Positions 1-64,000 of a DNA stretch of 64,000 nucleotides are shown one piece after another. The DNA lies in the NCBI GenBank assembly GCA_963969345.1, contig OZ017770.1, positions 11,092,180 through 11,156,179 of the forward strand. The letters run 5' to 3'. Position 1 is the stretch's first letter. Each line of letters opens with the position of its first letter. Origin of the DNA: Turbatrix aceti (Eukaryota; Nematoda; Chromadorea; Rhabditida; Panagrolaimidae). The notes beneath the pieces are model-generated. The model was not told the origin of the DNA. It searched no databases and saw only the letters and a program-made list of their open reading frames with translations. The position numbers were made by a program, and so were the translations under genes.

Positions 1-13
1 GCTTTATGAGTTC

Positions 14-2505
14 ATGCCATCACTGAAAGCATTTGGTCGTCGATGGAACATTGCGAGTGACGATTTTGTGTTTCCGGGATTCACTGAAGCTTTTGTACGT
101 TCAATCTGGTGAGTAAGCCTTCTCTTTGCTATGCAAGTGTTTAATTTTGCTTTTTGCAGGGTATTGACATGCTGCATTGTTTTTGCACTACACAATCCGC
201 TGCAATGTGAGACACTCTCATGGCTCTACTGGATTCTCGGTCTTCTTGTCATCAACGCCTTGAGCATAGCATTTGCCTGCGGAATCGCGTGGCACAGCTC
301 CAAGGGCTCAATCATGGAAACATCTGCCCGTCGAATGGTTGTCACCCTGATCTACTGCCGTGTTCCGCTGTTCTTAATTGAGATCTCATGGACCGTGATT
401 ATGACCGTTCTTTTGCTTACCAACTTTGGCGAAGAAGAATTTTGCGACTTTGTTTATGGAATTCTATTTACCGTTGTGCTGGAGTGGGTAATTGTGGTTA
501 CGGTTGGTTTTGGACTGGTTATGGTTTTCAATCCTCACGGCGAGCACAGCATGAATTCGTTTATGGTTGAGAAGAGCTACTTTCGGACTATTCTTGGAAT
601 TGTAAATAATTTTTGTTTTTTTATCAAAAAGTTTTATTAGTAAATTTTAGTGTAAAATTGGTCGGGATACGCAGATGCGGAATGCTATAGACGATATTGC
701 CACACTCATGGAATCGTTCTTCATTGGCGAAGATGTGGTTTGGTCGGATATCGCAGCTGGACTGCTTCTCGTCGTCCATTCTCCTCTTAAGTCTGAAACA
801 AACCTGATTTCGTCATCCCTGGACCCAATTCGGACTCCCGCTTGGATGGAACTCCCCAAAAATTTCGAGACTGTTTGCCGTTACATGAATTTTGCATCTG
901 CAGTTTACGGTTGGCCAGCTTACATGTTTAACAACTGCTCGGTGAGATCGTGGTCCAGACTTTTCCGTACCATTAAATTTTGCCGGGGTTGCGAGTGAGT
1001 TTTTTCAGTAAAAATTTTATATGACTAGTTATGATGACTGTGTTTTTCAGTTCCAAGCAGGTGATTGTCGTGGAAGACAACTGCTTCTCCTGCAACACAG
1101 CCGCTTTCCTGCTGGATGCAGGCATCAGTGACACCGACCTCTACTACGTTTCATTCCGCAACCGTCTTTATCAGACACCCTTTGTCGTTTGCACTGATCA
1201 TGTCACCCAGTCTAATGTTATCGCAATTCGGGGATCAGCATCGCTGATGGACATGCTTACTGACTTGTCTCTGAATTGCGATAGATTTTCTATTAACGTT
1301 GACTGCGATCCCATCTTGCGCGAAGATTCTCAACTGGATTATGGCGAGACTCGGGTTCATCGTGGAATGCTCAATGCTGCAAGATTTGTCTACAATACCA
1401 TGAAAAACAATCATGTTCTTGAGGATCTCGCAATTTTGAATCCTGGATATCGTCTTGTCATCTGTGGACACTCGCTGGGTGCTGGCATTGCGTCGTTGCT
1501 GACCCTTCTTCTCAAGTTAGTTTTTTTTTCTTCTGAAAATATTTTCAAAATGTTGGGTAACATTTTTTCAACCAAAATTTCTCATTTTCGATGATTCAAG
1601 TTTGCAAATAACATTGTTCAATTCTATTTTGTTACTTTTAATTTTCAGAATTTAGGAAATAACATTTTTTAACGCTTTTTTGTTACTTTTGGTTTTGAGA
1701 ATTCAGAGAGTAACATTTTTTCAACAACGTTTTGATACTTTTGGTTATCTAAATTTTGCGAATAAGATTTTTTTTTAAATTTTGTTTTGCTACTTCAGAT
1801 GTTATGGAAGTTTCTGATTTTATGAACGTTTTTTTTTAGACAAGAATATCCTGACATTCGTTGCTACTCTTTCTCACCCCCTGGATGCGTTGTCAGCATG
1901 CATGGCCTTCAGGAAATGGAAAACCACGTATTGAGTGTTACCGTGGGCGATGACATTGTACCCCGTGTTAACTATCAAGCACTTCAGCGCCTCAAGACTA
2001 AAGTCCGTCACGAGATCAACACCACCCGGAAGGCTAAATTCGAGATCCTAATCAAGGGTCTCTATAAGCTGTTTTTTACATCCAGCTTCACGCTGCATGA
2101 TTCCGAGCTTGCGATTGCCGAAAATTACAGTCGTCTGATTTCCGAAAATTCCGGTGACTCTGAGCGATCTACCTACGGAACAGTCGACAACGGTGACATC
2201 GAAGCAGCAATTGAATGCGACGTTGTGGAATCGCAGGACGGACCATTTCACGTTCAGGTATTTTTTTCTAAGAGATACATACAAACTGTTACGCTTTTTT
2301 TCAGCTTTACCCTCCCGGAAAACTCGCTCACATCTCAGTTAGCGGTCAAAATCTCCTTCAACTGCAATGGGTCAATCCAGAATTCTATTCTGACATCAAC
2401 CTGACGGGTTCCGCTATTACTGATCATTTTCCGAATCGTGTACGTAAGACTCTTCAGCAATTTGTAACACAAATGTCTACGATATACCCAACAGAGAATA
2501 TTTAA
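14..2505 (+). CDS. dagl: sn-1-specific diacylglycerol lipase (DAGL)
   Basis: Plasma-membrane serine lipase that cleaves diacylglycerol to 2-acylglycerol plus fatty acid. Exons 14-108, 160-601, 651-994, 1051-1515, 1840-2257, 2305-2505; all phases agree and give 654 aa, close to vertebrate DAGL-beta. The start [12 protein letters not shown] matches the conserved DAGL amino terminus, so the gene is complete although it begins 14 bases into the window; its promoter lies outside. Four membrane helices lie in about residues 25-145. The lipase domain follows, with nucleophile Ser435 in GHSLGAG and catalytic Asp487 in GDDIVPR. The long C-terminal tail of DAGL-alpha is absent. Intron 4 (1516-1839) is longer than the others and T-rich. 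The third active-site His was not assigned. Confidence 0.93.
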
Positions 2506-3175
2506 TGCATTGATTTTTGAACTGGTATGCTAACCGAGAACGCAACAGTATGAGGTGTAATTAAATTGGAGATATGTATGCAATCCATAAATATTTACGT
2601 CTGCTAGGAATCATTTTGTTTATAAAGCTATTTTGGGAAACAAAAAAATTTGTTCATAATATCATTTTTTTATTCGTTGGCTTGAAGCAGTGCGTGCGTG
2701 TTGTATAGCGTGTCTCTAATGTGCCTAAAGATCGAGTTCACGTTTAGTAATTCCTGGAATTGTGTTTGGACCAAAAATAGTTAAATTTTTTTCGTCAGGA
2801 ATTAATTTTTCTTGTCCGAAAAAGCAAATGTTAATTAAAAAACGTCATTTGTGCCAAAAGGTACTGATTATCTTGAGCTCGCTATGCTCGAGGGCGTAAC
2901 GACAGTAATTTAATTTGGTACAAAACAAAAATTAGTGAGATTGCGTTTCAGCCACAATTTAACCTGAAGGGTTACTGTAAACTCCATTTTAAATTTATTA
3001 ATTTATAAAAAATGATTTGAGTGTCAAAAAAGTTGATTCATTGTGCATTTTGTGTAAAAACATAGTTTAAAAAACAATGGATACGTGAGATCAAAAAAAT
3101 GCAAAGTATGGGGGTAAAAAAGAAGTAAGGCATTTTTGTTCTTTGCTGTGAGTTGATCGATAACAATACCCGGGA
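2506..3175. other. AT-rich gap between convergent genes dagl and chin-1
   Basis: Holds the 3' regions of two genes that end towards each other. I see no coding exon, RNA gene or repeat. No canonical AATAAA was found close behind the lipase stop. Confidence 0.6.
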
Positions 3176-5347
3176 TTATTTGTGTTCAGGCAGTGGGGGA
3201 GGCTGTTCGTTTGCATGACTGCCAGCAGGCGGTGTAATTACACATGGTGTCATGATTAAAAAATACAAAAGCTGGTGTTGTTGCTGGGGTAGTGCTGGAC
3301 GTTCACCAGCGCAAAAAATTGTAGGAGAAAATATGGTTGCTAGATTTTCAGCTGTCATTTTATTTGCCGCAGAGTGTCGTGCAACTTCGCGAAGGTGTGA
3401 TAGCAGTACCGCCAGCGTCTGGGCATTGGCTTCGCTTAATTCTGCCAATTCTTTCCTGAAAGTTTACGTTACGATAATTTTTTGTATATTTTTATTTATG
3501 TTGACTAATTATGGCATTTCTATGTTAATTAGTGTTGAAGAGTCATGCAAGGGCAAAAAAAAGACAAAAATCTGACAGGACTAAGTGCGCTGTGGATTTA
3601 TTAGGAGCGAGTCGTATGGTTCGGTCGGCCTGAATTATCAACATTTTTGGATTGTAGAGTGCTTTTTCATTAACATTTAGTGCTTTTAAATCCTATTTAA
3701 CAGAAAATAAAATTGTTGGAAATTTTTTTCCTCTTGGCCGGTTGATCAATCTTCTGGCTACCTAATAAGTCGGATTGGAATCGTATCATGAATACGATAA
3801 ATATATGTAAATTATGGTTAACACTATATTTTTTATCTATTACATTTTGCAAACTTTGTTACGAACCTGCATTTTTTTATGCGTTCCTGAGTTTCAATAG
3901 ACGACGAAAACGCCAAAAGTAAATCTCGAAAAACGGGATATGGTACAAGTTGTTGAGGTAGAAGTCGTAGGTAAAGCTTGAGTAGGCCACATACGGTGTG
4001 AATGTCTTCGACAAAGGCAAGATTGACATTGATACCGACGTCAAATTGCCTTCTGAGCTTTTCCATTTGTTCATGCGATGCGGATACGCGATATATGCCT
4101 TCAACATCGATACCACGACGCTCTATTTCGTCGATGCACTTGGTTAGTACGGGTGGTACGTCAACGGAATGGGCGATACAGAGGGTTGTCAAATCAACAG
4201 CAAACATGCGCTTGACATATTTAGCTTCTGGTCTGCAGTCTTGTCTTGCTTGTTCGCTACACTTTTTGTGTGCAGCAAATCCACAATCTGCGCAACGGAC
4301 TCCCTGGAAAAAACACGCGGAAGGTTATACCCCGTGGTCTATTTTACGTTCATTTTCCCGTGTTCTTTCACTAACTCGTGTCAGTTAACACGTTAATCTC
4401 CTTTGTCATTGTACAAATAAACAACATACCTGTTGCACCAATCCCCACATGAAGTTGCGACAAAAATCACAATAATGAGGAATTTTAAACGTAAACGGAG
4501 CAAAATTATGCTGTCGCTGTTTTGGTGATTTTATCCTGGGGTTTTGTTGCATAAATTGTAGTGATTCCTCTTCATTGCGATTGTACTGCGAATACGGACT
4601 CTGCTCGTATATAGCTTCATCGGCCATTTTTTTAACGTATTCCGATGCATGTTTGTCTATGTACATCGATATTAACCCATCCGCTACGAGTAATTCAATT
4701 GACTCAAATCTGTAAGCAAAAGTCATAATTTACTGTGTTTTTGGCAGATGAAAAAAAGCTACCGTTTTTCTCCAACATAGTGCAGGCCGTCGTAAAACAG
4801 CTTGTAATTTAAAATATTATTATCAAAGTTAATGCACAGCGTGTACGCATCGGTAGAACGCTTTGAAGCTCGAACAAGATATGATCCCTGGCCGGCATCC
4901 CGCAAAATCTGGAAAATATTATACTTTGTGTAAAAAAAATTGTTTTTGATTTTCAAATGTCGGGCTGGCCTCAGCCGGGGTTGGTATCGGGAACGTTTGT
5001 TTATAGCAAAAACAGCGTCATCAAACACGAATTTAAGATTTTTTAATATAAAACAAAAAGAACAGTCTAAAAATATCTAAAGACAGAAGTATTTTAGAAT
5101 TACTTTTTGTGCACGCATATAAAACCATAAAAATTGTAGCAATGCTATTTTTATTTATACACCAGCCAAAATCACCCACAGCTTCGGCTTCAAAACGTTC
5201 AATCAATCCATGAAATTCATCGCCATAAAATTCAGGTCGATTGAATACTCTTTTTCTGCTTTTTACGAGTACGGGCCGGGGAGCGCGTTCTTGAAGCAGG
5301 TATAAATTCTGTTTCCAATATCCATTTTGCAGCCAATCATCCTCCAT
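3176..5347 (-). CDS. chin-1: chimaerin: SH2-C1-RhoGAP protein
   Basis: Diacylglycerol-activated GTPase-activating protein for Rac. Exons (transcript order) 5347-5180, 4908-4763, 4709-4430, 4303-3867, 3455-3176; phases agree and give 436 aa (vertebrate alpha-2 chimaerin is about 459). The order of domains is diagnostic: SH2 (about 37-125; the GSYLVR core is present), C1 zinc finger (His172 to about 221, ligands H-C-C-C-C-H-C seen, including HYCDFC and CADCG), then RhoGAP (about 233-420) with arginine finger Arg270 in GIYRVS. The 3867 donor is a weak GTTCGT. The C terminus ends in a Pro-rich PPPLPEHK tail not found in vertebrate chimaerins. An upstream in-frame Met exists, but 5347 aligns best with the family. 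Confidence 0.93.
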
Positions 5348-7142
5348 TTGCAAACGGCTAATTGGGACAACAAAAAAATACGAATACCAAAAAAATTGAA
5401 TTTGACGTGTTGATATACTTGGGAGGCAATGTATAAGTAATAACACCCGTTGTACACAAATAGCAAAAATATTGAATTTTTCGTTGACTCAGATAAATTC
5501 GTGGTGAAAGCACCACGATATCGCTGACTCTTCTCTATGCGCGCATTGTAGTGGTCAGTCAGTCTTTTCTCGCTTCAAAGTGAGAATATTTATTTATACA
5601 TATTCTGCTAATGAATAGCTTTCATTTTTTTTCCACATCGCATTTTTTTCTACACCCGTATTTGCTTATACCGGATAAAAATGTTAAATTTCTATTTTCA
5701 CTGTTTGTACGCTTCTTCTTTCTACATAACGTGTGTGTGTGTGTGTGTGCTTACGTTTTTTTTCGTGAATGTCGTTTTGGCTTTTTTTATCCCAACAATA
5801 AAGTTTGATTTTTTTTTAATTAGCGTATTATTTGGGATGCTACAGCAACTTTTTTTGCAGTTTTAACAAAAAAAATTTGTTCAACTCTTTCGTGTCAAAA
5901 AGGGTTGTTTTTGTTTCATAGTAAGCCCGCAGAACAGAATCGACGAGAATGCTAATTTTTTTGCCCCTATTTTTTTTTATTTTTAGACTGCTGTAGAAAA
6001 ATTTTTCTTTTATATCAATACAATTGGGCTGAATATAAAAAATAGAAACGAGAAAAAGAAATTGTGTGTGCCAAACACGCGTGACTTCTGTCTCTCGCAA
6101 AATAAAACAAATCTGTCTAGATTGTTGGCTTTTTTGCTGTTGCTCCACTAATTTTTTTTATTAATTTACTAATAAACCGTGCGCTACCGCAATGCGTCAT
6201 TAATGCGTTGGCTTTTTTTGCTTCTCATTCTTTTTTCTCCATAAAAAAAATATTCACTAGATGAATTTTGTTATTTTGTTCGCATGAAGGAAAAAACGCA
6301 AGCAAAAGAACGATGACGATTGTTGATACATGACTCGGCGGGAAAAGAATGCACACTTTTTTTCTCTCATCTGGCTGCTTCTTCAATGCCTGTTGTTGCC
6401 GGCTTGCTTCTCTCTCCTCGCTGGTCAGCTGCTTAATTACTTGCCTTTCCCCTCTGCACTCTTCACTCTTTGCTCACGTCGATTTTACAACAAAAGCATC
6501 AAACTTGTTAACACTAAAAACATTTACATGCGCATTTTTGAAAAATGGAAGCAAATGAAGGCTGGACACAGAAGAACGCATGTACAACTCTCTTTTTTTT
6601 CCTCCTTTGCAGCTTGAGGCAAAAGCGCGTTGCTTTTTTTTCTTCCAACAACGCTGTGTTTTTGTTTCTGGATAAAATGTAATCGAGTGACGACAAATAA
6701 AGTTTTTTTCTACACGTTTAAAAAGGAGTGCGAGAGAGAAAAGTGCTCTGTGATATATTTATAATATTTATTCATATTTATACTGCATACATTAAAAACA
6801 ACAGCAGCAACAATTTTTTATTAAATTTTCCTGCTTGCCTTCAACGAGCTTTTTTTCCTTCACTGCAAGTTATAAACATGGCTGCGTATGAGGGAGGATA
6901 GAAGAGTGAACAGATGAAAACGAGAACCCCCTCTAGTATTTGTTACCCGTTTTTTTGTCAACTTTGTTATTTGTCTAGCGTGTTTTGTTTTGTTTTTTTT
7001 TCATTCGAACCAGGCATTTTGATCATTTCAATGATTTCCAAGGTGTTTTGGTTTACAGAGATTTAACTACATTCCATGTACTTTATTTTTTGCTAACAGT
7101 TTGATAGCGTCTTTCCAGACGCTATCATTGTAATTTTTAAAA
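5348..7142. other. Intergenic region between divergent chin-1 and pitp-1
   Basis: About 1.8 kb of T-rich DNA that should carry both promoters. It contains a (GT)n microsatellite at 5731-5749. Open frames here are Phe/Lys-rich, lack splice-supported partners and resemble no family. No coding exon supported. Confidence 0.6.
5731..5749. repeat. (GT)n microsatellite
   Basis: Nineteen bases of uninterrupted GT dinucleotide in the chin-1/pitp-1 intergenic region. Confidence 0.9.
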
Positions 7143-10100
7143 ATGCTCATAAAAGAATACCGGGTTTTGATGCCACTATCAGTGGAAGAATACAAAATTG
7201 CTCAGCTTTATATGATTCAGGTAGGATTTTGACTTTTATTTTTTTTGTGAAAATTAAAAAAAATTTAGAAAATGTCTCGATTAGAATCAGGTCAAGAAAG
7301 CGGTGTTGAAATTATGACAAATGAACCGTATCACAATGGCCCCGGCGGAGATGGACAGTATACATTTAAAATTTATCACGTTGGCAATCGTCTACCCGGT
7401 TTGTTCTGTTTTTTTTACGATTTTTCTGTTTTTACGATTTTTTCTCACTCAGTCGTTGTCGTTTAGTACTTTTTGTTGTTGATTTGTTATTTTGTTGCTG
7501 TCAGATGGAATTTACAACAACTTTTTTCTGACATGTAGTAAAATTTTTGTGCAATTAGTAATACATTTATTATTACGTAAGCACTTACCATTTTTTACAC
7601 TTCAGCATGGATTCGAAGTCTGCTTCCAAGTGCTGTTATGCGTGTGCACGAAGAAGCATGGAATGCCTATCCATTTACTCGTACACGATATTCTATGCCT
7701 GTTATGGATCGATTTAGTATAGAAATTGAAACACTGTACTTCAATGACATCGGTGAACAGAGCAATGTATTTAATTTATCAGAAAGCGATCTTAAAAAAC
7801 GAATTATTGGTACGAACTTTTTTCATTGTACAAAAAAATTATTTATGTATGCAAATTATTTTTTTGTAGACGTCATCGACTTTGTAAAAGAACCTGTACC
7901 ACATGATTGTACCGAAGACGAAGATCCAAAGACTTATCAAAGCAAAAAAACAGGACGAGGACCACTCATGGAAAATTGGGTTGAAGAATTCACAAAGCAA
8001 GACAAGAAAGTCATGTGTGCGTATAAATTGTGCAAAGTTAATTTTCAATACTGGGGTATGCAGGATAGAATAGAACGATGGGTACACGATCTTGCGTTGA
8101 GGGTGAGTTGCACAATAAAAAAAATTTTTCACACGCTTTTTTTAGGGAATGCTGGTAAAATCCCACTTAAGAGCCTGGATCTGGCAGGATGAATGGGTTG
8201 ACTTGACGATGGAGGATATCAGAAAGTTGGAAATTGAAGCTGCAGACTACCTTTCTAAAATCATGAACAATGACAGTACTGCACATGGCAACGAGACGGG
8301 TGAAAGTGCAGTCGTTGAATCCGATTCATCTTCTGACATCTTCTTTGACTGCTCGGATATTACACCTTCATCCATGCATAAGCCTTCTCTTATTAGGTTT
8401 GTCTAAAAATGTTTTTGTCATTATTTGACGTCAATTGTAGGTGGAACAGTGAGCTGTTAGTTGGCAATGGCTTTTCACCCCCTTCAACCCCCAAGCTTAA
8501 TTCTTCGTTACTTGTTCTCGTATTTCACGGTGACGTTTATCCCGAATCCCCAGCTGATACCAAGACAACAGACTCTGTGACTCTACGCTCGACGATTGAG
8601 ACTCTTGTTCTTAACCACTATCCTCATCTCAAAAATAAGATTCACGTATATCGGGTGACGTGTGGCTCTGAACTTGGAGGGTCTGTTTCGCAGCTTACGG
8701 CTCTTTGTCCATCATTTGGTGCATTTCATCCCTCACTTGGCCTATTACTCGCATCAAATGAGTCAGCTTTTTTCAAGGCTGTTTATGGTACAATTAAGCG
8801 GGCAAACGAGGTTGTTGATGAATTTTTTGCATCACCAGAAGGACAAGACTTTTCGGGTGAAATTTTTGCCGTTGGCGACTGCATTGGTGGGATTTTAATG
8901 TATGAAGCCTTTGCCAAGCGTGGTGGTGGTGGCACGCCCTTTCCGGTCTCACGTCATTCTTCTTCTGTATCGAGTCAGTCACGCGTTATTCCTGAAAATC
9001 GAAAAGATGATTCGTCAACATGGTCACTGTATGAGTATGAAGAACAACGACATTTTTCGAGAAATCTTTCAGCCCCCCCTTCGGCTACTTATTACACAAG
9101 AAAAAAACATTCCACAGCTTCCACTGATACAATGGTAGCATCTTTAATTTTTTTGCATTCTTACATACTGTGCATAATTTTAAGGAAATCAATGATGCCA
9201 ACTTTCCGCCTATAAGTTTGTCATTTCATCCCAGCACGGCATTTCTTCTTGGATGCCCGCTGGCGCTTGTTTTGACGCAACAAAAATTAGCCGGAAGAGG
9301 TTTGATTTCAGCTCTCTGGTTTTAAGGCAATAAGTTTTTTTTCAGAAATTGAAGAACTCGAGTGCAATCAGTTATTTAATTTATTTTACTCCTTGGATAC
9401 ATGTGGCGCTCGACTGGAGCCTGTACTTAATCCTCAGCTTGCACTACTCGAAGCCGTTAGCGTGCCCCGATATCAGAGATATCCTTTGGGCGATGGTCGA
9501 CACATTCTTTTTGAAAACAACAATGCGATGGAAACGTCTACGGTTTGGGGGAGCAGGCGGATAGACCACCAACTCTACTGTCCCCCCGAAATGGTTACCT
9601 TACCTTCATCTGCTCTGCCAAATATCCTCCATGCGTCCTACTGGGAGAATAAGGACGTCGGTGCTTTTATTCTAAGACAGTTTGTACGGGCGGATGACGC
9701 ATACTCCAAGTGCTTGACTCTTGAAACCGTCAACATCCCCCTGAATATCAATACACCTACGCAGTGGAAAAGGAGACGTAGCAGATTCAAGGTCGCCAAT
9801 CTTTCTCCAAATCATCGTGCCAATGATATTATTGTTATCGAGGGAAACGAACAGGTTATCCACGCAAAATTTTATTATGGACCCATGGATTTGGTTGCAC
9901 TATCCAGGGAAAATGTATCCATTTACGTTTGTCCCTACAGCGGGCAGTGGTATCACAGTAGCACTGAAACAACTGATAATCATGGCAGACTGACGGTTAA
10001 TTTGGGAAAAAGATTGCCTGTGGGAATCCATTCCATCAAAATGATCGTCAATGGCGATCATTCTTACCTTGACATGTTTATTGGTGTCGTTCCACAGGAA

Positions 10101-10760
10101 ACCAAGTTTGTCGTCTTCAGCATTGATGGCTCACTGACAGGATCTGTGTCCTTCTCTGGAAGAGATCCAAAAGTCCGCCCCGGTGCTGTCGACGTCGTCA
10201 GGTTCTGGCAACAGCAGGGCTACCTCATCATCTACGTCACCGCGCGTCCTGACATGCAGCAACGAGTCGTGAGCTCATGGATGGCGCAACACAACTTTCC
10301 CCACGGATTTTTATTCTTCACGCCTTCACTGTCTACAGATCCTCTGCGTCACAAGACCCAACATCTCCGTCATCTAGTGGATCTCGGAATTAGAATTCAG
10401 GCAGCCTACGGAAGTAACAAGGATGTAACGGTTTACACTGCCGCCGGCGTCGATGCAGATCGGATTTATTCTGTATCCTCGTCCAAACGACGGGGATGTG
10501 TTAGCCTTGACGATGGATACGCTTTACACCTGCAGGACTTGCAATCCGGTCGAATAGCATCCGCTCAACGGGTCATTAATTCCCTCATGGCAGTTGATTC
10601 GAACAGTTATGCAACGTTTAATCATGAAAGTTTTTCTGCGCATTTTATCCAGAGAACACAATCCTTTACTCCCCGTAGTGGAAAATGTGATACCGCTTCC
10701 ACTCGTGCGTACGTTCCAGCTGACAAAAAAAGTAGTCAAGTGTCGGTCACAACTCGTTGA
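7143..10760 (+). CDS. pitp-1: Membrane-associated phosphatidylinositol transfer protein (PITPNM/Nir/RdgB)
   Basis: Exchanges phosphatidylinositol and phosphatidic acid at ER-plasma membrane contacts after phospholipase C activation. Exons 7143-7220, 7269-7398, 7606-7809, 7870-8102, 8146-8396, 8441-9134, 9185-9299, 9346-10760; phases agree and give 1039 aa. The N-terminal PITP domain (1 to about 255) starts MLIKEYRVLMP and keeps the GPGG and WNAYPFTRTRY family signatures. An FFAT-like, VAP-binding motif SDIFFDCSD sits at about 278-286 in an acidic stretch. The central region carries DDHD-type sequence (GCPLALVL, RLEPVLNP, PRYQRYPLGDG). The LNS2 domain (about 820-955) has SIDGS in place of the lipin DxDxT, as in other Nir proteins, so no phosphatase activity is expected. 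Confidence 0.95.
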
Positions 10761-10910
10761 TTCATTCCAGCAATACCAGATAATTGTTTTTTTTGTATTA
10801 TTATTACGTTTTGTATTTCACTTTCACAAATGCATTCCATTGTTTTTTTTTATTACACACAAAGTTGAGAAAAAAGCGAAACAAATAATGATCTCATAAA
10901 TTAGTCTTGG

Positions 10911-13900
10911 TCAGGTATATGCGAATTGCGAAGAATGGGAATAATTTTTGCTAATTGGGTATCCAAATCCTGAAGGCGTCGTGGTTTGCCAACCCATCAT
11001 CTCGAGCGTATACTTGTCATGCCTTGTTTGCCTAGAAGATTGTCTTTAACAGACAGATAATACATTTATCATAAATTTTTTGCTTATAATTACCTTCGTT
11101 TCCGACAGCATACCGCTATGATGATAGCCATAAGGACGAGCCAGATTGCACAGAGTATCGAAGGGACGACAACAACCAACACTGTAAAAAATATTTTTTT
11201 CTTTTTTTTTGCTGCAAAAGGCTAATGGACTTGACTTACGCGTCGCAACGCCGTGACTTTCATCGTCCGTGTCAATGTTGTCAAGATTGTTATCAAATGC
11301 GTTGTTCTCAAAATCTTGATAACTTTGAGTTTCGAGCTCGTTGGTCTTTTGCGGGGGACGGGGCTTTTTGACTTTGGGATGGGGGGTGGTCGGCGGAGGA
11401 AGTGGTGCCAAAGTACTGATTACTGAAAAACAAGGAAATGACTGTTTGGCCGCAGAAAAAAGAAAAAAGGCGCCAAATTTTGTCGTTCGATTAAAAACTA
11501 CCAACCTGTGGATGGAGACGCCGCTTCATTTAACAAAACATTTGAATGCATTGTTACCTCACTTTGTACAGTTTGAGTCCAAATTATTCCTTCAGCAGTT
11601 GTAGTTGTAGTCGGAGTCGTCTCTTTCTTGGTGCAGGTATAGCCATCTCCTTCGTATCCCACATTGCACTTGCAGACTGGATTTCCCAAATGGTTATCAC
11701 AAAATGCATTATCCGAACACTCTAAACCATTTCTATGGCAGAATGTTGACAGCGTGCAATTGGATCCATCACCTTGATAGTCTGGCTGGCATAAACACGT
11801 ATAACTACCAATTGAATTGACGCAATTTGCATTAATATGACATGTATGTGTTCCTGCACTGCATTCATCAATATCTTCCTGGCAATTTGTGCCTTTGTAC
11901 CCTGGCTGACATTTAGCATTAACGCAATAGCCGGTTGCAAAGTCGCAAGGAATTCCGTCTGCGCACTGACAGGTATTTGAGCAATCAAAGCCCCAATAAC
12001 CAGGTGGGCACTCCCGGGAACAAAGAGGAGGATCAAGCATGCCAGCCGGGCATTTACCAATGCCAGACTGTTTGTCGATTCTGTACAGCCATCTACCCTT
12101 TTGTCCGATATTTGAGTTGTCAGCCAGCATCAGTACGGGAATATTCATAAATTCATTGGAATTTGAAATACCCATGACAGCTTCATTCATTCTGTCACTG
12201 AGACGATCATCGTAGAGAAAGAATGCAAATGTCGCGTTGTTATTTTGCGCCATAACCATCTGGAAGGTGTTGTTGCCGTTAAATGTGATTATATATAGCA
12301 TCTTGGCTTGGAAATCAGGTAGTCTGAATTTTGTCTGAACTGTCATGGAAGCACGGGTGAGTTGCGCGTAGTTAGTTGCATCGTTTTCGTCAATTTCGGC
12401 AAATAGGATGGAGTTATTTGTTTGTTTTGACTCGAAGAAAGGAAGCAAAGCTGTGGACTTGATTTGACTAATGTCGTTATTCAATGCCACGTCAAGGGGT
12501 TGATCAAAGCTGACGAGACCCTGGGATGATATGAACATCTGACGGTAGATTTTTCCGAAGACTGTGATAGGTTGCCGAAGGCTAACTGGTATGTTTGACG
12601 TAATACGGACCGCATTTTTGCTAATAGGGTATAAAATTGTTTCTATAACAAATGTTGTAAAAAATTATTAATTAACAAAAATTTGCATACCATGACAACT
12701 AATTCCATCGCCGACAAAGCCTTCCATGCACTCGCAGCGAAAACTACCTTCAACGTTGGTGCAGAGCGCTGCTGTGTGACAGGGTCGATGAAGGCATTCG
12801 TTGATATCAACACAGATTCCCTGCTTGTTGCGTTGGTAGCCTTCAAAGCAGTCACATTTATACGACCCTGGCTCGTTGATGCAGGTGGCTTTAGAGCCGC
12901 AGAAAAAGGCCGCGTTTTCGCATTCGTCGATATCCTTGCACTCGCCGGAGGAGGATTCGGTGTATCCCTCGGCGCACTGACATTTATAGCCTCCATCAGT
13001 ATTGATGCATTCTTGATTTTTGACTTTACAAATCCCTTCTTCCAGACATTCATTCACATCCGTGCATCCGGAAGCGCTGGCTACAAATCCAACATTGCAA
13101 ATGCATTGGTAAGAACCGGGAGTGTTTTGGCACTCTGCATTCACACCACAGGTCATTACAGCATTGATACACTCATCCACATCTTCACAGTGCTAAAACA
13201 GTCATTATTATGTTCAAAGTGGTCTTTGCCGCCTGTTTCATACTTACATAACCATCACCTTTCCATCCTAAAAGACATTGACATTGTCTTTTCTCTGTGC
13301 ATTGTGCGTGAATGTCGCAATTAGCGCAGTCTACAGCCGTCGCTGTCCAGCTCCTTGGTGTAGTTTGTTTAAAAACAACAGCATTGGTAGTTGACAATCC
13401 AATTGACGGCAACACATGATTTGGCGGTGGCCTTGTGCGATGAGTAGTTTCAGAATGAGCCTTGGCTTTTTGGGGCAATTGGGGTTGCAGCTTCATGACT
13501 GGCACCTCGATGGGTGCGGAAGTTGCGATTTTAGAATTGCTGTTTCCTACGCATAAATTAGTCTTGTTGTCGTATTCAAAACAAAGACAGAGATACGCGC
13601 CGGGGGTATTAACGCAATCAGGCTGTTCCGTGGGGCAAAGTACTTCATTATCGGTGCACTCATCAATATCCTGATCACAAATCGGTTCACCGGTCCATCC
13701 CGGGTTACATTTTCCATCGCTTGGACACTGACCTGTTTCCGTACTACATGCATTCCCATCTGCACAGTGACACGATCTTGAACAATCCAGGTACCACTGG
13801 GTTGGCTGGCAGGAATCGACGCATTCTAGCCCTTGAAATCCTGCACCACAGAGATAAATCTGTTCGTAATCGATGCGGAATAGCCATTCACCAGGAATGC

Positions 13901-14977
13901 CAATGTTAGATTTTTCAACTAGGTGATATGCTTCAGAAGTACCCGATCCGGGCATGACGAAGTATGTAGACGTCTCATCGTCACTTGTAAATCCTGCCTG
14001 CAAAGGGAATGGATGGTTTAAACAGCAGGGGTTTAAGGGGATAAAAATTCTGTGACAACAGCATGCGTGTTAAATTAAAATTGAAATCAATTTAAGGAAG
14101 ATTTGTGACCTCAAAATTTATAGGTGTGGTAGAATGTGTGAAAAGGAGATAAAAATTTTATATCAAAATGCAAATTTTTCAAAGTCATCAAAAATTGACC
14201 CAATATAGTCAGTAGTTACCCTAATTGCTAACGCGTGAGCAAATAGACGTGACTTACCACTGCATCGAGTTGTGAAGAAAGTTTGCTGTACACGAAATGT
14301 GCAAAACATCCATTATCGCCCAGTATCAGAGCGATTTGAAAGATATTTTTACTTGGAGACTGAAAGATATTTTTTTACAAAATTCATAATCTTGCGAAAA
14401 TCTAAACAAACTTTGACCGAAGTTTCCCATGTTACAATAACCACCGTAAAAGGCCTGAAAGTAGCGCCGTATCGAAATTGGATGTTAACTTCGCTTTGTG
14501 CCATGTTAAGGATGTTCGGATCATCTGTTTCTTCAAAGTACACCTGGCCACTCTGAACCTTGGTCCAGAAAGCTGCTACGATTGGAATCGGTAGATCGGC
14601 GGATACCTCGCTGCCCCCAAAACTCAAGAATCCATCTTTGTGAATAGTGATTTTGGTATACAAATTATCAAGAAATTTTAACGGCGTTTTGAGAATTTTT
14701 GTAGTAGGATCACTTGTCAAAGGTGTACTATTATTACTGAAGCCATATGGGTAAAGTCTTGCACTGAATACGTAGGGTACCGTAATGTTAAGGTCAATTT
14801 CCGATCCGCTGTTACCAAAAGCATTGCTTCTTCGTCGTCTTGAATCTGTAAAACAAATTTGTTAACAATTTAAATTTTCAAAATGATATAAAGCTTACTT
14901 CTTTTATCACACGTAATCAATATGGTACAGTTTAAAAAAATAAATAGTATGACTAGTATTGATTTGAATTTTGACAT
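10911..14977 (-). CDS. dex-1: DEX-1-like transmembrane protein with two nidogen domains and EGF repeats
   Basis: Apical matrix protein; C. elegans DEX-1 anchors dendrites and shapes epithelia. Exons 14977-14899, 14845-14412, 14359-14258, 13997-13248, 13192-12691, 12642-11506, 11422-11240, 11181-11094, 11043-10911; all phases close and give 1135 aa. Signal peptide 1-23, then a furin-type RRRR-S at 29-33. NIDO domain 1 spans about 50-235 (FQIALI, VMPGSG, IPGEWLFRID). EGF and calcium-binding EGF repeats (DIDECTD, DVDECIN, DIDECEN, DINECLH) follow. NIDO domain 2 is at about 625-790 (WLYRID), then more EGFs, a Pro/Thr stretch, one membrane helix (about 1063-1084) and a 50-residue cytoplasmic tail. 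The helix and tail are on short exons that single-frame reading misses. The last stop lies 150 bases from the pitp-1 stop. Confidence 0.88.
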
Positions 14978-16085
14978 GATAACACGTTTATTTTGTTCAA
15001 TAGAGATACGCAAAAATCATGAATCCGTGGCATGCAGTGTCAATATAGCGTAGTTCTGCCACACGTCAAGTTGCGGTTTTCAGTATACATTCAAAAGATA
15101 TTGAGTGTCGTAATTTTTGCGTTCGCGTACAAACACAAATACAAAGGATAGTGGGGGGTTTTGGAATTCGCTTGCTCCGCCTGGATTGTCAGATCGCCAA
15201 ATAGTATCCCATAAAACCCATTGCGCGATTACAACAAAGAAGAATATGAATGAATTTTTTTAACACCTATTATCCAAGCTATCGTCATGTTTAACGACGA
15301 TACAGTTATTACAAGTGGTGGGCCGTTTGCTTTTTGCGCACGATGGCATTAAAAATCAAACAAAAAATAGCATAATGTTTTCGGGGATATTATATGAGGA
15401 TAGACATTCCGTTTGTTTCTAGCTACCTTTTTTTTCAAACAAAGTGTCATCACCTTGACCTGATGATTCAATGACATTTTTTGATTGCTAAAAAATGGTT
15501 TTTTTCTTATTACTTGTCAACTTCGGATTTCATGACAGAAAACGAATAGCATGTTTTTCAAGTAAACAATATGGCCCAGGGCTTTTAATTCTTTGAATAA
15601 AAAAATGATGATGGATATATCTTAATGTCGAATCAGATGAAGGCTAATTGTTTCCAATGAATACGAAAAAAAACGCGTTTTTCTACTTTCACAGGTAATA
15701 AATTTATTTGATTTTTTTTTAAATTCAGCTTAAGGGTAAAATTAATGGTTTTTCTGCTAGCCATTAATTAATTGAAATTACTTATTTGTTAACAATTAAA
15801 ATTTTAAAGCGCGCACATTTGCGTACTTTGGAAGCGAACAATAACTACCTTGTATTTTTATCTGTTAACAACGTCACTCCAATGCAAGGGCATCCCCTCG
15901 TGTTCGCTTGTTTGTCTGCCACCCCGTCTCCGCCGTCCCCGCCGCTGGCAGAAACAAGCAGCTGTCGGAAAGCATCCTTTCTTGTTCGATTGAACTTTCC
16001 ATTGCTTCTTCGTTGCTTTGTCACTTTTTTCAATCAGTGCAATACGTTTTAAAATTTCTCGTTTATATAAATATATACATTTTTT
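14978..16085. other. Intergenic region upstream of dex-1 and the Ras-like gene
   Basis: Divergent promoter region of 1.1 kb. A TATA-like run (TATATAAATATATA) lies just upstream of the Ras-like start. Open frames at about 15.8-16.1 kb overlap on both strands and have no splice support or family resemblance. No exon supported. Confidence 0.5.
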
Positions 16086-16814
16086 ATGGATCGGTACCAT
16101 AAAAATTCTTTTTTTTCTGTAAAAAAGACAAAATACATTCGTGTTGTTTTATTTGGCTCTGGAAGTGTTGGTAAAAGCTCTATGGTCAAGAGATTTGTAT
16201 TTAATGAATTTACAAATGAAGAGGAATTGAGTATTATGGAATTTTACCAAAAGCAGGTAAGCTTGCACGATTTAGCGATGTGTGCAACGATTCGGGAGTC
16301 TTTTCAGGTAATCATTGGCAGCGATCGATACATTATCGAAGTTGTCGATCACGGCATAGAGCTTGGCGACGTTGATCTCATAACGCAGCAGCACATTGCA
16401 GGCGTTGATGGTTTTTTGCTTGTCTTTGCTGTCGATGACAAGAATTCGCTTAGCGCACTTGGAGATTTTCGAACAAAAATTCGCGAGCTACGCCAAAGAT
16501 CATCCGATCTCAATCTTATACTCGACGAAAAATTCTACTATTCAGTGCCCATGATTGTTGTCGCTAACAAAATTGATCTTGTCACAGACTTCAAGTTGTC
16601 ACCTGATCTTGTTGAAGAGGCCCAGTCCTTTGGCATTCCGTGCGTCGAGACCAGTGCTGTGACGGGCCAAGGCATACAGGAGGCTTTCTTGACTATAATT
16701 CGCGAAGTTCAAAAAATGACCGGCAAGCATGGTCAAAGCAGCGTCAAGCGAAAAAAAGGGAACAGAATTCCTTTATTTAAACACAAGTCGCCTAAAAACT
16801 GCAGTATAATGTAA
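16086..16814 (+). CDS. Atypical Ras-family small GTPase with CaaX box
   Basis: Two exons, 16086-16256 and 16308-16814, give 225 aa. The 51-base intron 16257-16307 (GTAAGC...TTTTCAG) is a multiple of three without stops, so the frame looks continuous; splicing restores the normal Ras spacing between FYQKQ and VIIGSDRYIIEVVD. G1 is GSGSVGKS, G4 is NKID and G5 is ETSA, all good. G3, normally DTAGQ, reads DHGIE: the invariant Gly is shifted and the catalytic Gln is missing, which predicts poor intrinsic GTP hydrolysis. An insertion before G4 recalls RASD or Di-Ras-type proteins. The C terminus is polybasic and ends CSIM, a prenylation CaaX box. Subfamily not assigned. Confidence 0.85.
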   Translation: MDRYHKNSFFSVKKTKYIRVVLFGSGSVGKSSMVKRFVFNEFTNEEELSIMEFYQKQVSLHDLAMCATIRESFQVIIGSDRYIIEVVDHGIELGDVDLITQQHIAGVDGFLLVFAVDDKNSLSALGDFRTKIRELRQRSSDLNLILDEKFYYSVPMIVVANKIDLVTDFKLSPDLVEEAQSFGIPCVETSAVTGQGIQEAFLTIIREVQKMTGKHGQSSVKRKKGNRIPLFKHKSPKNCSIM

Positions 16815-17126
16815 AAATTGTTCTTTTTTTGTTTATTTTACGTGTACAACCTTGAAAGTTCAATGAAGTCCTCAATGATAAATCATAGATGATGTTCAAA
16901 AAAATTATTTTGATAGCATGTGCGTAGTGACAATGCATCATCGCAAGCCTCTATTAGAAAGTCATGCTTTTTAGACGCTTTATCAGTGTTATTTTGATGA
17001 AAAGTAAATAGCCTGATAAGCGGAACTCACTCACAACAATTTCCTGCATTTATACCGCTTGCTTATTTGTTTGACTGTTGACTGTTTTTACTTTGTAGAC
17101 AGTTAGTGTTAATATTATTTTTTGGT

Positions 17127-17726
17127 ATGACGGTAAAGTACTTGATTGTCGCACTATTTCTCGTTCTACTAGTTGCCGAAAGTGAAGGGATTCGGAAGCG
17201 GAAGAAAAATAGAAATGATGACAACGACAACGGTGATGATGAAAATGAAGGTAGTGCCTTGTTTTTTTTTATTTTAAGAATATTTGAATTTCAAATTTTT
17301 AGGCGGACTTTTAAGCGAGCGCAGCGAAAGCAAAAATGATAGAGAAAGCAAAACTGCTTCGAGAGAGCGAAACGAAAAAGAAGACAAGAAGGAATCGTCG
17401 TCGAGTAGCGAATCAGAAGAAGACGACAAAAAAGGGGAAAAGGTAGAATTAGAAGCCGTTTCGCCAGCTAACAGCACAGTTGCTTCTCTTGCACGTGGAC
17501 GGCGTTACCTGCGGTCGGACACCCTTCAGGTATTTTTTTTCTAAAGTTTGTTTAAATGTGCGTTTTTCTATAGTTCAACGGACGACACAATGGTCAGCAT
17601 GGTCATCATGGTCATCAAGGACGGCATCATCCTTCTCCAAGACAACACAATCCCTACCCCCAGAGATACGATCCCTACCGCCCAAACTACCGCCCTGGCA
17701 GAGTTTATCTGGCTTTCGTAGATTAA
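17127..17726 (+). CDS. Small secreted protein, acidic then His-rich
   Basis: Exons 17127-17250, 17303-17529, 17574-17726 (phases 1 and 0) give 167 aa. A clear signal peptide (MTVKYLIVALFLVLLVAESEG) is followed by a basic patch, an Asp/Asn/Glu/Ser-rich low-complexity middle, a possible processing site RGRR (in ARGRRYLR), and a last exon rich in His, Gly, Arg, Pro and Tyr. No cysteines and no recognised domain. Composition suggests a cuticle, matrix or metal-binding secreted protein, which is inference only. It lies 310 bases after the Ras-like gene on the same strand. Confidence 0.7.
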
Positions 17727-18384
17727 TATGACCAAAAAAAATATTACAATGGTGTTAATTTTGTAACGCTCAAAAAATAATCGTAATTAATTCAGAAATT
17801 CCGATTGTTCAAAGAAAAATTAATTGTAATCGTACAAAATTTATTGATAAAAAAAGGTGTAATGGTGTGATGTGATGGAATGAAAAACACAAAAACGATG
17901 TTCAAAAATTTTGTGGGCATGCGCGTGCATTTCTTACATGGAAAAAAAATTTAACCTGAATTATGCAGAAAATTTCAATTTAATTTATTTTCTGATGCTC
18001 AAAAAAGCGAAAACATGTTCTGCCATTCACAGGGCACGGTCTAACAGTCCCGTACAAAAGAAGACAGCTGATCAAGTGTCAGAGTTGAAATAAAAAAATA
18101 TACTCGTGATTTTGCAGCAAGTTTTGAGTCTTCTCAAAGACAACGCCATTGCAATGCGCAAGAGAGAGCAAACTCAACCTTACGCAATTGCTCAATGCGT
18201 GGACATCATTCAATAGAGCCGAGTATATTTTGATAGCGATCACGCTTCAACGTGATTCCACAAAATACCACATGACCAATACCGGTGGTTGTTTTAGATT
18301 TAAACGTCCTTAAAGGGAGTTCATTTCAATGCATCAAGGCCACTCAATTTGTCCCTGACCGATAAACTATTTTTTCCTGATTAG
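17727..18384. other. Intergenic stretch with a small hairpin
   Basis: No gene seen. A perfect 6-bp stem with a 6-nt loop (ATCACG-CTTCAA-CGTGAT) occurs at 18239-18256. The sequence does not match a tRNA or snRNA I recognise. Confidence 0.4.
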
Positions 18385-18424
18385 TATATAAGTGGGTCAC
18401 ATACCAGTCCAGTAGTCATCAGTC
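18385..18424 (+). promoter_or_regulatory. Candidate TATA/initiator core promoter
   Basis: TATATAA at 18385-18391 is followed 30 bases later by TCAGTC at 18419-18424, which fits the arthropod-type initiator TCAKTY at the expected spacing. It precedes the short open frame at 18494. Confidence 0.4.
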
Positions 18425-18493
18425 TTGACTGTCTGCCTGTGCACCACAGTCACCACCTGTGTGACTTGAATACGCAGATTGTAGAGAATTGCC

Positions 18494-18670
18494 ATGGTAT
18501 TGCATGTCTCAGATATCGATGATGCAGCACAGATGGCACAGCGAGCTACAGGCATGCTAATGACTCTGTCATTTTTTATTCTACCCTATGTTTGGTCACA
18601 AATGATTACCCCTATGGATACGCCTTCTACGACTCAATGTGATCCTTGGAGCTCAATGAATAAACTCTAA
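18494..18670 (+). CDS. Candidate short protein, 58 aa
   Basis: ATG in a strong context (GCCATGG), 73 bases after a candidate TATA/initiator pair, opens a 58-codon frame. It contains a hydrophobic stretch (LMTLSFFILPYVW) that could be a membrane or signal segment, followed by a Thr/Pro/Ser tail with a single Cys. An AATAAA overlaps the last codons. No intron and no family recognised. It could equally be a chance frame inside a non-coding transcript. Confidence 0.3.
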   Translation: MVLHVSDIDDAAQMAQRATGMLMTLSFFILPYVWSQMITPMDTPSTTQCDPWSSMNKL

Positions 18671-19127
18671 CAGATATGTGCACCCTCTCTCACAAGACAT
18701 GTAAGCGGCTATTCGAACGAAAAAATTATTGTGATCTCATCAAATTATGTATACCCTTTGTAATTTATTTATTTCTTATAGTAATGTTTATTGGTTTTCA
18801 AAATAAAAAAAAAATAAAAATTAGAGTCTAATACAGAATTGCCTCAAAAAATGTCAGGGAGCAAAGGATAATTCACTTTGACACATTTTTGTCACTAACC
18901 GCACTTTTTTTAGGGCACACAAAAAATGACAAAAAGAATTCTGGATAGTAGTGAGTCAATAAAGCATAATTTGTCATAATGCACAAATAATGATGATGTT
19001 ATTCTGAACGTTTTATTAGCCCTTCGACCATTAAAACATTTGTATAAAATAGTAACGATAAAAATCTTCTGGCGTTGATGATATCGACGACTTCGATGTT
19101 ACCGTAAAACTTAAAAAATGCAATCAA
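18671..19127. other. AT-rich intergenic stretch
   Basis: A-rich runs near 18.8 kb; no coding exon, RNA gene or repeat unit supported. Confidence 0.5.
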
Positions 19128-19508
19128 CTAATTTTTTGGATAGGGGTAAAAAATAATCAACTTACAATACGATTTTTTCCAAAACACATTTTTGAGTAAG
19201 GGTTGTTTTAGCATGTGTGATCGTATGGATGACCGGATATTTCTCTTAAAGCCAGCGATGCTGTTAGACAGAGGCATACTGCAACCAAAAAAAGTGGACG
19301 GAAATTTGCAGCCGAGCGATTTATACAACAACCTTGAATACGCTATAAACAAAAAAATTGTACAAACGGTTGAAATCGAAGAAAAAAACTGACGTGATAG
19401 CCTTTTATCCGGCGAGATATACCCCCTATCATAGGGTATAACGGCGGCTGTGACGATATAACTGACAAAAATTACCGGAAACGCAGCCGTCCACATTAAC
19501 GCTGTCAT
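19128..19508 (-). CDS. Hypothetical small membrane protein
   Basis: A 126-codon frame from ATG at 19508. It begins with a hydrophobic segment (MTALMWTAAFPVIFVSYIVT) that looks like a signal peptide or membrane helix. A second predicted helix (VCTIFLFIAYSRLLY) follows, then a basic stretch. A consensus GTAAGT donor lies in frame near the end, so the last 14 codons may really be intron; none of the acceptors downstream gave a long continuation. Family unknown; it could be the first exon of a larger receptor-like gene or a degenerate fragment. Confidence 0.4.
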   Translation of the reverse strand: MTALMWTAAFPVIFVSYIVTAAVIPYDRGYISPDKRLSRQFFSSISTVCTIFLFIAYSRLLYKSLGCKFPSTFFGCSMPLSNSIAGFKRNIRSSIRSHMLKQPLLKNVFWKKSYCKLIIFYPYPKN

Positions 19509-20217
19509 ACTGTTATGCTTTTACTCTGCTTCGTTAACTAGTGATGTCTTTCACCATTTTTGGCACACTCAAATAATTCCTTTTTTTGCCAAAAACAAAA
19601 AATGAGAAAAGGCGTCAAGACGCTACTATGGAAAACAAGTTGCTTTTTAACATCAACAACATTTTTGTAAAACAGTTATTTCGTGAAAAATAGACAATAC
19701 TAATCCAGTTGCCTCAAGCGAGAACAAGGGATGATGAATGTCGATGAGACTGGAAGGGAGGGCTGGGTACACGTACATGATTATTGAACTGCTATTGTTT
19801 AGGTCTAAATGTTAGAGCCAATCTAGCCTTTTTTGTGGTTTGATTTTTTTTGTGCTTGTATTACAGAAAACATTTCTATATGCATTTATCGACCGTTGCC
19901 TACGTAGCAAGATGCACAAAGGGTTTTTCAGAATTATTTTCGAATGATCAAATGCTTAAGCCACAAAGGTCAAGCATCGGATGACACGGGTCAGTCAGCT
20001 TGGGAGGGAGAATGGACAACGTGAGATCTCGCAATTGTCGGCAGTCGAAAGGCTTTTGTTTCTTTCACGAGTATATGCGCAGAAATGACAGCTTTTTCAA
20101 ATCGACTGTCCGAAACGATCCCTCTACGCGTCATAACAACGGGAGGTGGTAGTAGTAAAATTCTTTTCATATTTGTCATAGTGAGTCTACAATATTCAAA
20201 TTAAAGTTTTCGAACAA
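19509..20217. other. Intergenic region upstream of the cysteine-rich secreted gene
   Basis: No exon supported. A 62-codon minus-strand frame at 19991-20179 has fairly normal codon use but no other support. Confidence 0.4.
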
Positions 20218-21796
20218 ATGGTTATTAGCTGGTCTCTTATTTTTACAGTTTTCATCGGTATGATTTCTTTCAAATTTTTGTTTTTATTTTCGAAAGTCGT
20301 TTTTTTAGGTCTATGGACTGTCTGTTGGGCAAAAGATAGTTCCGGTTGTCCCAGTAGAGTATTTCTGGGATGTGTTTTGCGACTAAAAGCTCAAAATGTG
20401 CCTTTTGAAAAAAATATTTTAAATGTGTTATTTAACATTGGTTCACAAGCCCGTCTAATGCATACATGCAAGTAAGTGTAAAATGTTTTGTGTTTGGCAA
20501 ACTGATTTTTTGCCTGCCTTCAGAGTGTACAGTGAAATCATGCCCTGCTTCCGTGACAAGGTTGTTGAATGTGGCAACGACAAGCAGCGAAGAATGCTCA
20601 ACGAGGTTGGCAAAACTCTCATGTTTATGTGTTCACCATTTTCACTTGAAAGACAAAAACTCTTCATCCGATACCAAAAATGCATTGGCGAAATCCTCGG
20701 ACAACCGGTAAGCGTGGGATGCAAGCTTCATGACCACGACCATGGCAAACAGCTATTAAAATGCCGAGAAGTGTGTGCAACAAAGCCTACTGACTTTATC
20801 TGTATGATGAAAGCCTGGATTAGCGAACAGAATGTTTGCACACTCCGAGACATCGAAGATAAGTGTGGAATACAAGCCGGGGCTTTTTACACCGAGTTGC
20901 AAGGCACGGTTTTTGAGCCTGATTTTCCCGTTTTGTGTAGTCTGCAGACTAATGATTCTGTCATTGTTCCGGCAGCAAAATATTCGTCATTTGCCCTTGC
21001 TGAGCCAACTCATATCCGTGCCTCGGAAAATCACAACTCAAAGACTAAAACAATTTTCAAGCTGTCTCCGCCGCCGATTCGGAATATGATCGGCATACCC
21101 CGACAGGTAGGAATTAAATTAATTTTTTTTTCAAAATTTAAAACGTCATTTTCTTAATTTTTAGCGTCCTGCAACAACCCGTAAGCCCCTACCAAACATT
21201 GTCCAAACAACGACACCTCACAATGGTGCTCAGCCCCTGGGGATGCCTGAATCAACCGGGTCAAATGTCAATAGCCCAAAGCCACCCCTGTCATTGTGTT
21301 CGTTACTTGACTTTTTAACCCAACTAAATAGTTTCAACTTTTAGCAAGTGTTTCTCTCAGCAATCTAACTGCGCATTATCCGCTTATTTCATTATTTCAA
21401 AAAATTCTACCAGATACTTTTCCTCAAAAATTCACTGATCTACTCAGATCTGTCGAGAATGAAACGTCAGTTACCCCTCCGCCTCCGATACCTGCCCGAG
21501 AGACTTTTGAACTACACTCGGCCCTTCCGCCACGTCGATGTTAGTTTTTAGGTTTTATGTGTCTCTCATTTGTAGTCTGTGTTCTAGCCAAGGTTGCGAG
21601 AACGCCCAAAGCAAGGCCAACATCCGACATCTTAACGACTACGACAACGACTACTACATTAGTCTCTTCATCAATGGAAGAGTCATTAACGGTATCAACA
21701 ACGTCTAGCCAGACGCCGGAAACCACCCACTGGAGACCATGGTACCTCGGGGGCAGTGAGGACAAGTATCATTTGTCTCTCTACGCTGGATACTGA
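20218..21796 (+). CDS. Secreted cysteine-rich protein, CPG4-like, with Thr/Ser-rich tail
   Basis: Exons 20218-20257, 20309-20471, 20524-21106, 21165-21297, 21345-21539, 21576-21796; phases agree and give 444 aa. A signal peptide (MVISWSLIFTVFIGLWTVCWA) leads into a globular domain of about 200 residues with roughly 15 cysteines, patterned like the nematode chondroitin proteoglycan 4 / DUF19-type families (CMMKAWI, TLRDIEDKCG). The second half is Pro/Thr/Ser-rich with a run of eight Thr, suitable for O-glycan or glycosaminoglycan attachment. Intron 1 (51 nt) is a stop-free multiple of three, so retention would only lengthen the hydrophobic leader. Family assignment is from cysteine pattern alone. 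Confidence 0.72.
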
Positions 21797-24568
21797 AAAA
21801 AGATTTTCCTGTCATGATTTTTGTATATGAGTTGTGACGGTTATTCATACTTGTGGGGATTCATAAAAAAAGTGTTGCTTAATGAATAATTCGATTGGAA
21901 GTCAAACGATTTAGTCTTTTTTTTTGGTTTTTGTTATTCACCCTGCGGTCATGTACACACTTTCTCTTTTAATATGAAAATTGTTTTTTGTGTTCAAGCG
22001 AAAACTGGATTTTGGGGCTTTCTTGAGCCCTATTATTGGTAATAATGCGCAATTATGTTGGGCAGAGCAATTTGACAAAAAAACGGACCGCATTATTATT
22101 TTTTCTATTTTTTCCTGTTTTTTTAAAGGTAAAATTATAAAATTAAGATGTTATTATAACAAAATTTTTAAATAATATTAAATAATGACAGAAAAAAATT
22201 AATGTATACGTCAACTTTTCTTCTATAAATCCATCACGAGATTGTTCACTTGTTTCGTCTAATCCAAACACTCATGACCTCCTTTCCCTTTCTCTCTCTC
22301 AGGTCACATATAAAATATGAACATAGTACAACGCCAAAGGAAAGAAAGTTGAACATCAAGTACTGCATAAAAAAATCGGCTACTGATAAGCGACAATGCA
22401 AGCAAGCAGAGATCACGTTGATAGCTAACAGTGTTTCTGATGTGTGTGTCAGCTTGTGCTTTTGATGTAACAGTTATTGTCATATCTTCTTTTTTTAAGC
22501 GAGCACGTAAACTGAACAAAAATCTTGACAGCGAGGATCAAACCGGTTGGAAATTAACAGTGATCCCTTTCGCTCTCACTTGTTGTCATTTTCGATCGGC
22601 AGAAACAGCGCCATTTTTACTAAAAAAAAAAGGGGGATATAGAGATGCTAGCGCGATCCCCATCTTTATTTTTTTGATTATCCCAAACCTTGCCCTCGAG
22701 CACACGGCCTTGCAGACAGTAGCAACAAAAAAAAGTCAACGTGTTCATTCAGGGGATCGCCTACGAAATACGACACAAATGAATGTACATTTTTTATTCT
22801 TTTTTTTTTCAATTCATTTGAAGTTTGTCAGATTCTTAGCGTCGAAAAGATCTATCTATCGGTCGGTAAGAGAGATGCATGGATTAGGCTGGACCTGAAC
22901 GCCAGTTTTTTGAGCACACGCAGTATCCCATCGGCAACACAGAAAAAATGAGAAAAATCTCTTCTTTTTTTTCTCTCCGAATGAAATTGAAAAGAAAAGA
23001 AAAGAGAAAAAAAAGGTTTTGCGTTATAAAAATTTTCACTTTTCACAGAAGATACCGGCGCCATCTGAATTGCTGCTCTCTTCTGTGTTTGACCGTTGAC
23101 AAAAGTAAAAATTTTTTTTCTTCAGTATGCATCGCTGTGTTTTTTGAGATTTTCACTTTTATACATCAATTGCAATATCCCTTCGTTTGCTGGATGTACA
23201 GGCCTGCCTGGAATAAGAGCAAAAGTGTTTTTGTTTTTTTTCTCCTTCAATTTGTATTTTTTGTAGATGTCAGAATATTTGTACTTTTACTTGAAATTTT
23301 TGTCTGTGCCCCCGCTTTTTGTTTTTTTATTATTCCAAATTGTCTGAGACATTTTTGTATTTTAATTTTTTTCTTTTGTATTGTATTTGCTTACTTACGT
23401 GCCCCGGTATGATGGTCTGACCTTATGAACGTTGCCGACGTAGCGAGGGGGTTATGTTTCGACGCAACTTGCGTGTACCTCGATTTCTTGTTGTTATTCA
23501 TAAATACTCAAAATAGCTTTGTTGTATCCTTTAAAAATCATTGTGAGTTAATATGGGTATCTTTCTTGAGAAGCCGTGCCTTTTATATTTATTTTTTACC
23601 TCGTTGACACTTTGTAAAGCTATTTTCCTTTTCTCTCCGGAAAATATTTGTCTACTGTAACAACATTTATAGACATGGCCCAACTAATTAATTATGCAAA
23701 CAGTCCAGATGGTGTTCGGTGAAACGCTTTTATTTTCAATTGCTCTATCTCTCGCTTTTGATGTTTCTGTTTATTTTTTATTTGCGCGCCGCGCTATCCC
23801 GGATTGTTGTGGTATTTGGCAGACCATCATGCACCTGAAGACAGAAAAACATTAAAGTGACTTTGCCGCAAGAAAAAAATAAGGCCAAATTTTATGCAAA
23901 ACTCACTGTAGCATTTCCAGAAACAAAAGATGTTGGTTGATTTTTTTTGTTGACGTTGCGTTTTTCCACTATTTGTGCAAGTTTACAGATGCAACGGTTA
24001 TATCTCTTTTGTTTGGTGTCTGTCTACCGGGGGGATCAGGATAACATACCTTTCTGTTAATTTTTTTGTTGTATTATCTATCCTTTTCATATGCAAATTC
24101 TAGGCAGTCAACATTATACAATTCGTATTTTTTGTTTAGTGTTTGGAAAAAATGTCCGTACTCTCAATTAGATAAAAATTATTATTACAAAATAAAGGAA
24201 AAAATTTCTTTTTAAATTTTAAACAAAAAATCTGCTTTTCTATCGTCTTCAGAAGTTATCAGAGTTCAATCTCCTGATTGCAAAGGGCTTTCTTTTTACG
24301 TCAAGAGGGTAAAAGTACTGATAGGCTCGCGACAGTGAACTTGGCAAAGGGTTGAGTTCTTGTACTTACGCGCTCCGTTATCATTGATACCACGTCTTAA
24401 AAAGGGGACTAAAACGGTCGGGAGTACAAAGTCAGAGTAAAATCATTGTTGATTGCGTTGACATTCGAGCTTTTTCTTGCTCTCACTTTTCTTTTCCAAT
24501 ACGTTTTTCTTTTTTATTTTAAGATTCACCTTTTTTAGATATACTCTCGACAGGGATTTCTAAAAGTC
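21797..24568. other. 2.8-kb gene-free region upstream of the ETS gene
   Basis: AT-rich, with polypurine and polypyrimidine runs at about 22.6-23.3 kb. Several long frames are Phe/Lys-rich and lie in homopolymer tracts; none shows a family motif or phase-consistent splice partners. The region probably holds regulatory sequence and 5' untranslated exons of the ETS gene, which I could not place. Confidence 0.45.
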
Positions 24569-26451
24569 ATGTACTCTGTCATGCCACATCCGATTCCCCC
24601 GAGGCAGCAACACTGCTGGCCGGATTCGTTGTCGAGTTGTTCAGAAACCGAAGAAGAAACAGACTCTTTCATCAGCACCGAAAAGGCTTACAAGTTGTTA
24701 GATACGTTTGTAAAGAGTGAATGCAGCATGGGGGTAAACACTGTTGCATTATCGTATCCGTCATCTGCATCTACGGCCGCAACTCCGGATAAGGTGAGCT
24801 TGCATGTTTTTTTCTGCTTACAAAACAATTTTACTGTAGGGCTACCAACAGGTGCAACAACTAGCCATTTCGCCAATGTCTATCAAGACAGAGACGCAAA
24901 TGAGCCAAGATGAGGTCGTAAGGAGGCAGGACTTATGTTGCTTTACCGGAGCTAACGAAACTATGCATTCGCATTCGCGATCACAACAACCCCAGCTGCA
25001 GTCGCAACACTTGCAAGCTTCTGAAAACAAAAACCAACCAGAAATCTACCGAGATATGTTTCTCCGACAACTCTCTCATGACAACCATCATGCAGGCTCA
25101 AACCCGTATTTGTCATCGAGTAAGCTTTTTTATCGTTTGTTCCTTTGTTACCCCTTAAAACAACAAAAAGAGTCATTCTTTATACGCTTTTTTTGTATAA
25201 ACATTTGTTTGTTTTATTTTTGTTCATCTACATAAATGATGATTTTTAGACCCCCAGGAATGGTCAGTTGATCAGGTAAACACCTGGGTGGCACGCATCT
25301 GCCGTCACAGTCATCCGTCGCAAGTGCCCTGTAGAATCGATGTCCCCGGCAAGCTGTTTGTCTGTCTGACGCTTGGGCAGTTGTTGCAAAAGTTGCCAGA
25401 GTGCGGCTATAATGTATATCAGCAGTTAAAATCGTGGCGCATGATGAACGTCGGTAATCATGGTCTTGGTCTCGATTACGATAACGCCCAGCCGCTGGCT
25501 GTATCGCACAGACAGCACCGTGGATCATGGACGTCAAACGAAAGCAACATTCCTAAGAACAGCTATGACTGTGGTGAACCCATGCGATACCCGTGTTACG
25601 GTTATCCGCAGGACAGTGCACCCCCCGTTGCCAACAATGTCAACATCTACTACTCTGTTTCCCAGCAAATCAATGTGGGCTTTCCAATTCCCGGTGCTAA
25701 TACTCATTTAGCCCCTCAGTGTCCGTCTCAGCCTCCCCGACTACCAATTCAATCAGCTCAATCGTCATTTTTTGCATGCAATCAGCAAGTGCTGCCAAGT
25801 CCCAGTGATTCTGACATTTCGTCGAACTCGTCCACCATCATGCAAGATGGTAAGCGCTCTTTCTTATCATTTGGGGACAATGATGCAATGACTTGTGATC
25901 TTTCTAGAAGAAGACTGCACCGAGGTACCGTATGCGGGTGGGGCATCAAACTACGTCATGTCCCACCAACAGCCCCCTCCGCCACCCTCGCAGCCTGCAC
26001 CTCAGACTTGCTCCCAAATGAGTCCTTCTCTGACATCGCCATACACCTGGAACACTGCCAACTCGTCTCCCGGGACAAACGCCTCTGATGTTTTGCCCAT
26101 GTCTGCTTACAACCGGAACAATGGCACTGTTCATCTGTGGAACTTTATTCGCGAACTGCTGGATCGCCCTAAGGAGTATGGCGCATGTGTGAGATGGGTT
26201 GACCGAGCTGAAGGTAAGCCTAGGCGTAGTGATCATCCATAACATAAACATAAACTTTTTTTGCAGGTACGTTTAAGATCGAGTCATCCAACCACCTTGC
26301 ACGCTACTGGGGACAACGAAAGAATCGAACGCAGATGAACTACGACAAACTTTCGCGCTCTCTTCGACAGTACTACAAGAAGGGCATTATCCAGAAGCCC
26401 GAGAAGAAGCAGCGCCTCGTCTACAAATTCTTGCCACCCTACAACCAGTAG
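24569..26451 (+). CDS. ets-4: ETS transcription factor with Pointed domain (SPDEF/ETS-4 type)
   Basis: Exons 24569-24793, 24840-25119, 25250-25849, 25908-26213, 26267-26451; phases agree and give 531 aa. The SAM/Pointed domain (about 169-235) starts NPQEWSVDQVNTWV. The ETS DNA-binding domain (about 440-525) is C-terminal, with HLWNFIRELL and recognition helix MNYDKLSRSLRQYY followed by KKGIIQKP. The KKGII and Gly-Gln-Arg-Lys-Asn-Arg wording and the C-terminal position match SPDEF and C. elegans ETS-4 rather than other ETS classes. The linkers are Gln/Pro/Ser-rich. A polyadenylation signal AATAAA lies at 26900-26905. The start codon is the first Met of the open exon; additional upstream exons are possible. 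Confidence 0.92.
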
Positions 26452-28145
26452 TAAGAAGTCCAATTTTATCCCGTCGTCCTTACCTACTGCGCCTTGTGCT
26501 CGGTAACTCGTACTCCGGACACTTCCTCATAATGAGACTGTCCTTGTTTTATTTTTTATTGTGATTCGTTTTAATGATCCGTAATCGTATAGTTTAATAT
26601 TGCGCGGTACGGCGCGGTGTTTTCATGAGTGTTACTTATGAGTCGAGAAGTAACCGTAATCTCGTCGACTGTTTTTTTCTCAAATTTGTATGATTTCGCT
26701 GTTAGCACCCAAAACCTATTACCATTACTGTCAACCATCATGCATTTTGTAAGAATGCGTTTGTCGGTCCGTTGTACCTTCCTTTTCCGTTTGTGTTCCA
26801 TGTACCCAAAAAAAGTTTTGCTTTTTACCAAGTTTGGAAAGTATAAAAAATGTTTCGTCACAGTTAAATGGTGTTTCATTATAGTTGACATATATGACAA
26901 ATAAATGCTTGAATTAATTGACTCTTATTTTAACGTGTTTTCTGGAATTTTGTAAATTAAAGAAAATCAACATTCATTGACATTAAAGTAGGCATCAAGC
27001 ATTAATTATTGTTATGGCATTAATTATCTACGAATTATTTACAAGTATTGGCAGCATCAAAGCGTGTTACAATTTTTGGTCTTTTAGTTACATTTGAATG
27101 TCAACTACGTCATAGCTCCGAGAAGATAAATTTCAGGTTTTTTTGCCCATGGTATTTCAGGGTAACAAAGTTCGGTTTTTATTTTAAAGACCACACATTA
27201 GAAAATTCATCCATTTTGTCAAGATTTTTTTTATTTTTTACAGTATGACGAATAAAAATTAATGACCTTTAGCGTCAGAAAATGGTCACAAAGCACATCA
27301 CACAAATGCAAAAAAATCTTCAAAGCTTATTCCGCATTTTCATGTGTTTTAATCACAGTATTTATTCCATTCAATGAAAAAATAATTGGCAACGATTTCA
27401 TGTTCGCATCGTATTCCTGAAAGAATAAATAACCAAATCAAGTTGGCTCAAGCACACAACACACCACACACAATTTGACCTGCTTGTGACCAATTTTGGA
27501 CTTGATTTGATTTTTTAAAAACTATGACGTCGCTACTGACTTGGATTGGAGGAACAGGAGTTCAGCGAAGACATACCCGACCCGCTGGTTCAACTATGTT
27601 CTGCGTCAGAATAAAATAAAATACTCCAACTCCACCTATTTTCTCTCTAATGTAAGTCATCTCTATTGCGCAAAGCCGTATATATATATCTAAAATTCTC
27701 CCAAAAAATGTCAAATCTTGTAAAAAACAATTTTCAGAGATTTTTTTGGAAGTAAAGATTATTTGCCGAATTCGAATTTTCTTTCTCATTCAAGAAAAAT
27801 AAGGTACCATTTGTTGACGTTTTTGTTAATTTTATTTATTTATGCTTGCGGCTTAATTTGGCGGAAAATATAAAAGCCAATTGCCCCTTTCTATAAAAGT
27901 TTTAATAATGTTAACGACTGAAAATCTTGTAAATAAAATTATCAGATACATTTGTCATGCGAATTGAATTTAATAACCTGTGTGACGGCGTTGATGTGTA
28001 CATTGGTTACCACGCCTATCAGGTGCAAAAAAACTAAATTAATATGTTGTATATATATATATATAATCAGTAGTTTTTGTCGTCCGTTCTTTTATACATA
28101 ATCCATTTTAGAATAACTTCACTTGCTAAAAGAACCAGAAACGTC
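26452..28145. other. Intergenic region after the ETS gene
   Basis: Includes the ETS 3' UTR up to the AATAAA at 26900. Beyond it I see no exon or RNA gene. A (TA)n tract at about 28050-28065 precedes the next small gene and may serve as its TATA region. Confidence 0.5.
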
Positions 28146-28412
28146 ATGAAAGTTCTATTCCTGTGCCTACTCATGTTGGCCGTGATCTGTCGGCTTGCTG
28201 TAAACGCAGAAGTGCTTCAGGGCAATCCACGAACAAGAATTCAGGCAAGTATTTTTTTTAAATTTATTTAAATAGCGTTTATATCATTGTTTTTTAAGGA
28301 TTTTTTATTTAATCTGATGGGCAACTCACGTGGCAAGAAGTTTTATCATGACGCAGATGAGAGAAGGAATGCTTTTTCAAATTTCGCAACAGAAAATCAG
28401 CTTTACGAATGA
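28146..28412 (+). CDS. Putative secreted peptide precursor with amidation site
   Basis: Exons 28146-28244 and 28299-28412, both whole codons, give 70 aa. A signal peptide (MKVLFLCLLMLAVICRLAVNA) is followed by a short precursor in which FLFNLMGNSR is directly followed by Gly-Lys-Lys, the classic signal for dibasic cleavage and C-terminal amidation; a further Arg-Arg lies downstream. The intron is of the rare GC-AG type (CAG|GCAAGT). AATAAA at 28556-28561 closes the transcript. I do not recognise the peptide family. An alternative is a small secreted protein that is not processed. Confidence 0.6.
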
Positions 28413-28650
28413 AAAAGTTATTCCTGAATGGTTCTGGACCCCACACGCACAGCGACCACACGACTCGTAATAACAACTGATTACTGTATTGTATTTTGAA
28501 GAAAAAAATCTTCTTTTTGTTTTCCAACCAAGAGTTGAAGTCATCCGCTATACAAAATAAATTGGCACGTTATCCGTTCTTCATTGTATGTATAAATATA
28601 TGGTAACTACGCAACATTTTTTGTTGTCAAAAGTTCAATATTTAATTTTT

Positions 28651-29589
28651 TTACTGGCTGATGAGTGATTGACGACGCATTGCATCGCGCTCAACTTCCC
28701 GAAATATGTCGATCAGATTCGCAATGACGTCGTAGAGTGTTCTCCATGCTGCTTCGACCTCAGGGGTGTAGTTTAGAACATTTGATTTTACCTCACCTAA
28801 AACCGGTCCAAGCATGTCCTGCAAGAGAATAAACACAGTGACGTGTAAAAAAGACAAAAAAATCTTACCATTATGTGCTTTTTGTAAATATTCCACTTGA
28901 CGTGAGCAATTGCAATTTTTCGAAGTGCACGAATCATTTTGTCTTCATTTTCCATGTTATCAATAATCGTTCTTAGACCGTGCATGTATACGGCAGCGTG
29001 TTTTGCCAGCTGGGGGGCATTAAAAAGCGAGCTGTCAGGAATAGATCGGAATTGCGGCCAGATTCTTTTGTACTGAGGAAAATCCGAAAATAAACTAAAA
29101 AAAATTATACAATTATGTGAAATTAATGACATTCCAACTGACTTAATCATGATGTTGAGACCGCAGTGAACAGCGCGGCGCTCCATAAGTTTGAATGACT
29201 CTTGGATGATTTTTTTGTCCTGTTCAGAGAGTCTTGCTGTTTCGATGTGAACTTTATTACCTAAAGAAGACATGATTCATTCGGTGCAAGAAAAAAATAG
29301 GTCCCTTACTAAACTTACTATACTCGGCATCGGAATTACTATCCGTAGAGCTGGAAGTAGCAAGAGCCGGTGCCGGTGATGGGATGGTCGGGCTTTTTGT
29401 ATCTTCATTTGGGCTCGCGGCAACCACATGTACGGTCGGCGGTATGGGAGGTAGGGAAGAGAGCTTTTGCAGCGGTGGTGGCGGTGTCGGAGAGTCCGAA
29501 TCAGATTCAGATATGCCAGCCAGAAGCCGATACGTTCCTTGATCGTGGAGGTCGCCGGCTTTTTGCTTGAGAAAAGCAATACGATACAT
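28651..29589 (-). CDS. Globin with N-terminal extension
   Basis: Exons 29589-29319, 29260-29143, 29094-28869, 28818-28651; phases agree and give 260 aa. The globin fold covers about 98-250: helix A LSEQDKKIIQESF, the CD region PQYKRIWPQF, distal His162 (E7, in LAKHAAVYM) and proximal His194 (F8, in AIAHVKW). The first 90 residues are Ser/Thr/Pro-rich and probably disordered, an extension seen in many nematode globins. Both haem-binding His are present, so oxygen, redox or sensor roles are possible. No N-myristoylation signal. Specific glb orthologue not assigned. Confidence 0.9.
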
Positions 29590-29741
29590 CTTGAATGAAA
29601 AAAAGTATGCGAAGTAATATCACAAAGCCCAGAAATAAATGCTTTAAGCTCGCTTGTGTCGTCTGTATATATGCGACAATTTCAGCATTTCCGGCATCGT
29701 TAATCCGTTAAGATGCGCAGCTTGCACTTTTTACCACCAGA

Positions 29742-30160
29742 AAGGCAACCAGTGTAACGCAAACCAAAATTATTGCCTTCGCCTTCGCCTTCGCCTCCGG
29801 AGGCGAAGGCGAAGGCGATGAAGGCGCCTCCAAAGACGGAGGCGATCAGAGGCGCCTTTGGTGTCAAATCTCAAATTTTCTCTTACAAAATCATAGCAGA
29901 TAGCGAAATTATGATAATAGAAGGTTTTTAATTCTATTAAATAAAGTGGTAAAACTGTTTTTTGACTATTTGTGGTTAGAATTTAAAGCCATTCAAATTT
30001 TTTGTTCAAAATTGCAAAGGTCTGAAGGCGATGGAGGCGAAGGCAATTGGAGGCGATCAATTTTTTGCCTTCGCCTTCGCCTTCGCCTCCGGAGGCGAAG
30101 GCGATCTGAAGGCGCCTCCGGGGGCGATGAAGGCGAAGGCGATGTTACACTGAAGGCAAC
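29742..30160. mobile_element. Non-autonomous hAT-type element (MITE) with 8-bp target duplication
   Basis: The element proper spans 29750-30152 (403 bp). It begins CAGTGTAAC and ends GTTACACTG, a perfect 9-bp terminal inverted repeat, and is flanked by the identical 8-mer AAGGCAAC at 29742-29749 and 30153-30160. An 8-bp duplication and CAG...CTG ends are hallmarks of the hAT superfamily. The interior is GC-rich and made of GAAGGC/GCCTCC-type motifs forming two palindromes (29779-29818 and about 30077-30104), with an AT-rich centre. There is no transposase frame. The intact flanks suggest a recent insertion. Confidence 0.9.
29779..29818. repeat. Perfect 40-bp palindrome inside the MITE
   Basis: Arms of 20 bases built from GCCTTC/GAAGGC units around a CCTCCGGAGG centre. 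A related palindrome with about 14-base arms lies at 30077-30104. Both could extrude as cruciforms and are assembly-risk sequences. Confidence 0.9.
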
Positions 30161-30436
30161 CCCATATTTTTTTTAACATTTTGCAAACGGGCATATACGT
30201 AGTTATTCATAATTGGTACCAATATTGGTAACAAAAAATTTACGTCTTTTTTGGAGTGGTCAGAGCAGGCAAGCGACCGCCGTTTTCACATCTTCATGCA
30301 ACGGACCAAAAGAAAAAACCACACCGGTCTGCTTTCCTATGTAAACAAGGGAACAAGGGAAAACATTGGACGGACAATCAAATGCTCCGCAGTTTCTTCT
30401 CCCCCTGTCAGGATTTTTATTCCAACCGACATCATC

Positions 30437-33400
30437 ATGTACATTTTTTTTAAACAACTTTGTATCTTTTTTGCCAGCTTGATGTTTGCCGATACTGAAT
30501 TCTGGCAATCACTGAACCTCGAACCATCTCTTCTCCCCTATCACATTTCATCAAATCCTGATTTAAAACAAAAATGCATACATGACGTCGCGTCATGTCC
30601 TATCAAAGTCTGTGTACATTTTATATAACTAGCATTTCCCTATAAAGTTTTTTTGTTTCAATTTGCAGCATGACGACTTGGATAAATGCTTTAGCTTTGA
30701 GCCAAAATGCGACTTTCTAAAGAACACTTCATACGTGCAAAACCATATAAAATGTGTCGTTCCTCCAAGGTAGGCTTATTTGTCGGAGAACGCAAATAAA
30801 GCAAGGAAATATTTTTTTAGCAAAAATGCAAACATTCTTACGGACAAGAAAAAAATGTTTTGGCGACAAGGAGATTTTGGTATTGCAGCTGATAGGATTA
30901 AGTGGATGAAGGTTGTCTGCGGGTCAAAAAGTGATGTAAGAAATATTTTTACAAGGAGCTAATTTGTTGATTAATTTTAATGCGCGTTCCAGGAAGGCTC
31001 AATGCTCTCTTGCTCTGATCACTTGAGATTTTGCAAAGGAAAAAATATTTTCATTGACTTAAAAAGCTTCCAAATCGAAAGGTCAACACGATATCGAAGC
31101 GATATCATTAACAAAGGTGAGGTCGGCGGAAATTGCGACATAATGGACAAGGAAGCAATACTGGCACGGGCAGATGAGAAAAGTTACCTGCAAAGTTGGT
31201 ATGTTTTTTAATCACAAAAAATTATTAGTTTATTTGTAAATCAGGGGGGCCGAACTAGAGCATTTCGCGAGCTACAACGACTTTACCGTCAACAACAACA
31301 ACTGCGACGTGATCTTTGATCGACCAACTGTCATAATTAAACTCGATGCTGCGGTCAACATGTATCATCATTTTTGTGATTTTATAAATCTTTACGTTTC
31401 ACAATTTGTCAACGGCTCATTTTCACAGGATATAGACATTTTTTGGTGGGATACGGTATGTTGTACAATTTTTTGCGGGTCAAACAGTTACTGTTTTAGT
31501 ACTCTGGTGGATTTGTTGATAATTATTTCGGCGACACCTGGAGGGCATTTACAAAGCACAAACCACACCAACTTATAAACAATGCCGGAAAGCGAGTATG
31601 TTTTCGGAATGTTGTATTTTCATTGCTTGCTCGTCAGAGAATGGGACTGTACTATAACATGCCATTGACCGAAGGATGTCGTGGCAGTGGATTATTTCAC
31701 GCTTTTTCAAAGCATATTTTGTATCGGCTTGGTATTCGACAGGAAGAACCACAGGTTAAACAGCGGATTCGTGTAACAATTCTTCAGAGGCAATCTGGTG
31801 CCCGGGTGATAGTCAATCTTGACGAGGTTGGTGAGGACGTTGAGGGGATTACCTGATTTAATTAGATACAATTAAGCAGTCCTTTAGCGAGGAGCTTTAG
31901 ACTAAGTCTCTCTGCGTGCCGCTGGTTTGTACTCCGACCGAATTTGTATCGAGATCTCTGCTTGCGTTATCCATCCGCCTTACCTGCCGTAGTTCAATAG
32001 GCACCAATACAGTCTGATTTCCTGTTGGATTTGTAAAAAAGTAGCCATTAGTAATTGAGTTTTCATTAAGTGATTTGAGTGTTTCATAGAGTATGTATAA
32101 GATTGCCGCGTAGCATATGGCTGCAAACAGGCTTTTTTCTCAGGTGTATACGTAAAGAGAACAGAAATTCAAGCACAAGGCAATTACACCTTCTTTCTAT
32201 TGTCTAATGGCTTACCATTAATAGGAATAAAAATCAGCTGCATGCTGTACATGGCAATTCGTGTATTTGTGACTATTCTATTTATGGACAGTAAATTTGC
32301 CCTGGAATAGTCAAAACCATCGTAGCGTATTTGTTTGTCTTCGCCGTAGATTAGATATGCTGTCCAAAAAAATAGACCAACACAAAGGATGAATCCAAGA
32401 CTGGTAGTTATGCAACAGATAATGAGCATGACTCTTGTGGATGATTTTTTGATAAAATACATCAAAATCACAGAATTGATTATAAACAGTACACTGCATG
32501 CCAGTGAGAGGTAGTAGGGTGCACCGTCAAAAAATATGCAAATTACAGCAAAAAGTAGCAGTTGAATGGCAGATGCAAATGCAACAAGGGTAAGAATGTA
32601 GAGGGTTCTGGCACGTGTTGTTAAGACGTGATTTGTAAAAATTTGTTCAACCTGGGATGTTTTAATTCAAATATAATTTTTGATGAGTTTGATTTTATGT
32701 ACTTTGCTCAAAAAATTTTTATGCACAAAAAAAGTTCAAAGGCATCAGTTTAGATACTTTCTCGCCGGAAGGCGGAAATATTTAATTTTATCGGCCTAAG
32801 ACAACGAGCCAAAAGCTGTTCTAAGAAGTTGTTTACGTTTTCTGGTTAGAGAAGGGAGGGGAGAAAAAACTTACGTGGTATGATTGTGTGAGATCTGTGT
32901 TCCGTGAAATTTGACTGTCAAACATGTTGGCATTGTTTGGATGTTGATGAAAGATGTTTAGTGTTGTTCGAACTAAAATTTCAGTCATGTACCCCCCACG
33001 AAAAAGGGGGCATGCAAAATGTAAAATTTGCACTCACTAGTTGACTTCGTGGCATCTGAATCGTCAGATCCCTCGGTGGTCATTGAATCTGTGATTTTTC
33101 GATCGTAAAGCTGCTGCAAGCCGTAGGTATCCCGGTAATACACCTGCGGTGGAAAATTTCCAGTGTACTTAAAAATCAAGCTTACAATTTAAAAAATACC
33201 GAAAAAATGAAAATTTTACCTGTTGACTACCGGCACCATTTCTGATTTTATACGACACCGGCGGAACCGCCATCGTGGTTCAATGTTTAACGGCAATAAA
33301 AGCTAGCGATTGGCAAAAAATATATGTAGACCAAAAATTAATCAATTTCAAAGAATTTATTCAGGGCGGGACAATACACAGCGGTTGGCAACAATTTATT

Positions 33401-34146
33401 ATTCAAGACGTTAAATTTGTCTTTTTATCTATCTTATTTTTGGGAGTATTGAACTGGCGTTACACAAAACAATGTCGCACCCCAGCCAACACGAGGAGTG
33501 TCGGATAGATCGCTTGATCGATTGATGGACGGTGAATGAATGGAATGGCTTGCGGGCTTGGCAATTTCCGTAGACGAAGCTCAACGACACATAGACACCT
33601 GTTATGACACTGATTACATTTTTGCTCTCTTTACTAAATTTTTCATTTTTTGCTTGCAGATCTTTAATGCAATTAGTCAGATTCCCGATGTCAAAATCCA
33701 GGTGGTGACTTACAACAAGTAAGCAGATTTTTTTTAATGGAACCAAAAAATTTTTTGCCTCTTGCAGGAGTCTGTCATTTATCGATCAACTCAGCCTGAC
33801 GCATAACAGCGACATCTTCATCGGCATGCACGGCGCCGGCCTAACACATTTACTCTTTCTGCCAGACTGGGCGGCCGTCTTTGAAATCTACAACTGTGGC
33901 GATGCCAAATGCTACCGCGATCTCGCGAGACTGAGGGGTGTCAAATACTTCACATGGAAGAGAGAAGATCTCGTGTCCACGGACGCACACAACCCAACAG
34001 CGCATAAAAAATTCACTAATTACTCCTTTGACGTCAGCGAAACAGTAAGAATAACAAAAATAGCAATTGAACATGTTCGAAAACATCCAAGTTTTATTTT
34101 AAGACAACAAAAGTATCCCCGGAATGCCAACAAATCTGATCTCTAA
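30437..34146 (+). CDS. eogt: EGF domain-specific O-linked GlcNAc transferase (EOGT, GT61)
   Basis: ER-lumen enzyme that adds GlcNAc to Ser/Thr between Cys5 and Cys6 of EGF repeats. Exons 30437-30607, 30669-30769, 30821-30935, 30993-31198, 31245-31455, 31500-31826, 33660-33718, 33768-34146; phases agree and give 522 aa (human 527). Family signatures run throughout: [33 protein letters not shown], and [21 protein letters not shown] near the C terminus. The N terminus is a short hydrophobic leader. The protein ends KSDL, a weakened form of the HDEL/KDEL retrieval signal found in other EOGTs. Intron 6 (31827-33659) is by far the longest and contains a complete antisense gene. Confidence 0.93.
31897..33273 (-). 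CDS. Nested four-transmembrane protein inside EOGT intron 6
   Basis: Exons 33273-33220, 33143-33038, 32972-32875, 32651-32216, 32120-31897; phases 0, 1, 0, 1 agree and give 305 aa. The first 100 residues are soluble and hydrophilic ([15 protein letters not shown]). Four hydrophobic helices follow, beginning about at [38 protein letters not shown] and [10 protein letters not shown]; the last continues across the final splice junction into [13 protein letters not shown] Ser/Thr/Asp-rich tail ends QRDLV, which could be a PDZ ligand. Topology resembles tetraspan, MARVEL or MS4A-type proteins, but no diagnostic motif was found. The entire gene lies within a single intron of the opposite-strand EOGT gene. 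Confidence 0.78.
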
Positions 34147-34450
34147 TGTAAGGGTTCGCTTTACTGATGACAACATTCCAAAATAATTTGTAGCCCTACC
34201 TGAAAATAAAACGTGATAATGAAAAAAGCTAGATGAGAGCGAGTTCAGGCTATTTGTTGACAGAGTTAGTTGTTGTGGTGATCGGCTGTTCTCTAGTTGC
34301 AGAGAACACCACGCACAAGTACACTGCCCGTGTGTTCCCAGTTGAGATAATGTGCAACTGCGCAGTTGTGCTTTGTCCAAGCGTATTTTCAGACTTTCAC
34401 TTTCTCTCTTTCTACCCGGCCTACGTGAATTTGTTCAATTGACGTCTAAA

Positions 34451-34947
34451 ATGTCACAACGAATTGGTCCGAGTGTCTGGTCGAGGCTATGGAACAACTT
34501 CTTGCGTTCAACGACTCGTGAACCCGTGAAAAAAGTCATAGCCGAGGATAGCGTTGGTAATCGTTTTTATGAATACGTGCATACCGGTCGACATCCAAGT
34601 TCAAACGTCAAGCGAGGATATGAGCCTGGACCAAACAATATCAAGCCGTCTGTTGAATGGGAATCCTGGCTGAAGGGTTCTCGTCGATTTCCTCCGAGTG
34701 AAAACGAGATTGTCCTCAATCGACGACGTCAGGAGGTTAGTTTTGACAGTTTTTTTTTGAGTTTGTAAAAATGTGTGGTTGTTTTTTTTAGCGCCAAGTT
34801 ACGCAGGATGCCACGACCGAGCATCGGGCTCCACGGGTTGGATCATCCGGGCCTGGAGCTCATGATGTCGACAACAAGCAGCGCTTTCCCAAGTACGATG
34901 ATCTCGAAATCAATCCAGGGGTTAAGAAAACCGATCGTGACGATTAA
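34451..34947 (+). CDS. ndufaf2: NDUFAF2/mimitin-like complex I assembly factor
   Basis: Exons 34451-34735 and 34792-34947, both whole codons, give 146 aa. Mitochondrial chaperone for NADH dehydrogenase assembly. The signature is SVGNRFYEYV followed by VEWESWLKGSRRFPPSENEI, matching the NDUFAF2 pattern (GNKYY ... EWEAWI ... PPT ... EI) better than its relative, the structural subunit NDUFA12. An upstream extension in the same frame begins at GTG, not ATG, so 34451 is the start. It follows EOGT by 305 bases and precedes the carbonic anhydrase by 175 bases on the same strand, a spacing seen in nematode operons. Confidence 0.82.
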
Positions 34948-35122
34948 AATAGGAAATGTTTATTGTAATTATTAACTCGTGTTGTTTGATTTCAACCAAG
35001 TAAAAAAAACTGGTTAACTGCAATTACGATTGATTTTTGAGTCCTGATTTGGTTATGCACCGCGAATCACTATACCTTCTTTTTCTATGTCGACAGTTGT
35101 TACTTGTTTTCGTGCATTTCAG

Positions 35123-36074
35123 ATGCCTGGTCTTCACAAGGTTTTGCAAGGAATTATCCGGTACCGTGGCACTTGCCGCCATGACATGGTCAAGCAGTTT
35201 GAACAGGTCAAAAACAACCCCAATCCTACTGCCATGTTTTTTGGGTGCATGGATTCTCGGTTTGTTGCTCTTTCATTTTTGAGAGGTTTTTATGAATCCG
35301 GTTGTTTTTTAGAATGTTTCCCGCCCGTGTCACGCAATCTCAAGTCGGTGACATGTTTGTGGTCCGAAACTCAGGCAATATGATTCCGCATGCTAACAAC
35401 TACGGTCGGGATATCTCTTGATTTGCTAACAAATATACCTGTTAGGACTTACTCTTATTTTTTTATTATATTGATTTAAAGTTAGCAGCTTGTTCTGTAG
35501 TATCGGTTTTGCAGGCATGTCTGGCTTCGAAGTCTCCGTGACCACCGAACCCGCCGCTCTGGAACTGGCGGTCAAGCGCGGACACATCAATCACGTCATT
35601 GTCTGCGGTCATTCAGATTGTAAGGCCATCAACACGCTCTTCAATCTTCACAAGATGCAGACAAAGTTTGACCCCACAAGCCCCATGGATCACTGGCTGC
35701 GTCGCCACGGATACGCCAGCATCCAGAAGCTTGAGCAGCGCCTTGCCGGCGGACCGGAGACGGTCATCTCCTACCAAGCCGACAACCCCGCCCTCCTCAG
35801 CTTTGAGGCCAGAATTGATCCGGACGACATCTACAACGTCGAAGACAAGCTCTCCCAAATAAACACCCTCCAGCAGCTCACGCATGTTGCTTCGCATGGA
35901 TTCCTTGCGGACTTTATCGTGAACAAGCAAGTCTTCCTCCATGGAATGTGGTTCGACATCTACACCGGCGACATGTTCATGTTTTCGAAGGAAAAAGGGC
36001 TCTTCCAACCGGTCATCGAAGACACCGTCAACGATCTGTCCACCGAAGTCGACCGCGAGATGGGCGATGTGTGA
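35123..36074 (+). CDS. bca-1: Beta-class carbonic anhydrase
   Basis: Zinc enzyme interconverting CO2 and bicarbonate. Exons 35123-35259, 35313-35404, 35515-36074; phases agree and give 262 aa, typical of animal beta-CAs. Zinc ligands and the catalytic dyad are present: CMDSR (Cys, Asp, Arg) and HSDC (His, Cys), plus VVRNSGN and EPAALELAVKRG. The donor after exon 2 is an unusual GTCGGG but is needed to join NNYG to MSGFEVSV. A strong acceptor (TGCATTTCAG) abuts the ATG, suggesting a 5' UTR intron or a spliced-leader trans-splice site. AATAAA is at 36193-36198. The 3' exon is markedly GC-richer than its neighbours, consistent with high expression. Confidence 0.95.
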
Positions 36075-37057
36075 AGAGTTGTATCTTTTTTTTTGTATTA
36101 TTTCATGTGCCTTAGATTGCCTTAGAGTTTTAATTTTAATCGCCTGCCTGAAGATAGAGTTAATTGTTTTAATAGTGTGCCTTAAGACAGAGAATAAATA
36201 TCAGATTATTTTTTTAACTAGGGGGTGAAAAAGTAAAAAATACAGGAGAATTTCGAGAAATAAGTTGGTAAGGCCATCCTTGTTTTCTTCGCTCTTTTCT
36301 GGTTGCCCCCGTGATAATGTTTTTTTGAGCGCTCGCTTTTTGGTCAGTCTATGAAGCAAGACGAAGTACGGAGCTGATAAAAAAGACAACTCGGTACCAC
36401 GCACCTGAACTTTATAGCGTTGCCGGTTGGTTCATTTGATGAAGTTCGAAGTTATCAAAAAATGTGTCGACTATAATGGGGGCCAAAGTTAATCGTAAAT
36501 GATAGCTTTTTTACCCCATCGATTTACAAAGTCATAAAAATTTTAAAGGTCATCAGAAAATTATTGCACATAATTCGCAAATATTTTCTAGAAAGCAACT
36601 GTTGCATACGATGAAAAATATTGTTTCACTTGTTTACAAAAAAACTAACAAACCGGATTTTGGCTATTGATTTATAACTTCTAAAAAAACAATTCCAGTT
36701 ATTTAGAAATTGCATAAAAAACAAAGGCATGAGTATTTTGATTCTTGTGATAAGCAGGTTATTTGTGCTTTCTCTGACGTCACAAAGAACGTAGTTCATG
36801 TGAATGATGGAAGACTATGATTCATGCGTGACTTTTCTTGACTCATTGTTAACATTTTTTTTATCTCGTATAGTGAAAAGTGCTACACAACGTTTTTTTA
36901 TGGGTCACCGGGTACTTTTGAAATTTGTACGTTTGTTGTGCGTTAAAAAACCAATGATCGGAAGGTTTATGCGAGAAAAGGCAGACAAAAAAGAAGTGAA
37001 AACGATTTTTTAAAGTCATTATCGTTGATATCTTACAAATATAAACAGAGACTCGCT
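36075..37057. other. AT-rich gap between convergent genes
   Basis: Contains the carbonic anhydrase polyadenylation signal at 36193. No other gene or repeat supported. Confidence 0.5.
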
Positions 37058-37543
37058 TTATGACTCATCGATGTCGTATGGAACCGTGTTTAGGGCTTCT
37101 TTATCGAAGTCAATTGACTTCACTTGCCCACCGAAATGGCCTCCGCTATGGGATTGGCCGTTGACGCCAGAGTCGACAAATGCCAGAAGGTCATCTTCAT
37201 TTGTCGGAATTGCAATGGTGAGGGGCGGAGGAGCTGTGCCGTGAAAATCCTAAAACATAAATGGTGTTTGATTTTTCAAAGTGCAATTTAAAAATGACGT
37301 ACATCTGATCGCTTGACTCGGCGAACCAACGAAACACTCTTTGGATGAGTCATCTATAAAATTATTTTTTGTGTTGAACACAAGTGATAAACTATCAGTC
37401 TACCTCTGGAATTGCGTCATTGGAGGCTTCTGAAATTTAATTTAATTTGTAAAAAAATTCTTGAAGGTTAATAACTCGCCTGTCCATGCAGTACTGGTGC
37501 TAAATATGGTACAAAGAAAAAACGCAACAACAATTACTTTCAT
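37058..37543 (-). CDS. Small secreted precursor with dibasic/furin-like site
   Basis: Exons 37543-37480, 37429-37404, 37353-37303, 37249-37058; phases 1, 0, 0 agree and give 110 aa. The exons are too short to show as open frames, but joining them yields a signal peptide (MKVIVVAFFLCTIFSTSTA), a short linker, the cleavage-like sequence LVRRVKRSD, then a Pro-rich and Gly/His-containing acidic C-terminal part. The first intron uses a GC donor (CAG|GCGAGT); reading through to the nearest GT instead gives a stop. No cysteines and no family recognised. It may be a prepropeptide or a small matrix protein. Confidence 0.62.
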
Positions 37544-38001
37544 GGTATGTTGATTTCAGTGCCTAACCAACAGTTACTTTCGGATGGATATCAACTGAAT
37601 GCAAATTCGCTTTTGTTTTTGCTATTAAAGACGCAACACCGGTTTTTAGGTCATTGCTTTGAATTTTGTGTTGCTGATTCTGGATTTTCTTCTTTTTGTT
37701 CTGATAGGGTGTGCAAAGGAGTGAAAAAGGGTTGTCGCGAGACTGCTGCAAAGCAAGTATTCTAACCACGTAAAAAATTTTAAGACGAAAAAAAAGAGAG
37801 TAAAGGGATTGGTCCTTCGTTATCGGACTTATAAGTTAGAATACACTTATGCGCCGTCTGTCGAAGAATACGTCATCGTCACGCTTATATGGTCTGATGG
37901 GTGTATGCCCACAATCGATAACACCAAAAGCATGGTACTATAAAATCAGTTAAGTACAATAAACGGACCGCAGCTTGTTGTGTACCTAAATAATAGTTAA
38001 C
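37544..38001. other. Promoter region between divergent genes
   Basis: A TATAAAA box at 37939-37945 sits about 57 bases before the ATG at 38002. No exon seen upstream of it. Confidence 0.45.
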
Positions 38002-38086
38002 ATGGCTACGTTAAAAATGCTGTGGAGTTTCTGCCGATTTTTTTGTCCATCAAACTTGATGACGCTTTTTCCGAACAATAGATACG
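38002..38086 (+). CDS. Candidate alternative first exon A of the sphingomyelin-synthase-like gene
   Basis: ATG at 38002, 28 codons (MATLKMLWSFCRFF...), ends in phase 1 at a consensus GTGAGT donor and is preceded by a TATAAAA box. The phase matches the acceptor at 41270. The join would span about 3.2 kb and is not proven. Confidence 0.35.
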
Positions 38087-38537
38087 GTGAGTTTTTTTTA
38101 TCTTAGATGCAATTTTTTAAATGATGCACTGTTGACAAACAAGGCATTATTTTTTCTTTAAAAAAATGAATGACCTTAAAACAAGTCTGAGAGACACACA
38201 AATTTGTGCACGGGTGCGGGGACGAGTAGAAAGGCTGATGACGATGACGAATGTTGGTTTTTTCAACGGTGGCGTTTATGCTGCATGTGATGATCGTGAA
38301 AACAAAGGTAAAGGAAGGGCCTCTAGACAAAACACGTGCGTGACAAAGGTTTTCTGATTTTTTGGGTTTAAATGCGTTGTGGTGCTTCCTTTTCTCCTGA
38401 GACTGTCATAATTTCACCGGTGTTATTCTAATTCATCCGTTGTTCTTACATTACTCACCACCTGCACACGCTCAGGCTTTCTCAAGAGAAAACAAAACGT
38501 GGTAAATCTGATTCAGCGTTAGACGTCTGTCTGCAAC

Positions 38538-38580
38538 ATGAAATCATGCGACCGTGGTGGTTTAGCAGCCATCTTCAAGG
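38538..38580 (+). CDS. Candidate alternative first exon B of the sphingomyelin-synthase-like gene
   Basis: ATG at 38538, 14 codons (MKSCDRGGLAAIFK), ends in phase 1 at GTAATT. It also fits the phase of the 41270 acceptor. Shorter than exon A and with weaker signals. Confidence 0.25.
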
Positions 38581-38586
38581 GTAATT

Positions 38587-39427
38587 TTTGTTTTTATTTT
38601 CATCGCCTTAAAAATGTTTAGGGGCTTTTTCTATTTTTTTCCTCACTTTCGTCGACGATTACTGACAAAAGTATGTGAAATAGTTGCTAGTATTCGTTCT
38701 TCATTGTTTTTGCGAACCAGGAGTATGTATTTTTGTTTTAAATGTGGCTAGGTTGGTAATTCAATAAAACGAAACATCACAGCTGTTACTCCCCTCCCCC
38801 AGTATTTTCTTTTTCTTCAAGTCTCGAAAAACTCAAAATTTTTGTTGTTATTTTGTTCAAAACGCACATTAGTAAAATCAGAGAACCTTCCAGGTTAGTT
38901 CATAAAAATAGATCGAATCAGGAATAAGTTATACTTTGTGTTTGTATAAATATTTTTATGACATGTTTACATTAAACGTGGGTTTAAAAAAAATATGCAC
39001 ATTTGTTACCGCTTATTTTCATTTTTTCTGTCTGGCAAAACAGTTTATGTTGCTGCCTTCTTTATGCGAGTTCACAAAGTTTTCTCCAAAAATTATTGTT
39101 TTTTTTTACTTTCAAAAGAGTAAGAAACATTTTTTAAAGTCATTTAACTTTTAAATTATTGCTTAAGTAAGTAATTGTGACCACTTGGGGCCCTGCATTG
39201 CTTCTAAGTGCTTTTCTTTCCTGGTTAAGCTGTCAATAGTCGACGGCACATAATTCGCTGAAACCAGGCTTTTTGTGTATTACTATATTTTTTTCAAGTG
39301 TCGCTGACATTTGGGGTGGGTTACAAAGGTTGCAATGATAATCCTTGTTTGTATCTAATCCATATAGCTGTGATTCATAATTTAGTTCTATGCTAATGCG
39401 TTTTTATATCTCCCAAAAGTAGTCATT
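38587..39427. other. Probable intron/intergenic sequence before the LINE
   Basis: T-rich; open frames are Phe/Lys-rich with no family match. If the upstream first exons are real, this is intron 1 of the sphingomyelin-synthase-like gene. Confidence 0.4.
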
Positions 39428-40479
39428 GTTTAAAATAATTCAATTTCAATTTCAATTTATATCTCTTACTCGTACACACGGGATAACAAAGTATCACTGG
39501 GATATCGTACGAAGAGGGGCACATCAAAGGAAAATCACTCGTCTATAGTCAAAGTCTTTTGCCGGGGCCTTGTAATACTCGTTGGCGAGGGCGTCGGTCC
39601 AGCGCATACGAGGTCGTCCAGGCGGTCGCTTGGCTTTGTCGTAGTCGTCAGTAGGGCGCCAGTCTGACAGTCGAACTGCCCAGTTGTCGTCGTCGGTCGT
39701 CGCGAGCGATTTGGCGAACTTCAGCTTCCGGAGTCGAGCGCTTTCGAACCAGTCCTTGAGCTTGGTGCGCTTTCGGATGGCCGCGGAGGGGATCTCGTCG
39801 CTCAAACGCACCTCGAGGATGGCACGTTCAAGACGACGTTGACCCCTTTGAAGGGTTTCGGCGGCGGCGTCGGTGAGTGCCCAGGTTTCGCAGCCGTAGA
39901 GGACTGCTGGCTTGATGCACTGCTCGATGAGTCGCCGTTTCAGCCCCATTTTGACTTGGCGTGAACGCAGGAAGTCGCGGTACTTGAAATACGCTTTTCG
40001 TCCTGCCGAAATTCGTTTGACGATTTCCTTCTTGTGGTCTCTTGGCCATGAGAAAAGCTGTCCAAGGTAGACGAACTCCGTAACTCTCTCGACCGGTAGA
40101 CCGTTCAGGATAATCGCTGCGTCGTCCTTTGAGTTGCTCATCCACTTAGTCTTGCCGACATTGATTTCCAAACCGACTAAGAGAGCTTCGTCGGCCAGGT
40201 CCTGCAACATGGCTTGAGCAGTGGGAGCGTCTGGGGCCAGGAGCGCAATGTCGTCGGCGTACGCAAGGTAGCTGAGTCGGTGCCTGCCGATTTTGAATCC
40301 TCGATTTGACCAGTCAATGTTATTGAGCACGGACTGGAGGACGAGGATGAAGAGGAGCGGAGAGAGCGAGTCTCCCTGGCGAACACCTCTTTGAGTGGCA
40401 AAGCAGGCAGCGATGTCCCCGACACGTACAGCAGAGCTGCTGTTGGCGTAGAGGAGCTGGATGAACTGGTTTAAAATAA
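39428..40479 (-). mobile_element. 5'-truncated LINE (non-LTR retrotransposon) with 11-bp target duplication
   Basis: The insertion (39439-40468, 1030 bp) is flanked by identical GTTTAAAATAA copies at 39428-39438 and 40469-40479. On the minus strand it encodes the C-terminal part of a reverse transcriptase: QRGVRQGDSLSPLLF, catalytic YADDIALLA, then CETWALT and RPPGRPRMRW in the C-terminal region, stopping at 39524. Translation starts mid-protein at the 5' junction, so the element is truncated. After the stop there is a short 3' UTR ending in three AAATTG-type repeats, typical of LINE tails. The RT frame has no stop or frameshift, and GC content is far above the surroundings, so the insertion is probably young. 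Clade not assigned. Confidence 0.95.
39524..40468 (-). pseudogene. Reverse transcriptase fragment of the truncated LINE
   Basis: Open frame from the 5' junction to the stop at 39524, about 314 codons. Contains RT motif B (QGDSLSPLLF) and motif C (YADD) plus the C-terminal region. RT motifs before B and any endonuclease are missing, so it cannot be active alone. The 21 residues read in frame upstream of 40468 belong to host DNA. Confidence 0.85.
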
Positions 40480-41269
40480 CAGCATACTGAAAAAACAAAG
40501 CTTGATGGGGAATAACAGAACGCTTTGTCATTATTTGTCATATTTGCTTTCATAAGAGAAAATTCGGGGTGTCAAACATGGAGTGAAAGATATATAAATA
40601 TATTTTCTTTCATGGTTTTAGTTTTTTTTATCGTAAAAGAATTCAAACATTTTTAACAGTTTTGATTCGATCGCTACATTCAAAAATCATTCTCTGAGCG
40701 ATTGTTGTTCGAAACCTCATACATGCAAATCGCCATTGTTAAGCGCATCGCAAATATGATTTGTTCGTGGTTTTTGCAAACTAGTGCGGTACACATCAAG
40801 CGTTACCAGTTTTTACACTCCTTTGTCACAACTTACGCGTTTTATTTGGAAGTATTTTTGATTATGAGTTTTACGACGCTTTACATCCAAATGCTCAGCG
40901 TTTTGGTTTATTTTTTTTTAACATTTTGAGTTGGTCTTAAAGTATATAGTTCGTGATAGCAATATTTTTCTGCCCCCAAAAAACTTATCTTCTCCCTTTT
41001 TTTCTTTTCACCATTTTATAAGGTGTGCTCAATGCTAAGCATTGTACCACTCCGCTTCCTACCTCCATTGATTCTTGATAACGGAAAAAATTATTGTCTC
41101 GGATCATCAAATTTTTACCGTTTTATTTTTCTATGTGTAAATATACTACACAAATTTTTACGGTAGTTTAACTTTTGTCTTTTCTATTATAAAATTATAC
41201 TTTCGCTCATGGGTACATTTTTATTTGTTACATTTTATTTAACTTACGCATTTACTCTTTTTTTTGCAG
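40480..41269. other. AT-rich sequence upstream of the 41270 acceptor
   Basis: No independent gene seen. An ATG at 41209 opens a frame that runs through the 41270 acceptor into the next exon and could serve as an unspliced start with a hydrophobic leader. Confidence 0.4.
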
Positions 41270-42411
41270 ACGGTTATTCGCCTTGTCCGTCGCAGTCGCA
41301 GATGGGCCAGGAACCACCCGTTGAAGCGCGAAAACTTATTTTTGTGTCTGCCTTTTTGCTGGCATCAGCGTTGTCCAATTGGGCAGCACTTGCGTACATT
41401 CACGATGTTGTCGGAATGTAAGTTATGCAAATTTTACAAAATTACATAATTTTAGTAACATTGTTTAGGGACCCTTTGCCTGACGTGATTTTTTCAATAA
41501 TACCCCAGCAAGCTTGGGCGTTGAAACTTGGGGACTCAATGGTTACCTTGTGCTCACTATCCATGATTCTGCTTGTTGTATTCCACAAATATCGTCACGT
41601 AATCATACGCCGGGTATTCTTTATGACAGGCGTCCTGTATTCTCTTCGAACTCTATCCATGCTTTTTACGCAACTTCCTGCTGGTTATTCGGATAATCTT
41701 GAGCGATGTCGCGCACAACTTAACATTACCGACCGAACCTGGGAAGTATATCTTCAGAGACTGCTAGAACAAACTATTCATATAGGATTCCAAGTGAGTT
41801 CTAATCTATCTTTTATCCTGTGCTGATCGGTAAAATTATACTTTTTAGGATATTGAAGACAAAATGCTCTGTGGAGATCTATTGTTTTCGGGGCACACAC
41901 TCATGATGGTCATGAGTGCGTTAACGGTTAATTATTATTTACCAGAAAACAGAAAAATTCTCGGTGTTTTTCCGTGGATGTTTTCAATCGTCGGAATGAT
42001 TTGTATGGTAATCAGTCGAACACATTACTCAATTGATGTTTTGTTTGCCTATCTGCTCGTCGTTTTTGTATTCTCGTGAGTTTTCCAGTTCTAAGAAATG
42101 GAAAAAAAATTGTAATATTTTTACAGATTGTATCATGCATTTTGTGAAATTGAAATCTACCGAGATCGAAGATCTTCTGTCTTAAGCCATCTGTTAATTA
42201 TTAAAATTGCAATGTGGTTGGAAACGAACGTTTTACCTGGTAAATTGGATCCCGCTTTTGCTATTCCATGCCGTGATCGTTTCAACCGTATTTTCCGTGC
42301 GAGACCAACAGAACCGTCTACTTTGGTTTGTTTTTTTTAATTTGAAAAAAAAAACTATTTTTTGACTTTTTATAGAACAATTCATCGTCGACTATTGAGC
42401 AAACTGTGTAG
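41270..42411 (+). CDS. sms: Sphingomyelin/ceramide phosphoethanolamine synthase-like protein (core exons)
   Basis: Golgi or plasma-membrane enzyme of the SMS/SMSr group that moves a phospho-head group to ceramide. Core exons 41270-41417, 41469-41793, 41849-42075, 42127-42325, 42376-42411; phases agree. Conserved PLPD, SRR-like IIRRVFF and GVLYSLRTLSM precede the catalytic motifs CGDLLFSGHT and HYSIDV, giving the family's His-His-Asp triad. Six membrane helices are expected. The protein ends SSSTIEQTV. The 5' end is uncertain: candidate first exons at 38002 or 38538 would give 339 or 325 aa, or translation may start at 41209. No SAM domain is seen. Product specificity cannot be read from sequence. 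Confidence 0.85.
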
Positions 42412-43103
42412 AGATGCTCTCATCATCAATTTATTTAACAATTTTACCGGTATAAAAAAATACATTAACACACTACAAATCTGGTTCTGGATACAAAAAT
42501 TATCTTTTTTACAAATGCTTTCCGGGTTATTTTTAACCGAAACACTTTTATTCTTCTATTCGATCTCTCTTGTCTTAGAAATATTTTTGCTATTCTTTTT
42601 TGGAAATTTTTTATTATTGTTTTAAACATTTTTTATGCATGCCAGATTGTTACTTATTTAATAAATATGTGGCAAAGGTTCATGTGAAATTATTACAAAA
42701 TATTTATTTGAATGAATTCTCAATCGCGGTCAAAAAATACATCATAAGGAACAAAAATCATTGTAAAGAATCGACAAACAAAGATAACAATTGAATTGCT
42801 CATTTTTCAAAAAAAAGTACAAAAAACAGTAATAAGTGTGTGTTATATCTTTTAAGCACAACTAAAAAATCACTGGGACACAACATGGATAAAAAAACAG
42901 CGAAGGTCATTACATCGTCTAATATAGATCAGAAGTAAAGAAGATAATAGAAACTACTGTGTTCTAAAAATATATTAAGACGCTGCGAAAGGTGAATGAA
43001 ATATGAGATTATACCAGACGTCATTTGTGAACTAATGTTTAAAAAAAATAGAAGCTAATGATTTTGGTTTTTTTTGGAAATAAAAAAAATTATGACAGGT
43101 GCT
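42412..43103. other. AT-rich gap between convergent genes
   Basis: 3' regions of the sms-like and bcat-1 genes. No exon or RNA gene seen. Confidence 0.5.
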
Positions 43104-44697
43104 CTATGCTACTGGTAACATCCATTTGGATTCAATTCTTCCGTACTGAATGTCAACAATATTGTCGTAGAGCCTCTGCATGACATTGTATTTTGATTCC
43201 ATTGTAGGGATCACGATTTCTTCAAACATCTTCGTATCTTTGTTTTTGTAGAGAATTCTTCCAACGGGAGAAACTACGCATGCGGTTCCGGCGCCAAAGA
43301 TTTGATGAACCTGAAAAAATTAAGAAATTTTAAAAATATTGTTGGAAAAAAAATGTGACATACTCTCTTTTCCTTGATTCCTCGTCGAATTTCTTCCATT
43401 GTCGGGTAACGTTCAGTTACTTTAAACTGTCCCCACGATTTCGCGATGTCAACCAATGAATCGCGGGTAACACCGGGAAGAATCAAGCCGTCCGTAAGAG
43501 GGGGTGTTAAGAGCTCTTCTTCTGAAAAAAAATTTTGATTTAAATTTTTGTTTCAAAAAAAGCTAAATTGCCTACCGCCTTCCTCATTGTGCCAAAACAT
43601 AAAAATGTTCATGGTGCCAACTTCGGTGAGCTTTTCGTCTTCATCGTACAGCCACAACACCTGTTGGCATCCTAAATTGGTGGCCATTTTGCCAATCAAA
43701 ATTGTCGGAGCATAGTTGCAGCCCATTTTGAACTGGCCGACGCCACCGGGGAACGCGCGAATGTAGCTAGAATCGGCAAGGAGAGAGATTGGTTTGAAAC
43801 CGGTAGGGTAGTATGCACCGACGGGACCCGTCAGAACAAAGAGCTTGGAGGTATGCGAATCTGCGACTCCAAGTGTTGGCTAAAAATTGTGTAATGCGTT
43901 AACTAGGAGTACAATGATCAATTTTTTTCTTACGTCTGTTCCGATCATTGTAGGCCTAATGTAGAGAGAGGCGCTGTTGGAGTACGGTACCCATTCTTTG
44001 TCAATTTTGACCAATTCAGAGATGATTTTAATCAGTTCACCGGCATCGAAGTCCTAAAATTTGTTAATTTTAATTTGCTAGCTGTTTTCGTGTTTTCTCC
44101 GCAAATCCCAGGGGTAATCAGAAGAAAAAAGATTCGGGTAATTAACCCTGCGCGCTCACGCAAACACTTACAGGAAGTGATGAGCGTGCAGCTGTTCGGC
44201 GCATACGTTCCATGTTTTGGTCAGGACGAAAGATACGAATCTTGTTGTCAACGCCGCGATAAGCTTTCATGCCTTCAAAAAGCTCAATGGCATAGTGCAG
44301 AACCTAAAAAATTGTTTGATGACGTCATTGGTCTTTTAAACGAAAAAAATTGTACCTTAGCGCCGGGATGTAGGTTGAAGTGATGCAGAGGTGATATGAG
44401 TGGCGTGGTCCATCCTTGGTCAATATCCCAATCGACTTCAAACATGTGATCAGCAAATGCGTGACCGAATTTAACATTGTCCAATGAAGCGGGTATCGGC
44501 TGCATCTGTTCGGGAGTTGCTGTCATGATTTCCAAGTCTTTGTACTGAAATTTGGATTTTTTATTGTATATTAAAAAAACGGTTAAACATACAAAAAAAG
44601 CTTCTTGATACTTAGGAGAAATTTCTGGAAGTGTTGCATTGTTGACAGATGCCGAGTACGAGCGTACGACGCGCAGCAAAGGACTAATTCTTTTCAT
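43104..44697 (-). CDS. bcat-1: Branched-chain amino acid aminotransferase
   Basis: PLP enzyme that transfers the amino group of Leu, Ile and Val to 2-oxoglutarate. Exons 44697-44593, 44544-44356, 44303-44172, 44053-43934, 43879-43576, 43521-43364, 43310-43104; phases agree and give 404 aa. The N terminus ([17 protein letters not shown]) is Arg/Ser-rich without acids, as in a mitochondrial presequence. Signatures include [24 protein letters not shown], Schiff-base Lys233 in [13 protein letters not shown] and EVGTMNIF. The mammalian redox CVVC motif reads CVVS (Cys347, Ser350), so the thiol switch is absent. Confidence 0.96.
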
Positions 44698-46969
44698 GAT
44701 GTGAATATTGTTTTCTGTAAAAAGAGAAATTTATGATGCCAAAATAATCATGAAAGACGATCGTAAAAAGAACGCGCGCAAACTTTCAATTCGTGAACTG
44801 AAAAAAATTCAGACTATGTGTAATGATGATAAGAAAATATAATATTTACAGCTGATTTCCGTTGAAATATTTTTTTGTTTTTGGAAGAATGTTTCCGACA
44901 AAAATAAATATAACTGCAAGTTTTCAAAAAGTTATAAACAAAATTTACATCGGATAATTTTTTTGTCTAATTAGGCGATGATCACCAAGAACCCCTTTCA
45001 TTTAGCCTTCTATAATGCGGTCGCCTTGACACAGCCGCTACTTAAATTCTATGCATCTTGCACTTTACACAGATGGAGACGCATTCGTATGTCCCGCCTT
45101 TTTAAGTCTAAAAAACTGAACGACGTCTACGCAAAAGAGATGCTTGGTGCATCATGTTCCGTGCACCGTGCTAAATAAAAATGACGGTACAATATCGTTG
45201 AGATCATTGTGATGAACACCTTTTGATCCCACGTGGGCCTAAAATAGACATAAACATTCACAGTACATTTATAAAACAGGTGAGAGTTTATCTTTGGACA
45301 GAAGGTTTAATAAATACATTTTTATAGCAAAAACTGCATTTTTATAGTGTGATGACATCCGTGGTCATTCGGACATCACATCCGCATATAATGATGCAAA
45401 TATACCCAGAACAAAAGTCAACGTGTACTTCGACGAGCATGGAAGGATGTCACCAAACACTTCCCCACTCAAAATAGAAAATAAAGCACACAACAGACTG
45501 CGCGCCATTACATCATGACCTACAAAGTAAGGTGTAAGAATGCAGCATGCTTGCAAGCACACCGGTTGACGGTCGGTTTAAAAATTTGCTGGCGTCGATA
45601 TTCCCACCTAGCTTATAAGCTTGTTGCGATCAAAATGTTGCGTCATTTTTTGTTGCTACTTCCCCCCCCATTGTCTACTAAGAATAAAAAAAATTTAATA
45701 TTATTGCACAAAACACAAGTGCAATATAAAAAAATGATGACATTTTGATGAAGTACACGAAAACTTATTCTGCATGGTATAAAAAATATGTTGCAGCAAA
45801 AACCCTAATAAAAAGGACAAAAGAGCAAGCGAACGCTTCTAGCTTCGCGATGACTGCAAAAATGTTAGAGAGAGCGATTGACAGCGAAAGATCACAGATT
45901 GCAGCATCTTCCTTTCTGTCTGCCAGGAATTTATGGGAACAACTGTACATCCCGTTTGAAATGTTGCATTCTTTTATATAAGAAAACATTTAAACTTTAG
46001 GCAAATCTGAACAAAAAACTTGGAAGGAAAATACAGTGTTGCATTGTTTAATATAAATTAATAAAAAAAATTCTAAATTTTGACAAAACTGCAAAAAATT
46101 TTTGAACGAAAATATGTAAATAAAAATCATTGTTACATGGTTTAATATCAATAAATAACAAGTTTGCAGCTTAGGCAAAATTGAAAAAAAATCGGAAAAA
46201 ATAGAAACCAAAAACCAAATCAACAAAATAATTTATCCTATTTTCTACCACTTTTTCCATGGGAAACAATCTCACATCAATGATAAACGACGTTTGAAAA
46301 CTGCATGCCTTTAGGGTAATTGACGTAGCATCTCAACTTCCACGTGCAATAATAATTTTGTCTTTTTTTTCTATCTTAACTTATATCCCGCGAGATTTGT
46401 TCAAATCGAAAGAATCATCATTCCAATGATAAATCTGATCATTATGTGTGTGTCATCAACGTACATCACACTCTCTCTCGTTGTGTTTGCGTCACTCTGA
46501 TTTCTTTCCGCACGTGCGAGCTGCGAATATCTTTTTTTTTCGCGGGAGAGGAGAGAGGAGGGGGGGGGGGGGTAGAAAAGAATGAAAGACAGCGATACTG
46601 CCTTTTGCATCAATTAATAAACTTTTCAGCGTTTTTAGTCATAAATTGTTACTTGTTTACATTTTTTTTAAAGATTTTCGGTTTCTGATGACGACGTGAA
46701 AACAAAAATTTCTTTTATCACCACGTGCGTGTGATGACTACTATACTTTGAAAGTACGTATCAGAGAGTGCATGGTGTCTATGTCAGTGTATGAAGACAA
46801 CATAGTGATCACCAAATACCCCAAAATAAAAATTAATGTTTGCTTGTTTATACATGAATTTATAAAACATCTGAGATACCATACCTTCAACAATATTTAT
46901 ATTGTTAATTAATTAATAATTATAATATAAAAAAACACAACTCATACACAAAAAAATTGTATAAATATT
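44698..46969. other. 2.3-kb region without a supported gene
   Basis: AT-rich. Short frames at 44978-45178 (+), 45365-45562 (-) and 45745-45981 (+) have 64-78 codons, no introns and no recognisable family; the last two lie among frames on both strands. A run of 13 G occurs at 46560-46572. None is strong enough to annotate as a gene. Confidence 0.45.
46560..46572. repeat. Poly-G homopolymer (13 G)
   Basis: Thirteen consecutive G within a GA-rich stretch; a probable place for length errors in sequencing. Confidence 0.85.
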
Positions 46970-49900
46970 TTAATACCAGAAAAAATCATCATCATCGACA
47001 TTATTTTCTTCTCCAAACGTATTCACATTTCCAATATCCAAATATGGATCCTTTTCTTTTCCCGATGCGATACCACTTTCATACCCATAATCAAGATAGT
47101 CATCCTTGACTTTACCGGGTTTATCATTTTTCTGGTCACTTGCACCGCTGGTCGAAGTTTTTAAGTTTACTACCTGTGTGGGGGTGACCAGAGAAGTCGC
47201 GGCTGGCGGCGACACACCTGACATTGTCGCCGGTGTGGATGCAATATTCACGGTGTTATTAGATCTTGGTAGTGTCGTACGACTTTGACCGTCATTGCTA
47301 TCGCCTTTAGGCAACGACGTGACATTTGACAAATTTTCGGTAACCGTAGTTACGGTACTTGTTTTTGTAGTTGATGATCTGCAAAAAAACTATTTTTAGT
47401 ATTCTTAAAGTATTTGACTTTGTTTTTTGCGCCCAAAAAATATAAAATTACGTACAATGATGAAATATTTTTTTGATCAGTATAATTGCTGATTGCGAAC
47501 ACGGTCGGATGATATGATAGCGTTAGAATTGCATCAGCCACCACTGTGATTGTTGATCTTGGCACTACTGGTGCTGGTGTTATAACTGTTGACCGAGTTG
47601 TCGTGTTGACAACCACTACGGATGGTTCGTTGTTGTTTTTGGAAACGGGTGTACTAAGAACAGTAATTAACTCTCCAGCTGAAGTTGGTAAAGATGACGA
47701 CACAGTGGTCGTGGTTGATTGCAATAAATCATGCTTGTCGTTTTTTGTGACTTGTGTCGCAGACGTAAATTGCGTCAAATTACCATCGTGGTATGATTGA
47801 GATGAACCAATAACACTAGTATTAGAAGGGGGTGTCAATAGAGTTGACGCTTCAGACTGATTAAAAGCGGAAGAAATGCCTTTTGTTGTATTATTTACGA
47901 CCGTGGTCGTATTCGTCGTTTGCTGAATCCCTAAAAATTGCATCATTTAGCTTAAACAGCCAATCGGGAAAGAAAAACACATTTTTAAAAATTACAAACG
48001 TACAGACTGGTGTCGTCGCTGAATGCCCGATGGTGCTTGAATTACTACCACTGAAAACAGTTGTTGTTGATGGATGGTCATTGCTCTGTTCAGTAGAAGC
48101 CAAAGGCTGGGGTTGGAGAGTCGCATTGGGTGCAAGAAAAGGAGCATTTGAAGTCGGTGAAGTGACATTAAGCACTGTGTTTACAGAAGTAATTGTCGAT
48201 GATCCCAGAAAAACGTCTGTCACATTTAATTCTTAAAAAAATTAATTAATTACTATTGGTGAAAAAAAATTCTAAACATTTTAACCCGGATAAAGAATTT
48301 ACCGAAAACATTTTTTGTAGTGGATTGCAATTCTGGTGTACTACTTGTATTCCCCATTTTGTCATCTTCCAATTGTGTCGTTCGGGTCAAGTTTATGTTC
48401 CCCACCTGTTCAGGTATTTTTTCTGTTGTTGCAATGTTATTTTGCACTTTGCGCGGTGCGGTTGAGGTCATTTGGTGGTTGGCTGCGTTGGCCGTTGAAG
48501 AAAAAGAGCTCTCGCTGCTGTCTGTATCTCTGCCGATCGCATAGCTGTTGTTCCTCCTGCCTTGTTGCGTCGTGCGTTCGCTTGTTATTGATTCAGTTGG
48601 CAAAGGGTCGAATGCCGATTTTTGCGTCATTGCGTTGGATGTGCTTTCTGTTTTCATTACCCATGTCGGCATCGTTATCCTTGTTTCGTTGCCTTCTCGC
48701 TTGCCTGATGTTTGGTTCCGATCATCAGCGCTTTCTTCTTTGCCAAACGATACGTCTTCGATGGATTTTTCAGGTTCTTTTGAGCTGTTTTCTGGCTCTC
48801 CTTTCGAACTCTGCTCGTTTTCTTCAGACGTAGGATTTACTTCCATTTCAATTTCATCTGAATATTCGCCCTCAGAGCTTTCAGTGGGGTATTCTGAGCT
48901 TTTTTCGTTGAATTCCTCTAGATCTTGATCGCTTTCCTCTTCGGCCTTATTTTCCTCGTGTTCGGCCCTGCTTTCTTCTTCTTCGGCCTCACCGCTCTCG
49001 GCTTCAGAGCCTTCATCTGCGTCGGAATTTTTCTTTCCGTCGTTTTCTGAGCTTTCTTCGTCATTCTTTTCCGCCGATTCTTCGTCGTCGATGTTTGAAT
49101 CCCCGGATTCAGAGACGATGTCCTCGTTTTCGACGCTTCCTTCTTTGGAATCATTATGCTCCTCGGCATCTGCGTTTTGATTTTTTTCCTCGGATTTATT
49201 TTCGTGGCGATCATCATTTTTTTCATCATCTTCGCTTTGGTGTTCGGCGGATTTGTGTTCGCTTGACTCTTGTTCTTCAGAATTTTCATGACCATTGTTT
49301 TCGCGTTCGTCCGATTTGTATTCATTTGATTCTTGTTCTTCAGAATTTTTGTGTTCGTTGCTTTCGTTTTCCCTCGAATTGTGTTCACTCGACGTTTCGT
49401 TGACAGACACCTGAATTCTTTCAGTAGATTTTTCATTTTCATTTTTTGTTATTCTACTCAACGTTGTCGAACTCGGAGTTGTGTTTTCAATCGACAAGGT
49501 TTTTGTTGCTAATTCCAATTTTTTTGTGGACTCTGTTTCATGTTCATTAGTCTGATTTGTTTCTGACGTTGCTGATCGAGTTGTTGACGTCAAATCGACA
49601 TCTTCGACATTGCTGCTGCTACCAATTGTCAAATTTGTTGTACCGATGGTAGGTATCGTAAAATTGTCTTGTTCGTTTCCATCAAATCTTAGAGGGGTTG
49701 TCGAAGATCCTTGCTCTTTTTCATCAATTTTACCGGATTCAATAGTGGTATTCAGGTTTCTCAAAGGCGGTTGAGATGTTGATAAAGATAATTCGTTAGC
49801 AACGGATTCCGTAGTGATTGACTTAGATTTATTGAAGTTTGGAGTACTGTCGATCTCAATCTTTGACTCATTACCAGATCCTGTAAAATTCACGACAATT

Positions 49901-52900
49901 GTTGTTGAGTTGACAATTACTTGATCAAGAGCGGAGTCATTACTAGACTTCGTGGTGGTTGACGTTGTTGATAAGTTTTCTACCAGGTGAGTCGGAGTTG
50001 TTGCATTTGTTTCGGAAACCCCAGTGTTTTCAGTTAGTGTCGTGTTATTGTTCAACGATGGCATTGTGGGAGCATTCAGAATAACCGTGGTGTTTGAAAT
50101 TTCCGAAGCATTTAATATTGCTGTAGTCGAGGATGAGCTTGCGGTCATTCCAATCTCAGCCATCGTTTCTGGAGTCCCTTCGTCTCTTGTGTTCCAGCTT
50201 CTAGTAGTCGATGTTGTGGTTTCATCGTCTGTTGCATTGGCTGTTAAATTTATTGTGACATCATTTCCGGAATTGGGGGGTAGAATCGTTGACGTTGCTC
50301 TAGTGTTAGAAACGTTGGCCAACTCTTCAGAAGTTTCACTTGTTGTCGATTGTGCGCTTTCTACAGAAGTGCTATGATTAGCAGACGGAGTTGTTACGTT
50401 TAGTCCACCAACTGAAATTTCCGTCGCGTTGCGGACTCCAGAGGCCGTTGCTACTGGTTCATTTGTTGCATTGGCTATGCTGACCGATGTTGCATTGGAT
50501 AACGTGATTGCAACTGTTGTTGATCCAAAACCGACGATACTGCTGAAACTTGTAGCGGGAGTACTGTGCTTTGTCAAGTTCGATAAGTTTGCAACTTGGG
50601 TAGTCATTACCGGTGGCGTGTAATTCATTGCACTATTTGTCGTATTCAGAGAAACAGTTGTTATCAAAGGTTCAGATGCATTACCTGAGAGGTGGATAAT
50701 GGTTGGCGTTATTGAATTGGTTTCTACCGAGAAAGACGTACTTGATTCCCGAGTTGCATTTGTACCAGATTCGGTGGCATCTTCTAACGTCGTGTTTTTG
50801 ATCGGCAAAGTCACTGATAGAGTGCTCAAACTAACGGCTGTTCCAATGCTTTCAGTTACATTTGTTGCAGTTGTTGACAAATTTGTTGTTCCCAATTCAA
50901 TCGAAGTCTGATTTTCTATAGAATGATTTTGATACCAAGGCGTCGTGTTTGTGAAATTTGCAAATGCATCTATCTGGCGTGTGGATGTCACATTTACAAC
51001 TGCAATGGATGATACGGTAGAATTTGCTACTTGGTTTTCAGCGGTTTTGTTGGCCGCAACTTGGCTATCTGTAGTAACGGCGGTCGTTAAATTAATTGGA
51101 GGCATGAGGGTCGATGAATTTGTTATTTCGGCTTTAACTTGTGTCATTGTGGTATTTAGAATTGCTTCGTCTCCTGAATTTTTTGTTTCGGCTGTCGTAT
51201 TTCTGATTATTATTGATGCCACTTCAGTTAGCATATTTTGGGATGTACTAACTGTATACAATATAGGCTGCGTATTTTTGCGCTTCTTAAAATATTTTTT
51301 TTATTTGTAAAAAACGTTTTACAATACCTCATTTGAAGTTTCATTTTGAGCAGTTGAAACCCTTGCTGTTGAGCTAAAAATAAAAATTCCGATGGCATCG
51401 GTAGTATTTTGGGTTGTATGATTTTCTACTTGGTTTTCATCGTTTCCGATTGTTGGTAAACCAATTTGGCTACCAATGGTAACGACATTTGTTGAATTTT
51501 CTGCGGGCGTCGGGGTTGAAGAATTTGTTGTACCTTCGCCGATTTGCGAAATGGTAGTATTTAAAATCGCACCGCTACCTGAATTGATTGTTATGGGTGT
51601 CGTTGATGCGTTTTGCGACGTCAAATTTCCGATTTCTGCAACAGAAACACTAGTTGTCATGTTTTGTAATGTGCTAACAGTCGTCTGCGTATTGTTTCGC
51701 ACCTAAAACGTTTTATTATTGTTATTTTTGTAAATGTACAAATTGTTTTACGATTACATTTGCAGCTGTTGTAACTCCGGTTGTTGAGCTCAGAGCTACG
51801 TATCCGTTAGGAACTGTTATGTTGTTACTTGTTACTTGGCTTGAATTGTTGCCGACGGGCGGTGTTACAATTTGGCTACTTTCAGTAACGTCAGTGCTTG
51901 AAATTCCTGCAAAACCCACGGTTGTCGAATTTGTTGTATTAGCACCAGTTGGTGACACCGTCGCATTTAAAATTTCTTTGTCTTCTGAATTTATTGTTTT
52001 GGGTGTCGTTGATGTATTATGTGTGGTCAAATTTTTAAGCCCTGAAGAAGTAATTTCAGTTATTGCGTTTGGTGACATGCCAGTTGTTGGCTGCGTACCG
52101 TTGTTTTCCTAAAATTCATATTTGAAATTTTTTGTAAATTGTATTCGTTTTTTACAACGTGTACCTCTTTTGTAGTAACGTTTTGAACTACTGCAGAAGT
52201 TGTTGTTGAATTTAAGGGCAACGTTTCTGTAGCAACGGTAATATTGTCATTCGTGTAATTTGTTTCTTGGTTTCCGCCGCTGACGATGGGGCTACCTGAA
52301 GTAACGGAAGTACTTAAATTTCCCACGGGTTGTATGATCGATGAGTTTGTTGTGCCGACTTCAATTTGAGACATGGTATTATTTAACAATTCTTGGCTTT
52401 CTGCATTTATTGTTGCAAGTGTCGTTGAAGTATTCTGCAACGTCAAATTTCCGATTATTGTTGCGTTCTGTGGTGTGCTCACAGTTGGAGTAGCATTGCT
52501 GGGTTTCTAAAAGTTTTATGCGATTTTTTTGCGAGTTTCAAATTTCGTACCGTACTTCATTTAATGGTGCATTTTGAGCTGTTGCGTTCTGATTTTTAAC
52601 AGTTGAGCTTGCGTTAAAAATTTCTGGATAGTGTGGAGTAGCAAATGTATTATTATTTTCTGTGCTGTTGTTGACTCCTTTAAAAGGTGTTTGTGTTGAC
52701 AATAGCACTGGAGTATCATTTTGGCCTATTGTCGTTGCACTCGAACTGTTTTGCTGATTTTCCGGGATATTTATAGTTACCGGGGTTGTAGAAATGGTTA
52801 CAGGATTTGTCAAATTGACATCTGGAATTCTTTGAGGAGTGACGGCAGCGCTTACATTTTTTTGAATGATTGTTATTGTTGCCAACGATGTGTTACCAAG

Positions 52901-54830
52901 ACCGATGACGGTATTGGTCGTTGTAGTACCTGTGATGTTATTGATTATCGCGGGTGAAGCATTGGATGTTCCTGTTGCATTTTGACTGATCGTAGCCGTG
53001 TTTCCTGTTGTATTTATCAGGTTTTCTTGATTTGGCGCCGTCGTTGATATTAACACGATGGCGCCCCATTCAGTTGGCGTAGACAAAATTGACACATTAC
53101 CAGTAACGACGTAATTTGTTTGAATTGTGCCTGTGACATTGCTTTTCTCAGTTGTCGGTGTCGTCAGACTACCGTTAGTGCCCGGTTTACCCCTGCTGGC
53201 TGTCGTCGAATGCGATTGACTTTGCCACGGCCCAATCATTTCTGTCGAATTTGTTGCATCATCAACGCGAGTTGTCGGTTCCCCAGGTTTTTGTGTATTT
53301 GCAACAGCTAGATCGTCCGTTGTGTTATTTTGCCTTGTCGTCGATGTTGATGATGACGAGATTACACTGTGCGCTGGTAGTGTTGTTACTGATGAAATAA
53401 TTAGACTATGGTTGCTTTGTTGTGGCACTTGGGGAGCGATAGTACGTCTCTGCGACCCTAAAAAAATTAGATGCCGAACTTATGATAGGATTGATCAATT
53501 ACCATTGCCCGTGTCAGAATTTTCATTTGAGATGCTGTTCTAAAAACAAAAAAATGTTGTCAATCATGAAAAAAGAAGATTTGTCACTTACCATTATACG
53601 GTATTCACAGTATGCTCCAACTTGTACAGAATGTACATTGGTTATTCCTGTGCTATTTTCTTGAACATATATAACTCTGTGTGAGGTCTCGCAAGTTCCT
53701 TCTTCTGGAAATTTTTTTTATGAAGTGGAAAATCTTCTGGAAACTTACCGTAAATCCCAGTAGGTTCTTCGTCGTCACAGACCAGCTCATTAATATACCT
53801 GGGGTAATATCCATCAGGTAATTCTCTCCATACCCAACACTTGTTACAAATAGTTGACACATTAGTTTCATCTGTTGGAGTACCTTTTTTTGTGCACGAA
53901 ATGTAATGTCGGGTTCCCAAAATTGATGAATCATTGCTTTGACGCTTCTGACGGTTGTGACCGTAACCCCGATGGTTGTAATTACGGGGGTCGTAACTAC
54001 GATGATCGGAATAGTGAGGATCATAATTACGGTGGCCATAGTCATGGTGGCTGTTAGGGTATGCATTGTAGGTAAATTTTTCGTAGATAACGATACCCCA
54101 TTGATTGTCGTCATTGTTTGTACCATTTCTGACATTTAAATTGTATGAGGGTTCCGAGGTGGCTGGCTTGATTACAAGTAACTCGTCGTATTTATAGTCA
54201 GATGAATCTGTAACGGCGAGTAGTAAATCGTTTCCTTCGTAGTAATTTTCTGCTGAATTCGTAACTGTTTCCGCACAGTTTGTATTATTCCATCGAGTTG
54301 CATTATTTTTTTTACGATAATAGTATGCAGAATGATTTTTTGCCAAGTTGTATCGATCACACTGGTGTTCTCCTTTTTTATATTGAACGAATTTTGTGCA
54401 GGGTGACAACAGACCAATATTTACCAGACGTTCGGTTAGGAAGCCTTGACATTGTTTACAGTGGTCACTTGTACAATTTTGCTGAAATGAAAATTTTTTT
54501 CAAAAATAATGAATTTTTTAACTCCATTAACAAACAAAAAAATTTTGTAATGTAAAAAAAATTTAGAATGGAAAAAAATTTCTGAACATAATACGTACAT
54601 CTTCGTAAGGGTTATAAGGCGATGGGGATTCATCAACACTGAGATCATTAAACATTTTCATGGCTTCTTCCAACGTGCTAGCCTGGGAATTTCCGTCATA
54701 TTTAATATCTGAACACTGAAAAAAATAGTGTTTCACACATTTTTTTTTAAATTTTTTTTACCAATTTACTGTTGTTACCATAACCCATAAAATTGAATAG
54801 CAAAATTAAATAGATAGAAAAGACTAACAT
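46970..54830 (-). CDS. Secreted cystine-knot (noggin/Trunk-like) protein fused to a giant mucin-like tail
   Basis: Exons 54830-54762, 54715-54599, 54481-53749, 53704-53592, 53539-53503, 53457-52556, 52506-52165, 52108-51758, 51702-51328, 51285-48303, 48231-48004, 47930-47456, 47378-46970; all phases close and give 2377 aa. Signal peptide; Cys-containing pro-region (CKQCQGFLTERLVNIGLL); a His/Tyr/Asn-rich spacer; furin-like RQKR at 239-242; then a six-cysteine domain (about 250-344) with WRELPDGYYPRYINELVC, EEGTC and VQVGAYCEY. This resembles noggin/Trunk (W..LG...WPRYV....C ... C), less closely IL-17. Residues 345-2377 are Ser/Thr/Asn-rich with very many N-glycosylation sequons, an acidic Glu/Ser block of about 200 residues and an acidic Tyr-rich end. 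Exons 7-9 and the start of exon 10 are diverged copies of one unit. The end of exon 8 has two possible in-phase donors. Confidence 0.8.
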
Positions 54831-55068
54831 TATGTTGTCTTGACAAAAACAGGGGTTAATATATGAACATTAGGTAGTCGAAATTCTGTGGTCATGCGCA
54901 GAATGAAAAAAAGTTGCTATGGATAATGTACTCACGTAAATAAATGATACACCCCCCCCCACAAAGCTTAGTTAATCTCGTCCCATTTGTTTTTGCCGGT
55001 TTTTAATTGTTTTATTGATTTTTTCGTTGTTATAAAATGAATATGTTTTTGAAAAATGTGTTTTGCAA

Positions 55069-56469
55069 CTACGGAACCATGTGATAGTCGCAGTATGCAC
55101 CGACTTGAAGCGGTATGATTTTTGTCTGCCTGCCAACGGAGAGATAAGAACTTGACGTTGTGTTTTGATGCACAAAGACGGACCGATGCACTGTTCGACA
55201 CATTCCTGAGATTGAATTATGTTATGGCGTCACGAAATGAACTCTTACCGTCGGTTGTAAAGCTCTGGTCTTCGGTGTCATCACAGACCAGTTCGTTGAT
55301 GTATCGGGGGTAATAGCCTTCCGGTAGCTTTCTCCATACCCAGCACTTGGGACAGAGAAAATTTGCCTTTAACGCATTGGATATGGTTTCTCGACGGGTA
55401 CAGGATATGTAAAATCTTTCACCGATGTAGTTTTCAGTTAAAACTGATCTTTTTGAATTTCCACGCCACCAAGAGGTTTTTGAATTTTTCTGCCGTGCTG
55501 AAATTTTTTTTCGACAAAAATACGATTTGAATGGTTTGGAATACGGTACCGTTTTCTTTTTTGCTGCTGCCGCTGCCCGAATACGAATAACCTGACTGAT
55601 AGTTGTTGTGATTTTTGTTGTGATGGTTATGGTGGTGATGATGACCATGTCGGTGCCATTCATCTGATTCACTGGAGCTCGAACTTGAACTTGAACTTGA
55701 ACTCGAGCTGGAACTGGAACTGTCATTGTTACTATTGCCAGTATTTATTCCATCAAAAAAATGTTCATCAATTGGCAGAGTTTCGCCTTCGATGATCATG
55801 TAAAAATCAATTTTTGTTATATCATTGCTCTGATTTTCTGTAAAATTTGCCTTTTGCCATTGGGGTTTTCGGGTTGTCGCCTGGATGCTAGTACTTGCAT
55901 TTTTTTCATAACCAGAAGTTACTGAAGATGAATTCACAGTTTGTCCGTTGCTAGAATTAAAACCTGTCAACTGGCCGTCGCACTCATGGCCCGTCCAGTT
56001 AACTTGTGGATTATTAGGATAGTCATGGACAAATGATGTATCGTAGGCAAAGCTATAACGCTCACAAGTATAGAACGTTTTATTGAGTTTGGTATAATTT
56101 GTACAGCTTGGTAGTAATCCGATTTGAACTAAGCGCTCTGTTATAAATGCTTGACATATTTGGCAGACAGATTGCAGGCAATTATTCTGGAATTTTTTTT
56201 GAAAAAAAAAATTGTAGAAAAAAATACTTTATTATAAGGTTGACCGGGGTGATCGATTGATAGGTCATCAAACATGTTTATGGCGTCTTGTATTGTTGCG
56301 GCTTGTAGACCACCATCAAATTTTATGTTTGAACACTTAAAAAATAATATTTTTTCGGCAAACTGTTGAAAAAATAATTACAACTCACGTCGGCACCGTA
56401 AGACGAAGAAAAATGTCCTAAACTCAATTTAATAAACAAGGCGCAGCTCATCAGTATCGCCCCCGACAT
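55069..56469 (-). CDS. Secreted cystine-knot (noggin/Trunk-like) precursor, short paralogue
   Basis: Exons 56469-56389, 56335-56228, 56186-55550, 55497-55249, 55205-55069; phases 0, 0, 1, 1 agree and give 403 aa. It is a tandem paralogue of the downstream mucin-fused gene: same signal peptide/CSNIKFDGG/CQICQAFITERLVQIGLL pro-region, same first two exon boundaries, then a low-complexity spacer (17 consecutive Ser, then His/Asn/Tyr-rich). After a Ser-Lys-Arg (GNSKRS, possible processing site) comes the domain: CPKCWVWRKLPEGYYPRY, then GMC and VGAYCDYHMVP at the C terminus. Here translation ends right after the last Cys, with no mucin tail. It has one extra intron (55498-55549). Likely a secreted ligand or ligand antagonist; this is inference from the fold signature. 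Confidence 0.78.
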
Positions 56470-56721
56470 TTTTGTTGATGAGCGTTCTAATTGATCATTT
56501 AACGAAATGTATAAAATGAGGCAGAACTAAACGATCGAACATGAGATTTAGCGGGATGAGAGAAGAATGGGGATTATTTTTTACATATTGAGCTAATTCT
56601 GTTTTTGAGTACCCTATTACAGTTTGAGTTTTTTGTACAACAATTTATTTGGTACTACGGATAAATATTTTCTTCGACAATATTTTACAACATTTTTAAA
56701 TAATTTTATGTTAAAAAGGCT

Positions 56722-57842
56722 TTAATGGATGAGATTTTGACGCTTAAGTTGCTTGATATGCTTACGACACTTCTCAGCACCGTCTTCAGCGAGCCTGGCT
56801 TCCTGAACAATAATGCGTGTGGGCACAAGGCGGAATGCAAATTGAGGCTGCACAAATTGACAGGAATATGACTGAACGTTTATGCATGAAATTTGTTCTT
56901 GAACCAGACCGGATCGGCATTCACTTTCTTCGCTGAAGCGGAGGATAATAACAAAAAAAATTATAGCGAAGAATAATGGGATAAACAGATACTTACCTTG
57001 GTGCCAGGTTGAGTGTCGGCAAAAGGCGGTCAACTTCGCCCCATTGATTGTTGTATTGTTTCTGCGCACATTCTCTCAGACGCGAAGTTAACAACTCGGT
57101 CAAGACGATTTCTTTTTTGTTCTTTAAAAGATTTCTAGGGAATTTGTTCAAAAACTTGTCAGCTATGATGTCCACGTTTTGGATGCACCCTGTAGTTATT
57201 GGTAATGAAAACAGTATTTAAATTTTTTTGAAACTTGCATGAAAAGTCGAAATTGTCGGTAAACCATAACTCTGCGCGCTCACGGTGCAAGTTGGCAGGG
57301 ACGAGTAGGATATTCTTGGTTCCTTGAAGAGGAATTGTGTTTTGCGGCGGCAAAATGACCACCGGAGCCGTTGCAGCACCGGGTTGAGGGAATTGAGGAT
57401 GCAAAACGGGGTTTCCAAACTGAGAGACAGGAGACAAAGGCTGGACAGGGGGTGGTAGCTGGGGTGGAGGTGGCGGAGGCACGAAGGCAGGGTGGGGAGA
57501 AAGAGGAGCTAGCGGAACAGGGGGGGGAGGAGGGAGGATACTTGTTTGAGGAACGGGAGCTGGAGGAGGAAGAATGCTGGGCTGTTGGACCGGAGCTGGA
57601 GGAGGTGGCGAGGGAGAGGGTGGAGGAGGTGTAGTGGGAGCCGGGGGCAGGGGAACGGGGGTAGGAGTAGGCGCTGCGGGCTTTTTTGGTTCATTTTTAA
57701 TCTGCTGGGGCTTTTCCTGGATTGGTATTTCTTCGACAGGCAAATCTTGGCTTAAGTCAAACTTGGTGTTCGCAAAAGTTCCCTGACTGTGAACAACGGA
57801 AATGAGGCAACAGAATGCAAGCAATGATCTGAGAAACACCAT
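56722..57842 (-). CDS. Secreted proline-rich protein with Cys-containing C-terminal domain
   Basis: Exons 57842-57284, 57189-56997, 56932-56722; phases 1 and 2 agree and give 320 aa. Signal peptide (MVFLRSLLAFCCLISVVHS), then about 110 residues dominated by Pro with Pro-Pro-Pro runs, then a globular part of about 130 residues with seven Cys (RCIQNVD, RECAQ, SECRSGL, ISCINVQSYSCQF, KCRKH). The first junction uses a strong GTGAGC donor; the single-frame reading past it ends in a false stop. A TTTTTTTCAG acceptor lies just upstream of the ATG, suggesting a 5' UTR intron or trans-splice site. Family not recognised; a matrix or cuticle role is plausible. Confidence 0.72.
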
Positions 57843-59291
57843 TTTAGTTTTGCCTGAAAAAAAGCGCATTATGACGAAGAAAAAAGTGGCACATGAGTAA
57901 CAACGAAAAACAAATGGAATAAAACGAAATAATTATTACACAAGTTGAAACCCATTTTTCAAGACACTAAACTGCCTTGGGGTATATATCAGAAGAGAGT
58001 CTTGTTTTCAACTAACCAAACTCGCTCCCAGCTGCGTACAATCTTTAACCACCTATCGGTCGGTATGGTTACTCTACAGCTCACTAAAAAGTTTTCTTCA
58101 GATTTCCAGCAATCCGATTTATCCGTCATTTCCGAATCACATCCTGTTGTCAGTCAGCGTCGTTTCTAGTTTTCCTATCGATCGCCATTCTCCTTATTTT
58201 GTGGGCGGATGTGATGCGTATGCGTATACGTGTTGCGTTAAAAAAAAAGAGTCGGAATAAGCATGAATCACTTTTTCATTGAATCACTTAAAAGAAGGCA
58301 TGACGGCTTGTTTATCCTGCATATTCACCCGGTGTTTAGGTTTGATTGAAACCAGTATCGTTTTTTTTGGTTTGGTGCCACTTGCGCGAGATATATAATT
58401 TTTTATTATCAAAATACACATTTAATATTTTTACATGAAAAAAGAGACATTCGAAATGTAAATAACAGTCTTATGTAAAAAATCGGTAATAAATTGAAGG
58501 AATATAAGATCGTAAAGCTAGAGGAAGAAAGAGAGACAGAAAAAAACAAAAAAATAAATTTATTAACTTGTTGACCGAAAGACAAAGTTATAACAACGAC
58601 AATGATAGGCAAAATTGCATCGTCTATTAAAAAAAGAACAGTCAGTAGACAGACAATACCTTTTTTGTGAAGCAAAAGTCGGTTATTTTAATATTTATAG
58701 AGAAAAAATTGCAAAATAATGTCAAATTGCACTTATCATGAATCAGAAAAAAAAATAGAACGTCATAAAAAATTATGGGCAATTATGGGTTATGGTATTG
58801 TGTAGGTATTGTTCGATAAGTTATGGTTATTTTAAAATAAGAAATACCGTTACTCAAACGCAAGGTAATAAAAATAAATTAAAACATTTTGAAACGATAC
58901 AAAAACTAACAAGGTAGATAGTAGTTGTGGAGTAACATGTAAACAAATTTTTTGTTTGAACAATGAATCAAATATTTAAAAAAAAATTTGCATCGTAAAT
59001 AAGATATGCACTGGGAGACAAGAAACGGTAATTAATTAATTAACATGCAATAAATGAATTTGTTTTGTTTTAATAATGGAAAAACTATTGAACTGTGTGA
59101 TACAAAGATCTTTGAATAATTAAAATTTTTTCCTTAATTAGAGATTAAGCAAAAAAAATAGACACTAAAAAAATCCCAGAAAAAATATTACATAATAATT
59201 TGTTTTCAATAAAAAAATCATTAATTAGCCTGATTATAAACAACGAAGAACAAATGTGAGAGCCAACATTTGACAAAGAACAAAAAAAATG
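57843..59291. other. AT-rich intergenic region
   Basis: Promoter of the proline-rich gene and 3' region of the hAT-derived gene. The 88-codon minus frame at 58409-58675 is Phe/Ser/Leu-rich and unsupported. No gene seen. Confidence 0.5.
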
Positions 59292-62200
59292 TTACACCGA
59301 TTTGGGAATGAAAGCTCTGTTAAACCGCAAAATTGCATCCCTTTCCATGCGTTCTGGACTATCGCACAGTTTTCGTAGATAGGAGTCAAATGTTACAGGA
59401 TGTTGAAACGAGCCTTCAAAATTAAAAATGCGTTCCAGCGAAACAGTACAGGAAGGAATGGTAAGTAGTTCAATAGCGAGGTCACTAAGTTGCGAACATT
59501 TTATGCTATTAAACTGCCAGTAATGAAGAGGTGGCATGCTGAAGGTTGGAATGTTGCCGTTTGCATCACCCGAAAGAAGTGAAGTCGTGGACTAAATTTT
59601 TTTATTAAAATAATTGATTTTTGCTTTTTAATTTATTTACCTCTGGTTGGTTCAAAATTTCATCAAAATAGGCCTGAACAACGGCTTCGGAATAGGGATT
59701 TTTGTTAAGCTGAGAGCGATCCTAAAATAAAATTATTTTTTGAACTTTTTGAACAACAAAATTGACAAAATTACCGAAAGCTGCTTTCGTCTCTGATTTG
59801 CAGCGTGGACAAGGTCAGGATAAAGCGCGGAAGCCGTGCTCGGCATTGCATTGCTGATTTCCGACGTCGTGGAAGAAGCGGATGACAACGGGGGGCTGGC
59901 GGCCGCAGAGGACGAAACATTGCTGCTCTTGCGCTCAGTGACAGTTGCAAGGATGGCGTCAAGTCCTCCGCTGTTATTATTCATCTTGGGGTTTCCGTTT
60001 CGTCGGTTGACGTCTTCGAGTTGCCTCATGCGATCTGTCAGCTGCAAAAAATGTGTCATTGTGATTGTTGGCATTTTTTCCGTTATTAATGTACTTACAA
60101 CTTTTTCAAGTGAGGCTTTTGCAAATTCAAGCTGTTTATCGTCAAGCATGAGAGCGAGCTGCGGATTGAGTGCTGTCGCTTGAATGTATGTACCGTCAAA
60201 ATCGGTGCACGACTTATCGAGTATGTAGTTTGTACGGCTCAGAATGTCGTCTAGCAGCCTTCGTGGCAGATCGCCAAGTGCGAGGAAGTCACGTTCAAGT
60301 GATACCTTGAGTTGCATGAGTGAGGGTACGACGCGATCAATTGTTGCATGATTCTCATCTTGAACGACATTCATATGCGCGCAGAAAAGCGAAAGCAAGC
60401 CAACTGCGTGATCGAGTTGTGTCCTGCAAAATAATAAAAATAAATAAAAATAAAGGGGTTCAATCACAAAGTTACCATTGCGTTTCCTTGAGCATAGGAA
60501 CAGGATTATCAAGCGGTTGCTGGCAGCACGCGAGCAAGATGCTTTCCTTCACCTTTAGCACCGCTTCTCCAAGCACCAAAAAGGGTTCTGTCACCGGAAA
60601 AATGACCGTGTGTCCTGCAAACTTGTTGATAGCAGCAAGGACTTCGGGTCGTTCGATGATGCGGTAAATCATGGTGTAAAAGTCTCGTTTTAAGTCAATG
60701 ATCATTTTGTCTGCGTCAAAAATGTTGATCAGGGCGTGTGTGAGCTTTCGGTTGTAGGGTTCGAGGAAGCGAGGGAAGCTGGTTTTGTCAAAACCAAGTT
60801 CAAGAAGCCCGGATGACACAATTCGTGAAATACAATCCCAGTCAAGGTTGTACTCGTTAACCAATTGATTGACAACATTGTGCACGTTGTGGGTCAAATT
60901 GTCGTCACACGGCACTGCTCGGATGCCAAGCAAGACAACTTCCATCGATTGCGTCGATGGGCTGTAGTACGCCGCAGAAATGCACAGACGGATGACCCCC
61001 TCATCTGGATTTGAGTTTTCCGGTCGGCGAAAATCGGTGTTCAGAACATCGACAATAAGCGAATACTTAGATGTAGCTCCCAGTTGAAGTTTTACCGTTT
61101 GAATGGTGCGTGCGTACTGAAGGTTGATAAGCTCTTCTAGTTGATTTACTTCGGGCATGGTGAACTTTGGTTGAGCGCTCTCCATAAAGTCTCGAAAAAA
61201 TGAGTTTTTGATCAGTGTCGTTGGAATGTGGGTAGTCGAGAGCGCGAGACTTAGTTTGATTTCTAATTCCCGTTGTTTTCTATCTTGCCGCTGCCATTTT
61301 TTCTGGGTAAGGTTAGCGTTGAGGTTTGCAGCGTTGGCAGCCAGGGCCGCGGCTTGCAACGCGGCTGCGGGGTTAGCGTTCTTGAGCATCATCTTGTTAC
61401 CGTTGTTCATCATCATGCTGTCTAGAAGAGCCGGGCCTTTGAACGCTTCACCTTCGTCGCCGAAAAACTCACTTTGCTTGAACAATGATGCCAAAAATGG
61501 GTTTCCAACAATCATGTTTGCAGCGTTAAAGTTAAGCAGTGCATTTGTCTGCGTAGGTGTCGGTGGAGTCTCAACAATAGCGGGCAGCCCGCTCGCACTG
61601 GGATCGCATTTTCCTGGGCTTGACGGGGCATTTGCCTGCGCCCTTGCATTTAACAAATTGAGGATGTCAGTAATTGAAGAGGGCTTGGGCAGGCCCTTCG
61701 TAGGCGTCGAACTCTTGTAAGGTGCAGTGCCCATGAAAATTCCGTTACCCACCGGCTCGTTTTTAGGCGTCTTGGGCATCCCACTGCTACTACGCCCTCC
61801 ACCGCCGCCACAGGAAGTGATGGTTGTCGGCGTTTGATTTCCCGGAACGGGCGTTGGTCCCGCTGAGGATTCTGCGGATGACGACTGCGACATTCTCGGC
61901 ATGCCATTGCTGTTAAGCTGGCCGGCGCTTCGCTCGCGGGTATACTCTTGCTGAAATTTCAGCTACAAATTTAAAGAGATATAATTGTATCTGAAAAATT
62001 ACGGACCTTCAACTTCTGAAACTCTGCATACTCAATGGGATGCTTTTTTAAGTGACACGCTAGCGTACTCGTATGTGGACCCTTTAACACATAAGTACAG
62101 TCACCGATAATGCATCGACTAAGATTCTCTGCCTTGTTGTACACAAAATACTTCCAAACAGGCGTTTGCTTGTTTGTACCACCCGACCGAATTGCAGCAG

Positions 62201-62726
62201 CCGGATTACGATGCCACGACCAGTCGCCTTCTGTGAAAAGCTGTGCGGCAGGAGACGCTGCAACAGCTATGGCTCCTGGAATGGGTGTAATGGGTGTTGT
62301 AGTTACAGTAGCCGGCGGTCCGCGACTTTGGGCAAGAATTGCTGCTTTAAGTTCCTCCTTAGACATAGAATTAGCATTTTGAGCCTGCTGAACTTGTTGG
62401 ATAAGGAGAGCCCATGGAAATTCGAAGGGTGACCCCGTAAGCGGAAGACCAGACGTCGGGACGGGAAAGGTAGTCGACGATTGCGGCGAGGGTGACTGTT
62501 CTTCGGATTTAATGGGTGAATGCTTTTCGCCGGAACTCAGATCAAGTCCATTGTCGGATGAATTGTCACAGATGGATGCCGTATCCGTGCCACCATCTTG
62601 ATTTTCAATTTCCTCTTTGATTTGTTTGTCAAAGTTGTTAAAGTCATTGACAACAACCTGAGTGGGAAGTGCAAAGCGAAATTTCTTTGCCTCTGGTTCA
62701 CCAGAAGAAGCAGCAACCATACTCAT
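59292..62726 (-). CDS. Domesticated hAT transposase-like protein (BED zinc finger + hAT dimerisation domain)
   Basis: Exons 62726-62007, 61962-60476, 60423-60099, 60041-59775, 59721-59641, 59591-59292; phases agree and give 1059 aa. A BED-type finger (about 185-240) has C-x4-C and H-x3-H (CIIGDC ... CHLKKH); the usual Cys spacing is C-x2-C. A long Ala/Asn/Gln-rich linker leads to an RNase H-like region where LIVDVLN keeps the first acidic residue (Asp545) but the second motif reads IVSSGLLELG without the Asp. The C terminus (about 979-1025) is a hATC dimerisation domain: LHYWQFNS...LSDLAIELLTIPSCTVSLERIF. Multiple host-type introns, no terminal repeats and lost catalytic residues point to a host gene, probably a DNA-binding regulator. 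Intron 3 (57 nt) is stop-free and in frame. Confidence 0.85.
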
Positions 62727-64000
62727 GCTTGCACGGACAAACTTGAGTTCACTGTGACCTATTTACCATTCACAAAGAGAGAGTACGGTATTGTGAACCG
62801 GATTGATAGTGCAAAGTCTAAAAAAATTGAAAAAAAAGTTTTATTTTTGGAGTTAATTGAGACAAGGAAAGGAAGTATATAACAGCGCAACGCGTGCCCG
62901 CACTCGCTAAACAGTTGGGTGTAGTAGACAATTGGGTGAAAATTATAAACAGTAGTTAAAGCATAAACAAACGCAAATTGTAAACCAATGTGCCCAGTAT
63001 GAGTGGAATGAGTTGTGATGGTAGAAAAAAGAAAAAAATAATGCAAGGATACGGGACAGGCAGGCTGTCCCTAAAAATGCCATACTCCCTGTGTTAACGC
63101 ATATTGTACAAAAAGTACAACTGAATTTTGACTCACAACAGAACACAGGGAAGGGAGAAGTTATATTGGCTCGATTCTTGTTTTACAAGGTTATGAGTGA
63201 GTGCAATACGACACGACGCCAAAATCGACTGACACGGAGGGGTAGAATACTTTGTGGCAAAAAAATTTGTTCAATTGCACCTAGTTAACATGACATTGAA
63301 GAAATAGTTACTATGTTCACTGATTTTGTACGCAAGAAGCAACCTTTGTACCTCACTGGAAAATCTGAGTTGAAAGGTCGCCATTATCAGTTGCAAATAG
63401 CAGCGATCGTAGAGTTCTTTCAGGTATCACGCAACATACGAGTATTATCACGATACCTAATGTAGATGGGTTGTACCAAAAAAATAAAAAGTAAGCTATA
63501 AAAAAGAAACCTCTGTTAGTGACAGGGCAAGCCCATCGTCAAGAAAAAAAAAGAGATACATGTTATATAATTTTATAATGTGTGTTGTCATTATAATATT
63601 TTCTGACTCGCACTCAACTTTATTTTCCATAATTATTCCATTTTTTTATCAAAAGCTCAGAAGTTTTGGGTGAGGAACACTCAAAAATAAATTTTCAAGA
63701 GAGTTTTTGTTGTCAATAAAAACAATAAGTGAAGCACATCCGGCTTCGGCTTTCACAAATTATTTTTGGTAAGTTGCCCCGATTTAATGGGCAACAAAAG
63801 CTTGAAATGAGAAAAAAAGAAAGGGGGTTCTCCTCCTTCTCACCCCTTTTTCTTCTTCATTATAAAGTTGAGTGGAGTGGACAGTAAGTTGCCGACCATG
63901 GTAGTATTAGTAGTTAGGGGTCTTTTTTAAAACTACTGTCGCTACCCCAACAAAACATAGACGATGCCCTAAGGCGTAATTTTTTGTGAACCGCAGGTTT
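62727..64000. other. Upstream region of the hAT-derived gene to window end
   Basis: AT-rich. A 37-codon frame from ATG 63313 ends at a possible donor (CAG|GTATCA) at 63423 and could be a first exon, but no partner exon was found before the window ends. Nothing else supported. Confidence 0.4.

Follow-up and report, generated by a model that had tools for sequence, protein, structure and literature searches.

Tandem nematode genes of probable Noggin/Trunk/PTTH type, one predicted to carry its domain on a mucin-like strand

Two neighbouring genes of the nematode Turbatrix aceti, here termed A and B, are best explained as a tandem duplicate pair belonging to a nematode group of Noggin/Trunk/PTTH-type proteins. 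In B, the domain derived from the cystine knot appears to be continued by a long mucin-like tail. The genes lie head to tail in the window, i.e., the whole stretch of 64,000 nucleotides that was analyzed (C6:11092180-11156179 of a 59.9-Mb genome in 28 contigs). In keeping with a nematode origin, 64 matches to the nematode cuticle collagen N-domain were counted in this genome. A previous sequence-only reading of this DNA had described two adjacent genes on the minus strand, and their existence was confirmed by in-frame models at the positions given in Table 1. The four introns of A (41-53 nt) and the twelve introns of B (42-117 nt) are GT-AG without exception (16/16), every join keeps the reading frame, and an AATAAA sequence is found 53 nt beyond the stop codon of A. 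A, over its full length, and B, over its first 344 residues, are 35% identical.

Both products have the plan that had been proposed for them: a hydrophobic N-terminus, a Cys-containing pro-region, a low-complexity spacer, a basic site and a six-Cys domain (104 residues in A and 95 residues in B), although the basic site of A is only a weak N-S-K-R (residues 289-292). The short copy ends after the last Cys, as had been read, with the stop of A six residues further on. The VGAYC[DE]Y motif is exact in A and B. The other motif on which the reading relied is also present, but it had been spelled one position short, and correctly is W-x(2)-L-P-x-G-Y-Y-P-R-Y-I-x(4)-C.

Table 1. Coordinates of the two genes, their features and the further members of the group (positions within the window unless a contig is given)
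Feature	Position	Strand	Details
Gene A, exons	56469-56389, 56335-56228, 56186-55550, 55497-55249, 55205-55069	-	5 exons; 403 aa
Gene A, class	55069..56469	-	Probable Noggin/Trunk/PTTH-type proprotein without tail; in-frame GT-AG model
Gene A, domain, first part	55249..55426	-	Starts at residue 300, in exon 4; exon 5 (55205-55069) encodes the second part
Gene B	46970..54830	-	13 exons; 2377 aa; pro-region, knot-derived domain and mucin-like tail behind a signal-like start
Gene B, basic site R-Q-K-R	53942..53953	-	Residues 239-242; read from sequence, cleavage predicted only
Gene B, knot-derived domain	53592..53920	-	Residues 250-344; encoded by 53920-53749 (part of exon 3) and 53704-53592 (exon 4)
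Gene B, intron 4 (domain-tail joint)	53540..53591	-	52 nt, phase 0; C1a and C1b have their post-knot intron at this codon
Gene B, tail (exons 5-13)	46970..53539	-	Residues 345-2377; 2033 residues, 122 sequons, no Cys
Gene B, tandem exon-unit repeats	51328..52506	-	Exons 7-9, ~115-125 residues each; fourth unit opens exon 10 (51285)
C1a	12.09 Mb on C1
C1b	6.70 Mb on C1
C4	5.68 Mb on C4
C5	6.32 Mb on C5
C6b	6.98 Mb on C6
C2	0.63 Mb on C2

Kinship of A and B with Noggin, Trunk and PTTH, as claimed by the previous reading, is probable; the matches behind it are of modest strength. When four full-length or near-full-length members (A, the N-terminus of B, and the paralogues C1a and C1b) were compared with Pfam, Noggin (PF05806) was the top match in 4/4 cases with E<=0.1, and one of the four passed the cut-off of 24.1 bits. 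This was A, with 24.7 bits, just over the cut-off, in a match that spans profile positions 81-174 of 211 and leaves the first 80 unmatched. B scored 16.6 bits, and its domain alone 18.6 bits, both under the cut-off. With the domains alone of the eight members of the group, four matched Noggin, none of them over the cut-off; the domains of C4, C6b, C5 and C2 gave no Pfam match, and neither Spaetzle nor IL-17 was matched in Pfam by any of the eight.

The PDB search set comprised 177,635 distinct sequences. The domain of A alone found Noggin with E=0.43, ranked below a cytidine deaminase (E=0.24). A four-member profile gave a single hit, Noggin, with E=0.029, and an eight-member profile gave two hits only, Noggin and, as the best, PTTH (PDB 5aoq, PREPROPTTH; E=0.15), the latter weak and covering only residues 17-73 of the chain. 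All these profile E-values are weak, and addition of the distant members worsened that of Noggin from 0.029 to 0.63. The confinement of the profile hits to two branches of one family is a stronger point than the E-values themselves. Searches of a protein database with A (1363 candidates) and with the four-member alignment (3120 candidates) returned nothing at E<=1; the coverage of nematodes there is uncertain, and the result is silent on rarity.

Six further loci came out of genome searches in which Noggin and group members served as queries, and the group has at least eight Noggin/Trunk/PTTH-type loci, A and B included. A scan of the genome with Pfam Noggin reached three places (C1a, A and C1b), all under the cut-off, and B was not among them. 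The weakest direct match is C2 (E 0.0585), which is linked through C6b (E 7.0e-7). Full gene models among the six extra loci were made for C1a and C1b only. In a tree with an arbitrary root, A and B pair with a support of 100/100, and a branch with a support of 97/97 sets A, B, C1a and C1b apart from the other members; the tree does not fix the order within these four. C1a and C1b have the same domain as A and B, and the same pro-region, whose Cys pattern is common to all four. They differ in extensions after the domain of 98 and 88 residues, respectively, which are not mucin-like. The same-strand open frames upstream of the C6b and C2 domains are Thr/Ser-rich; these frames were not joined into models, and mucin-like tracts may be present in the pro-region of these members. 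At C2:694768-694854, the final 29 residues of the C2 domain recur with 79% identity (E 8.5e-10), perhaps as a further copy or a fragment. With at least eight loci in one nematode, there is a way to ask what this family does in worms. According to excerpts from De Oliveira et al. 2019 (PMC6660194), Trunk was found in other nematodes but was not retrieved from C. elegans, in which PTTH signalling is reported to be lacking.

In Noggin, the knot disulfides are C155-C192, C178-C228 and C184-C230 (PMC9929448, in an excerpt). The C155-C178 region was aligned gap-free with the four-member profile, and the remaining columns were placed by the longer eight-member alignment. All six knot cysteines are present in 6/8 paralogues (C1a and C1b among them, and C6b counted from a join made by eye). 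In contrast, A and B have four of the six, and lack exactly III (S, G) and VI (Y, Y). These two columns align with C184 and C230, which are bonded to each other in Noggin, so that both proteins must do without one of the three knot disulfides. The cystine knot of the sequence-only reading is therefore not supported in that form for A or B, and of the six cysteines that it had counted correctly, four are knot cysteines and two are family-specific. Of the 28 pairs that the eight cysteines of the C1 domains could form, 3 are knot pairs; by this arithmetic, the joint loss of a bonded pair would occur by chance about once in nine, and it thus supports the fold without proving it. Loss of the disulfide may have altered the signalling surface. 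The pair offers a knot-type domain from which a single bonded pair of cysteines has been removed.

The likeness to known systems is partial. With Noggin (PDB 1m4u, 7ag0), the C-x(5)-W-x(2)-L-x(5)-P-R-Y-x(5)-C core lines up without a gap; however, no clip segment was identified here, and its place is taken by a pro-region that has cysteines of its own, and by a basic site. B differs further in its long tail. Trunk and PTTH are proproteins with the knot near the end, as in the genes described here, and to our knowledge the tail of B has no counterpart in them. Secreted mucins with a cystine-knot end likewise join a knot-type domain to a glycosylated tract, but their knot is C-terminal and of another family, whereas in B a domain of the Noggin/PTTH type stands ahead of a sequon-rich, proline-poor tract. 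Clip-less Noggin-like proteins exist, some of which still act on BMP, and in the pea aphid, Noggin-like members affect BMP signalling or that of receptor tyrosine kinases (both from excerpts of PMC9071555). No nematode Noggin-domain protein joined to a mucin was seen among the papers listed from the open-licence literature, which is weak evidence of novelty.

The R-Q-K-R of B is termed furin-type from the furin consensus. An R-x-[KR]-R sequence is found ahead of the domain in B, C1a and C1b and, for C4, C5 and C6b, within open frames upstream of it, as expected of processed precursors; none was found in the C2 paralogue. After the domain of B, the nearest basic group is S-Q-R-R, at the start of exon 6. 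Since the furin-type site precedes the domain, mature B would consist of residues 243-2377, with domain and tail on one chain. The sequence-only reading had left open whether the domain is tethered to the mucin or released from it; we infer that "tethered" fits B better. Secretion, cleavage, glycosylation and tethering are all predictions from the protein sequences.

The long tail of B is sequon-rich, as had been stated: its 122 sequons compare with a mean of 66.2 (sd 6.0, maximum 80) in 200 shuffles. It resembles a mucin in that it lacks Cys, contains repeats and is rich in Ser and Thr (30-37% in 11/14 segments), but proline amounts to only 1-7% per 150 residues, which is not that of a classical mucin. 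We therefore call it mucin-like and rich in N-glycosylation sites. The four repeat units gave z values of 7.5 to 16.7 in their six pairwise comparisons (200 shuffles each). In a genome search, the units (E<=0.001) and the C-terminus (E<=0.1) matched only themselves. Asp and Glu make up 41% of residues 1695-1844. Beyond the N-terminus of B, the mean hydropathy stays at or below 1.31 in every 19-residue stretch, so that a membrane anchor is not evident. Sulfation of the acidic tyrosines in the C-terminal K-D-D-Y-L-D-Y-G-Y-E is a speculation.

We propose that the group encodes processed, secreted domains of the ligand type, carried in B on a mucin-like strand, a reading to which we give an even chance. 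The precursor would enter the secretory pathway and would be cut at the basic site between the Cys-containing pro-region and the knot-derived domain. In A the freed domain would be the entire mature product, and in B the mature chain would start with the domain and continue into the tail of about 2,030 residues, heavily glycosylated, so that a long extracellular strand would present the domain at its N-terminus. There it could act as a ligand, or as a ligand trap, kept in the glycocalyx or matrix rather than diffusing. Candidate partners would be a BMP, by analogy with Noggin, or, by analogy with Trunk/PTTH, a receptor tyrosine kinase. If signalling has been kept, B would be an unusual matrix-bound ligand.

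The main rival to the ligand-type reading is that B is a structural mucin-like glycoprotein of the surface coat, the eggshell or another matrix, in which the domain is an assembly or anchoring module and no longer a signal. In vertebrate mucins and von Willebrand factor, C-terminal knots are such modules. In B the sequon-rich, repetitive tail takes up 2033 of the 2377 residues, and the missing knot disulfide in both proteins would fit a relaxed or changed role. However, A retains the domain without any such tail, which argues for a use of the domain of its own, and the core CWVWR-LP-GYYPRYINELVCDD hardly differs between A and B while their spacers have diverged, which points to constraint on the domain. 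We regard this structural reading as less likely than the ligand-type one, but as a serious rival.

The ligand-type reading of B presupposes that domain and tail belong to one gene. Intron 4 of B follows ...C-E-Y-R-I-M, in phase 0, with a G|GTAAGT donor, and leads to a 37-nt exon 5 and then to the tail. In C1a and C1b, the paralogues nearest to the pair, a phase-0 intron past the knot, at ...C-E-C-Q-x-M, leads to their extensions. At that position A reads ATG-GTTCCGTAG, without a donor, and stops two codons further on. Since the intron position is common to B, C1a and C1b, a post-knot exon is probably ancestral in this subgroup; the tail of B would have replaced this exon, and A would have lost the junction. 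No likeness was noticed between the tail and the C1 extensions. The C4 member ends with G-H-A-L-V-V-G soon after the knot (L028 about 3120-3178), without an intron, and this ending resembles the start of the C1 extensions, G-F-H-A-F-V-V-G.

Alternatively, the fusion might be an artefact of the gene model, B ending after the knot and the tail forming a separate gene. Read unspliced, the frame beyond exon 4 soon closes, and retention of intron 4 would add 22 residues and a stop, giving a short soluble form that is perhaps an isoform. Against two genes, the donor of intron 4 is followed by a further exon at the same codon and phase as in C1a and C1b, and no AATAAA or ATTAAA is found between 54705 and 52566, a segment that spans the knot-tail junction. 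In the ATG scan from 54800 to 53460, the in-frame Met codons near the start of the tail lead into no hydrophobic stretch; the remaining candidate ATGs are in a different frame, inside exon 3 of B. The listing of alternative starts gave no usable one, which makes a separate mucin gene improbable. The frame and the common intron position make the fusion, as a gene model, very likely.

Taken as a whole, a history in which a Noggin/Trunk-type ligand lost a knot disulfide and came to occupy the N-terminus of a mucin-like strand of ~2,100 residues, through replacement or expansion of an ancestral C-terminal exon, with matrix-immobilised action in B and a soluble sister that arose by loss of a splice donor, is put forward tentatively, at somewhat under even chances. 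A single splice site would then decide between a soluble domain and a domain on a mucin-like strand.

That the domain is instead a CW-type zinc finger, or another Cys-rich fold unrelated to the Noggin family, is very improbable: zf-CW matched C1b weakly (E=0.0089, Pfam) and the CW domain of MORC3 matched A (E=1.3 to 2.6, PDB), but these matches do not extend past the first half of the domain and disappear in the profile searches, in which Noggin and PTTH remain, cysteines III and VI were lost together, as expected for bonded partners, and the proteins begin with a signal-like stretch, whereas CW fingers are intracellular. The CW identity was rejected on these grounds.

Directly upstream of A, on the same strand, lies a proline-rich, apparently secreted gene (window 57932-56722, minus strand; exons joined by eye), which has no Pfam match at E<=1. 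Near the gene cluster, an open frame on the minus strand (window 59292-59591) encodes a hAT transposase dimerisation region (PF05699, E=2e-8).
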